DNA from: Pseudonocardia nigra
GTDB taxonomy: Bacteria; Actinomycetota; Actinomycetes; Mycobacteriales; Pseudonocardiaceae
Assembly (NCBI RefSeq): GCF_019396355.1
Contig: NZ_JAHKRK010000002.1
Span: 62,001 to 126,000 of the forward strand
Direction of reading: 5' to 3'
DNA length: 64,000 bases
Position numbers and translations under genes: made by a program. Below the pieces are notes generated by a model that worked only from the letters and a program-made list of their open reading frames with translations, searched no databases and had not been told where the DNA came from. Positions within the stretch are counted from its first letter, which is position 1, and each line of letters begins with the position of its first letter. Positions 1-64,000 of the stretch are shown here, one piece after another.

Positions 1-1
1 C

Positions 2-142
2 TCGGTGCTGCTGGTCGGCGACCAGCTCGGGCTGGTGTAGCCGTCCGTGCTCCGACGGCTGTGGCTGCGCCTGCTGGTGGCGGTGACGCTCTGGATCGTC
101 TTCGTCGCCGCGATGTGGGCGACCGGATTGCTCACCCCCTGA
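2..142 (+). other. 3' end of an unidentified membrane protein or small ORF
   Basis: Only the tail of this reading frame is inside the window. One frame runs from the left edge to a TAG at 38-40, then reopens in the same frame at a GTG at 47 and runs to TGA at 140-142. The second part encodes about 31 residues forming one hydrophobic, probably membrane-spanning stretch rich in Leu, Val and Trp. Either a gene ends at 40 and a tiny membrane ORF follows, or one membrane protein is split by an in-frame amber stop. The family cannot be recognised from so little sequence. Confidence 0.25.
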
Positions 143-144
143 CC

Positions 145-160
145 TCTGACTAAAGTCAGA
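145..160. promoter_or_regulatory. Inverted repeat, probable MarR operator
   Basis: A perfect inverted repeat TCTGACT-AA-AGTCAGA ends two bases before the ATG at 163. MarR proteins usually bind such 14-20 base palindromes over their own promoters. Its position, where a ribosome binding site would be expected, suggests autorepression and possibly a leaderless or very short leader. That it is the operator is inference. Confidence 0.5.
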
Positions 161-162
161 CG

Positions 163-1059
163 ATGGACACCGCCGAGCAGGTACCGCGCGTGCGGCGGTT
201 CAACCGCACGGTCACCCAGCGGCTCGGCGTCCTCGAGGACCGGTTCCTCTCCCGCGACCGGCCGCTGGGCCAGGCCCGGCTGCTGTGGGAGATCGGACCC
301 GACGGCAGCGAGGTGCGGGCGCTGCGCTCGCGTCTCGACCTCGACTCCGGCTGCGTGAGCCGGCTCCTGCGCGCCCTCCAGGCCGACGGGCTCGTCGCGG
401 TGGAGGCGGACGCCGCCGACGCGCGGGTGCGGACCGTCCGGCTCACGCCCGCCGGGCACGCCGAGCGGGCCGAGCTCGACCGCCGTTCCGACGACTCCGC
501 CGCCGCGATCCTCGAACCGCTCGACGGCCGTCAGCGTGAACGGCTCGTCGCCGCGATGGCCGAGGTCGAGCGGCTCCTCGGCGCGTCGGCGGTCCGCGTC
601 GGCGTCGTCGACCCCCGCCACCCGGACGCCCGCCACTGCCTGCAGGCGTACTTCGCGGAGCTGGCGCACCGGTTCAGCGAGGGGTTCGACCCGGCGCGGA
701 GCATCCCGGCCGACGACGACGAGCTCACTGCGCCCGCGGGCCTGCTGCTGGTCGCCACGCTGCACGCCGAGCCCGTCGGCTGCGCCGCGCTCAAGCTGCA
801 CGCCACGGGCCCGGCGGAGGTGAAGCGCATGTGGGCCTCCCCCGCGGTCCGCGGCACCGGCCTGGGCAGGCGGCTGCTCACCGAGATCGAGTCGCAGGCG
901 AGGACCCACGGCGTGCGCACCCTGCGACTGGAGACCAACCGCGCACTGACCGAGGCGATCGCGCTCTACCGCGCCGCCGGATACCGCGAGGTGGAGGCGT
1001 TCAACGCCGAGCCGTACGCCCATCACTGGTTCGAGAAGATCCTCGGTCCCCGCGACTGA
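163..1059 (+). CDS. MarR-GNAT fusion: HTH regulator with N-acetyltransferase domain
   Basis: A 298-residue protein with two domains. Residues about 10-140 are a winged-helix MarR domain (recognition region near CVSRLLRALQADGLV, wing near ADARVRTVRLT). Residues about 145-298 are a GNAT acetyltransferase with the acetyl-CoA loop RGTGLGRRLL at about 230-239 and the C-terminal LYRAAGYREVEAF motif. Such fusions are a known actinobacterial family; the acetylated substrate is unknown. The ATG at 163 follows a palindrome, and no good Shine-Dalgarno is seen. The 3' end overlaps by 59 bases the convergent MFS gene on the other strand. It may sense a small molecule and acetylate it, but nothing here shows the ligand. 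Confidence 0.9.
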   Translation: MDTAEQVPRVRRFNRTVTQRLGVLEDRFLSRDRPLGQARLLWEIGPDGSEVRALRSRLDLDSGCVSRLLRALQADGLVAVEADAADARVRTVRLTPAGHAERAELDRRSDDSAAAILEPLDGRQRERLVAAMAEVERLLGASAVRVGVVDPRHPDARHCLQAYFAELAHRFSEGFDPARSIPADDDELTAPAGLLLVATLHAEPVGCAALKLHATGPAEVKRMWASPAVRGTGLGRRLLTEIESQARTHGVRTLRLETNRALTEAIALYRAAGYREVEAFNAEPYAHHWFEKILGPRD

Positions 1060-2245
1060 GCGCAGGGACCGGCCCGCCCGTCAGCACGAACGTCAGCACG
1101 GCGAGGACCTCGAAGCCTGCACCCAGCACCAGGGCACCCGGCAGCGACCACTCCGCGGCCGGGACCGCAACGGCGGCGCCCACCGCGAACCCGCCCAGCT
1201 TCACGCCGGCCCCGGTCGTGAAGACCTGGGCACGCAGGTGCGCGGGCGCCTCCCGGTGCCGCACGGCGAACAGCGCCGCGAGCTGTGGCCCGTCGCCCAC
1301 CCCGGCGACCAGCACCGCAGCGACGAGCAGCGCGGGCACGCCCGTCGCCGCCAGGAACAGGGCAGCGGCCAGCACGAGGGTGCTCGCCCACAGCACGGTG
1401 TCCGGTGCCGCCAGGTGCGGGAAGCGGGCCAGCACCGCGTTCGTCACGAGTGCCGCGGCGGCGACACCGGACAGCAGGATCGCGCCGTACGCAGCGGCGC
1501 CGAAGACCTCGGCGCCCAGCAGCGGGAGGCACGCCGTGAACAGGCCCACCCCGAGATACGAGACCGTCGAGGTGGCCGTGGCCCTCGCCAGGGGGCCGCG
1601 GCGGACGATCGCGCGGACGCCGGCCACCAGATCGGCACGGACCGAGCGCGCTGCTCGTGTCGGGGGCCCGGTGGCCGGGCCCCGCGCGGGCAGGGACAGC
1701 GCGGCCGGGAGGGACAGCACGACAAGCCCGACCGCGACGGCCACGCTCGCGGACGCACCGGCGACGAGGGCCACGGCCCCGGCGATCACCGGACCCGCGA
1801 GGCCCGCGAGGTCGAACGTCAGCGCGTCGAGCGACGTCGCACGCCGCAGCCCGGAGGCGGGAACGACGCACGGGAGCTGGGCGGCCCACCCACCCGACAG
1901 CGCCGACGCGAGCAGCCCGCCCATCACGGCCGGCACGAGCGCCACCGCGAGCGGGAGCGTTCCCAGGCTCACCACGACGGCGGCGAGCGCGGTGGCGTAA
2001 CCGCCGAGCGCCAGCGCGAGCACCACGCCGGGCCGCCGTGACCGGTCCAGGAGCACGCCGAGCGCCGGCCCGCCGATGGCCGCGGCGATCGTGAGGCCGG
2101 CCAGCAGCGACGGCCCGGCGGAGGCCGACCCGGTCGCCGCGAGCCCGGCCAGGACCAGCGCCGGCCGGGCGAGCTCGTCCCCGGTGCGCGCCGCCGTCGC
2201 GCCGATGAGGTAGCGCCACAGCGCGCCGCGGTCCTGCAGGTCCAC
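1001..2245 (-). CDS. MFS transporter, divergent from CGNR regulator
   Basis: A 414-residue polytopic membrane protein, alternating hydrophobic segments typical of a 12-TM major facilitator. The start is taken as GTG at 2245 (reading M-D-L-Q-D-R), the first start in the frame that leaves room for a promoter. The DRSRRPG loop at about residues 65-71 fits the cytoplasmic motif A between TM2 and TM3. It is transcribed away from a CGNR zinc-finger regulator whose ATG lies 58 bases off, a layout repeated at 6467-8316, which suggests that the regulator controls this exporter. Its last 59 bases overlap the convergent MarR-GNAT gene. Substrate is unknown; export of a drug or metabolite is the usual role. 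Confidence 0.85.
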   Translation of the reverse strand: MDLQDRGALWRYLIGATAARTGDELARPALVLAGLAATGSASAGPSLLAGLTIAAAIGGPALGVLLDRSRRPGVVLALALGGYATALAAVVVSLGTLPLAVALVPAVMGGLLASALSGGWAAQLPCVVPASGLRRATSLDALTFDLAGLAGPVIAGAVALVAGASASVAVAVGLVVLSLPAALSLPARGPATGPPTRAARSVRADLVAGVRAIVRRGPLARATATSTVSYLGVGLFTACLPLLGAEVFGAAAYGAILLSGVAAAALVTNAVLARFPHLAAPDTVLWASTLVLAAALFLAATGVPALLVAAVLVAGVGDGPQLAALFAVRHREAPAHLRAQVFTTGAGVKLGGFAVGAAVAVPAAEWSLPGALVLGAGFEVLAVLTFVLTGGPVPALSRGDRGSSRTSDGRTARR

Positions 2246-2265
2246 GGGTGCGGACGCTAGCGACG

Positions 2266-2296
2266 TAACTCAGAAATACACCATAGGCGTTACACT
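2266..2296 (+). promoter_or_regulatory. CGNR/MFS divergent promoter region
   Basis: The 58-base spacer holds GTAAC and GTTAC half-sites about 18 bases apart and a TACACT hexamer at 2291-2296. TACACT is seven bases upstream of the ATG at 2304, so if it is the -10 box the regulator mRNA would start at or next to its ATG, i.e. be leaderless. No convincing -35 is seen. Tentative. Confidence 0.3.
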
Positions 2297-2303
2297 CGCG
2301 CCG

Positions 2304-2858
2304 ATGCCTCCCCCTGCGCCCGCACGGGCGACGCCCCACTCGGTCTGGGCCACCGCCCAGCGCACGGCGGCGCTCCTGAACGTGCTGTCGGCCCCCCGGC
2401 CGGACGTCGACGAAGTCGGCGACGTGCTGCGGGCACACGGCGAGACCGACCCACTGCACCTCACGGACGCCGACGTGGCCGCGATGCGCGCCGTCGCCGG
2501 ACGGTTGCGCGCGGTCTTCGCCGCCCACGACCTCGAGGACGTCGTTCGGGCCCTGAACCACCTTCTCGCGGCCTGCCCCGGCCCGATCCGGCTCACCAGC
2601 CACGAGGGCGACTCGCCCTGGCACCTCCACCTCGACGGCCACGACGACGCGGAATGGGGCGAGTGGTTCCTCGCGTCGTCGACGCTGGCGCTCGCCGTCC
2701 TCGTCGCCGATCGCCAGATCCGTCCCGGCGGGGCGTGCGCGGCGCCCGGCTGCGAGAGCGTCTTCGCCAGCGAGCGCAGCGGGAGCACCCGCCGCTTCTG
2801 CTCCCGCCGCTGCGCGACGCGCGACCGGGTCGCCGCCCACCGGCGACGGGCCCGCTGA
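2304..2858 (+). CDS. CGNR zinc-finger regulator (ABATE domain)
   Basis: A 184-residue protein of the CGNR/ABATE family, which are putative stress-responsive transcription regulators of actinobacteria. The N-terminal two thirds match the ABATE layout (SVWATAQRTAALLNVL at about 14-29, and PWHLHLDGHDD further on). The C-terminal zinc finger has Cys pairs in CAAPGCE and FCSRRC, but the signature CGNR itself reads CATR, so it is a variant finger. It is divergent from the MFS gene ending at 2245. A paralogue with a canonical CGNR sits at 7726-8316. Function as regulator is family knowledge; target is inferred from position. Confidence 0.85.
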   Translation: MPPPAPARATPHSVWATAQRTAALLNVLSAPRPDVDEVGDVLRAHGETDPLHLTDADVAAMRAVAGRLRAVFAAHDLEDVVRALNHLLAACPGPIRLTSHEGDSPWHLHLDGHDDAEWGEWFLASSTLALAVLVADRQIRPGGACAAPGCESVFASERSGSTRRFCSRRCATRDRVAAHRRRAR

Positions 2859-2981
2859 GCCGCCGTGCCGGCAACCCGCTGTTTCCCTGCAGGTCAGCGT
2901 GATCTCAGCGTCCGTTCAGCGACCCCGTCGCATTCTGTGCCCCACCGGGTGAGGTGCGTGCCCGGCGGACGGAAGGACGAC

Positions 2982-4082
2982 ATGGCGACCCTGCAGGACC
3001 GCTTCGACCCCCGGCGCAACAGCCTGGACCTGCTGCGGCTGTCGTTCGCGCTGCTCGTCGCGGTGGCCCACGGCATCGCCATCCACACCGGCACGCAGCC
3101 GGAGTGGGGCCGTTCGACGCTCGGCGACTTCGGCCTCGACGGGTTCTTCATCCTCAGCGGTTTCCTGGTCACCCGCAGCTATCTGACCCTCGCGGCGTTC
3201 CCGCGCTACGCCTGGCACCGGTTCCTGCGGATCATGCCCGGCTTCTGGGTCTGCCTGCTGGTCGTCGCGCTCGTCGTCGCCCCGCTCGCCGCGCTGCTGC
3301 AGGGGTTGCCCGTCACCGCGCCGTTCACCGGCGACCCGTCGGCGCTGCGCTACCTCGCCGGCAACGCCGCCCTCCTGATCACCCAGTACGACATCGCCGG
3401 GATCCTCGCGGAGAACGCGACCACCTACAGCTTCAACGGCTCGCTCTGGACGCTCACCTTCGAGGCGTTCTGCTACGCGATCGTCGCCGCGCTGGGTCTG
3501 CTCGGTGTCCTGCGGCGCCGCCGGGTCGTCGTCCCGATCATCACCTCCGTGCTGGCCGTCCTCACGGTCGCGCAGGAAGCGGGCCTGCCGGTCTTCCTCA
3601 ACGACCGGGTGCTGCGGCTCGTGTTCGTCTTCCTCCTCGGCGCCACGGCGTACCTCTACGCGCACCGCATCCCGATGCGGGCGAGCCTCGCCGCCGTGGC
3701 CGCGGCCCTGTTCCTCGTCGGCGTCGCCGCCTTCGACGACTACCGGGTCATCGGTGCCGCGCCGCTGGCCTACGTGTTCCTCTGGCTCGGCACGTGCCTC
3801 CCGTGGCACTGGCACATGCGGGCCGACCTGTCCTACGGCCTGTACATCTACCACTGGCCGGTGCTGCAGCTGCTGGTCCTCACCGGCCTCGCGGGCGTGC
3901 CCACCCCGGTGTTCGTCGTGACGGGCCTCGCCCTCACCCTCCTGCCCGCGGTGGCCTCCTGGTACCTCGTCGAGAAGCCCGCACTCGGCCACAAGCACAG
4001 TCCGGTGCCCGACCGCATCGCCGCCGCCCTCACGCGGCGGGACCCTGGTCCGGACCGGCCGGTGCACTCGGGCCGATCGTGA
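2982..4082 (+). CDS. Acyltransferase 3 family integral membrane protein (OafA-like)
   Basis: A 366-residue polytopic membrane protein. The N-terminus carries the R-X10-H motif of the AT3 family (DLLRLSFALLVAVAH, residues about 13-27), in which the His is thought to be catalytic, and a further IIMPGFW-type segment. The family transfers acetyl or other acyl groups to cell-surface sugars or lipids across the membrane. The open frame extends upstream to 2865, but the ATG at 2982 is preferred because it has a GGAAGGA ribosome site and starts the conserved domain. An RmlC-like sugar epimerase follows 84 bases downstream, so a joint role in surface-glycan modification is possible but not shown. Confidence 0.88.
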   Translation: MATLQDRFDPRRNSLDLLRLSFALLVAVAHGIAIHTGTQPEWGRSTLGDFGLDGFFILSGFLVTRSYLTLAAFPRYAWHRFLRIMPGFWVCLLVVALVVAPLAALLQGLPVTAPFTGDPSALRYLAGNAALLITQYDIAGILAENATTYSFNGSLWTLTFEAFCYAIVAALGLLGVLRRRRVVVPIITSVLAVLTVAQEAGLPVFLNDRVLRLVFVFLLGATAYLYAHRIPMRASLAAVAAALFLVGVAAFDDYRVIGAAPLAYVFLWLGTCLPWHWHMRADLSYGLYIYHWPVLQLLVLTGLAGVPTPVFVVTGLALTLLPAVASWYLVEKPALGHKHSPVPDRIAAALTRRDPGPDRPVHSGRS

Positions 4083-4166
4083 CCGTTCACCACCCTCCGC
4101 TGTCGGAACCTCACATGACGTGACGGTAGGGGTCCGGCAGCCGTCGTCGTCCCACTGGAGGAACGC

Positions 4167-4751
4167 ATGCGTGTCCACGAGACCGAGATCCCCGGTGTGC
4201 TGCTGTTCGAGCCGGTGCCGCACCGTGACGAGCGCGGTTGGTTCAGCCGCACCTTCGACGCCCGCGCGGCACGGGACGCGGGGGTGGACCCGGCGGCGTT
4301 CGTGCAGGACTCGCAGTCGCGGACGGTCCGCGGCGCGCTGCGCGGCCTGCACGGCCGGGTCGGGCACGGTGAGGCCAAGCTCGTGCGGTGCTCGAGCGGC
4401 GCGCTGTTCGACGTGGTCGTCGACGCCCGCCCCGACTCCCCGACCTTCGGCAGGCACGAGACGTTCCGGCTCGACGACCGGGACATGCTGAGCGTGTACA
4501 TCCCGCGCGGCTGCCTGCACGGGTTCCAGGCGCTCACCGAGGTCGCCGACGCGTGCTACCGGATCGACGCCGAGCACGACCCGGCCGAGGACCTCGCCGT
4601 GCGGTGGGACGACCCCGACCTGGGAATTGCGTGGCCGCTGCCGGTGTCGGTGCTGAGCGCCAAGGACCGCGGCGCGGGACGGTGGCGCGACCTGGAACGG
4701 CTGCTGCGCCGGGCGAGCGCGACAGCGGGAAGCCGGGCGGCCCGCCGATAG
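4167..4751 (+). CDS. dTDP-4-dehydrorhamnose 3,5-epimerase family protein
   Basis: A 194-residue cupin of the RmlC family, which epimerises dTDP-4-keto-6-deoxyglucose. The catalytic His lies in RGLHGR (H62) and the probable acid Tyr is Y131 in ADACYRI; the DERGWF motif at about 21-26 and IPRGCLHGF at about 113-120 are also family hallmarks. The usual Gln after RGLH is changed (RGLHGR), so substrate preference may differ. It is preceded by GGAGGA 5 bases before the ATG. None of the other dTDP-rhamnose genes (rmlA, rmlB, rmlD) is in the window, so the gene symbol is withheld. The stop codon is embedded in the inverted repeat at 4747-4764. Confidence 0.85.
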   Translation: MRVHETEIPGVLLFEPVPHRDERGWFSRTFDARAARDAGVDPAAFVQDSQSRTVRGALRGLHGRVGHGEAKLVRCSSGALFDVVVDARPDSPTFGRHETFRLDDRDMLSVYIPRGCLHGFQALTEVADACYRIDAEHDPAEDLAVRWDDPDLGIAWPLPVSVLSAKDRGAGRWRDLERLLRRASATAGSRAARR

Positions 4752-4764
4752 CGATCTCGCTATC
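4747..4764. promoter_or_regulatory. Inverted repeat before antitoxin gene
   Basis: A perfect repeat GATAGCGA-TC-TCGCTATC overlaps the TAG stop of the epimerase gene and lies 20 bases before the GTG of the antitoxin. Antitoxins of the Phd/YefM class bind short palindromes at their own promoter, so it is best read as their operator. It could instead be a small terminator hairpin, though no T-run follows. Confidence 0.45.
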
Positions 4765-4784
4765 CCAGCCCTGTCCTCGCCCCA

Positions 4785-5096
4785 GTGGGCGAGACCATCC
4801 GGCAGTCCGAACTCCGCAACAACAACGCAGAGATCATGCGCAGGGTGGCCGAGGGCGAGTCGTTCACGGTTACGGTGCACGGGCGAGCGGTAGCCGACCT
4901 GGTACCGCACCAGCGTGCGACCTCCTCAGGGCGTCTCGGATCCGCACGCGAGTTCGACCAGCTCGTCGCCGCCGACGGACCTGGGCCCGACCCCGAGCAG
5001 TGGGCCCAGGACATGGCCGATGCCGACGCGCTGTTCGGCGACGACCATCCGTCCGATGTGTGGGAAACGGCCGCCGGCAACCAGGGCAGGTTGGCG
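4785..5096 (+). CDS. Phd/YefM-type antitoxin (3' end disturbed)
   Basis: Starting at GTG 4785 the protein reads as a type II antitoxin: ETIRQSELRNNNAEIMRRV followed by GESFTVTVHGRAVADLV, the DNA-binding beta-alpha-beta fold of the Phd family. The toxin-binding C-terminal part appears at about residues 55-90 (acidic, DPEQWAQDMADADALF). The frame then runs on without its own stop to 5264 and passes out of frame through the remains of a PIN toxin. The end given here is an estimate of where genuine antitoxin sequence stops. A deletion fusing antitoxin and toxin genes is the simplest reading. Confidence 0.65.
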
Positions 5097-5097
5097 C

Positions 5098-5229
5098 AAC
5101 CCCCGCGCCCGGCGCCACGACCTGCTGATCGCGGCGACCGCAGAACGTCATGGGCTCAGCCTCGCCACCCGGAACATCGAGGACTTCCGAATGCTGGACC
5201 GCGTACTCCATGTGATCGAGGTGCGGTAG
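5098..5229 (+). pseudogene. VapC-type PIN toxin remnant
   Basis: Only about the last 43 residues of a PIN-domain ribonuclease are left: RARRHDLLIAATAERHGLSL then ATRNIEDFRML, the segment that holds the third and fourth acidic residues of VapC toxins (D of HDLLIAATA; D of NIEDF). The N-terminal two thirds, including the first catalytic Asp and a start codon, are missing, and the fragment is in the +1 frame relative to the antitoxin. It cannot make an active toxin. The intact pair at 51156-51772 shows what the full module looks like. Confidence 0.7.
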
Positions 5230-5238
5230 CCGCAGCGC

Positions 5239-6396
5239 CTACCCGTCGGCCCGGATGGTCTTGAGGGCCTGCTCGAGGTCGGCCCACAGCTCGTCGGGCT
5301 CCTCGATCCCGACGGCGATGCGGATCGTGTTCGGGCCGATCCCCGCCGCCCGCAGCGCGGCGTCGTCCATGTGCCGGTGCGAGGTGGTGGCCGGGTGCAT
5401 CACCACGGTCTCCGTCCCGCCGAGTGAGCCGGCGTTCAGCATCACCCGCAGCCTGCGCAGCACCGCGTGGGCCTCCTCCATCCCGCCGGTGACGTCGAAG
5501 GCCAGCGTTCCGCCGTACCCGTCGAGCAGACGGGCGGCCACGGGATGGCTCTCGTGGGACGGGAGCCCGGGGTGGTGCACGGCCTCGACGGCCGGGTGCG
5601 CGGCGAGCCAGTCCGCGAGCACGGCGGCGGTGGCGCACTGGCGCCGGACCCGCAGCGACAACGTCTTCATGCCCCGCAGGACGAGCCACGATGCGAACGG
5701 GTCGGCGATCGCCCCGAGCCGGATCGCCTGGGACCACGCCGCGCGGTGGCGCTCCGCATCGGCGAAGACGGCCACACCCCCGACGACGTCGTGGTGCCCG
5801 CCCAGGTACTTCGTGGCGGAGTGGACGACGACGTCGGCGCCGTGGTCGAGCGGCCGGCACAGCAGCGGGGTCGCGAAGGTGTTGTCGACGACGGTGGTCA
5901 CGCCCGCCGCCTTCGCCACCGCCGTCAGCGCGGGCAGGTCGGGCACGAAGCCCGTGGGGTTGGCTATCGTCTCCAGGTACAGCAGCCGCGTCGTCGGCCG
6001 CAGTGCCGCCCGCAGCTCCTCCGGATCATCCCCGCGCACGTGGTCGACCTCGACCCCCCAGCGCTCCGCGAGATCCGTGAGCACGCCGACGGTGCCGCCG
6101 TAGAGCGCCCGCTGGGCGAGCACGTGGTCGCCCTGGCGCAGCGTGGCGAGCAGCACGGCGTTGATCGCGGCCATCCCGGCGTTCGTGGCCAGTGCGGCGG
6201 CGCCGCCCTCCAGCTCGGCGATCGCCTCCTCGAACGCGCGCACGGTGGGGTTGCTGTAGCCGCTGTAGGCGAAGGCCCCGTCGGGGCCGGTCATCGCCGC
6301 GGCGAGCGCGGCGGGGTCGTCGAAGGCAAAGATCGCGGTCTGGTAGATCGGGACGGCGACGGGCCGGCCGGCCACGGCCTCGGGTTGCTGGGTCAC
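5239..6396 (-). CDS. Trans-sulfuration family PLP enzyme (cystathionine/methionine lyase-like)
   Basis: A 385-residue Cys/Met-metabolism PLP enzyme (family usual length 380-400). The Schiff-base lysine is K196 in HSATKYLGGH; the PLP-contacting Asp is D171 in DNTFATPL; the N-terminal PIYQTAIFAF and YSGYSNPTV segments are also diagnostic. The open frame begins at 6438, but GTG 6396 (V-T-Q-Q-P) fits family N-termini better. Members include cystathionine gamma-synthase, gamma-lyase and methionine gamma-lyase, and sequence by eye does not separate them. It is convergent with the broken toxin-antitoxin locus. The MFS pseudogene upstream lies 70 bases away on the same strand. Confidence 0.85.
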   Translation of the reverse strand: MTQQPEAVAGRPVAVPIYQTAIFAFDDPAALAAAMTGPDGAFAYSGYSNPTVRAFEEAIAELEGGAAALATNAGMAAINAVLLATLRQGDHVLAQRALYGGTVGVLTDLAERWGVEVDHVRGDDPEELRAALRPTTRLLYLETIANPTGFVPDLPALTAVAKAAGVTTVVDNTFATPLLCRPLDHGADVVVHSATKYLGGHHDVVGGVAVFADAERHRAAWSQAIRLGAIADPFASWLVLRGMKTLSLRVRRQCATAAVLADWLAAHPAVEAVHHPGLPSHESHPVAARLLDGYGGTLAFDVTGGMEEAHAVLRRLRVMLNAGSLGGTETVVMHPATTSHRHMDDAALRAAGIGPNTIRIAVGIEEPDELWADLEQALKTIRADG

Positions 6397-6466
6397 GCGT
6401 CCAGTCTGGGTGCAGCGGTCCGCGCACCACAGATCCAATCCGCCGGGAGTGGCCTCGTCCCGACCG

Positions 6467-7678
6467 CTACCGGTCCCGTCCCAGCCTCCCGATCACGACG
6501 GCCTGCACGGCCGCGGCCGTGAGCAGGACACCGATCGCGGCCGGGAAGCCGCCGGTCAGGTCGATCAGCACGCCCATCAGCAGCGGGCCGAGGCCGGCGA
6601 CCGTGTAGCCGACGCCGAGGGCCAGCCCGCTCGTCGCGGCCCCCGCCGGGCCGTCCGGGCTGCGCCAGGCGACGAGGGTGAGCCCGAGGGGGAAGCCCGC
6701 GCCGGACCCGAGCCCGATCACCGCCGCCCACAGCCACGGCCCGCCCGGAGCTGCCATCGGCGCGAGCAGGGCGCCCGCGGTCCCGACCGCCACGCAGGCG
6801 AGCGCCAGGGCCGACCAGAACCGCCACCGCCTGCGGCGTTCGGCCAGTGCCGGGAACAGCAGGGCCGAGGGGATCTGCGTGAGGCTCCAGGTGGCGAGCA
6901 GCAACCCGGCTGCCCCCGGGTCGGCCCCGAGGTGCGCGAAGTACGGCGCCAGCCACGTCAGCCAGCCCTACACGAGCAGCGAGGCGGCGGCCTGGTGGAC
7001 CGCGGCGAGGCGGGCGAACCCGTCGCGCCAGGGCAGGGCCGCTCGGGGCTCGGCCTCGGCCGCACGCGGTAGCCGCCGGACGATCCCCGCCCATGCGGCC
7101 GCGGCGATCGCGGCGGGCACGGCCCACGCGGCCAGCGACAGCGACCAGCCCCCGAGCACGACGGCCAGCGGGACGGCGAGGGCGCTCGACAGGGTCGACC
7201 CGACGGCCATCGCGACGACGTAGCCGCCGGTGACCGCCCCCGCCCGGCTCGCGAGGTGCTCCTTGACCACGCCGGTGAGCAGTACGCCCGCGACGCCGAT
7301 CCCGAACCCGACCACGAGGCTGCCGGCGACCAGCGGCCCGAGCGCGGCGATCCCGCGCAGCGCGCTGCCCAGCGCGACCAGCCCGACCGCCGCCACGAGT
7401 GCGCGCTCCCGGCCGAAGCGGGATCCGACCGCGGACCCGGCGAACGGCCCCGCGGCCATCATCAGCACCGCGCCCGTCTGCACGAGCCCCGCCGCGCCCG
7501 CCGAGAACCCCAGCGCCGACCGGACGCCCTCCAGCAGCGGTGGGTAGCCGGCCAGCGCGGCCCGAAGGTTGAGCGCCAGCGCGAGCAGGCCGAGCAGCAG
7601 CGCGGCTGCGCTCACGCGCGGCCGGGCGAGGGTCGGGGTCCCGGACACGATCGGCACCTCGCGATCGGTCGACGACAC
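6467..7678 (-). pseudogene. MFS transporter (CynX/NimT-like) split by an in-frame amber stop
   Basis: The two halves, 6971-7678 (236 residues from GTG 7678) and 6467-6967, are in the same reading frame and separated only by a TAG at 6968-6970. Read through, they give a 403-residue, 12-segment MFS protein: ...AASLLV-stop-GWLTWLAPYF..., where a Tyr or Trp codon is expected. Either a point mutation has inactivated the exporter or the base is a sequencing error. The first half alone holds about six to seven membrane segments. An AGGAG lies ten bases before GTG 7678. It is divergent from the second CGNR regulator, mirroring the pair at 1001-2858. Confidence 0.85.
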
Positions 7679-7697
7679 GGATAAAATGCTCCTACAC

Positions 7698-7712
7698 CGC
7701 TTACGGTAAGCG
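7698..7712. promoter_or_regulatory. Palindromic operator between MFS and CGNR genes
   Basis: A perfect palindrome CGCTTAC-G-GTAAGCG lies in the 47-base spacer between the divergent MFS and CGNR starts. It is the obvious candidate binding site for the CGNR protein. The first CGNR/MFS spacer has only loose GTAAC/GTTAC half-sites, so the two regulators may not share a site. Confidence 0.5.
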
Positions 7713-7725
7713 AGGTTGGTAAGGC

Positions 7726-8316
7726 GTGCAAGTTAGCTTGGACGATTACAGCTGGGGCGCGGCCGTCGCGACGGACCTCGTGAACACCGCCCCGGAGGTG
7801 CAGGTCACCCGCGGGGAGCAGCTCCCGGACGGGGCTGCCCTCGCGGCGTTCCTCGCCGAGCACGACGTGCACCCCGACGCGCTCGCCGACCGGCCGGCCA
7901 CGGCCGCGGACGTCGCCGCGGTGCACCGGCTGCGCGCCGACCTGCGCACACTGATCGAGTCACCGGATCCCGCGGACGCCGCTGCGCGGGCGGGTCGGCT
8001 CAGCGCGGCGGCGGGCGGGGGGCCGTTCCTCCAGATGGCTCCGGGCGGGCGCTGGCACTGGCACGTGTGCTCCCGCGGTGGGGGTGCGGCCGAGGAGCTC
8101 GCGCTGCTCACGGCGACCGCGCTGCAGGGCGTGCTGCGCACCCTCGGGCACGACCGCTTCCGGCAGTGCGCCGCACCCGACTGCACCGGGGTGTTCGTCG
8201 ACACCAGCCGCGCGGGACGCAGGCGCTACTGCGTTCCCGAGGTGTGCGGCAACCGCATCAACGTGGCCAACCACCGGGCGCGGCGCCGGGCGGCGCCCCC
8301 GGACCAGCGCGCCTGA
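7726..8316 (+). CDS. CGNR zinc-finger regulator (canonical)
   Basis: A 196-residue ABATE/CGNR family protein. The C-terminal finger is canonical: CAAPDCTGVF then YCVPEVCGNRINVANHRAR, where CGNR is followed by the basic tail. The N-terminal domain has the WGAAVATDLVNT and GRWHWHVCS segments of the family. The start is GTG 7726, with GGTAAGG just upstream. It is divergent from an MFS transporter that carries a nonsense codon. By family it should be a transcription regulator, probably of that transporter; if the transporter is truly dead the regulator may be relic or have other targets. Confidence 0.88.
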   Translation: MQVSLDDYSWGAAVATDLVNTAPEVQVTRGEQLPDGAALAAFLAEHDVHPDALADRPATAADVAAVHRLRADLRTLIESPDPADAAARAGRLSAAAGGGPFLQMAPGGRWHWHVCSRGGGAAEELALLTATALQGVLRTLGHDRFRQCAAPDCTGVFVDTSRAGRRRYCVPEVCGNRINVANHRARRRAAPPDQRA

Positions 8317-8396
8317 GCGGGTCGGTCGGAGCGACGGTCGCGGCGCCCGCGGCGTAGCATGCGGGCCGCACGCGCACGCCGGGATAACGTCGTGGC

Positions 8397-10212
8397 GTGA
8401 CGTCCCTGCTGCTGTCCCGCCGAGACTTGGACTTCCTGCTCCACGAGTGGCTCGACGCGGAGTCGCTCCTGGTGCGGCCGCGGTTCGCCGAGCACTCCCG
8501 CGGGACGTTCGACGCGGTGCTCGACCTGGCCGCCGAGGTCGCCGCCGAGCAGTTCGCCCCGCACAACAAGCGGGGCGACGCGGAGGAGCCGGTGTTCGAC
8601 GGGGAGCGCGTGCACCTCATCCCGGAGGTCCGGAAGGCGCTCGACGTGCTCGCGGGCACAGGGCTGATCGGCAGCAGCATGGACGAGTCGGTCGGTGGGA
8701 TGCAGCTGCCGCGCCTGCTGTCCACGGCGTGCTTCGCGTGGTTCCAGGCCGCCAACCCCGGCACGTGGGCCTACCCGTTCCTCACGATCGCCGCGGCGAA
8801 CCTGCTCGTCGCGCACGGCTCGCCGGAGCAGGTCGCGACGTTCGTCCGCCCGATGGTCGAGGGGCGCTTCCACGGCACGATGTGCCTGTCCGAGCCGCAG
8901 GCCGGGTCGTCGCTGGCCGACATCACCACGCGCGCGGAGCCCCAGGACGACGGCACCCACCGCGTGTACGGCACCAAGATGTGGATCTCCGCGGGCGAGC
9001 ACGAGCTGGGCGAGAACATCGTCCACCTGGTGCTGGCCAAGATCCCCGGCGGGCCGCCGGGGGTGAAGGGGATCTCACTGTTCGTCGTGCCGAAGTTCCT
9101 CGTGCAGGCGGACGGGGCGATCGGCGCGCGCAACGACGTGGTGCTCGCCGGGCTCAACCACAAGATGGGCTACCGCGGCACCACGAACACCGTGCTCAAC
9201 TTCGGCGAGGGCAGGCACACCCCCGGCGGCAGGCCGGGCGCGGTCGGGTACCTCGTCGGCGAGCAGCACCGCGGCCTCGCCGCGATGTTCCATATGATGA
9301 ACGAGGCGCGCGTCGGCGTCGGGGCGGGCGCGGCGGCGCTCGGCTACACCGGCTACCTCAAGTCGCTCGACTACGCGCGCACGCGGGCGCAGGGCCGGCC
9401 CGCCGACGTGGCGAAGGACCCGGGTGCACCTCCGGTCGCCATCGTCGAGCACCCGGACGTCCGCCGGATGCTGCTGGCGCAGAAGTGCTACGCGGAGGGC
9501 GCGCTCGCGCTGGTGCTGTACTGCGGCAGGTTGCTCGACGAGGAGGCGACGGCGGAGGCGGCCGGCGACCGCGAGGCCGCGCACCTGCTGCTGGACGTGC
9601 TCACGCCGATCGCGAAGAGCTGGCCGTCGCAGTGGTGCGTGGCCGCCAACGACCTGGCGATCCAGGTGCTCGGGCTACGGCTACACCCGCGAGTACGACG
9701 TGGAGCAGCACTACCGCGACAACCGGCTCAACCCGATCCACGAAGGCACCCACGGCATCCAGGGCCTGGACCTGCTCGGGCGCAAGGTCGTGATGTCCGG
9801 CGGCGCGGGGCTGCGGCTGCTGACCGCCACCATCGAGCGGGCGACGGCCAAGGCGCACGCCGCGGGCGGGGAGGCCGCCGAGCTGGCCGCGCAGCTGCAG
9901 ACCGCACTCGACCGCCTCGTCGCGGTCACCGTGCGGATCCACGGCGCAGTCGACGCTCACAGCGCGGCCGACGACCGGGCCCGGCTGGCCAACGCCTCGA
10001 TCTACCTGGAGGCCGCCGGACACGTCGTGCTGGCCTGGATCTGGCTGGAGCAGTACCTCGCGTGCGCGGGGCGCGACGAGCCGTTCCACCAGGGCAAGCG
10101 GCAGGCCACGCGGTTCTTCTTCCGCTACGAGCTGCCCCGCACGGGACCGCAGCTGGACCTGCTCGACGCGCTGGACCGCACCACGGTGGAGACCGACCCG
10201 GCCTGGCTCTGA
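8397..10212 (+). pseudogene. Acyl-CoA dehydrogenase with C-terminal extension, frameshifted
   Basis: A roughly 605-residue acyl-CoA dehydrogenase of the large class that has an extra C-terminal domain (PF12806 type). The N-terminal part (GTG 8397 onward) holds CLSEPQAGSSLADI and KMWISAGEH; the second part, in the +1 frame, holds YGYTREYDVEQHYRDNRLNP and HEGTHGIQGLDLLGRK. The break is at about 9672-9676, where a conserved GGYGYT motif should follow VL: two bases (GG) seem to be missing. The unbroken frame would read on to 10394 with nonsense. Either the gene is inactive or the assembly has a homopolymer-like error. It stands alone, convergent with the YceI gene. Confidence 0.85.
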
Positions 10213-10219
10213 GCCCTGC

Positions 10220-11026
10220 TCAGGAGCGGCAGGCCTGGATGTCGATCTCGATCCGCAGGGTCCGCCCGACCGCCAGCACCCCGGCGAGCACCGACTGGTT
10301 CCAGCTGATCGCGAAGTCGTCCCGGGAGATCTCCGCGGACGCCGAGAAGGCCGCCCGCACCCCGCCGAACAGGTCCGGACCGGTGCCCCGGTAGACCACA
10401 TGCAGCGGGACCGGCGCGCTCACGTCCTTGAGCGTGAGCACGCCCTCGAGCGTCCAGTGCTCCCCGTCGAGCCGCCGCAACCCCTCGCTCTTGTAGCGGA
10501 TCTCCGGATGGCGGGCGACGTCGAGGAAGTCGGCGCTGCGCAGGTGCGCGTCGCGGTCCGGGTCGTCGGAGTCGACGCCGGCCGGGTCCATCGTCACCTC
10601 CACCGAGCTGCCCTCGAGCGGGTCGGCCACCACGATCTGCCCGGCGAAGCGGCGCAACCTGCCGTGGATCCGGCTCATCCCCAGGTGCAGGGCGCTGACC
10701 CGGATGCTCGAGTGCTGCGGGTCGATGTCCCAGGTGCCCGGCGCGGGCAGGACCGTGCCGCCCGCCCGGGCCAGCGGCACCACGCCGAGCGGGGTGATCC
10801 GACCGTCGGCCACGGTGATCGTCCTGGCCGCCGGGTCGTGTCCGGGCGCGGCGACCACCAGCGTGTACGCTCCGGGAGCCAGCCCGTCGAGCAGGAAGTG
10901 CCCGTCGTCGCCGCTGACGGTGCGGGCACCCTGCCCGCCCGCACCGTCGACCGCGGTGAGCGTGCCGCCGCCGACCGGCCAGCCGTCCGGGGTGGTGAGC
11001 CTGCCCGTGACCGCGCCCCCGGTCAT
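10220..11026 (-). CDS. YceI family protein with N-terminal carboxypeptidase-regulatory-like domain
   Basis: A 268-residue protein. Residues about 1-85 form a carboxypeptidase-regulatory-like (prealbumin/CNA-B type) beta-sandwich: VTGRLTTPDGWPV, GHFLLDGLAPGAYTLVV. Residues about 90-268 form a YceI lipocalin-like domain: GTWDIDPQHSSIRVSALHLG, DSDDPDRDAHLRSADFLDVA, WTLEGVLTLKDVS. YceI proteins bind isoprenoid-like lipids. No signal peptide is visible, so it is probably cytosolic. The preferred start is ATG 11026; the frame is open to 11146 through the tandem repeat. It follows the exporter fusion gene that carries three more copies of the same sandwich, and the two are probably one transcript. 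Confidence 0.85.
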   Translation of the reverse strand: MTGGAVTGRLTTPDGWPVGGGTLTAVDGAGGQGARTVSGDDGHFLLDGLAPGAYTLVVAAPGHDPAARTITVADGRITPLGVVPLARAGGTVLPAPGTWDIDPQHSSIRVSALHLGMSRIHGRLRRFAGQIVVADPLEGSSVEVTMDPAGVDSDDPDRDAHLRSADFLDVARHPEIRYKSEGLRRLDGEHWTLEGVLTLKDVSAPVPLHVVYRGTGPDLFGGVRAAFSASAEISRDDFAISWNQSVLAGVLAVGRTLRIEIDIQACRS

Positions 11027-11176
11027 CGCACGGCCTCGCTGGCGCTCGGCCGGCGCTTCGCGCAGGCACTGTGTTGATGACTCGCACGCTGACGCTCGCT
11101 CATCGCACGGCCTCGCTGGCGCTCGGCCGGCGCTTCGCGCAGGCACTGTGTTGATGACTCGCTCGCTGACGCTCGC

Positions 11177-11177
<1 letters not shown>
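11024..11177. repeat. Two tandem 77-base repeats at a gene junction
   Basis: Units 11024-11100 and 11101-11177 are identical except for one base (CTCGCA against CTCGCT), and a partial third copy (CATCGCAGG) begins at 11178. On the minus strand each unit begins with ATGAGCGAGCG and ends with ATG, so the exporter stop is an ATGA overlap with the first ATG, and each unit could encode a 26-residue mini-ORF ending in another ATGA. Because 77 is not a multiple of three, each copy shifts the frame. The last ATG starts the YceI gene. Confidence 0.9.
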
Positions 11178-13807
<2,630 letters not shown>

Positions 13808-13866
13808 GTCCGTCTCCTCGGGCACAGATGGGGTGGGTGGTGCGGGTCGGGGCTCCGTTGCCCGGG

Positions 13867-14346
13867 TCACGAGGCCGGCTGGGGCGCCCGCAGGACGGGT
13901 TGGCTCCGTTCGGTCACCGCGTGGTGCAGGTCGTGAACCAGCTGGTCGAGCCGGGCGACGAGGTGGGCCACCTCGGTGTCGTCCCAGTCGCCGAGTGCCT
14001 CGGCCACCCAGCGGGCGCGCAGGGCGCGGTACTCGGCGAGGGCGACGTGGCCGGCCTCGGAGACGGCGAGCAGCTGCGCCCGGCCGTCGGCGGGGTCGGG
14101 GCGGCGCGTCACGAGGCCGAGCTGCTCGAGCGCCGCCACCTGCCGGCTCACCACCGAGGGGTCGACCTCGAGGTGCGCGGCGACCTGCCCGAGCCGCTGC
14201 TCCCCCTCGCGGGCGAGCAGGCTGAGCACCGCAACGGTCCACGCGGGCAGGTCCTCCTCCAGGGGGATCTGGCGGGCGGTCCGGCTCGCGCGCACGATCG
14301 TGCGGAGGACGTCCAGCAGCTCGTCTGCGGTGGCCGCGGTGATCAC
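13867..14346 (-). CDS. MarR family transcriptional regulator
   Basis: A 159-residue MarR winged-helix protein: recognition helix region DPSVVSRQVAALEQLGLV and wing DPADGRAQLLAVSEAG at residues about 60-95. It ends 59 bases before the start of the DHA2 exporter fusion and is most likely its repressor. An inverted repeat (14362-14376) sits just upstream of its ATG 14346, as expected for autoregulation. MarR proteins typically release DNA on binding phenolic or other hydrophobic ligands; the ligand here is unknown. Confidence 0.9.
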   Translation of the reverse strand: MITAATADELLDVLRTIVRASRTARQIPLEEDLPAWTVAVLSLLAREGEQRLGQVAAHLEVDPSVVSRQVAALEQLGLVTRRPDPADGRAQLLAVSEAGHVALAEYRALRARWVAEALGDWDDTEVAHLVARLDQLVHDLHHAVTERSQPVLRAPQPAS

Positions 14347-14361
14347 AGCACCTCCCAGTTG

Positions 14362-14376
14362 GTTGCTACCAGCAAC
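14362..14376. promoter_or_regulatory. Probable MarR operator
   Basis: GTTGCT-ACC-AGCAAC is a perfect inverted repeat 16 bases upstream of the MarR start. A further AGTTAGTTGG lies just beyond (14384-14393), giving repeated AGTTG half-sites. Placement and size fit a MarR-dimer site; binding is inferred. Confidence 0.5.
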
Positions 14377-14444
14377 TATACTCAGTTAGTTGGCCTCTAC
14401 AACTTGTGGGGTCTGTGCAGTGCCTCACGGCGCCCCGAACGACA

Positions 14445-14489
14445 GGAAAGCCACGTTCCCGACGTCGAGCGACAGGAACATGGCTTTCC
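14445..14489. terminator. Hairpin with AAAGCCAC core
   Basis: Fifteen-base arms at 14445-14459 and 14475-14489 pair with a single mismatch around a 15-base loop. The hairpin lies after the DapA-like gene that ends at 14509 on the minus strand and just before the MarR promoter, so it is probably that operon's terminator. Like the hairpins at 20237 and 48681 it contains the sequence AAAGCCA(C/T) and lacks a T-tract. Confidence 0.6.
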
Positions 14490-14508
14490 GGACAGCCGGT
14501 CGCGCGGG

Positions 14509-15441
14509 TCAGGCGGCCAGCAGCTCCGGGACGGCCGCGACGGCCGCCGCACGCAGGGCCGGGACCGCCGCCTCGTCGACGGACGCGTGCGGCCACCGCA
14601 CCCGCGTGCCGATCGGCGCCCATCCCCCGATCGCCGCGAGGGTCTTGTCCAGCGCCGGGTCGCTGTAGCCCGCGCGGGCCAGCGGCGCGATGTGCGCGTC
14701 CAGGAAATCCCGCAGCCTGCGCTCGAGGTCGAGCGCCGCCTCCGGGTCGGTGCACATCTGCTCGTACCAGCGCACCGCGCGCGCCGGGTTCAGGCAGGCC
14801 ACGTTGGAGTACGCGCCCGCCGCGCCCCGCCGGTGCCCCGACGCCAGCGTGTGCCCGGCGACGAACACCGCGAGGCGCCCGCCCACGGCGTCGGCCATCC
14901 GCGCGTACCAGTCGTCGTCCCCACCGGGGACCTTCACGCCGACGAGGGTGGGCACCGCCGCGGCGAGCCGCCCGAACAGCTCGGGCTCCAGCCGGGTCTT
15001 CGCGTACGGCGGGTTGTAGAGCACGAGCGGCACGCCGTCGGCGACGGCGGCCATCCGATCGACGGCGGCCAGCACCTCGTCGGGGCGCAGTGGCAACCAG
15101 TCCGGCAGCACCACCTGGATCGCGCCGGGCCGCAACGTGGCGGCCCGCCGGATCCGCTGCAGGGACAGCTGGCCGCTCGGGTGGCTCGCCCCGAGCTGGA
15201 ACGCCACCCCCGCCGCGGAGCAGCGCTCGGCGACGAGCACGTGCAGTGCGTCGTACTCCGCCTCGTCGAGCGTGTGGAACTCCCCCGCCGTGCCGTTGGT
15301 GTAGACCCCGGCGACGCCGGCGCCGAGCACGTGGTCGAGCGCCCGGCCCAGCCGGTCGGAGTCGATGCTCTCGTCGGGGCGGATCGGCAGCAGCACGGTC
15401 GCCCAGACCCCGCGGAGCTCACCGGCGCTGAGCGGCCGCAC
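14509..15441 (-). CDS. DapA/NAL-superfamily lyase or aldolase (first)
   Basis: A 310-residue TIM-barrel of the dihydrodipicolinate synthase/N-acetylneuraminate lyase superfamily, which makes a Schiff base between a lysine and a 2-keto acid. The lysine is K170 in VGVKVPGG and the assisting tyrosine is Y142 in LYNPPY; the pyruvate-binding loop reads NGTAGEF (normally GTTGE). GTG 15441 is three bases after the stop of the GntR gene. It is the last gene of the sugar-transport operon, and with its homologue at 16134 suggests breakdown of a 2-keto-3-deoxy sugar acid or sialic-acid-like sugar rather than lysine synthesis. Confidence 0.85.
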   Translation of the reverse strand: MRPLSAGELRGVWATVLLPIRPDESIDSDRLGRALDHVLGAGVAGVYTNGTAGEFHTLDEAEYDALHVLVAERCSAAGVAFQLGASHPSGQLSLQRIRRAATLRPGAIQVVLPDWLPLRPDEVLAAVDRMAAVADGVPLVLYNPPYAKTRLEPELFGRLAAAVPTLVGVKVPGGDDDWYARMADAVGGRLAVFVAGHTLASGHRRGAAGAYSNVACLNPARAVRWYEQMCTDPEAALDLERRLRDFLDAHIAPLARAGYSDPALDKTLAAIGGWAPIGTRVRWPHASVDEAAVPALRAAAVAAVPELLAA

Positions 15442-15444
15442 CCG

Positions 15445-16137
15445 CTACCCCGCGTCCGACTCGCGGGGCCGCAGCAGCGCCGCCCTGGCCCGGATGTCGT
15501 CGAAGTGCTGCTGCATGGCGGCGATGCTCGCCTCGGCGTCGCGCTTCTGCAGCGCCCGGATGATCTGCAGGTGCACCGTGCCCCGACCGCCCTCCGGCGG
15601 CACCGGGATCGCGTCGCCGAGCCGGGTGAACAGCTCCCAGAAGACCTCGATGAGGTTGTCGACCAGCGGGTTGCCCAGTGCGCGGTAGAGCAGCAGGTGG
15701 AACTGCTTGTCCACCTCGGCGATCGACTCCCCCCGCGACTCCAGGGCGGTCATGGCGTCGGCGAGGCGGGCGCACTCGGCGAGCTCGGGCTGGGGGTTGC
15801 GGCGGGCGACGGCGGGCATCAGGCCCACCTCCATCGCCTCGCGGGCGGTGAGGATCTCCTCCAGCGCGGTGCCCGACGCGGCCAACCCGTAGGGCAGCTG
15901 CTCGATGAGCGGGCGGAAGGAGAACGCCGAGACGAACAGGCCGTTGCCCCGGCGGGCCTCGATCACCCCGAGGGTCTGCAGGCTCCGGGTGGCCTCGCGC
16001 AGCGACAGCCTGCTCACCCCGAGCTGCGCGGCGAGGGTGGCCTCGGGGGGCAGCCGGTCGCCCGGCCCCAGCCCGGCCTCGGTGATGAAGTCCCGCAGCC
16101 TCGCCTGGGCCTCGAGGTAGATCAGGCTCTTGGTCAT
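15445..16137 (-). CDS. FadR/GntR family transcriptional regulator
   Basis: A 230-residue regulator. An N-terminal winged helix (LPPEATLAAQLGVSRLSLREATRSLQTLGVIEARRGNGLFV, residues about 28-68) is followed by an all-helical FCD-type ligand domain with the metal-binding His/Asp pattern (DKQFHLLLYRALGN; HLQIIRALQKRD). Its ATG overlaps the stop of the upstream aldolase gene as ATGA. Being embedded in the ABC-transporter/aldolase operon, it most likely represses that operon, with the palindrome at 20161-20176 as its site. FCD ligands are usually small organic or sugar acids. Confidence 0.88.
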   Translation of the reverse strand: MTKSLIYLEAQARLRDFITEAGLGPGDRLPPEATLAAQLGVSRLSLREATRSLQTLGVIEARRGNGLFVSAFSFRPLIEQLPYGLAASGTALEEILTAREAMEVGLMPAVARRNPQPELAECARLADAMTALESRGESIAEVDKQFHLLLYRALGNPLVDNLIEVFWELFTRLGDAIPVPPEGGRGTVHLQIIRALQKRDAEASIAAMQQHFDDIRARAALLRPRESDAG

Positions 16138-17039
16138 CGCGCTCCCTCGCCGGTCGCCGCCCGGATCGACGCGGCGAGTTCGCCCACCTTGGCACGGTCG
16201 GCAGCGGTGAGGCGGCCCCACGGCGAGCGGGCGGGCCCGGCGTCCGGACCGAGCTCGTTCAGGATCGCCTTGATGAAGCCGATGCCGCCGTGCGCCCCGG
16301 CAGCCAGCGCGAGCTCCCGGAACGGCGCGTGCAGCCGGTAGGCCCCGGCGGCGTCCCCGCGGTGGAATGCCTCGGCGACGGCGTGGGCGAGCGGGGCCAT
16401 GCCGTTGTAGAGGCTCCCGATCACCCGGTCGACGCCGCAGGCGAGCGCCGCGGGCAGCAGCTCGTCCTTGCCGAAGTAGACCCCGAGTTCGGGCGCGCGC
16501 GAGCGGGTGCGCTCGAGCTCGAGCAGGTCGCCGTCGGTGAACTTCACCGCGGCGAGGGTGGGCACCGCCTCCGCGAGCGCGGCGACCACATCGCCCGCCC
16601 GGTACGCGGACCGGGTCATGCTCGGGATGTGGTAGTAGCCGAACGGCGTGGCGGGCGCGGCCGCGGCGATGTCGGCGAGGTGCCCCACCAGCGCGTCGAG
16701 CGTCGAGGCGTCGCCGTAGTAGGGCCCGACGGCAGCCACGAGGTCGGCCCCGCAGGCCTCGGCGTGCGCCGCGAGCTGCTGCGCCTGCGCCACGTCGGAG
16801 TGGCCGACGTGCACCCCGAGCCGCAGCCCGTCCGGGCGCGCGTCGCGCCACGCCTCCACCAGGGACGTGCGCTCGGCGCCGTCCATCGCGCTGAACTCGC
16901 CCGTTGTGCCGGCGACGAAGGCGCCGGTGACTCCCGTCGCGTGCAGGTGGGCGGCCTGGGCCGGGACGACGTCCAGGGCGAGCTTCCCGTCGGCGGCGAA
17001 CGGGGTGGGGGTGGCGGCCCAGATCTCGAGCTGCGGCAT
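16134..17039 (-). CDS. DapA/NAL-superfamily lyase or aldolase (second)
   Basis: A 301-residue member of the same superfamily as 14509-15441. The loop GTTGEF is canonical (residues about 44-49), the Schiff-base lysine is K166 in LAAVKFTDGD, and a tyrosine pair GYYHIP at about 134-139 provides the catalytic Tyr. The two aldolases are clearly diverged and are separated by the regulator gene, so they are probably specialised for different substrates or steps. ATG 17039 has GGAAGGA upstream. The sugar-permease gene ends 30 bases before it. Confidence 0.85.
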   Translation of the reverse strand: MPQLEIWAATPTPFAADGKLALDVVPAQAAHLHATGVTGAFVAGTTGEFSAMDGAERTSLVEAWRDARPDGLRLGVHVGHSDVAQAQQLAAHAEACGADLVAAVGPYYGDASTLDALVGHLADIAAAAPATPFGYYHIPSMTRSAYRAGDVVAALAEAVPTLAAVKFTDGDLLELERTRSRAPELGVYFGKDELLPAALACGVDRVIGSLYNGMAPLAHAVAEAFHRGDAAGAYRLHAPFRELALAAGAHGGIGFIKAILNELGPDAGPARSPWGRLTAADRAKVGELAASIRAATGEGAR

Positions 17040-17068
17040 GCGGGGGTGGTCCTTCCCTGGGGAGGCGG

Positions 17069-17908
17069 TCAGCCTTTGGTGGCGCCGTCGGTCAGGCCGG
17101 CGACGATGTAGCGCTGGAGCAGGACGAACAGCACGATCACGGGCACTGCGACGACCGCCGAGACGGCCATCAGCTCGTTCCAGCGGGTGCCGAAGGCGTT
17201 GGTGAGCTTGGCGATCACCACGGTGACCGGCTGGATCTCGTCGCTGGTCGCGAGGGCGAGCCCGAAGACGAACTCGCCCCACGCACCGAGGAAGCTGACG
17301 ACGGCCACCGTGATCACCCCCGGGCCGCTGACCGGCAGTGCGACCCGGGCGAACGCGCCGAACGTGGAGCAGCCGTCCACGCGCGCGGCCTCCAGCACCT
17401 CGCCGGGGACCGACAGGAAGTACGGCCGCAGGATCGTGATGGCCAGCGGGACGGCGAGCGAGCAGTTCGCCACGATCAGCCCGAGGTAGGTGTTCACCAG
17501 GCCGGCCCGCCCGAACAGCACGAACATCGGCAGTGCCAGGTTGACCGACGGGATCATCTGCACCACGAGGAACAGCAGCAGCGCAGGCGTGACGAACCGG
17601 ATCCGCAGCCGGGCGAGCGCGTACGCGGCCGGCACCGCGACGAGCAGGGTGAGCAGCGTCGTCCCGGTGGCGATGATCGCGGTGTTGGTCAGGCCCCTGG
17701 CGATGTCGGGATCGGAGAACACCGCATCGCGGTAGGCCGCGAGCGTCGGCGGCGCGGGCACCAGGGCGGGCGGCCGCGCGAAGACGTCGGCCTGCGCCTT
17801 GAACGACGTGTTGAGCATCCAGTAGACGGGCAGCAGGTAGACCGCGGTGACGGCCACCGCGACCACCGTCCGGGCCCGCTCGCCCCGCGGCACGCGCAGG
17901 CCGGTCAT
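17069..17908 (-). CDS. CUT1-type sugar ABC transporter permease (MalG-like)
   Basis: A 279-residue inner-membrane permease of the MalG family with six predicted TM segments. The EAA loop that contacts the ATPase is visible as EVLEAARVDGCSTFGAFARVALP (about residues 185-207), and the N-terminal segment YLLPVYWMLNTSFKA is typical. Its ATG overlaps the stop of the MalF-like gene (ATGA). No ATP-binding subunit is encoded in this operon; in actinomycetes CUT1 importers often share an MsiK-type ATPase encoded elsewhere. Confidence 0.92.
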   Translation of the reverse strand: MTGLRVPRGERARTVVAVAVTAVYLLPVYWMLNTSFKAQADVFARPPALVPAPPTLAAYRDAVFSDPDIARGLTNTAIIATGTTLLTLLVAVPAAYALARLRIRFVTPALLLFLVVQMIPSVNLALPMFVLFGRAGLVNTYLGLIVANCSLAVPLAITILRPYFLSVPGEVLEAARVDGCSTFGAFARVALPVSGPGVITVAVVSFLGAWGEFVFGLALATSDEIQPVTVVIAKLTNAFGTRWNELMAVSAVVAVPVIVLFVLLQRYIVAGLTDGATKG

Positions 17909-18846
17909 GCCGCCTCCTCCCGACGCAGGGAACGGAAGTAGAAGATCGACAGGATCAGCGGCACCAGCAGCATGACCGTCGTCGCCACCGCAGCGGTGTC
18001 GTAGCGGCGGAACTCGAAGGCCTCCTGGTAGGCGTAGAGCGGCAGCGTGAGCGTGGCGCCGCCCGGCCCGCCGCCGGTCATCAGGTAGACCGTGTCGAAC
18101 GTCTTGAACGCGAAGATGAAGATCAGCAGCATCACGGTGATGCTCACCGGGCGCAGCGCGGGCAGCGTGACCCATCGGAACTGCTGCCAGGCGTTCGCGC
18201 CGTCGATCCGCGCCGCCTCGTAGAGCATCGACGGCACGCTCTGCAGCCCGGCGACCAACAGGATCATCGCGAACGGCGCGAAGCTCCACGCGGTGCCGAC
18301 GATCACCGACACGAGCGCCGGGCCGGGCCGGCCGAGCCAGAACACGTCCTGGTCGATCAGGCCGAGCCCGCGCAGCGCGGCGTTGAGCAGCCCATAACTG
18401 CCATCCAGCAGCCAGCGCCAGACGTTGGCCCCGACCACCGTCGGCAGGATCCAGGCCAGCAGCAGCAGCGCCCGCATGACGTTGCGCCCGCGGAACTCGC
18501 GCACGAACAGCAGCGCCAGCGCGAGCCCGCCCACGTAGGTGAGCGTGACGGTGCCGACGGTGTAGGCGAGCGAGAGGTACAGCGCCCGCCAGAACTCCGG
18601 GCGGCCGAACTGGTCGGCGAAGTTGGCGAACCCGACCCACTCCGCGCCGCCGTCCACGATCTCCCGCAGGCCGACGTCCTGGAAGGCCTGGACGACGTTG
18701 TAGACCAGCGGGTAGATCACCGTGACGGCGACGAAGACCACCGCGGGCAGCAGGAACAGGTGGTTCATCCCGTTCCCGGCGCGGCGGCGCCGCCCACCCC
18801 TGCCGTGGGTGGGCAACTCCGTCCGCTGCTCGAGGACAGCGGTCAT
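17905..18846 (-). CDS. CUT1-type sugar ABC transporter permease (MalF-like)
   Basis: A 313-residue permease. After a basic N-terminus, TM1 reads HLFLLPAVVFVAVTVIYPLVYNV; the ATPase-contacting EAA loop is YEAARIDGANAWQQFRWVTLP at about residues 213-233. ATG 18846 lies 16 bases after the binding-protein gene stop. It forms the transport channel with the MalG-like partner downstream. Substrate is inferred from the neighbouring aldolases to be a sugar or sugar acid. Confidence 0.92.
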   Translation of the reverse strand: MTAVLEQRTELPTHGRGGRRRRAGNGMNHLFLLPAVVFVAVTVIYPLVYNVVQAFQDVGLREIVDGGAEWVGFANFADQFGRPEFWRALYLSLAYTVGTVTLTYVGGLALALLFVREFRGRNVMRALLLLAWILPTVVGANVWRWLLDGSYGLLNAALRGLGLIDQDVFWLGRPGPALVSVIVGTAWSFAPFAMILLVAGLQSVPSMLYEAARIDGANAWQQFRWVTLPALRPVSITVMLLIFIFAFKTFDTVYLMTGGGPGGATLTLPLYAYQEAFEFRRYDTAAVATTVMLLVPLILSIFYFRSLRREEAA

Positions 18847-18862
18847 GGCGTCCTCCGGGCGG

Positions 18863-20119
18863 TCACGACGTCGCCATCGTCTCGTCGATGGTGGCCTGCG
18901 CACTGCGCGCCGCCTCCGCCACGCTCGTGCCGCTGATCGTCGCCTGCAGCGCGGCCTGCAGCGCGGTCAGCACCTCGTTGTTGTGCGCGGCCAGCGCGGC
19001 GTCCGGTGCCCACGCCTGCTGCAGCTGCTCGGCGAAGATCGCGCGGATCGGGTCCTCGGTGGTGCCCGGGACGTCGTCGCGCGCGGGGAGCTTGTTGCGC
19101 TCGGGAAGGTAGGTGGCGAGCTCCTCGGGCTGCTGCATGAACGCGATGAGGTCCCACGCCTGGTCCGGGTCGTCGCTCGTCGCGCCGATCGTCAGGTTCT
19201 CGGCCGACAGGACGGTCTGCCCCGACTCCTCCCGCGGGAGAACCGCGACGCTCCAGTCGAGCTCCGGGTTCTCCTCGCGCAGGATGCTCACGTACGTCGC
19301 AGAGTTGATCATCATGGCGGCCTGGCCGGTGGCGAACTGGTTCTTCGCGTCCTCCTCGTTCCAGGTGAGGAAGCCCTCGGACAGCCCGCCGCTCTCGACC
19401 AGCCGCCGGAACGACTCGAGTGCCGCGTGCCCGGCCGGGCTGTCGATCTCCGTGGGCTCGGCCCCCGCGGCCAGCATCCGGATCTGCAGGCCGGTGGCCC
19501 CCTCGGCGCCCTCGATCCCGCTGACGGCGAGGCCGGCCCGGCCGTCGCCCGCCAGCGCGGCCGCGGTGGACTCCATCTCGGCCCAGGTGGTCGGCACGGC
19601 GAGCCCGGCCTCGTCGAGCAGCGCCCGGTTGTAGTAGACGGCGTACGCGTCGGCGAGGTGCGGGATCCCGAACGACTGCCCGTCGACCTGGGTGGAGGCC
19701 CAGCTCGTCTCGAAGTAGGCGTCCTGCTGGCCCCACTCCTGCACCCGCGCGCTGAGGTCCTCGATCACGCCGCCCTCGGCCATCGCGGCGGTGTCGAACG
19801 CGCTGATCAGCGCGATGTCCGGGCCCTCACCCGCCGCGGCCGCCTGCGTGAGCGTGCGGTTGAAGTCGTCGTAGGGGATGAACCGGATGTCGACGTCGGC
19901 GCCCCGCTCCTGCTCGTAGCGCGCCACGAGGTCGTAGAACGGCTTGCCGGTCGGCATCGACTCGTCGCCGTAGAACTGCCAGACCGACAGCGGCTCGTCC
20001 GCCGCGTCCCCGCCGCCCGACCCGCCCGCGCATCCCGCGACGGCGAGGGCGGCCGCGGCCACGAGCACCCCGAGCCGGTACGGCGACGACCGGAGGCTCG
20101 ATCCCACGACTGCACCCAT
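18863..20119 (-). CDS. Extracellular solute-binding lipoprotein, family 1
   Basis: A 418-residue lipoprotein. The signal peptide ends in the lipobox AVAGC (Cys about residue 30), followed by a Gly/Ser-rich tether, then a family-1 binding fold (SVWQFYGDE, TLTQAAAAGEGPDIALISAFD, WDLIAFMQQPEE). It delivers the substrate to the two permeases encoded downstream. It is the first gene of the operon, preceded by a purine-rich GGAGAT/GGGAG region and the palindrome at 20161-20176. No catalytic function expected. Confidence 0.93.
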   Translation of the reverse strand: MGAVVGSSLRSSPYRLGVLVAAAALAVAGCAGGSGGGDAADEPLSVWQFYGDESMPTGKPFYDLVARYEQERGADVDIRFIPYDDFNRTLTQAAAAGEGPDIALISAFDTAAMAEGGVIEDLSARVQEWGQQDAYFETSWASTQVDGQSFGIPHLADAYAVYYNRALLDEAGLAVPTTWAEMESTAAALAGDGRAGLAVSGIEGAEGATGLQIRMLAAGAEPTEIDSPAGHAALESFRRLVESGGLSEGFLTWNEEDAKNQFATGQAAMMINSATYVSILREENPELDWSVAVLPREESGQTVLSAENLTIGATSDDPDQAWDLIAFMQQPEELATYLPERNKLPARDDVPGTTEDPIRAIFAEQLQQAWAPDAALAAHNNEVLTALQAALQATISGTSVAEAARSAQATIDETMATS

Positions 20120-20160
20120 CTCCGACTCCCTTGTCCGGTGGACCTGCGGGAGGGAAAATA

Positions 20161-20176
20161 GGTCAGATATCTAACA
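20161..20176. promoter_or_regulatory. Probable FadR/GntR operator of the sugar-transport operon
   Basis: GGTCAGATATCTAACA is a 16-base imperfect palindrome with a perfect AGATATCT core, 42 bases upstream of the binding-protein ATG. Read on the minus strand (TGTTAGATATCTGACC) it resembles sites bound by FadR-group GntR regulators. The region around it is unusually AT-rich for this genome, as promoters often are. Confidence 0.5.
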
Positions 20177-20236
20177 ACTGTCAACCGAGGTTCGCCGCCC
20201 TGCGGGCCACCGGATGTGGAGGGGGCGGACCACGTT

Positions 20237-20287
20237 GCAGCAAAGCCACTTTCACGCAACCACGTGGCATGAAAGTGGCTTTGCTGC
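20237..20287. terminator. Perfect 18-base hairpin
   Basis: Arms 20237-20254 and 20270-20287 are perfectly complementary around a 15-base loop. The hairpin begins just after the PHP gene that ends at 20290 on the minus strand, so it should terminate the eight-gene acyl-CoA operon. It contains the AAAGCCAC core also seen at 14445 and 48681 and has no T-run. Confidence 0.75.
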
Positions 20288-20289
20288 CA

Positions 20290-20961
20290 TCACCGGCGCC
20301 GAACCTCCCGGCCCGCCTGCGGCGGCCCACGGAACCGCGGGGCGTGCGGGCGCAGCTCCCCCACCACGCGGGCGTCCGCGAGCGCGGCCCGGAACTCCGC
20401 GGGCGAGCCGAAGTCGGGCATCTCCAGGTAGGCGGCGCCGAGGTCGGCGACGTGATGGGCGTCCGAACCGGCGATCGCGGGCAGCCCGTGCCGGGCCGCG
20501 AGCGCCTCGGCGGCCGCGTTGTGCGCGGCGTCGTGGACCTTGGGGTTGAACACCTCGACGAGGTCGACGGCGCCCTCGGCGCAGAGCTCGTCGGCCACCG
20601 CGCCCGCTCCGGCCCGCAGCGGATCGTACGGGTGCGGCAGCCCGACGAGCCCGCCCTGGCCCCGGATGCGGCGGACCACCTCGTCGATCGGGAGGACGTA
20701 GGGGATCCGCTCGGTGAGGAACAGCCCGAGCACCTCGCCGTCGGCCGTCCTGACCTCCTCGCCCACCTCGATCCGGACGCCGAGGTCACGCCCGTACGCG
20801 GCGAGCGCCGCGGAGGTCTCGTTGTGGTCGGTCACGAACACGACGTCGATGCCCAGCGCGACGGCGCGTTCTGCCAGCTGCTCCACCCGCAGCACCGCGT
20901 CCCCGGAGGCGACGGTGTGCACATGGCAGTCCACGCGGACCCACCCGGGCGCAGGGGTCAC
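20290..20961 (-). CDS. PHP domain phosphoesterase-like protein
   Basis: A 223-residue PHP-fold protein. Metal-binding motifs are VDCHVHT (H13, H15), FVTDHNE (about 40-46), GLPHPYD (about 113-119) and AGSDAHH near residue 174. PHP proteins are metal-dependent phosphoesterases or nucleases; small ones such as this often act on small molecules or have unknown function. GTG 20961 overlaps the TGA of the upstream MBL-fold gene (GTGA), so it is the last gene in the operon. Why a PHP enzyme belongs with acyl-CoA catabolism is unclear. Confidence 0.85.
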   Translation of the reverse strand: MTPAPGWVRVDCHVHTVASGDAVLRVEQLAERAVALGIDVVFVTDHNETSAALAAYGRDLGVRIEVGEEVRTADGEVLGLFLTERIPYVLPIDEVVRRIRGQGGLVGLPHPYDPLRAGAGAVADELCAEGAVDLVEVFNPKVHDAAHNAAAEALAARHGLPAIAGSDAHHVADLGAAYLEMPDFGSPAEFRAALADARVVGELRPHAPRFRGPPQAGREVRRR

Positions 20962-21767
20962 CGGATCGCCTCCAGCGCCGTGAGGTCGGGGTCGGTGTCG
21001 AGGTAGGCCAGGTGGGCGCGGACCGTCGCCTCGGCGGCCCGTCGGACGTGCGGGTGCAGCGCCGGGTAAAGCGCATCGACGATCTCCGCCACGTCCGCGC
21101 TGCCGCCCCGGCGGGCGTGCACGACGCTCTCGAGCCGGCGGGCCCGCGCCCGCAGCGCGGCGTCCAGCACCCGCCCGGGCTCGGACACGACCGGCCCGTG
21201 CCCGGGGAGGACCAGGCCCGCGTGCCGGGACCGCAGCGCCCGCAGCGACGCGATCATGTCCGCGACCCGCCCGTCGGGGTGCAGGATCGCGGGGGCGCCG
21301 CGGCCCAGCACGGTGTCGCCGGTGAGCACCGCGGAGTCGGCGGGCAGGGCGAATGACAGCGAGTCGCGGCTGTGTCCCGGAGTCGCGAGCACCTCGACGC
21401 GCAGCCCACCCGCGTCGAGCACGTCGCCGCCGCGCAGCACCCCGTCGGCACAGCGTCCGTCGCTGGCGAGCACGGGTGCGCCCGTGCGATCCGCGAGCGC
21501 CCGCGCCCCCTCGGCGTGGTCGCCGTGCCGGTGGGTGAGCAGGATCCGGCTGATCACCGCGCCCCGCCGCGCCGCCACGGCAACGAGCCGCCCGAGGTGG
21601 CCGGGGTCGTCCGGGCCGGGGTCGACGACCACGGCCTCGCCGCCGCCCGGCTCGACCAGCACCCACGAGTTCGTGCCGTCGAACGTCATCGGGCCCGGGT
21701 TGGGCGCGAGCACCAGCTCAACCCGTTCCGTCACCGGGCCGGAGGTCACCGCGGACCCGGCGGACAC
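20958..21767 (-). CDS. MBL-fold metallohydrolase (LACTB2-like)
   Basis: A 269-residue metallo-beta-lactamase-fold hydrolase. The zinc motif is LTHRHGDHAEG (H79, H81, D83, H84), followed by ATPGHSRDS, LTGDTVLGRG and LPGHGPV. A C-terminal winged-helix-like region ends with PHVRRAAEATVRAHLAYLD, as in LACTB2-type proteins. GTG 21767 abuts the stop of the SDR gene with no gap. In this operon it could be a thioesterase or lactonase, but nothing in the sequence proves it. Confidence 0.88.
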   Translation of the reverse strand: MSAGSAVTSGPVTERVELVLAPNPGPMTFDGTNSWVLVEPGGGEAVVVDPGPDDPGHLGRLVAVAARRGAVISRILLTHRHGDHAEGARALADRTGAPVLASDGRCADGVLRGGDVLDAGGLRVEVLATPGHSRDSLSFALPADSAVLTGDTVLGRGAPAILHPDGRVADMIASLRALRSRHAGLVLPGHGPVVSEPGRVLDAALRARARRLESVVHARRGGSADVAEIVDALYPALHPHVRRAAEATVRAHLAYLDTDPDLTALEAIR

Positions 21768-22589
21768 TCAGCCCGCCGCCGGGGCGGCGATGCCCAGCTC
21801 GGCCAGGAGGTCCTGGGAATAGGTCACCCGCCCGGTGAGCGGCGGGCTCCCGTCCGCGGCCGGGCGGCAGAGCGCGAGCGCCGCCTCCGCCATCACCGCG
21901 GGCGGCTCGGCGTCCGGGTCGTCGTCGGTCGTGAGGTGGTGGAAGACGGTGCCCGGGGTGGGCACCACGCGGTTGGGCGACAGCGCGTTCACGGCGATGC
22001 CGTCGGAGTACACCTCGGCGGCGAGCCCGGTGGTGAACCGCTCGAGCGCGGCCTTGCACATCCCGTAGACCGTGCCGCCGCGGGCCGCGCGGGCGGTGGG
22101 CGGCAGCTGCGGGTGGATGGCCGCGCGGGAGGAGATGTTGAGGATCGCGCCGCTCCCCCGCTCCCGCATCGCCGGCAGCACGAGCTGCGCGAGGTGCATC
22201 GGCGCGGTGACCTGCACCTCCAGCATCAGGGCGGCCCGTTTGGCCGGGAAGTCGGCGATCGGGGTGAACCACGTGACGGCGGCGTTGTTGACCAGGACGT
22301 CCACCGGTCCGTGCTCCGCGGTGACGCGCTCGACCAGCGCCACGCGGTCGGCCGCGCGGGACAGGTCGGCGGCGACGGCGTGCGCCCGCCCGCCCGCCGC
22401 CGCGACGGCGGCCACCGTGTCGGCGAGCGAGCCCTCCAGTGGCGCGCCGCCCGGCTCGGCCGTGCGCGCCGTAGCGACCACCGTGGCGCCTTCGGCGGCG
22501 AACCGCCGCGCGATCTCCGCGCCGATCCCGCGGCTCGCCCCCGTGACGAGCGCGATCCTGCCCGCGAGAACACCTTCTGCCATGCCCAT
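21768..22589 (-). CDS. Short-chain dehydrogenase/reductase
   Basis: A 273-residue SDR. The NAD(P)-binding motif TGASRGIG is at about residues 16-23, NNAAV at about 98-102, and the catalytic YxxxK reads YGMCK; the catalytic Ser is in NISSRAA. Starts at ATG 22589 or 22583; AGGAGTG upstream fits both. It probably oxidises or reduces a hydroxyl/keto group in the substrate handled by the surrounding acyl-CoA genes. Six bases separate it from the MFS gene. Confidence 0.88.
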   Translation of the reverse strand: MGMAEGVLAGRIALVTGASRGIGAEIARRFAAEGATVVATARTAEPGGAPLEGSLADTVAAVAAAGGRAHAVAADLSRAADRVALVERVTAEHGPVDVLVNNAAVTWFTPIADFPAKRAALMLEVQVTAPMHLAQLVLPAMRERGSGAILNISSRAAIHPQLPPTARAARGGTVYGMCKAALERFTTGLAAEVYSDGIAVNALSPNRVVPTPGTVFHHLTTDDDPDAEPPAVMAEAALALCRPAADGSPPLTGRVTYSQDLLAELGIAAPAAG

Positions 22590-22595
22590 TCCTGC

Positions 22596-24110
22596 TCACT
22601 CCTCCGTGGTCGGAACCGTCGTCGCAGCGGTCGTCCTGCCGGGGGCGCCGGGGTGGGGTGCGACATGGCGCGCGGCCACGGACGCGATCAGGCACAGGAC
22701 CGACATCACCGCCATCAGCCCGAACACCCAGCGGTAGCCGGTCACCAGTGCGTCCAGGGCTGCCGGGGACACCTCGGAGATCGACCCGTCGAACACGTGC
22801 GCGCGGAGGGCGGGCGGCAGCGGCGCGCTCAGCAGCGTCAGCGCGATCGCCGTACTGATCACCACGCCGGAGCTCTGCGCCATCAGCCGCACCCCGTTGG
22901 TGACGCCCAGCCGGTCGGGCGGCAGGTCCTGGAGCATCGCCGTGCTGTTGGCCGGGATGAACGCGCCCGAGCCGATCCCGAGCACGACGACCGCGCCGAT
23001 CAACAGCGGATAGGGCGTGTCCGGCGCGATGACCACCAGCAGCATGAGGATGCCGGCCAGTGAGACGGCGCAGGCCGCGACGGCCACCGTCCTGGGCGCG
23101 ACCCGCCGCTGCAGCGCCCCTGACAGCGGCGACACCACGATCGCCGCGACCGCCAGCGGCAGCACCTTGACGCCGGCCTCCGCGGGGGTGTCGCCCTGGA
23201 CCGCCTGGAAGTACAGCCCCATCATCAGCACCACGGCGAATCGCGACATCGTCGCGAGGAACCCCGCGAGCGTGCCCAGCCCCACGGCCGGGTCCCGGAA
23301 GATCCGCAGGTCGACGACCGGAGCCGGCACCCGCCGCTCGACCAGCAGGAACGCCGGGACGGCCAACGCGAAGAGCCCGAAGCCGCCGAGCACCACCGGG
23401 CTCCCCCAGCCGACGGCGCCCACCTGCGACAGCGCCAGGAGCAGCCCGCCGAGCCCGAACAGCACCAGCAGGTTGCCCGCGACGTCCAGCCGCAGCGGCT
23501 CCCCGCTGCGGGGCACCCGCGCCATCACCCGCAGCCCCCACAGCAGGCACACCAGCCCGACGGGCACGTTGCCCCAGAACGTCCATTGCCACCCGAACTC
23601 GGTGGCGACGTAGCCGCCGACCGTGGGGCCGAGCAGCTGGGCCAGTGAGAACGAGGCCATGTAGATGCCCATGCCCTGGCCGAGCAGCCTGCGGGGGAAC
23701 GCCACCGTCAGCAGGGCAGCGCTGTTGGTGATGAGCATGGCGCTGCCCACCGACTGGAGGACCCGGCAGGCGATCAGCACCCCGACGGTCGGGGCGAACC
23801 CGGAGAGGAGGCTCGCGACGGTGAACACCGCGACACCGGTGAGGTACATCGAGCGCCTGCCCAGCACGTCGGCCAGCCGCCCGAAGAACACCATCAGCAC
23901 GACGTTGGTGAGCTGGTAGGCCAGCAGCACCCAGCTCGCCTCGAACGCGCTCGCGTCGAAACCCGCCACGATCGCGGGCAGCGCGATGGTGAGCGAGCTG
24001 TTGTTCAGCCCGCTCATCAACGACGCGAGGCAGACCACCGACAGCAGGCGCCACGCGTAGCGCGCGTCCGCCCGCCGGGTGGTCGCCTTCTCGGTGTCGA
24101 GGCTGGTCAC
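22596..24110 (-). CDS. DHA2-type MFS transporter
   Basis: A 504-residue 14-TM transporter of the EmrB/QacA group (SSLTIALPAIVAGF, WVLLAYQLTNVVLMVFFGRLADVLGRR, AQLLGPTVGGY). GTG 24110 overlaps the stop of the acyl-CoA dehydrogenase gene (GTGA), tying it to the operon. Unlike the exporter at 11177 it has no extra C-terminal domains. It may export a toxic intermediate or take up the substrate; the family is mostly exporters. Confidence 0.88.
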   Translation of the reverse strand: MTSLDTEKATTRRADARYAWRLLSVVCLASLMSGLNNSSLTIALPAIVAGFDASAFEASWVLLAYQLTNVVLMVFFGRLADVLGRRSMYLTGVAVFTVASLLSGFAPTVGVLIACRVLQSVGSAMLITNSAALLTVAFPRRLLGQGMGIYMASFSLAQLLGPTVGGYVATEFGWQWTFWGNVPVGLVCLLWGLRVMARVPRSGEPLRLDVAGNLLVLFGLGGLLLALSQVGAVGWGSPVVLGGFGLFALAVPAFLLVERRVPAPVVDLRIFRDPAVGLGTLAGFLATMSRFAVVLMMGLYFQAVQGDTPAEAGVKVLPLAVAAIVVSPLSGALQRRVAPRTVAVAACAVSLAGILMLLVVIAPDTPYPLLIGAVVVLGIGSGAFIPANSTAMLQDLPPDRLGVTNGVRLMAQSSGVVISTAIALTLLSAPLPPALRAHVFDGSISEVSPAALDALVTGYRWVFGLMAVMSVLCLIASVAARHVAPHPGAPGRTTAATTVPTTEE

Positions 24111-25219
24111 AGCCCGATCGCGACGGCCAGCCGCTCGCGGTGGAACGTGGGGTCGCCGAGGAACAGCCGGGTGGCCGCGGCGCGCTTGAAGTACAGGTGC
24201 GCGTCGTGCTCCCAGGTGAACCCGATGCCGCCGTGGATCTGGATGTTCTCCGCGGCCGCCGCGAAGTAGGCGTCGGAGCAGTAGGCCTTGGCCAGGCTCG
24301 CCACCGCGGGCACCTCGGCCGAGTCGCGCGCGACGGCCCACGTGGCGTACCGGGCCACGGCCCGGGCCGACTCCACCTGCAGCATGACGTCGGCCGCCTT
24401 GTGCTTGATCGCCTGGAAGCTACCGATCGGGCGGTCGAACTGGTGGCGCACCTTCGCGTACTCCACCGCCATCTCGAGCGCGCGCTGCGCCCCGCCGACC
24501 TGCTCGACGGCGAGCGCCACGGCGGCCCGGTCCAGGGTGCGGCGCAGGGTGGTGCCCGCCGCCCCCTCGGTGCCGACCAGCCGGGCGGGCACGCCCTCGA
24601 GGTCCAGCCGCGCCAGCCGGGCGGTCTGGTCGAGCGTGGGCAACGGGGTGCGGGTCAGCCCCGGTGCCCCGGAGGCGGCGTCGATCGCGAAGAGCGACGG
24701 GCCGGCCGGCGTCCGGGCCGCCGCCAGGACCAGGCCGGCCACGTGCCCGTCCGGGACCTGCCCGACGCTGCCGTGCAGCACCCAGCCCTCGACCGACCGC
24801 TCCGCCGTCAACGCGGGCGACTCGGGGTCCCACCGCAGGCTCACGGCGAGGGTGGCGATCGTCGAGCCATCGGCAATGCCGGGGAGGAGGTCCTCGGCGG
24901 CCGCCGGGTCGGACGCGTCCAGCAGGGCGTGCGCCGCCAGCACCACCGTGGCGGTGAACGGCGAGGGCAGCAGCGCGCGGCCCAGCTCCTCCTGCACGAC
25001 GGCCAGCTCGACGAAGCCGAACCCGCTGCCGCCGAACTTCTCCGGGATCGCGAGGCCCTGCAGTCCCAGCTGCTCGGCCATCTGCCGCCACACCGCCGGG
25101 TCGTGGCCGGTGGGATCGTCCATGAGGGCCCGGACCGACGACAGCGGGGACTTCTCCGCGAGGAACCGCCGCACCGACGCGCGCAGCTGCTCCTGCTCGG
25201 GACTGAACACGAGGTCCAC
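24107..25219 (-). CDS. Acyl-CoA dehydrogenase, short subunit (FadE-like)
   Basis: A 370-residue acyl-CoA dehydrogenase. N-terminal FSPEQEQLRASVRRFL and C-terminal QIHGGIGFTWEHDAHLYFKRA are recognisable. The common C-terminal F/Y-E/S-G-T-x-E-I-Q motif, which is present in the partner at 26142, is absent; the protein ends soon after LYFKRA. That asymmetry is what is seen in the paired subunits of actinobacterial steroid side-chain dehydrogenases, which form alpha2-beta2 enzymes. GTG 25219 (V-D-L-V-F) is preferred to upstream starts. Five bases separate it from the SDR gene. Confidence 0.9.
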   Translation of the reverse strand: MDLVFSPEQEQLRASVRRFLAEKSPLSSVRALMDDPTGHDPAVWRQMAEQLGLQGLAIPEKFGGSGFGFVELAVVQEELGRALLPSPFTATVVLAAHALLDASDPAAAEDLLPGIADGSTIATLAVSLRWDPESPALTAERSVEGWVLHGSVGQVPDGHVAGLVLAAARTPAGPSLFAIDAASGAPGLTRTPLPTLDQTARLARLDLEGVPARLVGTEGAAGTTLRRTLDRAAVALAVEQVGGAQRALEMAVEYAKVRHQFDRPIGSFQAIKHKAADVMLQVESARAVARYATWAVARDSAEVPAVASLAKAYCSDAYFAAAAENIQIHGGIGFTWEHDAHLYFKRAAATRLFLGDPTFHRERLAVAIGL

Positions 25220-25224
25220 GGCCC

Positions 25225-26145
25225 TCACCTCCCGTTCGGCGCGACGGCGGGCTTGAACGTGCGCTCGACGAGGTCGGCGAGCCGCTCGGGCTCCCACGGG
25301 TTCGCCGACACGACGTGCCGGATCGGCGCGGGCGTGTTGTAGAGGTGCACCTCGTAGCCGCGGGCGCCCACCACCTGGCCGGTCAGCCAGTCCGACGCCT
25401 CGCTCGCGATGTAGCCGACGATCGGGGCGATGTTGTCCGGCGACCGTTCGTCGTTCCCGGCACTGGTGCCCGCCCGCCGTTCACCCGGGATGGAGGCCGT
25501 CATGCGGGTGGCGGCGCCCGGCGAGATCGCGTTGGCCGTGACCCCGTAGCGCCCCAGCGCGTTGGCGCACGAGTAGGTCAGCCCGACGATCCCCATCTTC
25601 GCCGCGGCGTAGTTGGGCTGCCCGGGCGCGCCGTGCAGTCCGGAGACCGAGGTGAAGTTGATCAGGCGGTAGTGCCCCTCGGGGTTGCGCTGCTCGCGCC
25701 AGTAGGCCGCCGCGGGCTTCGTCGTGTTGAAGTGCCCCTTGAGGTGCACCCGGATGACGTCGTCCCACTCCTGCTCGCTCAGATTGAAGATCATCCGGTC
25801 GCGCAGGATGCCGGCCACGTTCACCAGCACGTCGAGCTTGCCGAACTTCTCGACCGCCGTGCGCACCAGCGCCTCGGCCTGCTCGGCGTCGGAGACGTCC
25901 GCGCCGTCGGCGATCGCGGTGCCGCCCGCGGCGGTGATCTCGTCGACCACCTGCGCGGCCGGGCCCGTGTCCGCCCCGGAGCCGTCCAGCTCCACGCCGA
26001 GGTCGTTGACGACCACGGCGGCGCCGCGTGCGGCCAGCAGCCGGGCGATCCCGGCCCCGATCCCGCGGCCCGCCCCGGTCACCACGGCGACCCGCCCGTC
26101 CAGCGCCGATGATTCGCTCGCACGCTCGCTCATGGCCGAGCTCAT
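25225..26145 (-). CDS. SDR family dehydrogenase, MFE-2/17-beta-HSD4-like
   Basis: A 306-residue SDR with TGAGRGIG (about 23-30), the VVVNDLG segment (about 44-50), VNVAGILRD (about 109-116), Ser in NFTSVSG (S166/S168) and YAAAK (Y179, K183). The VVVNDLG and AGILRD patterns are those of the 3-hydroxyacyl-CoA dehydrogenase domain of multifunctional enzyme type 2, fitting a beta-oxidation step. ATG 26145 overlaps the upstream stop (ATGA); a second ATG at 26133 begins the MSERASES peptide, the same start-region motif seen in the 77-base repeats at 11024. Confidence 0.9.
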   Translation of the reverse strand: MSSAMSERASESSALDGRVAVVTGAGRGIGAGIARLLAARGAAVVVNDLGVELDGSGADTGPAAQVVDEITAAGGTAIADGADVSDAEQAEALVRTAVEKFGKLDVLVNVAGILRDRMIFNLSEQEWDDVIRVHLKGHFNTTKPAAAYWREQRNPEGHYRLINFTSVSGLHGAPGQPNYAAAKMGIVGLTYSCANALGRYGVTANAISPGAATRMTASIPGERRAGTSAGNDERSPDNIAPIVGYIASEASDWLTGQVVGARGYEVHLYNTPAPIRHVVSANPWEPERLADLVERTFKPAVAPNGR

Positions 26146-27380
26146 GCCGGCACCCCCTTCGCCTCGGCCGGGCGCGGCTCCCGCGGGAGCCCGAGTGCGC
26201 GCTCGGCGATGATGTTGCGCTGGATCTCGCTGGTGCCGGAGTAGATGGTTCCGGCGCGGCTGGCGAGGAAGACCTCCTGCCAGCGGGAGAGCGGGTAGCC
26301 CTCCCCGTCGGGCCGCACGAGCGCGTCCGGGCCGAGCAGCTCCACCGCGATCTCGCCGACCCGGCGCTCGTACTCGCTCCAGAACAGCTTCGCGATCGAC
26401 GCCTCGGGCCCCGGCTCGCGGCCCTCCGCCAGCTGCGCGAGCAGCCGCAGGCCCTGGAACCGCATGATCTCGACGTGGGTGTGGGCCCACGCGAGCTGCT
26501 GGCGCACCACGGGGTCGCGGTCGCGGCCCGCCGCCCGGGCCAGCTCCACGAGCGCCGCGAACTGCCGCTGGTACTTCAAGTGCGCGACCGTGGCGTTGCC
26601 GCCGCGCTCGTGCCCGAGCGTCGTCATCGCCACCCGCCAGCCGTTGTTCAGCCCACCGATGACGTGGAACAGCGGTGCCCGCGCCCCGTCGAAGAACTCC
26701 TCCCCGAACTCCGCACCGCCGGTGAGCTGGCGCAGCGGACGGGCGACGATGTTGTTGTCCTTCATCGGGAGCAGCACATAGGAGATGCCCCGGTGCTTGG
26801 GCGCCGCGGGGTCGGTGCGACACAGGACGAAGATCATGTTCGCGCGGGCGAAGCCGGAGGTCCACACCTTCTGCCCGCTGATGACGATCTCGTCGCCCTC
26901 GACGACGCCGCGGGTGGAGATCGCGCCCACGTCGGAGCCGTGATCGGGCTCGGAGAAGCCCTGGCAGTACACGTCCTCGGCGCTGATGATCCGCGGCAGG
27001 AAGTGCTGCTGCTGCTCCGGGGTGCCGTGCGCCATGACCGACGGGCCGACCATGCCCTCGCCGAACCCGCGCCGCACCCGCGGCACGCCGGCCAGCGCGC
27101 ACTCCTCGCTGAAGATCGCGTTCTGCACCAGGGTCCAGCCGCGGCCGCCGAACCGCTCGGGCCACTGCGGACAGATCATGCGGTCGGCCAGCAACCGGAC
27201 CTCCCACTCGGTGTGCACGGGGCTCGCCTGCGCCCGCGCGTGCGCGGAGTGGTCGCCCGCCGTCATGGGCGGGGTGTTCCAGTCGACCAGCTCGGCCAGC
27301 CCGTCGGGGGCGTTGGCCGCGATCCAGTCCCGGGTCTCCTGCCGGAACCGGGCCGCCTCCGGCCCGAGGTCGAGTTCCAT
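26142..27380 (-). CDS. Acyl-CoA dehydrogenase, long subunit (FadE-like)
   Basis: A 412-residue acyl-CoA dehydrogenase. FAD/substrate motifs are CQGFSEPDHGSDVGAI and GQKVWTSGFARA; the C-terminal IYSGTSEIQRNIIAERALGL is the conserved end of the family. It is encoded next to a shorter, motif-poor homologue (24107), which suggests a heteromeric alpha2-beta2 dehydrogenase as in steroid side-chain oxidation (established for FadE pairs of mycobacteria). ATG 27380 is five bases after the stop of the acyl-CoA synthetase gene. Confidence 0.92.
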   Translation of the reverse strand: MELDLGPEAARFRQETRDWIAANAPDGLAELVDWNTPPMTAGDHSAHARAQASPVHTEWEVRLLADRMICPQWPERFGGRGWTLVQNAIFSEECALAGVPRVRRGFGEGMVGPSVMAHGTPEQQQHFLPRIISAEDVYCQGFSEPDHGSDVGAISTRGVVEGDEIVISGQKVWTSGFARANMIFVLCRTDPAAPKHRGISYVLLPMKDNNIVARPLRQLTGGAEFGEEFFDGARAPLFHVIGGLNNGWRVAMTTLGHERGGNATVAHLKYQRQFAALVELARAAGRDRDPVVRQQLAWAHTHVEIMRFQGLRLLAQLAEGREPGPEASIAKLFWSEYERRVGEIAVELLGPDALVRPDGEGYPLSRWQEVFLASRAGTIYSGTSEIQRNIIAERALGLPREPRPAEAKGVPA

Positions 27381-27385
27381 CTCGC

Positions 27386-29626
27386 TCACTCCCTCCCGCC
27401 CGTCACCACGAGCACGTCGAGTGCCGCCACCTGCGCGCCGTCCACCCACAACGGGTTGATCTCCACCGTCCGCAGTGCCGGGCCCAGCGACCGCGCACAC
27501 TCGGCCAACCGGACGATCGCCTCGGCCACCGCGTCCACGTCGACGGGTCGCGTCCCGCGGGCCCCGGCCAGCACCGCGGCTCCGCGTAGCTCACCGAGCA
27601 TCGCCACCACCTCCGCCGGGTGGATCGGCGCGTCCACCGGCAGCACCCGCAGGCTCACGTCGTGCAGCACCTCGATGAACACCCCGCCGAGCCCGACGGC
27701 GAGCACCGGCCCGAACGACGGGTCGACCGTGACGCCGACGAAGAGCTCGGTGCCGCCGGTGCGCATCGGGCTGACCAGCACGCCCTCGACGTCCGGCGTC
27801 GCGTCCCGGCCGGCGTCGAGCACGCGGGCGAACGCGGCCCGCACGGCCTCGGGTCCGGACACGTCCAGCGCGACGCCGCCGATGTCGGACTTGTGGGCGA
27901 TGTCGGCCGAGCAGACCTTGAGCGCGACCGGCCCACCGAACCGCTCCGCGGCCGCGACGGCGGCGTCGGCGTCCGTGACGAGCTCGGCCGGGACGACGGG
28001 CACCCCGTTCGCCGCCGCGAGATCGCGGGCGCGGGCCTCCGACCAGGGTCCGTCGGGCAGCGGCCCGTCCACCGCCTGTCCGTCGAGCAGTGCCCCGCGC
28101 GCCGGGGGCGGCGGCGCCGCCCGGCCGCCGAGCACCCGCCGCGACTCGTGCCAGCGGATCGCGTGACCGATCGCCGTCATCCCGAACTCGATGCCGGCGA
28201 CGAGGTGCAGGTCGTGCCGGTCGAGCAGCGAGCCGCCGTACTCGGACACGTCGCTGCAGGTGGCCGAGAAGTTCACGACCGGCACCGGCGAGCGGCCCAT
28301 CGCGGCCGCGACGTCGGCGATCCGGCGCTCGGGCACCGACGGGTCCGGCGGCTGCGCCGCGGGCAGCGCGAGCATGTTGAACACGAAGTCCACGCCCGGG
28401 TCGGCCGCGACCGCGTTGAGCGCAGCGTCGCCGAGGTTGGCCTCCGCGGTGGTCCGGTCGGCGAGGATGACGCCGGTGACGTCGAGCGGGTTGCGCGCCG
28501 ACGCGAACGGCGGCAGCACCTCCCGGAGCCGGGCGGTGGTCGCCTCGGCGAACTCGACGATCTCGATGCCCTCGTCGGCGCTGCGGTCGGCGATGATGTC
28601 GCAGGCCCCGCCGGACGCCGTGACCACGCCCATCCGCCTACCCGTGGGCGCCTGCCCCGACCCGAACAGGCCCGCGGTGATCAACAGCTCTTCGAGGCTC
28701 GAGACCCGGATGACGCCGAACTGCCGGAACGCCGCCGCCACGACCGCGTCGTCGCCCGCCACGGCGCCGGTGTGGGCGAGCGCCGCGGCCTGGCCGGCCG
28801 GGCTGCGCCCGACCTTGAGCGCGACGATCGGCTTGCCGACCTCCCGCGCCCGCTGCGCCAGCGCCGCGAACCGCTGCGGGTCGCGCACCGACTCGAGGAA
28901 CAGGCCGATCACGCGGGTGTCGGCGTCCTCGACGAGGTGCTCGATCACGTCGGCTGCGGTGATGACGGCCTCGTTGCCCATCGAGGTGAGCAGCCTGATC
29001 CCGATGCCGTGCGCCCGGGCGAACGCGAGGACGTTGCTGGTGAGCGCACCGCTCTGCAGGACGATCCCGACGGGGCCGCGGCGCAGCGGCGGGGTGATGT
29101 GCAGGCCGAACGGAGCCACCCCGGCCTGTGCGTTGACGAAGCCGAGACAGTTCGGGCCGAGCAGGGTGATGTCGAGCTCCACGGCGCGGTCGACCAGCCG
29201 TCGCTCGAGCTCGCGGCCCTGCTCGCCGCCGCCGTCGCCGTAGCCCGACGCCAGGACGACGACATTGTGGATCCCGGCCGCTGCGGCGTCGGTGAGCACG
29301 GCCTCCACGGCGTGCGTGGGCGCCAGCACGAACGCCAGGTCGACGGGTTCGTCGAGCGCGCGCAGGCTCGGCACGGTGGCCCGGCCGAACGCCTCGGGAC
29401 GGGTGGGGTGCACGAGCCGCAGCGGCCCGTCGAACCCGGACGTCGCGAGGCTCTCCATGATGAAACGGGCCCAGCCGGACCCGTCGGACGCCCCGACCAA
29501 GGCGACGCTGCGTGGGGCGAAGAACGACCGCAGCCGGTGTGGGGCGGCGAGCAGGCGGCGGGCCCGGTCGCGCTCCTCCCCTTCCCTCGCCACATCGAGC
29601 ACCGCGACGTTGTCGGACTCCTCCAT
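27386..29626 (-). CDS. NDP-forming acyl-CoA synthetase (acetate--CoA ligase family)
   Basis: A 746-residue fused alpha-beta NDP-forming acyl-CoA synthetase. The CoA-binding domain begins FFAPRSVALVGASDG (about 34-48), the succinyl-CoA-synthetase-like domain holds LLGPNCLGFVN and the phospho-His segment ALAHTGAVAGDD (His about 294), and the C-terminal ATP-grasp holds GPVALKVCSADIAHKSDIGGV. It would activate a carboxylic acid to its CoA thioester, the entry step of the operon. First gene of the minus operon; operator at 29657-29671 lies just upstream of ATG 29626. Confidence 0.9.
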   Translation of the reverse strand: MEESDNVAVLDVAREGEERDRARRLLAAPHRLRSFFAPRSVALVGASDGSGWARFIMESLATSGFDGPLRLVHPTRPEAFGRATVPSLRALDEPVDLAFVLAPTHAVEAVLTDAAAAGIHNVVVLASGYGDGGGEQGRELERRLVDRAVELDITLLGPNCLGFVNAQAGVAPFGLHITPPLRRGPVGIVLQSGALTSNVLAFARAHGIGIRLLTSMGNEAVITAADVIEHLVEDADTRVIGLFLESVRDPQRFAALAQRAREVGKPIVALKVGRSPAGQAAALAHTGAVAGDDAVVAAAFRQFGVIRVSSLEELLITAGLFGSGQAPTGRRMGVVTASGGACDIIADRSADEGIEIVEFAEATTARLREVLPPFASARNPLDVTGVILADRTTAEANLGDAALNAVAADPGVDFVFNMLALPAAQPPDPSVPERRIADVAAAMGRSPVPVVNFSATCSDVSEYGGSLLDRHDLHLVAGIEFGMTAIGHAIRWHESRRVLGGRAAPPPPARGALLDGQAVDGPLPDGPWSEARARDLAAANGVPVVPAELVTDADAAVAAAERFGGPVALKVCSADIAHKSDIGGVALDVSGPEAVRAAFARVLDAGRDATPDVEGVLVSPMRTGGTELFVGVTVDPSFGPVLAVGLGGVFIEVLHDVSLRVLPVDAPIHPAEVVAMLGELRGAAVLAGARGTRPVDVDAVAEAIVRLAECARSLGPALRTVEINPLWVDGAQVAALDVLVVTGGRE

Positions 29627-29656
29627 GCCGGTCCTCCCCGGTCTGAACCGCGATCC

Positions 29657-29671
29657 TAGAACCAGATTCTT
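29657..29671 (-). promoter_or_regulatory. Operator A of the TetR-type regulon
   Basis: TAGAACCAGATTCTT, one of four related 15-base imperfect palindromes (consensus TRGARC-N3-RTTCTA). It lies about 31 bases downstream of the minus-strand -35 box TTGACA (29702 to 29697), so a bound repressor would cover the transcription start of the acyl-CoA synthetase operon. Confidence 0.6.
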
Positions 29672-29694
29672 CTATGAGAGCGCGCCGCCCGACT

Positions 29695-29715
29695 GCTGTC
29701 AACGGCCTTGACAGC
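29695..29715. promoter_or_regulatory. Back-to-back -35 boxes of divergent promoters
   Basis: An inverted repeat with 8-base arms GCTGTCAA and TTGACAGC around 5 bases. Each arm contains a consensus TTGACA -35 hexamer: minus strand at 29702-29697, plus strand at 29708-29713. The two promoters thus point outward to the synthetase operon and the hydratase operon. The -10 boxes are weak (TCTCAT minus, GAAGCT plus). Confidence 0.55.
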
Positions 29716-29743
29716 GGCGGCGGACCTGCTTGAAGCTTCGTCC

Positions 29744-29758
29744 TAGAATCCTGTTCCA
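29744..29758 (+). promoter_or_regulatory. Operator B of the TetR-type regulon
   Basis: TAGAATCCTGTTCCA, reverse complement TGGAACAGGATTCTA, differs from operator C (TGGAACGAGGTTCTA) only in positions 7, 8 and 10. It starts 36 bases after the plus-strand -35 box at 29708 and precedes the hydratase ATG at 29793. Confidence 0.6.
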
Positions 29759-29792
29759 AGTTGCCCTGTATTGAGTCGCCTCGGGAGGCGCC

Positions 29793-30641
29793 ATGGCACT
29801 GGACCACGCACTCGTGGGCGTCATGTCGGAACCGGTCGAGCGCTCGTGGGACTCCACCGCCGCGATCCTGTACGCCCTGGGCGTCGGGGCCGGCGCCGAC
29901 GACCCGACCGCCGAGCTGGAGTTCACCACCGAGAACACCGCGGGCGTCGAGCAGCAGGTGCTGCCCACGTTCGGGGTGCTGGCGGCCGCCGCGCGCACCG
30001 GGCGCAGGCTGGGCGACTTCGACCCGGCGCGCCTGGTGCACGCCGAGCAGTCGCTCGAGCTGCACGCCCCGCTGCCGGTCGCGGCGACGGCGCAGGTGAC
30101 CTCGCAGGTCACCGGGATCCACGACAAGGGCAAAGGCGCGCTCGTGACGAGCGAGAACGTCGCCGCCGTCGACGGCACGCCGCTGGTCACCACGCGCAGC
30201 GCCGTGTTCATCCGCGGCGAGGGCGGCTTCGGCGGCGAGCGTGGACCGTCCGACGAGTGGCGGCGCCCGGACGGGGCGCCGGACGAGCAGGTGCGCTACC
30301 GCACCCGCCCGGACCAGGCGCTGATCTACCGGCTGTCGGGCGACCGCAACCCGCTGCACGCCGACCCGGCGTTCGCCGCGCGCGGCGGCTTCGCCCGGCC
30401 GATCCTGCACGGGCTGTGCACCTACGGCTTCACCGGCCGCGCGCTCCTGCACGCGCTGTGCGGCTCGGACCCGAAACGGTTCGGGGCGATGTCGGGGCGT
30501 TTCAGCGCCCCGGTGCTCCCCGGCCAGGAGCTCGTCGTCTCCCTCTGGCGCGATCCCGACGGGCCCGACGACGCGCTGTTCCAGACCAGCACCGCCGACG
30601 GCACGGTCGTGATCGACCGCGGCCGGTTCCGACTCCGCTAG
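29793..30641 (+). CDS. MaoC-type (R)-specific enoyl-CoA hydratase
   Basis: A 282-residue double hot-dog protein. The hydratase-2 motif is in the C-terminal half: YRLSGDRNPLHADPAFA (D174, H179 catalytic), followed by GFARPILHGLCTYG. The N-terminal half is a degenerate hot dog. It would hydrate a 2-enoyl-CoA made by the acyl-CoA dehydrogenases. ATG 29793 has GGGAGGCGCC upstream. First gene of a plus operon with the thiolase-like protein, DUF35 protein and TetR regulator. Confidence 0.9.
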   Translation: MALDHALVGVMSEPVERSWDSTAAILYALGVGAGADDPTAELEFTTENTAGVEQQVLPTFGVLAAAARTGRRLGDFDPARLVHAEQSLELHAPLPVAATAQVTSQVTGIHDKGKGALVTSENVAAVDGTPLVTTRSAVFIRGEGGFGGERGPSDEWRRPDGAPDEQVRYRTRPDQALIYRLSGDRNPLHADPAFAARGGFARPILHGLCTYGFTGRALLHALCGSDPKRFGAMSGRFSAPVLPGQELVVSLWRDPDGPDDALFQTSTADGTVVIDRGRFRLR

Positions 30642-30665
30642 CCGTTCCTCACGACGGGAGACAGC

Positions 30666-31850
30666 ATGGCACCGCGACGGGCGGCGATCGCCGGCATCCA
30701 CGAGTACCCCCTGCGCCGGGCCCCCGGCGTCAGCAAGCTGCAGATCAAGGCCGAGTCGGCGGCCCGCGCGCTCGAGGACGCCGGGCTGACGTTCGCCGAC
30801 GTCGACGCGCTTTACGACGCCGGCGAGACCGGCCCGATGTCCGGGCTCGCCGTCGCCGAGCACCTGGGGATCGAGCCCACGGTCGTCGACACGACGTCGG
30901 TGGGCGGCAGCTCCTACGAGTTCCACGCCGCGCACGCCGCGCGCGACATCGCCGCCGGCCGTGCCCGCGTGGCGCTGCTGACCTACGGCTCCACGGCCAA
31001 GAGCGAGTCGCGCGCCATCGGCACCGGGGCCCGTCCGATGACCGAACCGCTGCCGGGCGCGAACATGGAGGTCCCCTACGGGCTCCCGCTGATCGGCAAC
31101 TACGCGCTGGTCGCCCAGCGGCACATGCACGAGTACGGCACCACCCCCGAGCAGCTCGCCGAGATCGCCGTCACCACCCGGGCGCACGCGGTGCGCAACC
31201 CGGAGGCGGTGACCGGGCTCGCCGACATCGGCATCCGCAACACCGGCGAGATCGGCGTCGACGACGTGCTGGGCTCCCGGATGGTCGCCGACCCGCTGCA
31301 CCTGCTCGACTGCTGCCTCGTCACCGACGGCGGCGGGGCGGTGGTGATCGTCGGCGAGGACGTCGTCGCCGACACCCGCAAGCCCCCGGTCTGGATCCTG
31401 GGCAGCGGCGAGGCGCTGGCCTACCCGGGCAACGCCCGCGACATCACCACGAGCGCGGCGGCCGTGTCCGGCCCGATCGCGTTCGGCGAGGCGGGCGTGC
31501 GGCCCGAGGACGTCGACATCGCGATGATCTACGACTCGTTCACGATCACTGTGCTGACGCTGCTGGAGGACCTCGGCTTCGCGAAGAAGGGCGAGGGCGG
31601 CCCGTACGTCGAGGGCGGCCGGATGCGCTTCGACCGGCCCGGGGCACCCGCGCTCAACACCGACGGCGGCGGGCTGTCGTCCAACCACCCCGGGATGCGC
31701 GGGATCTTCCTGCTCCTCGAGGCGGCCCGGCAGCTGCGCGGCGAGTCGACCTCCCAGGTCGACGGGGCCCGCCTCGCCGTCGCCCACGGCAACGGGGGCC
31801 TGCTCGGCACCCGCCACGCCGCCGCCACCGTCGTGCTCGGAAGGGACTGA
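30666..31850 (+). CDS. Thiolase-superfamily protein without catalytic cysteines (SCP2/Ltp-like)
   Basis: A 394-residue thiolase-fold protein. The nucleophile position reads SVGGSS (residues 78-83) instead of C-x-S-G, and the second cysteine motif reads HGNGG (374-378) instead of C-x-G-G; an NHP motif is kept at 340-342. So it cannot be a normal Claisen thiolase. Thiolase-like proteins paired with a DUF35 protein include the retro-aldolases of steroid side-chain degradation, which use tyrosine; Y289 in IYDSFT is a candidate. The next gene is a DUF35 protein whose ATG overlaps the TGA here. Lipid-transfer or aldol-cleavage function is inference. Confidence 0.85.
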   Translation: MAPRRAAIAGIHEYPLRRAPGVSKLQIKAESAARALEDAGLTFADVDALYDAGETGPMSGLAVAEHLGIEPTVVDTTSVGGSSYEFHAAHAARDIAAGRARVALLTYGSTAKSESRAIGTGARPMTEPLPGANMEVPYGLPLIGNYALVAQRHMHEYGTTPEQLAEIAVTTRAHAVRNPEAVTGLADIGIRNTGEIGVDDVLGSRMVADPLHLLDCCLVTDGGGAVVIVGEDVVADTRKPPVWILGSGEALAYPGNARDITTSAAAVSGPIAFGEAGVRPEDVDIAMIYDSFTITVLTLLEDLGFAKKGEGGPYVEGGRMRFDRPGAPALNTDGGGLSSNHPGMRGIFLLLEAARQLRGESTSQVDGARLAVAHGNGGLLGTRHAAATVVLGRD

Positions 31851-32248
31851 TGACCATGGGCTCCCCCGCCGCCACCCGGCCGCTTCCCGCGCTCGACGAG
31901 GCCGACACCGGCCCGTTCTGGCGGGCGTGCGGCGAGCACCGGCTCACCTACCAGCGCACCGCCACCGGCGAGGTCGTCTTCTACCCGCGCCAGGGCGCCG
32001 GGGTGGAGACGCACGAGTCGGCGGGCCTGGGCACGATCTACACGTACACGGTGGTGCGCCAGCACGGGCACCCGTTCTTCCGGGCGCACGCGCCGTACGT
32101 GGTGGCCTATGTCGACCTGGACGAGGGCTTCCGGATCCTCGCCGAGGTCGACAGCGATCCCGACGCTGTGCGGATCGGGCAGCGGGTACAGGTCGCGTGG
32201 GAGGACCACGACGGCGTCGCCGTGCCGATCTTCCGCGCGGTGTCGTAG
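31850..32248 (+). CDS. DUF35 OB-fold protein, partner of the thiolase-like protein
   Basis: A 132-residue DUF35 protein. The N-terminal helix and rubredoxin-like zinc-ribbon region is present (PFWRACGEHRLTYQR...EVVFYPR), but the four zinc-binding cysteines are missing except one (Cys26). The OB fold follows: GLGTIYTYTVVRQHGHPFF, PYVVAYVDLDEGFRILAEV, GQRVQVAWED. DUF35 proteins bind acyl-CoA and form complexes with thiolase-like partners or MaoC hydratases. ATG 31850 overlaps the preceding stop by one base, consistent with translational coupling and a 1:1 complex. Confidence 0.85.
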   Translation: MTMGSPAATRPLPALDEADTGPFWRACGEHRLTYQRTATGEVVFYPRQGAGVETHESAGLGTIYTYTVVRQHGHPFFRAHAPYVVAYVDLDEGFRILAEVDSDPDAVRIGQRVQVAWEDHDGVAVPIFRAVS

Positions 32249-32348
32249 CAACCGGGCAGGGTCGGCCCGGCCGGGTCGCGAGCACGCTGGCACCATCGGT
32301 CTCCCGTTCGCGAGCGGCCGGACGGTCGGGAGGGCTCTAGGAGGCGCC

Positions 32349-33008
32349 GTGGCTACACGGAACATCGGCCGCGGGCGGAGCGCGGGCCGGCAGTGGGGCA
32401 GCACCGAGCAGACCCGCTCGCAGCTGCTCGACGCCGCCCGCGTGGTCTTCGCGCAGCGCGGCTTCGCGGAGGCGAGCGTCTCCGACGTCGTCGACCGGGC
32501 GGGCTCCAGCGTCGGCAGCCTGTACCACCACTTCGGCGGCAAGAGCGAGCTGTTCACCGCCCTGTGGGAGCGCTACCGCGACGAGCAGCACGACATCGCC
32601 GCGAGCGCCGTCGCCGACGCGAAGGACAGCGGGGTGACCGACCCCTTCGAGCTGTTCGAGGCCGGCGCCCGCGCCTACCTGAGCGCCACCTGGCCCAACC
32701 GCGACCTGGTGAAGCTCATCCACGACGGCGACACCCCACCCGGCTTCCAGCGGCTGCTGCGCCAGAGCGGCAAGGAGTGGGTGAAGTCGAACTTCCGCCT
32801 GCTGGGCGCCGCCGAGAACAAGCCGGTGAACCGGGTGCTCGTCGCCCTGCTCACCAGCTTCATGGGCGAGGCCCGGCGCGAGATCGCCTCGGCCCGCTCG
32901 GCGAAGGAGGCCAAGCAGCTGTCCGAGGCGATGATGGACGTGCTGCACCGCATGCGCGCGGTCATCGAGGCCGACCTGTTCGCCGAGACGCCGGCCCCGA
33001 CCCCCTGA
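32349..33008 (+). CDS. TetR/AcrR family transcriptional regulator
   Basis: A 219-residue TetR regulator. The HTH is at residues about 20-66: TRSQLLDAARVVFAQRGF, VSDVVDRAGSSVGSLYHHFGGKSELF. The C-terminal domain is ligand-binding and not assignable. GTG 32349 has AGGAGG five bases upstream and lies 100 bases after the DUF35 gene in the same direction. It is the best candidate for the protein that binds the four TRGARC-N3-RTTCTA palindromes here; it is also the only TetR gene in the window. The inducer would probably be an acyl-CoA intermediate, as for KstR-type regulators. Confidence 0.9.
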   Translation: MATRNIGRGRSAGRQWGSTEQTRSQLLDAARVVFAQRGFAEASVSDVVDRAGSSVGSLYHHFGGKSELFTALWERYRDEQHDIAASAVADAKDSGVTDPFELFEAGARAYLSATWPNRDLVKLIHDGDTPPGFQRLLRQSGKEWVKSNFRLLGAAENKPVNRVLVALLTSFMGEARREIASARSAKEAKQLSEAMMDVLHRMRAVIEADLFAETPAPTP

Positions 33009-33048
33009 CGCGAACAGCCCGGACCCGCCCTCGCCGCCATGCCCCCCG

Positions 33049-33219
33049 GCTTCCGCCGATGCCCCCCGTCGACGGGGCGCACGGGCCGACTCGAGGCGCA
33101 CGGCCGCCGGGGACGCGGGCCGGAAGCCGCCGGACACGCCGACCCGGCCATGCCCCCCAATTCCGCCGATGCGCCCCGCTTCCGCCGATGCCCCCCGTCG
33201 ACGGGGCGCATGGGCCGAC
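33049..33219. repeat. 42-base direct repeat between convergent genes
   Basis: Copies 33049-33090 and 33178-33219 differ by one base (C/T). The second copy is bracketed by an 11-base inverted repeat, GATGCGCCCCG at 33168-33178 and CGGGGCGCATC at 33221-33231, and contains an internal CCCCCGTCGACGGGG-type palindrome. It fills most of the 240-base gap between the TetR stop and the convergent dehydrogenase stop. No gene is supported; it may act as a bidirectional terminator. Confidence 0.75.
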
Positions 33220-33248
33220 GCGGGGCGCATCGACGCCCGGGCGCGCGC

Positions 33249-34421
33249 TCAGTCGCCGATCACGCCCAGCTTGGCGTGGCCCTTGATGAGGTTGCGGGCG
33301 ATGGTGCGGCGCTGGATCTCGTCGGTGCCCTCGAAGATGCGCAGGAGCCGCAGCTCGCGGTACCAGCGCTCCACCGGCAGCTCCTTGGTGTAGCCCATGC
33401 CGCCGTGGATCTGCAGCACGCGGTCCACCACCTGGTTGGCCATGACGGCCCCGTTGAGCTTCGCGATGGACGACGCGTGCCGGGCGTCCAGCCCCCGCCC
33501 CACCCGCCACGCGGCATAGAGCGTGAGCCACTTGGCCGACTCGATCTCCACCTGGGAGTCGGCGATCTGCCACTGGATCGCCTGGTAGTCGGCGATCTTG
33601 TGGCCCATCGACTCGCGGATCTTCGCGTACTCGATCGCCATCCCGAGCAGCCGCTCCGCCGCTCCGACGGCACGGGCCGGGATCATGAACCGGCCCTGTC
33701 CGATCCAGCGCATCGCCAGGTCGAAGCCCCTGCCGACCTCGCCGAGCACGTTCGCCGCGGGCACGCGGACGTCCTCGAAGCTGAGCGCGGCCGGGCCCCA
33801 CTGCCCCATCGTCGGGATCGGGGAGGACTTCCAGCCCATGTCGCGGTCGACGAGGAAGCAGGTGATCCCGCCGTCGGCGCCCTTGTCCGGGTCGGTCACC
33901 GCGAACACCATGCAGAAGTCGGCCTCGTTGCCGCCGGTGATGAACGTCTTCTCGCCGTTGATCACCCAGTCGTCGCCGCTGCGGACGGCGCGGCTGCGGA
34001 TGTTGCGGGCGTCCGACCCCGCTCCGGGCTCGGTGATCGCGAAGCAGGAGCGGCGTTCCCCGGCGATCGTAGGCAGCAGGTAGGCCTGCTTCTGCTCCTC
34101 GTTGGCGCCGTAGAGGATGTTGTCGGCGCTGCCGCCGAAGCTGAACGGCACGAAGGTGCGGCCGACCTCCATCGCCAGGATCGCGCTCATCACCGGCCCG
34201 AGGGCGATGCCCCCGTACTCCTCCGGGGTGTTGATGCCCCAGAACCCCGCCCGGCGAGCCTTCTCCTGCAGCTCGCGGACCACGTCGTGGTCGAGTCCCG
34301 GTAGGCCGGCGCGCTCGTTGCGCAGGACCTCGTCCTCCAGCGGCATGACCTCGCGCTCGACGAAGGTCCGGATCGTGTCACGGATCTGCCGCTCCTCGTC
34401 ACCCAGCGAGAAGTCGATCAT
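33249..34421 (-). CDS. Acyl-CoA dehydrogenase
   Basis: A 390-residue acyl-CoA dehydrogenase with all common motifs: CFAITEPGAGSDA, GEKTFITGGNEA, QIHGGMGYTKELPVERWYRELR and the C-terminal LRIFEGTDEIQ, where the Glu of FEGT is the usual catalytic base. The start ATG 34421 is chosen because GGAGG lies just upstream; ATG 34439 has no such site. It is divergent from the Opp operon and carries operator C, so it belongs to the same proposed regulon as the genes at 20290-33008. It may be a stand-alone homotetramer acting on a different chain length. Confidence 0.92.
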   Translation of the reverse strand: MIDFSLGDEERQIRDTIRTFVEREVMPLEDEVLRNERAGLPGLDHDVVRELQEKARRAGFWGINTPEEYGGIALGPVMSAILAMEVGRTFVPFSFGGSADNILYGANEEQKQAYLLPTIAGERRSCFAITEPGAGSDARNIRSRAVRSGDDWVINGEKTFITGGNEADFCMVFAVTDPDKGADGGITCFLVDRDMGWKSSPIPTMGQWGPAALSFEDVRVPAANVLGEVGRGFDLAMRWIGQGRFMIPARAVGAAERLLGMAIEYAKIRESMGHKIADYQAIQWQIADSQVEIESAKWLTLYAAWRVGRGLDARHASSIAKLNGAVMANQVVDRVLQIHGGMGYTKELPVERWYRELRLLRIFEGTDEIQRRTIARNLIKGHAKLGVIGD

Positions 34422-34441
34422 TTTTCCTCCGAGTTTCATTC

Positions 34442-34493
34442 TGGAACGAGGTTCTACGACGGCAGAGTCGCGCGCTCCGGCCCGTTGTGTCAA
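34442..34493 (-). promoter_or_regulatory. Promoter and operator C of the acyl-CoA dehydrogenase gene
   Basis: The operator is TGGAACGAGGTTCTA at 34442-34456. A TTGACA -35 box lies on the minus strand at 34493-34488, with a weak GACTCT -10 at 34469-34464. The operator begins 37 bases after the -35 box and ends 21 bases before the ATG, so it covers the likely start of transcription. Confidence 0.6.
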
Positions 34494-34517
34494 GCGCACA
34501 GGACATGCGACCGAGCC

Positions 34518-34573
34518 TTGACATCTCCGGTGGCAGACATCACGCTCTGACCCAGTTCTAGAGCATGGTTCTA
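34518..34573 (+). promoter_or_regulatory. Promoter and operator D of the Opp operon
   Basis: TTGACA at 34518-34523 is a consensus -35 box. The operator TAGAGCATGGTTCTA is at 34559-34573, 41 bases after the -35 start; an overlapping AGTTCTA half-site precedes it at 34554-34560. No strong -10 is seen. The arrangement copies that at operators A, B and C. Confidence 0.6.
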
Positions 34574-34625
34574 GCCGTTGCCGCTGAAACTACGTGAGCG
34601 CACCGAGCCCCAACGAGGAGGCTGC

Positions 34626-35660
34626 GTGGACTCCGCACCCCTGCTCCAGGTCGAGGATCTCCGGGTCGAATTCGCGACGGCCGACGGCGCCGTCGAGGCC
34701 GTCAGCGGCGTCAACTTCGCGGTCGCCGCCAACCAGACGGTGGCCGTGGTCGGAGAGTCCGGCTCCGGCAAGAGCGTCACCGCGCTGGCGGTGCTGCAGC
34801 TGCTCGACGGCGGCCGGATCAGCGGCGGCCGAGTGCTGTGGGAGGACCGCGACCTCGCCGGCATGGACCGCGCCGGGATGCGGCGAATCCGCGGCAACGA
34901 CATCGCGATGATCTTCCAGGACCCGATGACGTCGCTGGACCCGCTCTACACGGTGGGGCACCAGATCGTCGAGGCCATCCGGCTGCACCGGAAGGTCTCC
35001 AAGCGGGCGGCGCGGGAGCGCGCCGTCGAGCTGCTCGAGCAGGTCGGCATCCCCGACCCGCGCTCGCGCGTCGACGCCTACCCGCACCAGCTCTCCGGCG
35101 GCCAGCGGCAGCGCGTGATGATTGCGATCGCGATCGCCTGTTCGCCGCGGCTGCTGATCGCCGACGAGCCGACGACCGCGCTGGATGTCACCATCGAGGC
35201 CCAGGTCCTCGAGCTGCTGCGGAACCTGCAACGCGAGTACGAGACCGCACTGCTGCTGGTCACCCACGACGTCGGCGTCGTGGCCGAGATGGCCGACTGG
35301 GTCGTGGTCTTCTACGCCGGGCAGGTCGTCGAGCAGGGTCCGACCGCGCAGGTGCTCGGCGACCCCCGCCACCCCTACACCGCCGCGCTGCTCGCCGCCG
35401 TGCCGTCGCCCACCACCGACAAGGCACTGCCGCTCGCCGCGATCGGCGGTGCGGTACCAGGGCTGCGCGACATGCCCTCGGGCTGCCGGTTCCACCCGCG
35501 CTGCTCCCGCGCCTGGGACGACTGCACGCACACCGAACCCGCCCTGTACGCGCTGCCCGGCGGCCGGCAGAGCCGGTGCCTGCTGCAGCACCCCGACCGC
35601 AGTCCCGCTGATGAGACCGCCGGCGAGCTCGCGGGCACGGCCGGACGGGAGAGCGCCTGA
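34626..35660 (+). CDS. Oligopeptide/dipeptide ABC transporter ATPase (OppD/DppD-like)
   Basis: A 344-residue ATPase. Walker A is GESGSGKS, the signature LSGGQRQRV, Walker [13 protein letters not shown], and the H-loop VTHDVG. The C-terminal oligopeptide-transporter extension has the Cys-rich [15 protein letters not shown] motif, which binds an iron-sulfur cluster in some family members. GTG 34626 has AGGAGG six bases upstream. First of five genes of a complete importer; its TGA overlaps the ATG of the second ATPase. Confidence 0.93.
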
Positions 35661-36691
35661 TGTCGACGGTTGCCGAGCAGGCAGGCGGATCCCTCCCGAC
35701 GGCGAACAGCGACGTGCTCGAGGTCCGCGACCTGGTGAAGCACTTCCCCATCACCCGCGGCCTGCTGCGGCGCACGGTGGGCCACGTCCGCGCCGTCGAC
35801 GGCGTCTCGTTCCGGATCGGGGCAGGCGAGACGGTCGGGCTCGTCGGGGAGTCGGGCTCGGGGAAGTCGACGGTGGCGCGCCTGGTGCTGCGGCTGCTCG
35901 ACCGGACCAGCGGGAGCATCCGCTTCGAGGGCCGGGAGCTCACCGGGCTGCGGTCGCGGGAGATGATGCCGCTGCGGCGGCGGATGCAGATCATCTTCCA
36001 GGACCCGGTGAGCTCGTTCGACCCGCGCATGACGATCCTCGCGGTGATCAGCGAGCCGCTCGAGGCGCACGGCATGACCGACCGGCGGGTCAACCGCCGC
36101 CGCGCCGCGGAGTTGCTCGAGCTCGTCGGCCTCTCGGCCGGCGACCTCGACAAGTACCCCCACCAGTTCTCGGGCGGGCAGGCGCAGCGCATCGGGATCG
36201 CGCGGGCGCTGGCCACCGACCCGCGGCTGCTGGTCTGCGACGAGGCCGTGAGCGCGCTCGACGTCTCGGTGCAGGCGCAGGTGCTCAACCTGCTGCGGTC
36301 GCTGCAGCGCGAGCTCGGCCTGTCGTACCTGTTCATCGCGCACGACCTCAACGTGGTGCGCTACATCTCCGACCGGATCTGCGTGATGTACCTGGGCCAG
36401 GTCGTCGAGCAGGGCCCGGCCGACGCGCTGCTGGCGGACCCGCGCCACCCCTACACCCAGACGCTCGCCGCGGCGATCGCCTCCGCCGACCCCGCCGTGG
36501 CCCGCGCGGGCGGCCGCCACGTCGTGCGCGGCGAGATCCCCAGCCCGAGCGCTCCCCCGCCGGGCTGCCGGTTCCACACGCGCTGCCCGTCGGCGTTCGA
36601 CCTGTGCCGCACCACGGCGCCGGAGTCGGTCGCGGCGGGACCGGACCGCCTCGCGTCGTGCCACCTGCTGACGGGAGCCGACCGTGGCTGA
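35660..36691 (+). CDS. Oligopeptide/dipeptide ABC transporter ATPase (OppF/DppF-like)
   Basis: A 343-residue ATPase. Walker A GESGSGKS, signature FSGGQAQRIG, Walker B LLVCDEAVSALD (the usual Pro is Ala), H-loop IAHDLN, and the C-terminal GCRFHTRCPSAFDLC extension. It heterodimerises with the OppD-like subunit encoded just upstream. Its 3' end overlaps the start of the permease gene by eight bases. Confidence 0.93.
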   Translation: MSTVAEQAGGSLPTANSDVLEVRDLVKHFPITRGLLRRTVGHVRAVDGVSFRIGAGETVGLVGESGSGKSTVARLVLRLLDRTSGSIRFEGRELTGLRSREMMPLRRRMQIIFQDPVSSFDPRMTILAVISEPLEAHGMTDRRVNRRRAAELLELVGLSAGDLDKYPHQFSGGQAQRIGIARALATDPRLLVCDEAVSALDVSVQAQVLNLLRSLQRELGLSYLFIAHDLNVVRYISDRICVMYLGQVVEQGPADALLADPRHPYTQTLAAAIASADPAVARAGGRHVVRGEIPSPSAPPPGCRFHTRCPSAFDLCRTTAPESVAAGPDRLASCHLLTGADRG

Positions 36692-37631
36692 GTACGTCCT
36701 CCGGCGCGCGCTCTACGGCCTGCTCGTCGTCGCGCTCGTCACCGTGTTCGTGTTCCTCACGCTGCGGCTCATCCCCGGTGACGCCGTGCGGCTGCAGCTG
36801 GCCGACGCACCCGGCGTCAGCGAGGAGCAGGTGGCCGAGCTCGCCGCGCAGCTGGGCCTGGACCAGCCCCTGCTCACCCAGCTCGGCACGTTCGTCGCCG
36901 ACGCGTTCCGCGGCGACTTCGGCACGTCGTTCCAGAGCCAGGAACCGGTCACCGCGCTCATCGCCGAGCGGCTGCCGATCACGCTGCAGCTCGGGGTGAT
37001 GGCCATCCTCGTGAGCATCCTCGCCGGGGTGCCGCTCGGGCTGCTCGCGGCGATCCGGCAGAACAGCTGGCTCGACCAGAGCCTGCGGGTCGTGTCCGTC
37101 GCCGGGCTGTCGATCCCGAACTTCTGGCTGGGCCTGCTCCTGGTCACCTACCTCGCGCTGTGGTTCGGCTGGTCGCCGCCGCTGGTGTACCGCACCCCGA
37201 CCGAGGATCTCGGCAGCAACCTCGTGCACATGGCGCTGCCGGCGATCGCCCTGGGCGTGGCCGGCATGGCGGCGATCGCCCGGATGCTGCGCTCATCGCT
37301 GCTGGAGGTGCTGCGGTCGCCGTTCGTGCGCACCGTGCGGGCCAAGGGCGCATCGGAGCGCATCGTGTTCACCCACGCCGTGCGCAACTCGCTCGTGCCG
37401 GTGTTCACCCTGATCGGCCTGCAGGTCGGCGGCATCCTCGGCGGCACCGTCATCCTCGAGTCGATCTTCGCCATCCCCGGGATGGGCATGCTGATCTTCG
37501 AGTCGGTGCAGCTGCGGGACTACCCGGTCGTGCTGGGCTGCGTGGTCGTCTACGGCGCCGTGTTCGTGCTGGTCAACCTCGTGGTCGACCTGCTCTACGG
37601 CGTGATCGACCCGCGGATCCGGTACGCGTGA
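36684..37631 (+). CDS. ABC transporter permease (OppB/DppB-like)
   Basis: A 315-residue permease with six TM segments. The N-terminus YVLRRALYGLLVVALVTVFVF and LRLIPGD are typical of DppB; the EAA loop reads RTVRAKGASERIVFTHAVRNSLVPVF in two stretches. The C-terminus ends LVNLVVDLLYGVIDPRIRYA, another family signature. GTG 36684 lies inside the OppF-like gene, indicating coupling. Confidence 0.93.
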   Translation: MAEYVLRRALYGLLVVALVTVFVFLTLRLIPGDAVRLQLADAPGVSEEQVAELAAQLGLDQPLLTQLGTFVADAFRGDFGTSFQSQEPVTALIAERLPITLQLGVMAILVSILAGVPLGLLAAIRQNSWLDQSLRVVSVAGLSIPNFWLGLLLVTYLALWFGWSPPLVYRTPTEDLGSNLVHMALPAIALGVAGMAAIARMLRSSLLEVLRSPFVRTVRAKGASERIVFTHAVRNSLVPVFTLIGLQVGGILGGTVILESIFAIPGMGMLIFESVQLRDYPVVLGCVVVYGAVFVLVNLVVDLLYGVIDPRIRYA

Positions 37632-37646
37632 GGAGGGAGACCGATC

Positions 37647-38555
37647 ATGAGTGAGCTCGGACTCGCCGGCCGCGCACCCGCGGCCGCCGCCCCCGTCGGA
37701 CGTCGCAGGACGGGCAACCGCAGCCTGGGCAGGCTGGTGCGCACGCAGCCGCTGGGCGCGGTGGCACTCGCCCTGATCACCCTGTTCGTGCTGGCGGCGA
37801 TCCTCGCCCCGGTGATCGCGCCCTACGACCCGGTGGCCCAGCAGCGCGAGCACTTCCTGCAGCTGCCGAACGCGCAGTTCCTCATGGGCACCGACGACCT
37901 CGGCCGCGACATCTTCAGCCGCGTGCTCTACGGGGCCCGCACCTCGCTGCTGGTCTCGGTGGCGACGCTCGCCGCGGGCGGCGCCGCCGGGATCGCGATC
38001 GGGGTGCTGTCGGGCTACTTCGGCGGCAGCTGGATCGACACCGCACTGCAGCGGGTGATGGACACCCTGATGGCCATTCCCGGGATCGTGCTGCTGCTGT
38101 TCATCGCCGCGCTGCTCGGCCCGAGCGTGCGGAACACGATCATCGCGCTGAGCCTGCTCGTCATCCCCTCGTTCAACCGCGTGGCCCGTGGCGAGATGCT
38201 GCGGATCCGCGAGGAGCTCTACATCGAGTCGGCGAAGGCCAGCGGCTGCAGCACGTGGCGCATCCTGCGCCGGCACGGCCTGCCCAACCTCATGGCCCCG
38301 CTGCTCGTCGTGACGAGCCTGCTGTTCGCCATCGTCATCATCGCCGAGTCCGCACTGAGCTTCCTCGGGATCGGCACCCCGCCGCCCACCCCCTCCTGGG
38401 GCGCCATGCTCAGCGAGGGCTCGCGGTACATGGAGATCGCCCCGTGGATGGTCGTGTTCCCCGGCGGCGTCCTCACCGTGGCCGTCCTCGCCTTCAACCT
38501 GCTCGGCGACGCGCTGCGCGACTTCTTCGACCCGAAGCAAGGCCCCAGGAAGTAA
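37647..38555 (+). CDS. ABC transporter permease (OppC/DppC-like)
   Basis: A 302-residue permease: conserved N-terminal PYDPVAQ, FLMGTDDLGRDIFSRVLYGARTSL in two stretches, and the EAA loop YIESAKASGCSTWRILRRHGLPN; the family end FFDPKQGPRK is complete. AGGAGGGAGA lies upstream of ATG 37647. It pairs with the OppB-like permease 15 bases upstream. Confidence 0.93.
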   Translation: MSELGLAGRAPAAAAPVGRRRTGNRSLGRLVRTQPLGAVALALITLFVLAAILAPVIAPYDPVAQQREHFLQLPNAQFLMGTDDLGRDIFSRVLYGARTSLLVSVATLAAGGAAGIAIGVLSGYFGGSWIDTALQRVMDTLMAIPGIVLLLFIAALLGPSVRNTIIALSLLVIPSFNRVARGEMLRIREELYIESAKASGCSTWRILRRHGLPNLMAPLLVVTSLLFAIVIIAESALSFLGIGTPPPTPSWGAMLSEGSRYMEIAPWMVVFPGGVLTVAVLAFNLLGDALRDFFDPKQGPRK

Positions 38556-38588
38556 GTCCCCCGACTCCGCTGAGCACCAGGAGCCCAG

Positions 38589-40229
38589 ATGAGGACCCGT
38601 CTCCAGCTCGTCGTCACGCTCATCGCCGTGGCGCTGCTCGGCAGCGCCTGCTTCTCACCACCGGGAGGGGAGCCCGCACTGTCCGGGGCCGCTCCGCAGC
38701 AGGACGCCGGCCCGCCGCAGCCGGGCGGGATCTTCCGCTATGCGCTGCCGTCGGACGCCCGCTCCCTCGACCCGCACGCCCAGTCGTCGTTCAACACCCA
38801 CGTCGCGGTCGGCGCCACCTACAGCAAGCTGGTCGACTACAAGACCGGCCCCGACATCCCCTACGGCTCCTCCGAGCTGGAGGGCGATCTCGCCGAGAGC
38901 TGGGAGACCTCGGAGGACGGGCGCACCTGGACGTTCCAGCTGCGTGAAGGCGTCCGGTTCCACGACGTGGCGCCGGTCAACGGGCGCGAGTTCACCGCCG
39001 ACGACGTGCTGTGCACCATGCAGCGCATCCGGGAGCTGCCCGGGCACCAGCTCAACCTGATCAGCATGGTGGAGGAGATCACCGCTCCCGACCCCTACAC
39101 CGTGGAGTTCCGGCTGAGCGAGCCGTACGCGGAGTTCGACACCAACCTGGCCAACCACTTCATGTGGATCCTGCCGTGTGAGGCGACCCGCGGGGAGTTC
39201 GACGTCTCCACGCAGGCCATCGGGACCGGCCCGTTCGTCCTCGAGACGTGGGAGCGCGACCGCGAGCGCGTGCTCACCGCCCACCCGAACTACTACGAGG
39301 AGGGCAAGCCCTACCTGGACGGCATGCACGTCTCGATCGTGCCGGACCAGGCCGCGGCCATTGCGGCGCTGCGCACCGGCCAGATCGACTTCCTCAGCGC
39401 GCTGTCGACGGACAAGGCGCAGGTCGAGCGGCTCCTCGCGGAGAACCCGGGGCTCTTCCTCCGGGAGGAGCAGGGCCTGACCCAGGTGCGGATCTACATG
39501 AACCAGGAGGCCGAGCCGTTCGACGACCCGCGGGTGCGTCGCGCCGTCGCGCTGGCCATCGACCGGGAGGGGATGATGTCGGCGATCCGCTCCGGTGGCT
39601 CCCTCACCGGCCCGGTGACGCCCACGCTGTTCGGCGGGCTCCCCGCGGAGCGCAGCGCGGAGCTGCAGCCCTACGACCCGGAGCGGGCCAAGCAACTGCT
39701 GGCCGAGGCCGGCTTCCCCGACGGGTTCAGCGTCCGGATGATCCTCACCGACGGCTACGGCGAGACGGTCGTGCGCGAGGCCCAGTGGGCGCAGCAGGAC
39801 CTCGCCAAGGTCGGCATCCAGGTCGAGCTGGACGTGCAGGACTATGCCACGTACTTCACCGAGAGCTGGGCGAAGCAGAACTACCAGCTGGGCTTCGGCC
39901 TGCAGACCCCGATGCTGTCGGCCGACGAGTTCCTCAGCACCGAGTGGGCCTCCGACGGGGCCCGCAACTGGTACGGCATCAACGACCCCGAACTCGACCG
40001 CATGATCACCGAGCAGCGGGGCATGCTCGACGAGGCCGCGCGGGAGCAGGCGCTGCTCGACATCCAGCGCTACATCGTCGAGAACGTCTCCAACCCGGTG
40101 CCGCTCTACGTCTACGACAGCCAGACGCTCACGGCACCGCACGTGCACGGGGCCTACCCGCACCCGGAGTACGGCCAGCGGGACATGCGCAATGTGTGGC
40201 TCGGACCGGAGGCACCCGGCCGGGAGTGA
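38589..40229 (+). CDS. Family 5 extracellular solute-binding lipoprotein
   Basis: A 546-residue lipoprotein. The signal peptide ends in the lipobox LGSAC (Cys about residue 21). The SBP_5 fold is clear: DARSLDPHAQSSF, LAESWETSEDGRTWTF, FHDVAPVNGREFTADDV, AYPHPEYGQRD. The family binds peptides but also nickel, glycosides, sterol-like or acidic compounds. Co-regulation with acyl-CoA genes through operator D suggests that its ligand is the acid, or a conjugate of it, broken down by those genes. That link is inference. Confidence 0.93.
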   Translation: MRTRLQLVVTLIAVALLGSACFSPPGGEPALSGAAPQQDAGPPQPGGIFRYALPSDARSLDPHAQSSFNTHVAVGATYSKLVDYKTGPDIPYGSSELEGDLAESWETSEDGRTWTFQLREGVRFHDVAPVNGREFTADDVLCTMQRIRELPGHQLNLISMVEEITAPDPYTVEFRLSEPYAEFDTNLANHFMWILPCEATRGEFDVSTQAIGTGPFVLETWERDRERVLTAHPNYYEEGKPYLDGMHVSIVPDQAAAIAALRTGQIDFLSALSTDKAQVERLLAENPGLFLREEQGLTQVRIYMNQEAEPFDDPRVRRAVALAIDREGMMSAIRSGGSLTGPVTPTLFGGLPAERSAELQPYDPERAKQLLAEAGFPDGFSVRMILTDGYGETVVREAQWAQQDLAKVGIQVELDVQDYATYFTESWAKQNYQLGFGLQTPMLSADEFLSTEWASDGARNWYGINDPELDRMITEQRGMLDEAAREQALLDIQRYIVENVSNPVPLYVYDSQTLTAPHVHGAYPHPEYGQRDMRNVWLGPEAPGRE

Positions 40230-40280
40230 GGGCAGCGGGGGCCCGCAGCACCGACCGCGGTGCTGCGGGCCCCTTCGCCG

Positions 40281-41510
40281 TCAGGGCGGCGAATGGGCAC
40301 GCGACACCCGGCGCACCCACGTGTCGGGAGGGAGGTCCTCCCGGAGTCTGACGCCGTGGCCCGGCTCGCCACCGGGCGAGATGTGGCCGTCCTCGACGAC
40401 CGGCACCCCGACGACGAGCTCGCGGTACCAGGTGCGGAGGAACGCGCGCACCGTCTCCTGGACGAGCCCGTTCGGCTGGCTGGTCACGAGGTGGGTCGAG
40501 CAGGCCAGCGTGACCGGGCCGGTGCAGTCGTGCGGGGCGACGGGGACCGCGTAGGCGTCGGCCATCGTGGCGATCTTGCGGGCCTCGGTCAGGCCGCCGG
40601 TCCACTGGAGGTCCATCGTGGCGACGTCGACGGCTCCGGACTCGAGCAGCGGCTGGAACCCGCGCCTGCCGACGCAGGTCTCGCCGGTGGCGATCGGCAG
40701 GTCGACGTTCGCGGCGAGCCGGGCGAAGGCGTCGGTGGCGTCGGACCGGAGCGGGTCCTCCACCCAGTAGGGCTGGTACGGGACGAGTGCCTGCATGATC
40801 TTCTCGGCGGCCGGGCGGTGCCACAGGCCGTGCAGCTCGATCATGAGTGACATCCCGAGCCCGACCTCCTCGCGGACCGCCTCCACGATGCCGATGGCCT
40901 CGGCGAGCGCGTCGGCGGAGATGTCCGTGCCGTTGGTGCGCTCGGCCTCCAGGTCGAACGGCCAGATCTTCATGCCGCGGATGCCTTCGTCCCACAGCGA
41001 CCGGGCGAGCTCACGCGGCCTCCGGAGGAAGCCGTCGAGATCCTCCAGGTTCTCGGTGGGCGGCAGCTGCGCCGACGACCCCTGGTCCGGGAGCAGCCCC
41101 CAGTTGTCGGACGACTGGCGTGCGGCGTCGCGGATGTAGCCCAAGCCGGCACAGGTGTTGTAGACGGGCATCGGCGTGCGGACGGGCCCACCCAGCAGCC
41201 GGGTGAGCGGCAGCCCGGCGGCCTTGCCGAGCAGGTCCCACAGCGCGAAGTCGATCGCGCCGTTCCCGCGGGTCTCGGCTCCCGCTCCCTGGAAGCCCAT
41301 GTAGGGGGTGAGGGTCCGCGCGCAGAGCTCCGGCGACACGTCCGGCATCGCAAACAGGACCTCGGCCGTCTCGTGCAGGTAGGCGTCCACGGCGGGGACG
41401 CCGTTGAACGCCTCACCGAGCCCGACCAGGCCGTCGTCGGTCCGCAGCTCGACGAAGAGCAGGTTGGGGTGCATCGGTGTGCGGACGGTCTCCAGCTCGA
41501 CGATCCTCAC
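40281..41510 (-). CDS. Enolase-superfamily enzyme (mandelate racemase/muconate lactonizing type)
   Basis: A 409-residue enolase-superfamily protein. The N-terminal capping domain is followed by the barrel with GMKIWPFD (Lys/acid region), MIELHGLWHRP, YWVEDPL, ATGETCVGRRGF and APHDCTGPV, which supply metal ligands and the His/Asp base. Such enzymes dehydrate sugar acids or racemise hydroxy acids; the substrate is not evident. GTG 41510 is preferred, with GGGAG upstream. It is divergent from the Nramp-fold transporter (194 bases apart), which may import its substrate. Confidence 0.88.
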   Translation of the reverse strand: MRIVELETVRTPMHPNLLFVELRTDDGLVGLGEAFNGVPAVDAYLHETAEVLFAMPDVSPELCARTLTPYMGFQGAGAETRGNGAIDFALWDLLGKAAGLPLTRLLGGPVRTPMPVYNTCAGLGYIRDAARQSSDNWGLLPDQGSSAQLPPTENLEDLDGFLRRPRELARSLWDEGIRGMKIWPFDLEAERTNGTDISADALAEAIGIVEAVREEVGLGMSLMIELHGLWHRPAAEKIMQALVPYQPYWVEDPLRSDATDAFARLAANVDLPIATGETCVGRRGFQPLLESGAVDVATMDLQWTGGLTEARKIATMADAYAVPVAPHDCTGPVTLACSTHLVTSQPNGLVQETVRAFLRTWYRELVVGVPVVEDGHISPGGEPGHGVRLREDLPPDTWVRRVSRAHSPP

Positions 41511-41703
41511 GGCGTTCGCTCCCTCTGTCGGCCCGATCGGGGTTTGCCCGATCGTGACCGTGTCATGCCGGCCCGGTGTTGACGGCCCGGCGCGCGAGCC
41601 CTTGACTGACGTGCATCGTCCGGGGTGGCACAAGGTCACACGCAAAGCCGCTGCCGGCCGCCGTGACGCGCCGACCCGGCTTTTGCGGGAGGGACAGGGA
41701 CCG

Positions 41704-43233
41704 ATGGCGACACCGACGAACCCGAATGCCGGCCGGAGCGGCTTCGCGCTGCCCAGCAAACATCTTCCCGCGGTCGCGGTCCGGGACCTGCCCGAGCCAC
41801 CCGTGCAGACCTGGAAGATCATCGGACCCGGTGTCGTCGGCGCCGGGATCGGGCTGGCGTCCGGCGAGTTCATCCTCTGGCCCTACATCGCCTCACAGAT
41901 CGGCCTGGTCTTCCTCTGGGGCGCAGCGGTGGGCGTGCTGACCCAGTGGTTCATCAACATGGAGATCGAGCGCTACACCCTCGCCACCGGCGAGACCGCG
42001 CTGACCGGGTTCAGCCGGATGTGGCGGCACTGGGGCCTCGTCTTCGTGGTGATGACCTACTTCGCGAACCTGTGGCCCGGCTGGGCGACGAGCTCCGCGG
42101 CGTTGTTCACCTACCTCTTCGGCGGCGGCGACGTCAACCTCATCGCGATCGTCATGCTGCTCGTGATCGGGGCGGCGCTGACGCTCGCGCCGGTGGTCTA
42201 CATCGTGGTCGAGCGCGTGATCTTCCTGAAGGTCGCGGCGATCGTCGTGTTCGTCGTCATCGCCGCCGTCTTCGCCATCACCGCCGCCACCTGGCAGAGC
42301 CTGCCGAGCGCCGTGACGAGCTTCGGTCAGGTACCGGCCGAGGAGCTCGGGTTCGCACTCGTGCTCGGGGCCGTCGTCTTCGCCGGAGCCGGCGGCGGGC
42401 AGAACCTGTGTCAGAGCAACTGGATCCGCGACAAGGGCTTCGGCATGGGCGCCCACATCCCGCGGCTGGTGAGCCCCGTGACGGGTCAGGAGGAGGCGGC
42501 TCCCTCGACCGGCTTCGTGTTCGAGACCGACGAGGAGAACCTCTCGCGGTGGCGCCGCTGGTGGCGGTTCGCCAACTGGGAGCAGATGCTCACGGTCCCG
42601 GTCATCACGGTGTTCACGATCGCGTTCATGTCGATGCTCGCCGCGTCCACCGTGTTCGGCCGCGACGACGTCCCCAACGGCATCGGCTTCCTCGACATCG
42701 AGGCGCAGGTGCTCGGTGACACCGTGGGTCCCTGGTTCGGGGCGCTCTTCCTCGTCATCGGCGCCTTCTCCCTCCTCGCGGCCGCCATGGGCATCGTCGA
42801 CTACACCAGCAGGCTCGCGGCCGACCAGCTCAAGACCTCGTACCTGCGCAACTCCACGATCAGCGAGAGCAAGATCTACTTCGCGCTGGTGTGGGGCCTG
42901 GTGCTGATCGGGATCGTCGTGCTCCTGGCCGGCCTCGACCAGCCGCTCGTCCTGCTGGTGATCTCGGCCTGCGTCGGTGGCGGGATGATGTTCATCTACT
43001 CGATCCTGCTGCTGGTCCTCAACCGGCGGGCGTTGCCCGCGCCACTGAAGATCCGCTCCTACCGGATCGCCGCACTGGTGTGGTCCATCCTGCTGTTCGG
43101 CGTGCTGTCGGTCATCACGGTGATCGAGCAGGGGCAGAAGCTGGCGGGTAGCTGGCCACGGCTCAGGTGGCCGCGGTGCGGAAGCCGCAGTTCCCGCTGC
43201 TCGACCCGGGCGTGTTCGCGCTGCGGGCGCTGA
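41704..43233 (+). CDS. Nramp-fold transporter lacking metal-site motifs (first)
   Basis: A 509-residue polytopic protein of the Nramp/NRAMP-like superfamily, starting at ATG 41704 after GGGAGGGACAGGG. TM1 reads GPGVVGAGIGLASGEFIL where metal transporters have D-P-G-N, and TM6 reads FAGAGGGQNLCQSN where they have M-P-H. Loss of both metal-site motifs argues against a manganese/iron transporter. A hydrophilic loop of about 50 residues follows TM6. The last about 24 residues (from SWPRLRW) look like non-family sequence, Arg/Cys-rich, and are encoded antisense to the end of the FGE gene; the original stop may have been lost. A homologue is at 59657. Confidence 0.85.
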   Translation: MATPTNPNAGRSGFALPSKHLPAVAVRDLPEPPVQTWKIIGPGVVGAGIGLASGEFILWPYIASQIGLVFLWGAAVGVLTQWFINMEIERYTLATGETALTGFSRMWRHWGLVFVVMTYFANLWPGWATSSAALFTYLFGGGDVNLIAIVMLLVIGAALTLAPVVYIVVERVIFLKVAAIVVFVVIAAVFAITAATWQSLPSAVTSFGQVPAEELGFALVLGAVVFAGAGGGQNLCQSNWIRDKGFGMGAHIPRLVSPVTGQEEAAPSTGFVFETDEENLSRWRRWWRFANWEQMLTVPVITVFTIAFMSMLAASTVFGRDDVPNGIGFLDIEAQVLGDTVGPWFGALFLVIGAFSLLAAAMGIVDYTSRLAADQLKTSYLRNSTISESKIYFALVWGLVLIGIVVLLAGLDQPLVLLVISACVGGGMMFIYSILLLVLNRRALPAPLKIRSYRIAALVWSILLFGVLSVITVIEQGQKLAGSWPRLRWPRCGSRSSRCSTRACSRCGR

Positions 43234-44086
43234 CCCGGTAGCGGTGGCAGTAGGAGTCGTGGCACAGGTACGAGCCGCCGCGCATGACGCGGCGCTCCCC
43301 CGTCGACGGCCCCGGTGGCGCCGACCGGGGTGACTCCGCGTAGTAGGTCGGGGAGAACCGGTCTGCACACCACTCCCAGACGTTGCCGCTCGCGCCGTGC
43401 AGGTCGTAGCCGTTGGGCGGGTAGCTGTCGGCGGGCGCGGTGGCGAACCACCCGTCCTCGCCGGTGTTGCGGGTGGGGAACCGGCCCTGCCAGATGTTGC
43501 AGTGCCACTGCCCGTCGGGGGTGAGCTCGTCGCCCCAGGGGAAGCGGCGCCCGGCGGCCCCGCCGCGGGCTGCGTACTCCCATTCGGCCTCCGTCGGCAG
43601 CCTCCGGCCCGCCCACGTGCAGTAGGCCATGGCGTCGTGCCAGGAGACGTGGACGACGGGGTGGTCGTCCAGCCCGGTGGGGTCGGTGAGCGGGCCGTAG
43701 GGACGCCGCCAGCCCGCGCCCGCCACCTCCAGCCACCACGGGGCCGCCGGTGACGCGCCGAGCACGTGCTCGCGCCGGGCCGCGACCGCGAGGTGGAACA
43801 CCGCGGACGAGCCGGCCCGTTCGGCCTCGGTCCGGTAGCCGGTGTCGGCGACGAACGACGCGAACGCCGCCACCGTGACCGGCGTGCGGTCGATCCGGAA
43901 CGCGGGCAGTTCGACCTCGTGCACCGGCGTCTCGCCGTCGGCCGGGTAGCCCTCGCAGAAATGGTCGCCCATCGCGAAGACCCCGGCCGGAACGGCCACG
44001 TCGTCGTGCACCGGGGGCCGGGCCGCCGGCCGCACCGGCGCGGGATCGGGCATGCCGGCGCGGGTACCGCCACAGCACTCCCCCAT
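43163..44086 (-). CDS. Formylglycine-generating enzyme (sulfatase-modifying factor)
   Basis: A 307-residue FGE-sulfatase fold protein. Characteristic motifs: PVHEVELPAFRIDRTPVT, HPVVHVSWHDAMAYCTWAG, RLPTEAEWEYAARGG, NVWEWC, and the copper-binding pair in LCHDSYCHRYRV (C275, C280). It converts the Cys of a sulfatase CxPxR motif to formylglycine using oxygen. ATG 44086 has a near-perfect AGGAGGTGA. It is divergent from the PadR-sulfatase operon, whose sulfatase carries the target motif, so its substrate is encoded next door. The 3' end overlaps the transporter gene by 71 bases. Confidence 0.93.
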   Translation of the reverse strand: MGECCGGTRAGMPDPAPVRPAARPPVHDDVAVPAGVFAMGDHFCEGYPADGETPVHEVELPAFRIDRTPVTVAAFASFVADTGYRTEAERAGSSAVFHLAVAARREHVLGASPAAPWWLEVAGAGWRRPYGPLTDPTGLDDHPVVHVSWHDAMAYCTWAGRRLPTEAEWEYAARGGAAGRRFPWGDELTPDGQWHCNIWQGRFPTRNTGEDGWFATAPADSYPPNGYDLHGASGNVWEWCADRFSPTYYAESPRSAPPGPSTGERRVMRGGSYLCHDSYCHRYRVSARSANTPGSSSGNCGFRTAAT

Positions 44087-44099
44087 GCCCGTCACCTCC

Positions 44100-44145
44100 T
44101 TGACAAGCGGCTCGAGCAGACCGTACAACACTTTTCACCTAGGTG
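44100..44145 (+). promoter_or_regulatory. Promoter and palindrome before the PadR-sulfatase operon
   Basis: TTGACA at 44100-44105 and TACAAC at 44124-44129 are 18 bases apart and form a plausible promoter. A perfect palindrome CACCTAGGTG follows at 44136-44145, near the expected transcription start, and is a candidate PadR site although PadR sites are often ATGT-N8-ACAT. Confidence 0.45.
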
Positions 44146-44168
44146 CAGATTCACATAGGAGTGGACGG

Positions 44169-44732
44169 TTGAAGTTCGAGCACGTGCTGTTGGGCCTGCT
44201 CTCCATGCGCCCGTACAGCGGTTACGCGATCCGGCAGTGGCTGGAGACCGAGGGCCGGTTCCTGCGCTCGCGGGTGCACCTGAGCCAGATCTACCGGCTG
44301 CTCGGCCGGATGGTCGACGACGGGTGGGTCGAGTTCGAGGTCGACCCGCGGGAGGGCAGGCCGGACGCGAAGGTGTACCGGCTCACCACGGAGGGCCGTC
44401 GCGTGCTCCTGGAGTGGGTGCGGGGCCCGTACGAGCCGACGAGCCGGTTTTCCGACCCGGACTTCAGCGCGCGCTTCCTGTTCACGGCGGCGCTGGACCG
44501 GGACGCCGCGATCGAGCTGGTGAAGACCGAGCTGGTCTACCGGCGCAACCAGGTGGCCGGGAGCCGCGGCCGCGACCTTACGGTGCACCTCGAGGACCCG
44601 ATCCCCGAGCTCGACCCGGAGCGCACGCAGCTCGCCGTCGACCTGACCCACGGCTACGGCCGCGACGCCGTCGACCACTGGATGGACTGGCTCGAGTCGA
44701 CGCTGCGGCGTCTGGAAGGGGACGGCGCCTGA
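44169..44732 (+). CDS. PadR family transcriptional regulator
   Basis: A 187-residue PadR protein: FEHVLLGLLSMRPYSGYAIRQWL then VHLSQIYRLLGRMVDDGWV and GRPDAKVYRLTTEGR, the winged helix of the family, plus a C-terminal dimerisation helix region. The start is taken as TTG 44169 (reading K-F-E-H-V next) with AGGAG eight bases upstream. It is the first gene of the sulfatase operon, its TGA overlapping the sulfatase ATG. Probably an autorepressor that also controls FGE and sulfatase. Confidence 0.88.
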   Translation: MKFEHVLLGLLSMRPYSGYAIRQWLETEGRFLRSRVHLSQIYRLLGRMVDDGWVEFEVDPREGRPDAKVYRLTTEGRRVLLEWVRGPYEPTSRFSDPDFSARFLFTAALDRDAAIELVKTELVYRRNQVAGSRGRDLTVHLEDPIPELDPERTQLAVDLTHGYGRDAVDHWMDWLESTLRRLEGDGA

Positions 44733-46528
44733 TGCGGGCGATCATGGTCATGTTCGACAGCCTCAACCGGCGGATGCTGCCGCCGTACGGCTGCGACCGG
44801 GTGCACGCCCCGAACTTCGCGCGGCTCGCGCAGCGCAGCGTCACGTTCGACAACTGCTACGGCGGCAGCATGCCGTGCATGCCGGCGCGCCGCGAGCTGC
44901 ACTCGGGCCGCTACAACTTCCTGCACCGCTCCTGGGGGCCGCTGGAGCCGTTCGACGACTCGATGCCGGAGATCCTGCGTCGCAGCGGCGTGTACACCCA
45001 TCTCGTCAGCGACCACCAGCACTACTGGGAGGACGGCGGGGCCACCTACCACACCCGCTACTCCAGCTTCGAGTTCTTCCGCGGGCAGGAGGGCGACAAG
45101 TGGAAGGGCCACGTCGCCGACCCGCACCCGCCGGAGGACCTCAAGGCCCTCAAGCACGACCTGTGGCGCCAGGACTGGATCAACCGTGGCTACCTCGCCG
45201 ACGAGGCCGACCACCCGCAGACCCGCACGTTCGACGCCGGCCTGGAGTTCCTCGCCACCAACGCCGACGCCGATCGGTGGTTCCTGCAGATCGAGACGTT
45301 CGACCCGCACGAGCCGTTCTTCAGCTACGCCGACCACAAGGCGCACTACCCGCACGACCACGCCGGCCCGCACTTCGACTGGCCCGACTACGGCAAGGTC
45401 ACCCAGGACGCGGGGACCGTCGAGCACGCCCGGCTGGAGTACGCCGCCCTGCTGACCATGTGCGACCAGTCGCTGGGGCGCGTCCTCGACGCGATGGACG
45501 CCCACGACATGTGGGACGACACCCTGCTCATCGTCTGCACCGACCACGGCTTCCTGCTCGGCGAGCACGGCTGGTTCGGCAAGAACGTGCAGCCCTGGTA
45601 CGACGAGACGATCCACACGCCGCTGTTCGTGTGGGACCCGCGCAGCCCGCGCGGCGGGGAACGCCGGGCCGAGCTGGTGCAGACGATCGACTTCGCGCCC
45701 ACGCTCCTCGACTTCTTCGGCGTCGCGCCCACGCCGGACATGCAGGGCGCTCCCCTGCCGGTCGCCGAGACCACGGGCGGGCGCGACGCCGCCCTGTTCG
45801 GCATCTTCGGCGGCCACGTCTGCGTCACCGACGGGCGCTACGTCTACATGCGCGCGCCCCGCGATCCCGCGAACCAGCCGCTGCACGAGCACACCCTGAT
45901 GCCCACGCACATGGTCGGGCACTTCAGCACCGCGGCGCTCGCGCAGGCCGAGCTCGCCGAGCCGTTCGCGTTCACCAAGGGGGTGCCGCTGCTGCGGGTG
46001 CCCGCCACCAGCTGGGTCAACCCGTGGACGTTCGGGTCGCTGCTGTTCGACCTCGCCACCGACCCCGACCAGCAGCATCCGCTCGTCGACGACGCGCTCG
46101 AGCAGCGGCTCGCCACCGCGCTGCGCGACCTGCTGGTGGCCACCGACGCCCCCGCCGACCAGTTCGCCCGCCTCGGGCTGCCCGCCGACGGCCCGATCGG
46201 CACCGAGCACCTGCTGGTTCGGGCGCAGCGGGCCCAGGCGGAGGCGGCGACCGAGCCCGTGCCGCCCGCCTCGTCGTTCCCCGCGTCCCGACTCGGCGTC
46301 ACCACCCCGCTGCGGGACCTCCTCGCCGACGACCGGGCCAGGGAGGTGCTCGACCGGCACGCCGCCGCGCTGGTCGGCGGGCCGATCGCCGGGTTCGCCG
46401 GGGCGCTGCCCCTGCTGCAGCTCGCCGCGATGACCGTCGGGCTGTTGCCCGCTGCGCTGCTGCGCGCGATCGCCGACGACCTCGCCGCGCTCGACCCCGA
46501 GCTGCAGGAGACCACCACCGCGGTCTGA
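44732..46528 (+). CDS. Type I sulfatase (formylglycine-dependent), cytosolic
   Basis: A 598-residue sulfatase. The modification motif is CMPAR (C49-R53), with C49 the residue turned into formylglycine by the neighbouring FGE. Metal ligands are expected at D9 (MVMFDS), and in CTDHGFLLGEHGWFGKN. There is no signal peptide, so it works inside the cell on an imported sulfate ester; the MFS gene that follows may be the importer. The C-terminal about 120 residues are an Ala/Leu-rich extension beyond the catalytic core. Substrate unknown; it is longer than choline-sulfatases (about 500). Confidence 0.92.
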   Translation: MRAIMVMFDSLNRRMLPPYGCDRVHAPNFARLAQRSVTFDNCYGGSMPCMPARRELHSGRYNFLHRSWGPLEPFDDSMPEILRRSGVYTHLVSDHQHYWEDGGATYHTRYSSFEFFRGQEGDKWKGHVADPHPPEDLKALKHDLWRQDWINRGYLADEADHPQTRTFDAGLEFLATNADADRWFLQIETFDPHEPFFSYADHKAHYPHDHAGPHFDWPDYGKVTQDAGTVEHARLEYAALLTMCDQSLGRVLDAMDAHDMWDDTLLIVCTDHGFLLGEHGWFGKNVQPWYDETIHTPLFVWDPRSPRGGERRAELVQTIDFAPTLLDFFGVAPTPDMQGAPLPVAETTGGRDAALFGIFGGHVCVTDGRYVYMRAPRDPANQPLHEHTLMPTHMVGHFSTAALAQAELAEPFAFTKGVPLLRVPATSWVNPWTFGSLLFDLATDPDQQHPLVDDALEQRLATALRDLLVATDAPADQFARLGLPADGPIGTEHLLVRAQRAQAEAATEPVPPASSFPASRLGVTTPLRDLLADDRAREVLDRHAAALVGGPIAGFAGALPLLQLAAMTVGLLPAALLRAIADDLAALDPELQETTTAV

Positions 46529-46617
46529 CCGCACCCCACCACCGACCCGACGGACCAGGGAGGCCGCCGGGCCGGTGGCCCCTGCCCGGAAACGCCTCCC
46601 GCCACGAGGAGACAACG

Positions 46618-47976
46618 ATGTCCACGGAGCAGGCCGTCCCGGCCGACCCCATCCCGCCCGCGAAGCCCTCCACCCCGAGCGCCCGCGGCCGCGGCCGCAA
46701 CCTCACCGTCCTCGGCGGCTCGATGCTCGTCGACGGCGGCGAGTCCAGCATGATCTCCGGTCTGTTCCCGGTGATCCGGGCGAGCCTCGGGCTCTCCCTC
46801 GGCGCGCTGGGCATCCTCACCGCCGCCGCCCGCCTGATCGGCGTGGTGGCCGGCCCGGGGTGGGTGTGGCTCGCCCGCCGCACGAGCCACAAGGCGGTGC
46901 TCGTGATCGCCACCGGGTTCTGGGGGATCTGGGCGATCCTGGCCGGCCTGGCGCAGAACTTCACGCAGCTGGTCATCCTGTACACGATCTCCGCCGCGGG
47001 CGCCGCCGCAGGCCACGCGATCGTCCCGGAGATCATCGGCGACTCGTTCGACGACGCCAAGCGCGGCCGCGCCGTCGGGTGGCTCTACGGCGGCATCGCC
47101 GCGGGCGCCGCCGTGCTCGCCCCGCTGATCGGGCAGCTCGCCAGGGTCGAGGACGGCTGGCGCTACGGCTTCTTCATCGCCGGTGGCCTCAACGTCGTGT
47201 TCGGCCTGCTCATCTGGGCGTTCTACCGCGACCCCGGCACCGGCGCGGCGGAGGCCCAGCTGAGCGACCTGACCCAGGAGGCGCGCGACCGCGAGTCGAG
47301 GGTGACCTGGGCGAAGGTCCGATCGCTCTTCGGCATCCGCAGCTATGTGTTGCTCCTGATCTCCCGCCTGCTGAGCAGTCACCTGCTCGTCGGGGCGTTC
47401 GGCGTGGTACTGCTCGTGGACGCGTTCGGGTTCGACAACGCCGTCGCCGCCGCCGTCCTCGCCCCGTTCGGGATCGGCTACCTGGCCGGGACCTTCGCGG
47501 GCGGGCAGATCGCGGACCGGATGCACGCCCGCAGCCCGCTGCGGGGGCGCATCGCGTTCCTGCAGGTCGCCCAGGTGCTCTTCGCCGTCTTCGCCTACTT
47601 CGGCACCCAGGTCGGGTGGAACGCGATCTGGCCTTTCCTGGTGATGTTCGGGCTAATGGGCTTCGCGATGGGACTCAACCCGGGCGTCAACCGGCCGCTG
47701 GTCATGTCGGTTGTGCCGCCCGAGCTGCGCGGCGCCGCGTTCGCGGTGTACGTCTCCGTCGTGGAGTCGCTCGGGTTCGCCGTCTACACGCTGCTGGCCG
47801 GGTTCCTCGCCGAGGCGATCGGTCTGCAGGCGGTGTTCCTGTGGCTCGTCGTGGGGCTGATGACACTCAATGGCGCTTTCCTGGGCCTCCTGTACCGGCC
47901 CTACGCTCGCGACGTGACCAACATGGAGGCCGAGCTCGACCGGCGCCGCGCCCACGCGCTCGGGAACGACACGTGA
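46618..47976 (+). CDS. MFS transporter of the sulfatase operon
   Basis: A 452-residue 12-TM MFS protein. TM1 region SMLVDGGESSMISGLFPVI, motif-A-like WVWLARRTSHK and GQIADRMHARSPLRGR are visible; the charged central loop separates TM6 and TM7. ATG 46618 has GAGGAGA upstream. It follows the sulfatase by 89 bases in the same direction and is likely to move the sulfated substrate or its product. Its stop overlaps the first DUF202 start (GTGA). Confidence 0.88.
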   Translation: MSTEQAVPADPIPPAKPSTPSARGRGRNLTVLGGSMLVDGGESSMISGLFPVIRASLGLSLGALGILTAAARLIGVVAGPGWVWLARRTSHKAVLVIATGFWGIWAILAGLAQNFTQLVILYTISAAGAAAGHAIVPEIIGDSFDDAKRGRAVGWLYGGIAAGAAVLAPLIGQLARVEDGWRYGFFIAGGLNVVFGLLIWAFYRDPGTGAAEAQLSDLTQEARDRESRVTWAKVRSLFGIRSYVLLLISRLLSSHLLVGAFGVVLLVDAFGFDNAVAAAVLAPFGIGYLAGTFAGGQIADRMHARSPLRGRIAFLQVAQVLFAVFAYFGTQVGWNAIWPFLVMFGLMGFAMGLNPGVNRPLVMSVVPPELRGAAFAVYVSVVESLGFAVYTLLAGFLAEAIGLQAVFLWLVVGLMTLNGAFLGLLYRPYARDVTNMEAELDRRRAHALGNDT

Positions 47977-48338
47977 CGGAGCGGCGGCGGCCCCGCTGGG
48001 TCTACACGGCGGGCTCCGAGCCGGACCCCCGGTTCAGCCTCGCCAACGAACGCACGTTCCTCGCGTGGATCCGCACGGCGCTCGCCCTGCTGGCGGCAGC
48101 GGTCGCGGTCGACGCGCTGCGCGTCCCCGCCGACCCCCGCCTGCGCACCGCACTGGCCGTGGCGCTGGGGCTCGCCGGGCTCGTGCTGCCGGTGGTGGCT
48201 GCGCTGCGGTGGGCCGTCGCCGAACGAGCGCTGCGGGAGGAACGGCCGCTGCCCGGTGGGACGGTGGTGCCGCTGCTCGCGGTGCTGCTCGTCGCGGTGG
48301 CGGGCGGCGTCATCGCCGCGGCCCTGTCCGCGCCATGA
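47973..48338 (+). CDS. DUF202 (YidH-like) membrane protein
   Basis: A 121-residue, three-TM protein. The family motif is FSLANERTFLAWIRTALALLAAAVAV at about residues 22-47, where N-E-R-T-x-L-A-W is diagnostic. Function of DUF202 proteins is unknown. GTG 47973 overlaps the MFS stop, and its own stop overlaps the next DUF202 gene, so the three form an operon. Confidence 0.88.
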   Translation: MTERRRPRWVYTAGSEPDPRFSLANERTFLAWIRTALALLAAAVAVDALRVPADPRLRTALAVALGLAGLVLPVVAALRWAVAERALREERPLPGGTVVPLLAVLLVAVAGGVIAAALSAP

Positions 48339-48658
48339 GCGCGTCCCGGGACCGGGGCGCGCAGGCCGAGCGCACCGGGCTGGCCTGGGAACGGACGGCG
48401 GCGGCGCTGGGCACGGCCGCGATCGTCATCGGGCGCATCACCGCAGAGCGGCTGGGCGCCGTAGCCCTCGTCCTCGCCGGTGCGGGCGCTCTCGGCTGCG
48501 TCCTCCTGCTGGTCCGCGGCAGGCGCCGCGGTGCCCGTTGGGGAGCCGCTCTCACCGGTGGCCATCCCGGCCCGAGCGGCGACGCCGTCCTCGTCGCGGC
48601 CGGTGTGGTGATGCTGCTCGCCGGGCTGGAGGTGGCCCGCCTGCTCCTCGGCCCGTGA
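48335..48658 (+). CDS. DUF202 family membrane protein (second, divergent)
   Basis: A 107-residue protein with a weakened DUF202 motif (AERTGLAWERTAAALGTAAIV) and three hydrophobic segments. ATG 48335 overlaps the preceding TGA. Tandem DUF202 pairs are common in actinobacteria and may form a hetero-oligomer; role unknown. Confidence 0.85.
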   Translation: MSASRDRGAQAERTGLAWERTAAALGTAAIVIGRITAERLGAVALVLAGAGALGCVLLLVRGRRRGARWGAALTGGHPGPSGDAVLVAAGVVMLLAGLEVARLLLGP

Positions 48659-48680
48659 CGAGATCACCCACGATCGGCCC

Positions 48681-48729
48681 CAGCAAGGTGGCTTTCCTAC
48701 GGTGGTACCGCAGTAGAGCCACCGTGCTG
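48681..48729. terminator. Bidirectional terminator-like hairpin
   Basis: Arms 48681-48702 and 48708-48729 pair with four mismatches in 22 around a 5-base loop. It lies between two convergent genes (DUF202 and manganese catalase) and carries the AAAGCCAC core (on the minus strand) found in the hairpins at 14445 and 20237. Confidence 0.6.
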
Positions 48730-48746
48730 CGGTTCTTCGGGACTCG

Positions 48747-49622
48747 TCAGCTGCTCTTCGTCGACTCCTGGGCGAGCGGCTGCATGTCCGGCGGCAGCGT
48801 GCCGAACAGGCGCGGGTCGCCGGGCTGCAGCTGCTGGCGGTCGTCGCTCTGGGGGCGCGGGTTCTCCTCGTAGGTGAACTCGCGGCCGCTGCCGTCGGGC
48901 ATCGGCCCACGCGCCCAGCGGCCGTTGCCGGCCTCCGGGCCGTCGCTGCAGTTCATGTAGTTGTTGACGTTGTTCAGGTCCTGCTCCGACTCGTTCGGGT
49001 ACGCCTCGGGCACCGGCAGGCCTCCCAGTCCGTCCTCCTTGAGCTGCTCGATCGCGGCCAGCCACTGCTGCTGGTGCATGTGGTCGCGGGCGAGGTTGAA
49101 CCGCAGCATCTCCTTGACGCCCGGGTCGTCGGTCATGTTGTAGAGCCGGGCGACCTGCAGCCGGCCCTGCATCTCGGCGGTGGCATTGAGGTGGAAGTCG
49201 GCCATCAGGTTGCCCGACGACGTGGTGTAGGCGCCCACCCACGGCACGCCCATGCTGTCCTGGAAGTAGGCGCCACCACCGTTGGCGATCATGTGCTGGG
49301 TGTTGGAGCCGCCGTAGATCGCGGCCAGCGCCGGGTTGCTGTTCGCCGCCGCCTCCTGCACCGTCAGCGGCGCGCCCTCGTTCAGCCGCGCGATCATCAC
49401 ACACAGCATCTCGACGTGGGCCAGCTCCTCCGTGCCGATGCCCAGCAGCATGTCCTTGTACTTGCCGGGGAGCCGACAGTTCCAGCCCTGCTGGAGGTAC
49501 TGCAGCGCCACCGTCAGCTCGCCCCACTTGCCGCCGAGCACCTCCTGCAGGCGGCGGGCGAACGCGGGGTCCGGGCCGTCGGGTTTGGCCTCGAACTGCA
49601 GCGTCTGGACGTGGTAGAACAT
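48747..49622 (-). CDS. Manganese catalase
   Basis: A 291-residue dimanganese catalase, which splits hydrogen peroxide. Candidate Mn ligands are E35 (WGELTVA), E66 and H69 (GTEELAHVEM), E150 (ATAEMQGR) and H181 (ARDHMHQQQW), the pattern of the family. The C-terminal tail after about residue 235 is rich in Pro, Asp and Gln, as in other bacterial Mn catalases. ATG 49622 has GAGGAGG upstream. It is divergent from a hemerythrin gene, a pairing typical of general-stress regulons. Confidence 0.95.
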   Translation of the reverse strand: MFYHVQTLQFEAKPDGPDPAFARRLQEVLGGKWGELTVALQYLQQGWNCRLPGKYKDMLLGIGTEELAHVEMLCVMIARLNEGAPLTVQEAAANSNPALAAIYGGSNTQHMIANGGGAYFQDSMGVPWVGAYTTSSGNLMADFHLNATAEMQGRLQVARLYNMTDDPGVKEMLRFNLARDHMHQQQWLAAIEQLKEDGLGGLPVPEAYPNESEQDLNNVNNYMNCSDGPEAGNGRWARGPMPDGSGREFTYEENPRPQSDDRQQLQPGDPRLFGTLPPDMQPLAQESTKSS

Positions 49623-49758
49623 CGCGCCTCCTCGTTGAGCGCCGGCCGTCGCCGACGCACTGGTGCCCAGGCTCACCGCCCCGCACGTCCTCCCTGGGCC
49701 TCGTCACGTCCTCGGCGGGCCGCCATCCGGCCCCACCGGGCCGACTTCGATCGGCAGC

Positions 49759-49783
49759 GGTTGTGCACGACCGATCCGGGTAA
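49759..49783 (+). promoter_or_regulatory. SigB/SigF-type stress promoter
   Basis: GGTTGT at 49759-49764 and GGGTAA at 49778-49783 resemble the GTTT...GGGTA(A/T) promoters used by actinobacterial stress sigma factors of the SigB/SigF group. It lies 37 bases upstream of the hemerythrin GTG. The -35 has a G where T is usual. Confidence 0.45.
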
Positions 49784-49819
49784 CCGGCCCCGGATCAGCG
49801 ACGTAGAGGAGAAGCTCCC

Positions 49820-50395
49820 GTGGACCACGCAATGCCCGGCAAGGACCAGAGCAACAAGCTGATGGACGCGATCGTCACCGATCACCGCGAGGTCGAGCAG
49901 ATGTTCCGCGAGCTCGAGCAGGGCGTGCCGGAGCCGGCCGACCGCCGGGCACTCGTCGACAAGGTGATCATCGAGCTGGTGCGGCACTCCGTCGCCGAGG
50001 AACAGCTCCTCTACCCCGCGGCGCGCAAGCTCCTCCCCGACGGGGACGAGACCGCCGACCGGGAGCTCGCCGAGCACGCCGAGGCCGAGCGCACCATGGA
50101 CCGGCTGCACGGCCTGGACGCAGAAAACCCCGAGTTCGAGCCGCTGCTGCGTCAGCTGATGACCGAGATCCGCGAGCACGTCCACGACGAGGAGTCGATG
50201 CTGCTGCCGCGGCTCACCACAGCCGCGGGGCTCGAGGGGACCAACCGGATGGGCAGCATGATCGAGGCCGCGAAGAAGGTGGCGCCCACCCGTCCGCACC
50301 CCGACGCGCCGGACACGCCCCCCGGCAACGTCATGAACTCCTTCACCGGGCTGGTGGACCGGATGCGGGACGCCTTCTCCGGTCGCGGCCGCTGA
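49820..50395 (+). CDS. Hemerythrin HHE domain protein
   Basis: A 191-residue four-helix-bundle hemerythrin-like protein. Iron ligand candidates: H22 (TDHREVEQ), H55 and E59/E60 (VRHSVAEEQLLYP), H86 (AEHAEAERTM) and H118/H120 with E123 (HVHDEESMLLPRL). Such proteins bind a di-iron centre and are linked to oxygen, NO or peroxide stress. GTG 49820 has GAGGAGAAG upstream. The C-terminal about 55 residues are a flexible Pro-rich tail. Confidence 0.9.
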   Translation: MDHAMPGKDQSNKLMDAIVTDHREVEQMFRELEQGVPEPADRRALVDKVIIELVRHSVAEEQLLYPAARKLLPDGDETADRELAEHAEAERTMDRLHGLDAENPEFEPLLRQLMTEIREHVHDEESMLLPRLTTAAGLEGTNRMGSMIEAAKKVAPTRPHPDAPDTPPGNVMNSFTGLVDRMRDAFSGRGR

Positions 50396-50470
50396 CCGCG
50401 ACGGGAGCCGCGACGGCGCGCCGATGCCGGACGTGCCGGCCCCCGGAGCACGGGGCGGCAGACTTCCGGC

Positions 50471-51130
50471 GTGGACGACGCGGAGATCGTCGAACGGACG
50501 GCGGGACACTGCGGCGAGCTCGTGCTGCTGCGCCGCGGGGGGCACCACGAGATCGTCGCCAACGGGGTGTTCCTCATGGACACCCGCGGCGGCGCCTCGG
50601 AGCGGCTGCTCGTCACGGCGGCCGCGGAGCGCACACCACCGCCGGGCCGCATGCTGATCGCGGGTCTCGGGGTCGGGTTCTCCCTCGCGGCGGCGCTCGC
50701 CCACCGGGCGGTCGGTGCGGTCACGGTCGTCGAGCGCGAACCGGCCGTGCTGCGCTGGAACCTCGGCCCGCTCGCCCCCCTGCACGGCGACGCGCTGCGC
50801 GACCCGCGCGTCCGGGTGCACGAGGCCGACGCCGTGGAGCTGATCGCCGACGCCGGCGCCGCGTCCTTCGACGCGATCTGCCTCGACGTCGACAACGGGC
50901 CGGACTGGGTCGTCACCCCCGGCAACCGCAGGCTCTACGACGACGGCGGGCTGGCCGCCGCGGCCCGGGCGCTGTCCCCGGGCGGGGTGCTGGCGATCTG
51001 GAGCGCCGCCCGATCCCCCGTGCTCGAGGAACGACTGGCCCGGCACTTCGCCGACGTCGAGGTACGGGAGGTGCCGGTCGCGCGCGGCGAGCCCGACGTG
51101 GTCGTGCTCGGCGTGCGCCCGCTGGATTGA
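50471..51130 (+). CDS. Spermidine-synthase-like methyltransferase-fold protein
   Basis: A 219-residue Rossmann protein. The SAM/dcSAM-binding loop is RMLIAGLGVGFSLAAAL (about 59-75), the acidic end of strand 2 is VTVVEREPAVL, and CLDVDNGPDW matches the catalytic loop of spermidine-synthase-like proteins. It is shorter than true spermidine synthases (about 280), so aminopropyl transfer is doubtful. GTG 50471 begins 75 bases after the hemerythrin gene. Substrate unknown. Confidence 0.75.
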   Translation: MDDAEIVERTAGHCGELVLLRRGGHHEIVANGVFLMDTRGGASERLLVTAAAERTPPPGRMLIAGLGVGFSLAAALAHRAVGAVTVVEREPAVLRWNLGPLAPLHGDALRDPRVRVHEADAVELIADAGAASFDAICLDVDNGPDWVVTPGNRRLYDDGGLAAAARALSPGGVLAIWSAARSPVLEERLARHFADVEVREVPVARGEPDVVVLGVRPLD

Positions 51131-51155
51131 CCGGCGATGACCGGCGACCTCGTCC

Positions 51156-51533
51156 TCAGACGACGACGATGTCGAGACCGGCGTCGAGCGCCCGGATGTC
51201 GTCAGGATCGGACGTGACGACCTTCGCCCGCAGCCTCCGGGCCAGCCATGCGACGTGCGCGTCGGTGACGTCCGCGGCCCCGGACGCACCGAGCAGCGAT
51301 CCCAGCTGGTAGGCGACCTCCTCGGAGAGCGGGTCGACGCGCACGGCGCGGGCTCGGATCAGCCGCATCACCGCGTGCTGACGAGGCGACCCGCGCCAGC
51401 ACTGAGCGACGACGCCGGCCGGCACGAACGCGGTGCGCCGGCTCGCGTACAACTCGTCGGCCACTGCCAGCATGCGCCGATCACGGCGCTCGAGCGCGAT
51501 CAGGGCTCCGGTGTCGAGCACGAGCACCGTCAT
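51156..51533 (-). CDS. vapC: VapC-type PIN-domain ribonuclease toxin
   Basis: A 125-residue PIN toxin, full length for VapC. Acidic active-site candidates are D7 (LVLDTGALI), E15, D91 (DVTDAHVAW) and D109 (VVTSDPDDI). It cleaves structured RNA, often tRNA. ATG 51533 overlaps the antitoxin TGA (ATGA). This is the only intact one of three PIN toxins in the window. Confidence 0.88.
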   Translation of the reverse strand: MTVLVLDTGALIALERRDRRMLAVADELYASRRTAFVPAGVVAQCWRGSPRQHAVMRLIRARAVRVDPLSEEVAYQLGSLLGASGAADVTDAHVAWLARRLRAKVVTSDPDDIRALDAGLDIVVV

Positions 51534-51772
51534 GCGGGGTCGGCATCGCCGAGCACGGACCGGGCCCACCGGCGGTCCGCCTCCGAGATCCCACCCGCGT
51601 CCGCAATCATTTCGTCCAGTACCGCGCGCGTCTCGGCCCAGTCCGGTTCCCGCTCGGCGAGTTCCGTGAAGTACCCCGAGACACTCTCGGCGTGCCCGGA
51701 CTCGACGGCACGCTGCGCCTTGGCCGCGACCTGCTCGGGGACGCTGATGGTGATCCGGGTCGTGCTGCTCAT
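51530..51772 (-). CDS. vapB: Ribbon-helix-helix antitoxin (VapB/ParD-like)
   Basis: An 80-residue antitoxin. The N-terminal TTRITISVPEQVAAKAQRAVESGHAESVSGYF, in two stretches, is a ribbon-helix-helix DNA-binding fold; the acidic C-terminal tail would wrap the toxin. ATG 51772 is preferred because the upstream ATG at 51799 falls inside the palindrome 51778-51800. Translationally coupled to the toxin. Confidence 0.85.
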   Translation of the reverse strand: MSSTTRITISVPEQVAAKAQRAVESGHAESVSGYFTELAEREPDWAETRAVLDEMIADAGGISEADRRWARSVLGDADPA

Positions 51773-51777
51773 ACACC

Positions 51778-51800
51778 AATCATACCTGACGCGTATCATT
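51778..51800. promoter_or_regulatory. Antitoxin operator
   Basis: Eight-base arms AATCATAC and GTATCATT (one mismatch) are separated by seven bases, just upstream of the antitoxin start. Position and AT-richness fit autoregulation by the antitoxin-toxin complex. Confidence 0.5.
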
Positions 51801-51818
51801 AGCGGGCCGGAGCGGTGG

Positions 51819-52823
51819 TCAGCTCGGCGGCGCTGTGCTGTCCCGCACGACGAGGGTGGTGGACAGCTCCACCCGGTCGCCGTGGGCGGGTTCGCCCCGG
51901 GTCAGGCGCAGCAGCAGCCGCACCGCCTCGGCCGCCATCTCCCGCACGGGCTGCCGCACGGTGGTGAGCCGCGGGGCCAGCCACAGCGCCTCGGGCAGGT
52001 CGTCGAAGCCGACCACGCTCAGGTCGTCGGGGATCCGCAGGCCCCGCTCGGCAGCGGCCTCGTACACCCCGCGGGCCAGCCGGTCGGAGCAGGCGAACAC
52101 CGCGGTCGGGCGCTCCCGCGCGGACAGCAGGGCGCGGGCCTGTGCGAGCCCGCCCGCCCGCGTCCAGTCCGAGTGCCGCACCCAGGTCGCGCGGGCGCGC
52201 GCCCCCGCGGCGGCCAGCGCCGATCGGTAGCCGTCGAGCCGGGCACGGCTGTTGAGCTGGTCGGCCCGCCCCCCGATCGCGGCCACCCGCTCGTGCCCGA
52301 GCGACACCAGGTGCTCCACCGCCGAGTAGCCGCCGGCCCAGTTCGTGGTGCCGACGCTGGGCAGGCCCTGTGCCGGTTCGACGCCGGGGTCGAGGACGAC
52401 CAGTTGCACCCCGGCCGCGGCGAGCCGGTCGCGCTGCGCCGGCGTCGGGTCGACGAGGGCGAGCACGGCGCCGGTCGCCCCGCGCGCGACGACCCGCTCG
52501 ACCCAGTCGGGCCCGTCGCCCCGTTCGTCGCGCACCGACACCACCACCACGTCGGAGCCCGCCTCCGCGGCGGCGCGCTGCACGCCGCCGAGCACCCGGG
52601 TGGCCCACGACCCCTCCACGCCGTCGAGCACCAGTTCCACGAGCCCGGAGGGCGCGACGGACTCGGCGGGGCGGCGGCGCTCGTAGCCCGCGGCGGTCAG
52701 CAGGTCCAGCACCCGGGCGCGCGTGCCCGCGGAGACGTCGCTGCGGCCGTTGAGCACCTTGGACACCGTGGGCACGGTGACGCCCGCGGCGGCCGCGATG
52801 TCGGCGAGCGTGGTTCGCGGCAT
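51819..52823 (-). CDS. LacI family transcriptional regulator
   Basis: A 334-residue LacI regulator. The HTH and hinge are TLADIAAAAGVTVPTVSKVLNGR (about 5-27); the periplasmic-binding-protein-like ligand domain holds RAIGG-type segments (VAAIGGRADQLNSRARLDGY) and FDDLPEALWLAPRLTTVRQP. ATG 52823. Divergent from the sugar operon at 52969, with two TTGCGCAA sites in between (52849 and 52938), so it should repress that operon in the absence of its sugar. Confidence 0.92.
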   Translation of the reverse strand: MPRTTLADIAAAAGVTVPTVSKVLNGRSDVSAGTRARVLDLLTAAGYERRRPAESVAPSGLVELVLDGVEGSWATRVLGGVQRAAAEAGSDVVVVSVRDERGDGPDWVERVVARGATGAVLALVDPTPAQRDRLAAAGVQLVVLDPGVEPAQGLPSVGTTNWAGGYSAVEHLVSLGHERVAAIGGRADQLNSRARLDGYRSALAAAGARARATWVRHSDWTRAGGLAQARALLSARERPTAVFACSDRLARGVYEAAAERGLRIPDDLSVVGFDDLPEALWLAPRLTTVRQPVREMAAEAVRLLLRLTRGEPAHGDRVELSTTLVVRDSTAPPS

Positions 52824-52848
52824 GCCCCATCCTGGCGGAAGGCAGGAT

Positions 52849-52860
52849 AGTTGCGCAACT
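52849..52860. promoter_or_regulatory. LacI operator O1
   Basis: AGTTGCGCAACT is a perfect 12-base palindrome with the central CG typical of LacI-family sites, 26 bases upstream of the LacI ATG. Confidence 0.65.
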
Positions 52861-52937
52861 TCTTGGCCGAATTTCGGGCGTTGACCTTTGTCCTCGAGCT
52901 TGTGACACTGACACCCGGCGCCCTGGCGGCGCAAGTA

Positions 52938-52945
52938 TTGCGCAA
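52938..52945. promoter_or_regulatory. LacI operator O2
   Basis: The TTGCGCAA core occurs again, extending to TTGCGCAACTT on one side as in O1, 24 bases before the GTG of the first dehydrogenase gene. The two centres are 87 bases apart, near eight helical turns, so DNA looping is possible. Confidence 0.6.
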
Positions 52946-52968
52946 CTTCAGGTGCGGGATGTGGTGCA

Positions 52969-54156
52969 GTGGACGGGCAGATCCGCGTCGGCATGGTGGG
53001 GCACGCGTTCATGGGGCGGGCCCACTCGCAGGCGTGGCACACGGTCGGCCGGGCGTTCGACCTCCCCCTGCGGCCGGTCACCGCGGCGATCGCCGGGCGC
53101 AACGAAGCCGCCCTCGCCGAGGCCGCGGACCGGCTCGGCTGGGAGTCGACCGAGACCGACTGGCGCCGCCTCGTCGAGCGTGACGACATCGACCTCGTCG
53201 ACATCTGCTCGCCGGGCGACACGCACGTCGAGATCGCGCTCGCGGCACTCGCCGCGGGCAAGCACGTGCTGTGTGAGAAGCCGCTGGCCAACACGGTCGC
53301 CGACGCCGAGCGGATGACGGTGGCGGCCGAGGCCGCCAGGGCACAGGGCGTGCGCTCGATGGTGGGCTACAGCTACCGGCGCACGCCGGCGCTGGCGCTC
53401 GCCCGGCAACTGGTCGCCGACGGGCGGATCGGCGACATCCGCCACGTCCGCGCCGCCTACCTGCAGGACTGGATCAGCGACCCGGAGTTCCCGCTGGTCT
53501 GGCGGCTCCAGAAGGACCTGGCCGGCTCCGGCGCGCTCGGCGACATCGGCTCGCACATCGTCGACCTCGCCCAGTTCCTCACCGGGCAGCACATCACCGG
53601 TGTCAGCGCCCTGACCGAGACGTTCGTGAAGGAGCGGCCGCTCCCCAGCGCGTCGGCGGGGTTGTCGGCCACGGGCGGGACCGAGCGGGGTGACGTCACC
53701 GTCGACGACGCAGCCCTGTTCCTCGCCCGGCTCGACGGCGGCGCCGTCGCCACGTTCGAGGCCACCCGGTTCGCGCTCGGGCGCAAGAACGCCATGCGCA
53801 TCGAGATCAACGGCTCCCGCGGGAGCCTCGCCTTCGACTTCGAGTCGATGAACGAGCTGCAGTTCTTCGACGGCACCGGGCCGGCCGAGGACGCCGGGTT
53901 CCGCCGGATCCTCGCCACCGAGCCCGATCACCCGTACCTGTCGGGCTGGTGGCCGCCCGGCCACGGTCTGGGCTACGAGCACACGTTCACCCACCAGGCC
54001 AAGGACATGGTCGAGGCGATCGCGGCGGGCACCGACCCGGCGCCGAGCTTCGCCGACGGGCTGCGGGTGCAGCGGGTGCTCGACGCCGTCGAACGCAGTG
54101 CCGCCGCGTCCTCGACCTGGACGCCCATCGCCTGTACCGCCGCAGAGGGGGACTGA
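52969..54156 (+). CDS. Gfo/Idh/MocA family oxidoreductase (first)
   Basis: A 395-residue NAD(P)-dependent sugar dehydrogenase. The Rossmann loop is [13 protein letters not shown] (about 7-19), the catalytic EKP motif is [13 protein letters not shown], and the C-terminal sheet domain has [18 protein letters not shown] with the D and H of the active site. GTG 52969. Likely oxidises or epimerises a sugar or glycoside; first gene of a four-gene operon under LacI control. Confidence 0.92.
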
Positions 54157-54157
54157 C

Positions 54158-55165
54158 ATGCCACGTCCGGTCACGCTGTTCACCGGCCAATGGGCCGACC
54201 TGCCGTTCGAGGAGGTGTGCCGGCTCGCCGCGGAGTGGGGTTACGACGGGCTGGAGATCGCCTGCTGGGGCGACCACTTCGACGTCCACCGCGCCCTCGC
54301 GGAGGACGACTACGTCGCCGGGCGGCACGAGATCCTGAAGCGGCACGGGCTCGCCGTGCACGCGATCTCGAACCACCTCGTCGGCCAGGCCGTCTGCGAC
54401 GCGATCATCGACGAGCGGCACCAGGCGATCCTGCCCGCGCGGATCTGGGGCGAGGGCGACGCGGAAGGCGTGCGGCAGCGGGCCGCCACCGAGCTCGCCG
54501 ACACCGCCCGGGCCGCCGCGAAGCTCGGTGTGCACACCGTCGTCGGGTTCACCGGCTCGCCGATCTGGCACCTGGTCGCGATGTTCCCGCCGGTGCCCGA
54601 GTCCATGATCGAGCGTGGGTACGCCGAGTTCGCCGAGCGCTTCCACCCGATCCTCGACGTGTTCGACGAGGTCGGCGTCCGCTTCGCCCACGAGGTCCAT
54701 CCCAGCGAGATCGCCTACGACTACTGGTCGACGGTGCGCACGCTGGAGGCGATCGGGCACCGCGAGGCGTTCGGGCTGAACTTCGACCCGAGCCACTTCG
54801 TGTGGCAGGACCTCGACCCCGTCGGGTTCCTGTGGGACTTCAAGGACCGGATCTACCACGTCGACTGCAAGGAGGCGACGAAGCAGCTGAACGGCCGCAA
54901 CGGCCGGCTGGGCTCGCACCTGCCGTGGGGCGACCCGCGCCGAGGCTGGGAATTCGTCTCCACCGGACACGGGGACGTGCCGTGGGAGCCGGTCTTCCGG
55001 ATGCTCAACGCGATCGGCTACGACGGGCCGATCTCGATCGAGTGGGAGGACGCCGGTATGGACCGGCTGTACGGCGCGCCCGACGCGCTGGCCTTCGTCC
55101 GCGCGCTCACGAAGATCGAGCCGTCCGCCGCGTCGTTCGACGCCGCCTTCAGTTCCGGGAGCTGA
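54158..55165 (+). CDS. Sugar phosphate isomerase/epimerase (AP-endonuclease-2 fold)
   Basis: A 335-residue TIM barrel of the xylose-isomerase-like family. Metal-site acids and histidines appear in [33 protein letters not shown] and ISIEWEDAG. Members include IolE-type dehydratases, hydroxypyruvate isomerases and 3-keto-sugar epimerases. It begins one base after the first dehydrogenase stop. Together with two Gfo/Idh enzymes it suggests a keto-sugar pathway. Confidence 0.9.
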
Positions 55166-55174
55166 TCAGCGAAC

Positions 55175-55828
55175 ATGCCCACCGCACTCGTGGTGCGCGG
55201 CGGCTGGGAGGGCCACTCCCCCGTCGAGACCACCGACAGCTTCGTCCCGTTCCTCGAGAAGTCCGACCACGAGGTCGTGCTGTCCGACACCCTCGACAGC
55301 TACCTCGACGCCGACCTGATGGGCCGCGTCGACCTGGTCGTCCAGTGCTGGACGATGGGCACCATCAGCAAGGAGCAGCTCGCGGGGCTGCGCGGGGCCG
55401 TCGAGAACGGCGCCGGGCTCGCCGGCTGGCACGGCGGGATCGTCGACGCGTTCCGCAGCGCCAGCGACTACCTGCAGATGACCGGCGGCCAGTTCGCCTG
55501 CCACCCGCGCGACTTCGTCGACCACACCATCGAGGTGGTGCCCGAGAAGACCGATCACCCGATCGTCGCCGGGATCTCGACCGTCACGCTGCACACCGAG
55601 CAGTACTGGATGCTCACCGACCCGGCCAACGAGGTGCTCGCCACCACCACGACGGCCTCGCTGCCCGGCGACCCGTGGAGCGAGCCCGTGGTCTCCCCCG
55701 CGGTCTGGACGCGCACCTGGGGGGCCGGACGGATCTTCGTCTGCACCGTGGGTCACAAGCCGGAGGATCTCGACGTGCCCGAGATCCGCAGCATCGTCGA
55801 GCGGGGGCTGCTGTGGGCGAGCCGCTGA
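55175..55828 (+). CDS. ThuA domain protein
   Basis: A 217-residue ThuA/trehalose-utilisation family protein, a glutamine-amidotransferase-like fold without proven catalysis. Recognisable: ALVVRGGWEGHSPVETTD, GLAGWHGGIVDAFR, TGGQFACHP, TVGHKPEDLDVPEI. It is commonly co-encoded with Gfo/Idh dehydrogenases in disaccharide or 3-keto-glycoside catabolism. It overlaps the next gene by 16 bases. Confidence 0.9.
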   Translation: MPTALVVRGGWEGHSPVETTDSFVPFLEKSDHEVVLSDTLDSYLDADLMGRVDLVVQCWTMGTISKEQLAGLRGAVENGAGLAGWHGGIVDAFRSASDYLQMTGGQFACHPRDFVDHTIEVVPEKTDHPIVAGISTVTLHTEQYWMLTDPANEVLATTTTASLPGDPWSEPVVSPAVWTRTWGAGRIFVCTVGHKPEDLDVPEIRSIVERGLLWASR

Positions 55829-56895
55829 ACGTAGGCGTAGTCGGGCTGGGCAAGATCAGCGCGGCGTACCTGACGACGCTCGCGCGGCTACCGGAGCTGC
55901 AGGTCACGGCGCTGGCCGACCGCGACCCGGCCCGCGCCGACGCCGCCGTCGCGCTCGCGCCCGACGCCCGTGCGGTGCCCGTCGAGGAGCTGCTCGCGGC
56001 CGACGACGTGGACCTCGTCCTGAACCTGACGGTCCCCGCCGCACACGCCGAGGTGGCGACGGCGGCGCTCGCCGCGGGCAAGCACGTCTACGGCGAGAAG
56101 CCGCTCGCGATGACGGTCGCCGAGGCCCGCGGCGTGCTCGCCGGTGCGGACGGGCGCCGGGTCGGCTGCGCGCCCGACACCGTGCTCGGCACGGGGACGC
56201 AGACCGCGGCCGCCGCCGTCCGGGACGGGCGGATCGGCGCGCCGATCGCCGCGACCGCCGTCTTCAGTTCGGCGGGACCGGAGGTGTGGCATCCCGACCC
56301 CGAGTTCTACTACCTGGCGGGTGGCGGCCCGCTGCTGGACATGGGCCCGTACTACTTCACCTCGCTGATCCACCTGCTCGGCCCGGTGGAGCGGGTGATG
56401 GGCGCGGCCACGAGGTCCCGGCCCACCCGCACGATCGGCAAGGGGTACCGGGCGGGCACCGAGTTCCCGGTGGAGGTCGACACGCACGTCACGGGGGTGC
56501 TCGTGCACACCTCCGGGGCCATGACCACGATCACCACGAGCTTCGACGTGGTCGGGTCCGACCAGCCGCGGATCGAGGTGCACGGTGCGGACGGCTCCCT
56601 GTCGGTGCCCGACCCGAACCGGTTCGACGGCGACGTGAAGCTGCGCCGCCGCGGGGACGACGGGTGGACGGTGCTGGAGCCGGCGGCGGGCTACCGCGAC
56701 GCGGCCCGCGGCGTCGGGGTGCTCGACCTCGCCGATGCCCTCGCCGCCGGGCGGCCGCACCGCGCGTCGGCGGAGGTGGCGCTGCACGTCCTCGACGTCA
56801 TGCAGACCCTGCTCGAGGCCGGGCACGCGCAGGCGAGCCTGCCGGTCACGACGAGGTGCGAACAGCCCGAGCCGGTGCCGTTGACCCCGCTGTGA
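55813..56895 (+). CDS. Gfo/Idh/MocA family oxidoreductase (second)
   Basis: A 360-residue sugar dehydrogenase: Rossmann loop VGVVGLGKISAAYL, catalytic GKHVYGEKPLAMT, and GGGPLLDMGPYYFTSLIHLLGPV in the substrate domain. GTG 55813 lies inside the ThuA gene. With the first dehydrogenase it could interconvert hydroxyl and keto forms at one carbon of the substrate. The stop is followed at once by the hairpin 56899-56919. Confidence 0.92.
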   Translation: MGEPLNVGVVGLGKISAAYLTTLARLPELQVTALADRDPARADAAVALAPDARAVPVEELLAADDVDLVLNLTVPAAHAEVATAALAAGKHVYGEKPLAMTVAEARGVLAGADGRRVGCAPDTVLGTGTQTAAAAVRDGRIGAPIAATAVFSSAGPEVWHPDPEFYYLAGGGPLLDMGPYYFTSLIHLLGPVERVMGAATRSRPTRTIGKGYRAGTEFPVEVDTHVTGVLVHTSGAMTTITTSFDVVGSDQPRIEVHGADGSLSVPDPNRFDGDVKLRRRGDDGWTVLEPAAGYRDAARGVGVLDLADALAAGRPHRASAEVALHVLDVMQTLLEAGHAQASLPVTTRCEQPEPVPLTPL

Positions 56896-56896
56896 A

Positions 56897-57222
56897 CTGC
56901 GCGAACGGCGCTTTCGCGCGCTAGGTGAGCTAGGACCGAAGAAGTCGGTAAGAACGAGTCAAGTTTGGCCATCGCGAGCCGAGACTCAGGGGCGTAATGT
57001 GCTCCATGCTCGCTCCACAGCGCAACGACAGCGCACGTGACCTGCATAAACGCACTTCGCGTCGTGGTCAACATATCTAGGCGTAGCGAGTGGTGGCGGT
57101 CGGCCGCAGTGACCGCGGGTCCCTGCGTGAGCCTGCTCGGAAACCGGAAACCGACCACCGCATGGCTCGTCGGGCTGGGGCGCAGCCCCGGTTAGGTTTG
57201 AGCGAAAGTGCCGTTCGCGCAG
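56897..57222. repeat. 326-base spacer bounded by 21-base inverted repeats
   Basis: The ends 56897-56917 and 57202-57222 are inverted copies, 20 of 21 bases alike; each is itself a small hairpin (GCGCGAA...TTCGCGC in the left one). The 284 bases in between are visibly richer in A and T than the rest, and hold no gene I can support. A small hairpin GGGGC-GCA-GCCCC lies at 57177-57189. No target-site duplication is evident. The left copy also serves as the probable terminator of the sugar operon. Non-coding gap 56896-57291 contains nothing else recognised. Confidence 0.6.
57043..57071 (-). promoter_or_regulatory. Promoter-like sequence on the minus strand
   Basis: TTGACC (57071-57066) and TATGCA (57048-57043) are separated by exactly 17 bases on the minus strand. 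It would start a transcript near 57036 that meets the hairpin at 56899-56919 after about 120-140 bases, compatible with a small RNA. No RNA family is recognised. Confidence 0.35.
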
Positions 57223-57291
57223 CGGGGTTCGCGCGCCGTGAGCGGGTAGTCCGGGGCCGACCCCGTTCCCGAGCCTCCGGGAGGAGCGCGC

Positions 57292-58182
57292 GTGCTCCGA
57301 CGGATCGCCTTCGCCCGGCGCGGGATACTGCGCCGGCTCTGGACCGTCGTCCGCCGGGTGGCCGCCGAGAGCAACGAGGACCGGCTGCTCGGGCTCGCCG
57401 CCGAGACGGCGTTCTTCGCGGTGCTGAGCATCTTCCCCGGGCTGCTGATCGCGGCGGGCCTGCTGAGCGTGCTCGACGTGTTCGTGGGCGCCGACCTCGC
57501 CGCGGGCGCGCGGGAACAGGTCGTGAGCGCGCTCGACCTGCTGCTCACCGAGGAGGCGTCCGGCGCCGTGGCGTCGGTGGAGGCGCTTTTCGCCGAGAGC
57601 CGGGGCAGCCTGCTCACCTTCGCGACGCTCGGCGCGCTCGTGACGCTCTCCGGCGCCTTCGGCGTGGTGATCAACGCCCTGAACCTGGCCTACGACACCG
57701 CCGAGCGCCGGTCCTGGCTACGGCGCAGGCTCCTCGGCCTGGCCATGGGCGTCGCCACGATGGTCGCCGTGGTCCTGGCACTGGCCGTCCTCGTGGTGGG
57801 CCCCTTCCTCGGCAAGGGCGCCGACCTGGCCGATCTGGTGGGCCTCGGCCCGGTCTTCACGTTCGCCTGGGACGTGCTGCGCGTGCCCGTCCTCTTCGCC
57901 GGGCTCGTGCTGTGGGCCGCCGCGCTGTTCCACTTCGCCCCGAGCGACCACCCGGGGTGGCGGGCCTGCCTGCCCGGGGCGCTCGCGACGGCGGTGCTGT
58001 GGATCGTCGCGAGCCTCGGTTTCCACCTCTACCTGGCCGTGGTCGCCGGCGGAAATCCCGTGCTCGGCGCGTTCGGCGGCGGGGTGATCGTCATGACCTG
58101 GGTGTACCTGCTCAGCCTCGGCCTGCTGCTGGGCGGCGAACTGAACGCGACGCTCGCCCGCTCCGGTCGGCGGGTGCGGTAG
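57292..58182 (+). CDS. YihY/virulence factor BrkB family membrane protein
   Basis: A 296-residue inner-membrane protein with six predicted TM segments. Family signatures: RLLGLAAETAFFAVLSIFPGLLI, LVTLSGAFGVVINALNLAYD, FHFAPSDHPGWRACLPGALAT and the C-terminal FGGGVIVMTWVYLLSLGLLLGGELNA. GTG 57292 has GGAGGAG upstream. The function of the family is unknown (the old name RNase BN was mistaken). Stands alone. Confidence 0.92.
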   Translation: MLRRIAFARRGILRRLWTVVRRVAAESNEDRLLGLAAETAFFAVLSIFPGLLIAAGLLSVLDVFVGADLAAGAREQVVSALDLLLTEEASGAVASVEALFAESRGSLLTFATLGALVTLSGAFGVVINALNLAYDTAERRSWLRRRLLGLAMGVATMVAVVLALAVLVVGPFLGKGADLADLVGLGPVFTFAWDVLRVPVLFAGLVLWAAALFHFAPSDHPGWRACLPGALATAVLWIVASLGFHLYLAVVAGGNPVLGAFGGGVIVMTWVYLLSLGLLLGGELNATLARSGRRVR

Positions 58183-58265
58183 GCGCCGAGGGCGCTCGTT
58201 CTCGCGATCGTCGAACAATCCCCCTGGTCGCCGCGGCCGGTCCTGCTGTCGCCACCAGTCCTCCC

Positions 58266-58577
58266 GTGAAACCTCCATCCATCGGTCTGGGTCCTGCTCG
58301 GGTGGTGGCCGTCGCGCTCCGGGCCGTCCCGACGATGGCGACCAAGCACCCGACCGCGGGCGTGCCGCCGCGCAGTACCGACAAGCTGCGCGCCGCCCTG
58401 CTGGCGCTCGACGCGCCGTGCGAGGGCGAGGACGCCCGGTTCGGCATCGGCCGGTCGGTCGCGGAGCGCTTCGGCGCCAGCGGCTGGCTGCTCGCGCTCC
58501 CGATCGTCGGGCTCGGCATCGCTGGGCACGACGATCGCCGTGCGGGGCGCCGCCGCACGGCCCGCCGGGCCGGATGA
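58266..58577 (+). CDS. Hypothetical small protein, doubtful
   Basis: An open frame of 103 codons from GTG 58266, or 80 from ATG 58335 region, with one hydrophobic segment near the end (GWLLALPIVGLGIAG) and an Arg-rich tail. The middle (STDKLRAALLALDAPCEGEDARFGIGRSVAERF) looks protein-like, but no family is recognised and there is no clear ribosome site. The opposite strand is also open here, as usual at this GC content. Reported because it would otherwise be part of a 467-base gap (58183-58649). Confidence 0.3.
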   Translation: MKPPSIGLGPARVVAVALRAVPTMATKHPTAGVPPRSTDKLRAALLALDAPCEGEDARFGIGRSVAERFGASGWLLALPIVGLGIAGHDDRRAGRRRTARRAG

Positions 58578-58587
58578 CCACCGGCCG

Positions 58588-58637
58588 GTGCGCTCCGCGG
58601 AACGTGGTTGCGGTGAACCGCGTTCCGCGGAACGCAC
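58588..58637. terminator. Long hairpin with TCCGCGGA arms
   Basis: Arms 58588-58609 and 58616-58637 pair with two mismatches in 22 around a GCGGTG loop. It lies just before the 3' end of the broken toxin gene on the minus strand and after the doubtful plus ORF, as expected for a bidirectional terminator. Confidence 0.6.
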
Positions 58638-58649
58638 ATCGGTGAGACG

Positions 58650-59075
58650 TCAGCCGGTCAGCGGGTTGAACCAGCGCAGGCCGTCGAACCGGGCGAAGTC
58701 CGTGTCGGCGGAGCACACGCCGACGCCGTGCTCCAGGGCGAGCGCGGCCAGGTGCACGTCGGGAATCGCCGTCGAGCGGAGCTGGTGCCCGGTGATGAGC
58801 TGCCCGAGCACGTCCGCGTGCCGTTCAGCGGGAGCCGGCACCCATGCGGCGGGGTCGTTCAGCCACGCCCTCCCCGTGCCCAGGCTTCATCGGGCGGCAA
58901 CGGCCGCTCGAAGGCGCGGGGATTCGTCCTGATCCGGACGAAGGCGAGCAACGACGGCCACGGAAGGCCGATGCGCACCGGACCGTTCAAGGCTCGGTGA
59001 GCCAGCGCTCTGCGGGTGCGTGTGTGGGCTCGATCGGACCTCGGCGAAGAGCAGGACGTTCACATCGACGATCAC
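58650..59075 (-). pseudogene. VapC-type PIN toxin broken by two frameshifts
   Basis: The start is intact: ATG 59075 reads IVDVNVLLFAEVRSSPHTHP, the N-terminus of a VapC toxin with the first catalytic Asp. Soon after, near 59000, the family sequence (ALNGPVRIGLPWPSLLAFVRI, RTNPRAFERPL) continues in another frame, and near 58850 it changes frame again to AWLNDPAAWVPAPAERHADVL and CSADTDFARF, ending at TGA 58650. Joined, these give a full-length toxin of about 140 residues. As it stands no functional toxin can be made, unless both shifts are sequencing errors. Confidence 0.8.
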
Positions 59076-59305
59076 CCCGCGGTCGATCCGTCCAGGAGAT
59101 CCAGAACGTCGGCGACGTTGGTGAGGTCGAGGCGGGCGCCCCCGGACGACGTCTGTTGGACGAAGCGCGGCTTCGGGACGGCGCCGTGGGCGAGACCGGC
59201 ACGGGCCAACTCGTTGAGCGCCGCGCTGACACCGAGGCCTCGGTCCTTCCGCAACTGCTCCACAGCCGCCGCGACGTCGTCGTCCAGGTCGACCGTGGTA
59301 CGCAC
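59072..59305 (-). CDS. Antitoxin of the broken VapC pair
   Basis: A 77-residue antitoxin from GTG 59305: RTTVDLDDDVAAAVEQLRKDRGLGVSAALNELARAGL is a ribbon-helix-helix/VapB-type DNA-binding N-terminus, and the tail (LDLTNVADVLDLLDG) is acidic. Its TGA overlaps the toxin ATG. It looks intact although its toxin is not. A 14-base palindrome (59340-59353) lies upstream. Confidence 0.8.
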   Translation of the reverse strand: MRTTVDLDDDVAAAVEQLRKDRGLGVSAALNELARAGLAHGAVPKPRFVQQTSSGGARLDLTNVADVLDLLDGSTAG

Positions 59306-59321
59306 GGGGCCGATCGTAGCT

Positions 59322-59675
59322 TCATGATGAGGGCTGGGGCGCATCATGATGCGTGACCCGGGCCCGGTGCGCCGAGTACACCCCCAGCGCGGCCAGCACG
59401 AGCGCGAGCGGCGGGAACCAGAACACCGCGGCACACGCCAGCGCGAGGTTGGCCACGGCGAGCCGCACCCACCCCCGCCGAGCCGGGTCGTCCGCGCCGG
59501 CCTGCACGCGCGCGCCGCCACCCCCGCGCAGCGCCGGCGCGAGGTGCGCCAGCGCGACCGCGGCGAACAGGGTCGCCCACAGCGGCTCCCCGTCGGTGAA
59601 GCGCCACACCGACAGCACCGCGAAGCAGGCCGCGGCCAGGGCCGCACCCGGGTGACTCAGGCGAACAGCTGCCAC
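59322..59675 (-). CDS. Small membrane protein downstream of the Nramp-fold gene
   Basis: A 117-residue protein from GTG 59675, overlapping the 3' end of the transporter gene by 19 bases. It has three to four hydrophobic segments (GAALAAACFAVLSVWRF, LWATLFAAVALAHLAPAL, VRLAVANLALACAAVFWF, PPLALVLAALGVYSA). No family is recognised; translational coupling suggests it works with the transporter. Confidence 0.6.
   Translation of the reverse strand: MAAVRLSHPGAALAAACFAVLSVWRFTDGEPLWATLFAAVALAHLAPALRGGGGARVQAGADDPARRGWVRLAVANLALACAAVFWFPPLALVLAALGVYSAHRARVTHHDAPQPSS
59340..59353. promoter_or_regulatory. Palindrome upstream of the antitoxin
   Basis: CGCATCATGATGCG is a perfect 14-base palindrome 34 bases upstream of the antitoxin GTG, with a related TTCATGATGA at 59321-59330. 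A fitting antitoxin operator, lying inside the 3' end of the small membrane-protein gene. Confidence 0.5.
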
Positions 59676-61108
59676 GTCGACACCACCCCGAGGACGGTCA
59701 GCAGGATCCCGGACAGCACGACCCACCACCGGCCCGCCCGCGACAGCCGGTAGGCCGGGGGCAGGACCTTGTGCTCGGTCCAGACGATCGCCAGGCAGAA
59801 CAGGCCCGAGGTGAGCAGCCCGCCGAGCACCGACGCGGGCGTCACGATCACCACCAGCTCACCGACCGTCCAGACCAGAGCGAGGCTCGCGACCAGGATG
59901 TAGAGGTACATCCACGGCCGCGTCCCGCGCGGCCCCGCCCCGCGCACCCTGGCGAAGACCGGGGAGAGCGTCTCGTAGGCGGTGTAGGTGTAGAGCTCCC
60001 AGAACGCGTAGAGCGAGCCGAAGAACGCGAAGAACACCGCGACGTAGTAGAGGTACTCGAGCGTCGGGTGCACGGCGGTGAGGAACTGGGCCTGGAACGT
60101 GAGCGTGTCGTTGCCCGCCGGGACGATCTGCTCCTCCGCCAGCAGCGCCGCTCCGTTGATCATGAACATGGACGCGAAGACGACGATCGCGGCGAACGAC
60201 AGCACGGTGTCCCCCAGCGGGGCCCTGCTCCACGCCCTGGCCCGCGCGACCTGCTCGGCGTCCTCTGCCAGGGGCAGCCGCGACCCCCGCGGCAGCGCCG
60301 CGAGCCGCTCGGCCATGCCCGCCTGGTCGGGCCGTCCCAGCAGGCCCCACTTCTTCTCCCGCAGCATCCCCGCGTAGCCGATGTAGTCGTAGGTGCCGCC
60401 GCCGATCGCGCCGAGGTACACCGCGAGCTCGAGCCACACCGACCGCTGTGCGATCTCCGGGTACGCGCCGGCGACCCACCCGTGGTACTCGGGGACGCCC
60501 GGCAGCAGCCCGCCGAGCGCGGCGAGCCAGTCCGGCTGCAGCACCACCACGCTGATCGCGATCGCGATCAGCATGAACCCGACGACGACCGTCTGCGCCT
60601 TCTCCAGCCGCTGGTAGCCGCCGAACCAGGCCAGCAACCCGGAGAGCACGATGAGCGCCGTCGCCCACGCCGCCCCGGTGCCGACGGCGGTGATCGACGC
60701 CATCAGGTCACCGAGCCCGACCCCCAGCCCGCCGACCCACGACGGGATGGCCGCGATCGACACTGCGCCCATGAGCAGCGGGAACCAGCCGCGCGGGCCA
60801 CGGAACAGCGTGGTCCAGCGCGCCATCGGGTGCTCGCCCGCCACCACGGTGTAGCGGTTGAAGGAGTAGGCCAGCGCCGCCTTCGCCGCGGCGGAGACGA
60901 GGAACGCCCACAGCAGGGCGTAGCCGAACAGCGCACCGCCGCGGGAGGCGAACACCATCTCGCCGCTGCCGATGTTGGCCGAGGCCACGATCGCGCCCGG
61001 CCCCAGCACCGACAGTGCGGTGACGAGCGTGAGCCTGCGCCGCAGCTTCGGCGGCGGCTCCGGATAGGTGAGGAATTCGGTCGTGCCGGTCTCGGCGGGC
61101 TTCGCCAT
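59657..61108 (-). CDS. Nramp-fold transporter lacking metal-site motifs (second)
   Basis: A 483-residue polytopic protein of the Nramp superfamily. TM1 reads GPGAIVASANIGSGEMVFAS in place of the D-P-G-N motif, and TM6 reads YLGAIGGGTYDYIGYAG in place of M-P-H, so the manganese/iron site is absent. It shares the S/A-x-G-S-G-E pattern in TM1 with the homologue at 41704. ATG 61108 has GGAGCGGAC upstream. Between a small membrane protein and an RpiB isomerase, under a GntR regulator, it is more likely to import a small organic solute than a metal. Confidence 0.85.
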   Translation of the reverse strand: MAKPAETGTTEFLTYPEPPPKLRRRLTLVTALSVLGPGAIVASANIGSGEMVFASRGGALFGYALLWAFLVSAAAKAALAYSFNRYTVVAGEHPMARWTTLFRGPRGWFPLLMGAVSIAAIPSWVGGLGVGLGDLMASITAVGTGAAWATALIVLSGLLAWFGGYQRLEKAQTVVVGFMLIAIAISVVVLQPDWLAALGGLLPGVPEYHGWVAGAYPEIAQRSVWLELAVYLGAIGGGTYDYIGYAGMLREKKWGLLGRPDQAGMAERLAALPRGSRLPLAEDAEQVARARAWSRAPLGDTVLSFAAIVVFASMFMINGAALLAEEQIVPAGNDTLTFQAQFLTAVHPTLEYLYYVAVFFAFFGSLYAFWELYTYTAYETLSPVFARVRGAGPRGTRPWMYLYILVASLALVWTVGELVVIVTPASVLGGLLTSGLFCLAIVWTEHKVLPPAYRLSRAGRWWVVLSGILLTVLGVVSTWQLFA

Positions 61109-61134
61109 GTCCGCTCCTTCGCGGTGACGTGTGC

Positions 61135-61596
61135 TCAGGCCGGTTCGGTGGCCATCTCCCGTTCCATGTCGTGCAGCATCTGCACGCGGCGGCGGCAGTC
61201 CGGGTCGGTGCTGAACCTCGCCGCGAGGAACTCCTCGAGCACCTGCGTGGCGATCGCCGGGCCGACGAGCCACGCCCCGAGGCACACGACGTTGACGTCG
61301 TCGTGCTCGACGGCCTGCCGTGCGGTGTAGGTGTCGTGGGCGACCGTCGCCCGGATCCCGGCGATCTTGTTCGCGGCGATGGCCGCCCCGACGCCCGTGC
61401 CGCAGACAAGCACGGCGCGGTCGGCCTCACCCGCGCGCAGTGGCGCGCTCACCGCCTTCGCGATGTCGGGGAAGTCGACCGGCTCCGCGCTGTGCGTGCC
61501 GACGTCGCGGACCTCGTGGCCCAGGCCCTGGAGGACGGACCGGACGTGCTCCTTGAGGGGGAAACCCGCGTGGTCGTTGCCGAGGACGATGCGCAT
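61135..61596 (-). CDS. RpiB/LacAB family sugar-phosphate isomerase
   Basis: A 153-residue isomerase. Active-site features: GNDHAGF (D8, H9), the catalytic C65 in LVCGTGVGAAIAANKIAGIRA, and HDTYTARQAVEHDDVNVVCLGA. It isomerises aldose and ketose 5- or 6-phosphates. The organism probably has another RpiB for the pentose phosphate route, so this copy may serve a specific sugar. ATG 61596 lies 13 bases after the GntR stop. Confidence 0.92.
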   Translation of the reverse strand: MRIVLGNDHAGFPLKEHVRSVLQGLGHEVRDVGTHSAEPVDFPDIAKAVSAPLRAGEADRAVLVCGTGVGAAIAANKIAGIRATVAHDTYTARQAVEHDDVNVVCLGAWLVGPAIATQVLEEFLAARFSTDPDCRRRVQMLHDMEREMATEPA

Positions 61597-61609
61597 GCGC
61601 TGCTCCTGA

Positions 61610-62344
61610 TCATCGGTTCTCCTGCTGCCGCACCGACTCCAGCCAGGCCAGCGACTCGGGCGAGCCGCCGGGGAAGGTGTCGCCCGCGTCCAGCAGGAAC
61701 GTGCGGTCGCCGTGGTGGGCCAGCTCGTGATGGACGGCTGCGGTGTCGCCGCGCTCGACCAGCTCGAGGATCCGCCGGTGCCGCTGCGCGTCGCCGAGCA
61801 GCGTCTCCCGGCTCCGGCGGGCCTGGCGGTTCATCGCCATGCACAGGCGCAGCTGCAGCGCCAGCGCGCGGTAGGCCTCCTCGAGCCTGCGGTGGCCGGC
61901 GAGGCCCACGACGGCGAGGTGGAACGCGAACCCGCGCTCGGTGACGGCCGCGGGGTCGCCGTCCTGCGCGGCGCGTTCGAGCGCGGCGTACGCCTCCCGG
62001 CAGCGGTTGATGCGCTCCGGCGCCCGGCACGGGACGCCGAGGTCGACGGCCAGGCGCTCGAGGTCGTGGCGCAGGGTGAAGATCTCGTAGACGTCGTGCA
62101 GCGTGAGCGGCGTGACCACCGCGCCGCGCCGCGGGGTCCGCACGATCAGCCCCTCCTGCTCCAGCACCGCCATCGCCTCCCGCAGCGGGGGCTTGCTGAC
62201 GCCGAGCGACTCGATGAGGTGGTTCTCGACGACGCGGTCGCCCGGCTGCAACTCGCCGCTGAAGATCATGTTCCGCAGCGCCGACGCCGCGAGCTGCGTG
62301 ATGCTCGGCGGCGACTCGATGCGCCGAGGCGACGGGGCGGACAC
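61610..62344 (-). CDS. GntR family regulator with FCD domain
   Basis: A 244-residue GntR regulator. HTH at about 15-75 (LRNMIFSGELQPGDRVVENHLIESLGVSKPPLREAMAVLEQEGLI in stretches), FCD domain with metal ligands in RHDLERLAVD, FAFHLAVVGLAGH and QRHRRILELVERGD. GTG 62344 is preferred (GAAGGAG upstream) although the frame is open to ATG 62428. Divergent from the CoA-transferase gene; CTGTAGACAG at 62411-62420 is a likely site. It probably controls both directions. Confidence 0.88.
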   Translation of the reverse strand: MSAPSPRRIESPPSITQLAASALRNMIFSGELQPGDRVVENHLIESLGVSKPPLREAMAVLEQEGLIVRTPRRGAVVTPLTLHDVYEIFTLRHDLERLAVDLGVPCRAPERINRCREAYAALERAAQDGDPAAVTERGFAFHLAVVGLAGHRRLEEAYRALALQLRLCMAMNRQARRSRETLLGDAQRHRRILELVERGDTAAVHHELAHHGDRTFLLDAGDTFPGGSPESLAWLESVRQQENR

Positions 62345-62410
62345 GGAGGTTTCGTCTCCTTCCGATCGAGAAGAACTTGCGGCTGCCTCTTGCCCGAGGA
62401 CTACGGACGT

Positions 62411-62420
62411 CTGTAGACAG
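62411..62420. promoter_or_regulatory. Probable GntR (FCD) operator
   Basis: CTGTAGACAG is a palindrome embedded in GTCTGTAGACAG, resembling the TTGT-N2-ACAA type sites of FCD regulators, midway between the divergent GntR and CoA-transferase starts. Confidence 0.5.
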
Positions 62421-62460
62421 TAATCCACCTCACAGCGGTAGCAACACTTCGGAGGCGTGC

Positions 62461-63717
62461 GTGACGGTCCGAGACAGCAGCCCTCCCCTCGCCGGGATCA
62501 CCGTGCTGGAGGTCGGCGCCTTCATGGCGGCGCCCTTCGCGACCATGCAGCTCGCCGATCTGGGCGCCACCGTCCTCAAGATCGAGGTGCCCGGCGCAGG
62601 CGACCCGGTCCGCGCCACCGGGCCGTTCGTGCACGGGGAGAGCTCCCCCTTCGTGCGGCTCAACCGCAACAAGCACTCCGTCGCCCTCGACCTCAAGTCC
62701 GCGAAGGGCCGGGAGGCGTTCCTGCGGCTGGCGGCGTCGGCCGACGTGCTGGTGGAGAACCTGCGGCCGGGCGCGATGCGCAAGCTTGGGCTCGACTACG
62801 AGAGCCTGCGTCCCACCGCCCCGCGGCTGGTCTACGCGTCCGCGTCGGGGTGGGGCCAGGACGGCCCGCTCGCGGCGCTGCCCGGACTCGACATCATGGC
62901 CCAGGCCCGTGGCGGCCTGATGAGCATCACCGGCACCCCGGAGGGCGACCCGACGAAGATTGGCGTCCCGATCTGCGACCTGGTCTGCGCGCTCTACGTC
63001 GCGCTCGCCGTCACCGCCGCGCTGCGCGAGCGCGACCGCACCGGCGAGGGCCAGCACATCGACGTCTCGCTGCTCGAGTCCGGCGTGTCCTTCGCGATCT
63101 GGGAGGCGGGCAAGTACTTCGCCACCGGCGAGGTGGGCAGGCCGCTGGGGTCGGCCCACCAGAGCACAGCCCCCTACCAGGCGGTGCGCACGTCCGACGG
63201 GTTCGTCACGATCGGTGCCGTCACCCCGAAGACGTGGACCGGGCTCTGCGACGTGCTGGGGCTCGCCGCGCTGCACGCCGACGACCGCTACGCCGACGCC
63301 TTCGCCCGGCACGCCCACCGCGAGGCCCTGATCGCCGCGATCGAGGACGTCACCCGGAGCTGGACCAGCGCGAAGCTCGTCGACGCCCTCGACGCCGCCG
63401 GTGTCCCGTGCGCCCCGATCGCCGACTACGCCCAGGTGTTCACCGACGACCACCTGACCGAGCGGAACTACTTCTGGGACGCGCACCACCCCGTCGCGGG
63501 CGAGGTGCGCCAGCTCGGTTCGCCGATGCGCTTCTCGCGCACACCCGCCGTGCGGGCCGCCGCGGGGCCGGTGCTCGGCGACGGCACCCGCGACGCACTG
63601 CGGGCCGCCGGCTACTCCGAGGACGAGATCCGCGACCTGGTCACCGACGGCGCCGCCGCCATCGATGGCGGCGCCCCACCCGCGCCCCGCACCACCGAGA
63701 GGGAGGACCCGGCATGA
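62461..63717 (+). CDS. CaiB/BaiF family (class III) CoA-transferase
   Basis: A 418-residue class III CoA-transferase, which moves CoA between carboxylic acids through an aspartyl-CoA anhydride. The catalytic Asp is D144 in PGLDIMAQARGG; VLEVGAFMAAPFATMQLADLGATVLKIE in stretches and VENLRPGAM are family signatures. GTG 62461 has CGGAGG six bases upstream. Its stop overlaps the start of a TctC-type binding protein (ATGA), so the acid imported by that transporter is probably the CoA acceptor. Confidence 0.92.
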   Translation: MTVRDSSPPLAGITVLEVGAFMAAPFATMQLADLGATVLKIEVPGAGDPVRATGPFVHGESSPFVRLNRNKHSVALDLKSAKGREAFLRLAASADVLVENLRPGAMRKLGLDYESLRPTAPRLVYASASGWGQDGPLAALPGLDIMAQARGGLMSITGTPEGDPTKIGVPICDLVCALYVALAVTAALRERDRTGEGQHIDVSLLESGVSFAIWEAGKYFATGEVGRPLGSAHQSTAPYQAVRTSDGFVTIGAVTPKTWTGLCDVLGLAALHADDRYADAFARHAHREALIAAIEDVTRSWTSAKLVDALDAAGVPCAPIADYAQVFTDDHLTERNYFWDAHHPVAGEVRQLGSPMRFSRTPAVRAAAGPVLGDGTRDALRAAGYSEDEIRDLVTDGAAAIDGGAPPAPRTTEREDPA

Positions 63718-64000
63718 GGACTCGAGCAATGCCACTGGCGGCCGGCACGCTCGCGCTCGCGCTCGCGGTGGCGGGCTGCGGCGGCGACGGCAGTGCCGCG
63801 GAGACCGGCTCGTGGCAGCCGGACGGCGACGTGACGATGGTCGTGCCGTTCTCCCCCGGCGGCGGCAGCGACCGGGCGGGCCGCGCGCTGGCCGCCGCCA
63901 TCGAGGCCGCCGCGCCCGAGGTCGGCGTCAGCGTGGAGAACCGCGAGGGCGGCTCCGGCGCCGTCGGGTACTCGTACTTCCTGGGTCAGGAGGGCGACGC
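63714..64000 (+). CDS. Tripartite tricarboxylate transporter substrate-binding protein (TctC/Bug), partial
   Basis: The first 95 residues of an extracytoplasmic binding protein, cut by the window edge. The signal peptide ends in the lipobox AVAGC (Cys about 22). The mature start holds VTMVVPFSPGGGSDRAGRALA and NREGGSGAVGYSYF, the diagnostic Bug/TctC loops that contact a carboxylate ligand. The family imports citrate-like and other organic acids together with TctA and TctB, which would be expected just beyond the window. Confidence 0.88.
   Translation, partial: MRTRAMPLAAGTLALALAVAGCGGDGSAAETGSWQPDGDVTMVVPFSPGGGSDRAGRALAAAIEAAAPEVGVSVENREGGSGAVGYSYFLGQEGD

Follow-up and report, generated by a model that had tools for sequence, protein, structure and literature searches.

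A divergent Nramp-family gene at 59657-61108 on the minus strand of a 64,000-nucleotide stretch of Pseudonocardia nigra DNA (the window) is paired, here and in nearly all actinobacterial members, with a gene for a small membrane protein (59322-59675). Because the metal-binding residues are gone, the small partner is present and genes of acidic-sugar catabolism lie nearby, the system probably imports a sugar acid and not a metal ion. We consider it reasonably likely that the two proteins form a two-component secondary importer of an acidic sugar.

An atypical Nramp-fold transporter in a tight operon

The transporter gene is an open reading frame of 483 aa, and its ATG start is preceded by GAAGGAG. 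It lies in a minus-strand operon in the order GntR-FCD regulator, RpiB, Nramp and small membrane ORF, with intergenic gaps of 13 and 26 bases and then an overlap between the Nramp stop and the small ORF. The first-pass annotation, made from the letters of the sequence, had described an atypical Nramp-fold ORF beside RpiB, a GntR-FCD regulator and a coupled small membrane protein; family scores and the structural model bear out the fold, and the neighbours do sit on the same strand in a tight operon. Beyond the regulator, a CoA-transferase family III gene is transcribed divergently, probably from a later start than the one listed; it apparently keeps the same order at the Pseudonocardia loci L036, L054 and L055. 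A TctC-type gene begins at the window edge, and apparent TctB and TctA genes continue past it in L012, giving a TctC-B-A set (here and below, genes called apparent, -like or -type and given no score or family are named by sequence). A promoter and terminator scan found none. The features are as follows.

59322..59675, minus strand: small membrane protein, ~117 aa, four predicted helices (homologues, dN/dS, co-occurrence)
59657..61108, minus strand: Nramp-fold transporter, 483 aa (PF01566, AlphaFold model, structural matches)
60374..60412, minus strand: predicted TM6 unwound segment, G233-A-I-G-G-G-T-Y-D-Y-I-G-Y245, canonical GATVMPH... (clade alignment, model)
60881..60883, minus strand: Lys76 in the second long helix (TM2), K in 55/55 clade members
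60959..60979, minus strand: predicted TM1 unwound segment, A44-N-I-G-S-G-E50, canonical A-Y-V-D-P-G-N (clade alignment)
61135..61596, minus strand: RpiB/LacAB-family isomerase, divergent paralogue without the Arg-His pair (PF02502, 158.8 bits)
61610..62428, minus strand: GntR-FCD regulator, exact start uncertain (PF00392 and PF07729)
62377..63717, plus strand: CoA-transferase family III, divergently transcribed (PF02515, 420.9 bits)
63729..64000, plus strand: start of a TctC-type binding protein (gene calls on L012)

Elsewhere in the window, a separate cluster at 52969-56895 holds a levoglucosan-dehydrogenase-like oxidoreductase (390 bits against a cut-off of 650), a xylose-isomerase-like barrel, ThuA and a second Gfo/Idh protein.

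The 483-aa protein belongs to Pfam PF01566 (45.8 bits, gathering score 29.8) and passes NCBIfam Nramp_1 (90.5 bits, cut-off 50), and NCBIfam labels it a divalent metal transporter. It falls far under the cut-off of the NCBIfam MntH model NF001923 (35.9 bits against 430) and under that of TIGR01197 (18.3 against 272.5), models on which E. coli MntH scores 622.6 and 336.3 bits. These cut-offs, together with the motifs described below, rule out a plain MntH homologue. Searched alone against the PDB with phmmer, the protein had 0 matches; by profile its best PDB match is EleNRMT, a Mg2+ transporter (7qia, E 1.2e-9). The AlphaFold model (m3398298c9488, made with 55 aligned members; mean pLDDT 91.1, pTM 0.90) predicts that the Nramp/LeuT-type fold is kept. 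Its best structural match is DraNramp (6c3i; Z 35.2, rmsd 2.7, 382 residues aligned), and it also matches a model of YcsG (Z 33.0) and EleNRMT (Z 31.3). The top 24 Foldseek and top 21 VIA-align rows are all Nramp-family structures or the YcsG model; KimA, APC amino-acid carriers and NKCC1 come next, at Z of ~25-27, interspersed with more Nramps.

The distribution of the transporter is patchy. It occurs in 18 of 297 genomes of the same bacterial family (E<=1e-20) and, in a class-wide sample of 394 genomes (E<=1e-30), in the window's own genome only. Three named Pseudonocardia carry orthologues of 85-88% identity, and a second copy, with 47% identity, lies on contig C211 of the source assembly (8.49 Mb in 601 contigs, 96% complete, 5.6% contaminated). 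Loci from a wider genome scan, for which the best 80 of 138 relatives were used, span Actinomycetota, Haloarchaea, Verrucomicrobiota, Latescibacterota, Gemmatimonadota, Planctomycetota, Acidobacteriota and Bacteroidota. The haloarchaeal members (Haladaptatus and Halocatena; L088, L089, L090), one of them plasmid-borne, suggest horizontal spread. In Pseudonocardia sp. CNS-004 (L057, 8001-8260) the Nramp frame is seemingly broken near TM1, through either sequencing error or decay.

The metal site appears rebuilt across the clade

Site columns were assigned by a profile-profile alignment (hhalign) of 55 clade rows, comprising 54 sequences drawn from 69 full-length ORFs plus the window protein, against 29 MntH proteins. 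Possession of the DPGN and MPH motifs was the criterion by which these 29 were picked as canonical from 31 loci, so the presence of Asp, Asn, Met and His in them is by construction. The two loci outside the 29 are NRMT-like (L162, L163) and read NDAG, with the Asp retained, so the TM1 Asp is found in 31/31 of the top PF01566 loci compared. At the corresponding TM1 columns of the clade, Asp gives way to G47, Pro mostly to S48 and Asn to E50, and Gly stays as G49. G47, G49 and E50 are invariant in 55/55 clade members, the window protein included, and they lie outside the patterns of the clade-finding scan, which cover residues ~35-43 and 247-255.

The TM6 segment carries a different set of invariant residues, with G236, G237, D241 and Y245 in 55/55 clade members, and the model breaks the TM6 helix at 235-238. 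The register here is unsure between two alignments: hhalign places the Met column at residue 240 (Y 34, Q 14, F 6, E 1) and the His column at 242 (Y 54, F 1), and an ungapped alignment places them at G237 and T239, residue 239 being Met in 19/55 clade members. Window residues 233-245 contain no Met and no His, in either register. On the alignment evidence, then, all four metal-motif residues, Asp, Asn, Met and His, appear to have been replaced; the lack of both motifs first read from this one protein (A-N-I-G-S-G-E in TM1, A234-I-G-G-G-T239 in TM6) proves to be clade-wide. A charged residue also appears where MntH has none: Lys76 stands in a column that is Ala in 29/29 MntH (matched by hhalign, and not a selection column), and R56 is likewise clade-invariant. 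APC amino-acid carriers bind carboxylates through GSG loops, and we presume that the GSG of the clade resembles that of carriers such as AdiC; the string "GSG" had 0 occurrences in the text of one APC review.

In actinobacteria, a small membrane protein strictly accompanies the transporter

The small ORF starts at GTG 59675 or at CTG 59660 (CTGA at 59660). dN/dS is below 1 in 15/15 pairs among six orthologues, and 15 homologues align with the protein at 21-67% identity; such comparisons argue for a real gene under purifying selection, and with the co-occurrence described next they rule out a spurious ORF. Its AlphaFold model has four helices at low confidence (pLDDT 65.5). Pfam has no match for the window protein, and over 16 members the best E-value was 0.0016, in one member, so that no convincing family was found.

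A downstream ORF of 105-218 aa with at least 2 hydrophobic stretches follows the transporter in 33 of 34 actinobacterial members, the exception (L065) having just 210 bases of contig after the Nramp gene. By the same rule it follows in 0 of 44 non-actinobacterial members, two of which (L093, L126) have fewer than 600 bases after the gene. In 20/33 there is a 4-base overlap between the Nramp stop and the first possible start of the small ORF. Within the bacterial family, a small-protein profile matched exactly the 18 of 297 genomes that have the transporter, with equal copy numbers, and all 20 matches lie directly after an Nramp match when compared by coordinate (14 candidates were scored per genome, the profile included some of the matched sequences, and 4 of the 20 rows were flagged, each for one internal TGA). 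The small four-helix protein is therefore a strict partner of the transporter in actinobacteria, an association that is new here, and it is likely to be a subunit. Small multi-helix membrane proteins are likewise encoded beside other LeuT-fold carriers, YjcH with ActP and YhdT with PanF; since the window protein has no Pfam family, it shares none with these in Pfam.

Neighbouring genes point to acidic-sugar catabolism

We compared 84 loci, the 80 from the scan plus four from the own genome and G650, of which 78 had a usable Nramp ORF and 42 remained after dereplication; no Nramp ORF was called in six (L088, L092, L094, L127, L130, L116), which are absent from the neighbourhood and partner counts. 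Leaving out proteins shorter than 80 or longer than 900 aa, the 42 loci have 130 genes within two positions of the transporter, including GntR 9, MR_MLE_C 8, FCD 8, FAA_hydrolase 6, IlvD/Edd 4, RpiB 4, HIBADH-type (NAD_binding_2) 4 and cyclase 3. A far set under the same size limits, 131 genes more than 4.5 kb away at 35 loci, has MR_MLE_C 2 and NAD_binding_2 2, the other families falling outside the 25 commonest and hence numbering at most 2 each. Summed over the six families GntR, MR_MLE, FAA_hydrolase, IlvD/Edd, RpiB and HIBADH-type, picked after seeing the data, the near set has 35/130 and the far set at most 12/131 (Fisher p=1.9e-4); tests on single families are weak (GntR p=0.03, MR_MLE p=0.06, FAA p=0.17). 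Among 74 neighbours of 20 MntH loci from the same bacterial family, a control that was not dereplicated, none of the six families is among the 25 commonest (at most 2 each), and the neighbours include TetR 7, YccF 5, ribonucleotide reductase small chain 4 and Mn-catalase 2, as well as the sugar-type families GFO/IDH/MocA (3 of 74) and DHDPS (2 of 74).

At 20 clade loci from that bacterial family, again not dereplicated and with several from Actinomycetospora, clusters of an enolase-superfamily dehydratase, of GntR and of IlvD/Edd proteins recur at 9, 8 and 8 loci, respectively, and a FucP-type permease recurs at 3. The IlvD/Edd cluster scores 863 bits to PRK06131 (cut-off 539) and the permease 322 bits (cut-off 280); the enolase-type neighbour reached no equivalog cut-off. 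A tartrate dehydrogenase above cut-off adjoins the Nramp gene at the paralogue locus L011. The far flank of L036 encodes KduI (400 bits against 250) and a KduD-like SDR just under its cut-off (327 against 338.9), a flank absent beside the window gene, and L054, L055 and L057 have similar KduI-type flank genes with an IclR-type regulator and apparent TRAP genes. At L058 and L059 there are fuconolactonase-like genes that score 152 and 99 bits, below the cut-off of 400, together with HIBADH-type genes, and L060 has an apparent enolase-superfamily dehydratase, an FAH-type gene and an SDR. Non-actinobacterial members have mixed neighbours. In three of them (L103, L112, L124) a cyclase-like gene (PF04199) lies directly before the Nramp gene, and its recurrence may mark a different substrate.

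The recurrent theme in several phyla is sugar-acid and hydroxy-acid catabolism, GntR-FCD regulators included. Because the neighbouring enzymes differ among loci, no single substrate emerges, and the neighbourhood is conserved among relatives by pathway class, as acidic-sugar catabolism, and not as the same genes.

The locus had been annotated at first as one of sugar-phosphate metabolism, a label that the comparison does not support. RpiB adjoins the Nramp gene in 5 of 84 loci (L012, L036, L056, L058, L059), which rules it out as a strict partner, and the window RpiB is one of three paralogues in its genome. An Arg-His pair near the C-terminus, which we take to bind phosphate, is absent from 5/5 Nramp-linked RpiBs and present in E. 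coli RpiB (L189) and in the copy on contig C118 of the own genome, G000 (L186); the copy on C46 (L185) has the Arg and lacks the His. The rarity of RpiB at these loci and the missing pair make a ribose-5-phosphate pathway here doubtful. Nor need an RpiB-family enzyme imply a sugar phosphate, since DhuI, a deoxy-ketouronate isomerase, belongs to the RpiB/LacA/LacB family according to the available text of its report (PMC12838403), from whose description we also considered DhuI as an identity for the window RpiB. The sugar-phosphate label should give way to acidic-sugar catabolism.

Proposed function and alternatives

We propose that the carrier is an Nramp-fold (LeuT-type) protein whose metal site has been rebuilt, working with a dedicated four-helix membrane subunit, and that the adjacent GntR-FCD protein would control uptake. 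The substrate would be an acidic sugar, whether an aldonate, a uronate or a deoxy-ketouronate. Its carboxylate and hydroxyls could be gripped by the glycine-rich unwound loops GSGE in TM1 and GGGxYDY in TM6, at the place where the Asp, Asn and Met of canonical Nramps bind a bare metal ion. Lys76 and Glu50, both invariant in the clade, may have a role in balancing charge or in coupling to protons. The substrate class, the coupling ion, a physical complex with the small protein and the role of that protein are all inferred from these patterns. The broader reading, that the clade as a whole swapped metal for sugar acids with a GSGE/GGGxYDY carboxylate site and an obligate small subunit in actinobacteria, is one that we put forward tentatively. 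A non-metal substrate, already suggested by the first-pass annotation, gains from the clade-wide motif loss, the catabolic neighbours and the MntH control, and it is the better reading though unproven. Counted against a sugar acid are the mixed neighbours of the non-actinobacterial members, which have no small partner, and the Tct and/or TRAP systems near Pseudonocardia loci, which could themselves be the acid importer. Some neighbouring enzymes depend on Mg2+ or Fe-S, and this would fit a carrier that supplies metal.

That the protein is still an importer of Mn2+, Mg2+ or another divalent metal, supplying the adjacent catabolic enzymes through Glu50 and Asp241 as ligands, strikes us as unlikely. 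In its favour, both acids are invariant and the closest solved relative by profile transports Mg2+. The branches of PF01566 described in the accessible part of one study all carry metal, be it transition metals, Mg2+ (NRMT) or Al3+ (NRAT) (PMC10115441), and YcsG (PMC10448178) and MumT (PMC5050338), divergent proteins of catabolic operons by their descriptions there, raise cell Mn. Yet the TM1 Asp and TM6 Met are both lost, although EleNRMT and the two same-family NRMT-like proteins keep the Asp, and an invariant Lys76 sits in TM2. No metal regulator is among the 25 commonest of 154 neighbour families, whereas MntH neighbours include Mn-catalase.

A transceptor or exporter, which would sense or expel an acidic intermediate while nearby Tct and TRAP carriers see to uptake, seems improbable. 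The apparent TctC-B-A genes with the CoA-transferase beside the window gene and its orthologues, and apparent TRAP genes at four Pseudonocardia loci, speak for such a division of labour. Against it, no Tct or TRAP genes were seen by eye among the called genes of the close relatives L058, L059 and L060, though L059 does have one MFS-like gene.

Sugar acids chelate divalent cations, which counts for joint import of metal and acid as a metal-carboxylate complex. Such import would reconcile the conflicting reports of Mn2+ and 5-oxoproline for YcsG and PxpT, as far as the consulted portions of those papers go (PMC10448178, PMC13274462), but it has no direct support in the clade, where no metal-linked family is among the 25 commonest neighbours, and we regard it as very improbable.

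The importer of an acidic sugar that we favour would matter beyond this locus: textbooks present Nramp/SLC11 as a family of metal transporters, and NCBIfam calls such proteins divalent metal transporters. If the proposal is true, this would be a two-component importer of a kind not previously described for Nramps in the literature examined. Among the papers listed by our searches of open-licence literature on Nramps with RpiB, sugar acids or non-metal substrates, none dealt with an Nramp beside sugar-acid genes or with a small membrane partner of an Nramp. Should the wider non-MntH side of PF01566 be alike, the fold family would have other uses besides metal transport. Recent papers are split over the cargo of divergent Nramps encoded in catabolic operons, Mn2+ or an organic acid; the clade offers a sharp, directly testable case and could correct many annotations.

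Related systems and other atypical Nramps

The nearest parallel is PxpT of C. glutamicum, an NRAMP-family protein according to its authors, which is needed for growth on 5-oxoproline and is under a GntR repressor; in the text available to us, 5-oxoproline uptake is inferred and metal is not excluded (PMC13274462). B. subtilis YcsG has been named a Mn2+ importer and called MntG (PMC10448178), and A. baumannii MumT, whose gene lies within a urea operon, aids Mn accumulation (PMC5050338), both as given in the excerpts available. PxpT and YcsG share with the window system an NRAMP-family carrier in a catabolic operon, a GntR regulator and a link to growth on an organic acid, but differ in their other neighbours, and the available text of the PxpT report mentions no small membrane partner (PMC13274462). 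The gene calls at the window locus include none of pxpABC. EleNRMT is alike in profile and fold but keeps the TM1 Asp at the column where the clade has Gly47; MntH and DraNramp are alike in fold but have the Asp, Asn, Met and His that the clade appears to have replaced, and MntH genes have other neighbours. Cellier (2023) described orphan and NRMT groups as PF01566 outgroups of Slc11 (PMC10606218). With its divergent metal site, the clade would by description fit the orphan label, for which the available part of that paper gives no substrate, neighbours or small partner (PMC10606218).

In a 41-row tree one branch (92/98) sets off the clade and a second (100/98) sets off MntH. The other window Nramp (41704-43233) and a paralogue on contig C282 of the own genome fall between the clade and MntH on long branches, and a PxpT-like protein of that genome groups with MntH, away from the clade, on a long branch (4.82); the positions of all these long branches are unsure. 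The two atypical window Nramps nonetheless look like separate lineages, in keeping with the two independent placements beside carbon-metabolism genes that had been noted at the outset.

Each of these further Nramps has company of its own. The one at 41704-43233, on the plus strand, scores 554 bits to NF037982 and adjoins an enolase-superfamily-like gene at ~40281-41510 on the minus strand. The C282 paralogue (L013, 1-4851), whose motif reads GSGEL, immediately follows an apparent TctC-TctB-TctA set on the downstream side. On contig C569 (L016, 2557-7838) an Nramp-type gene, apparently a PxpT homologue, scores 30.8 bits to NF037982, below cut-off, and its TM1, judged from sequence alone, also lacks DPGN; it is accompanied by a GntR-like gene and apparent PxpA, PxpB and PxpC (5-oxoprolinase) genes.
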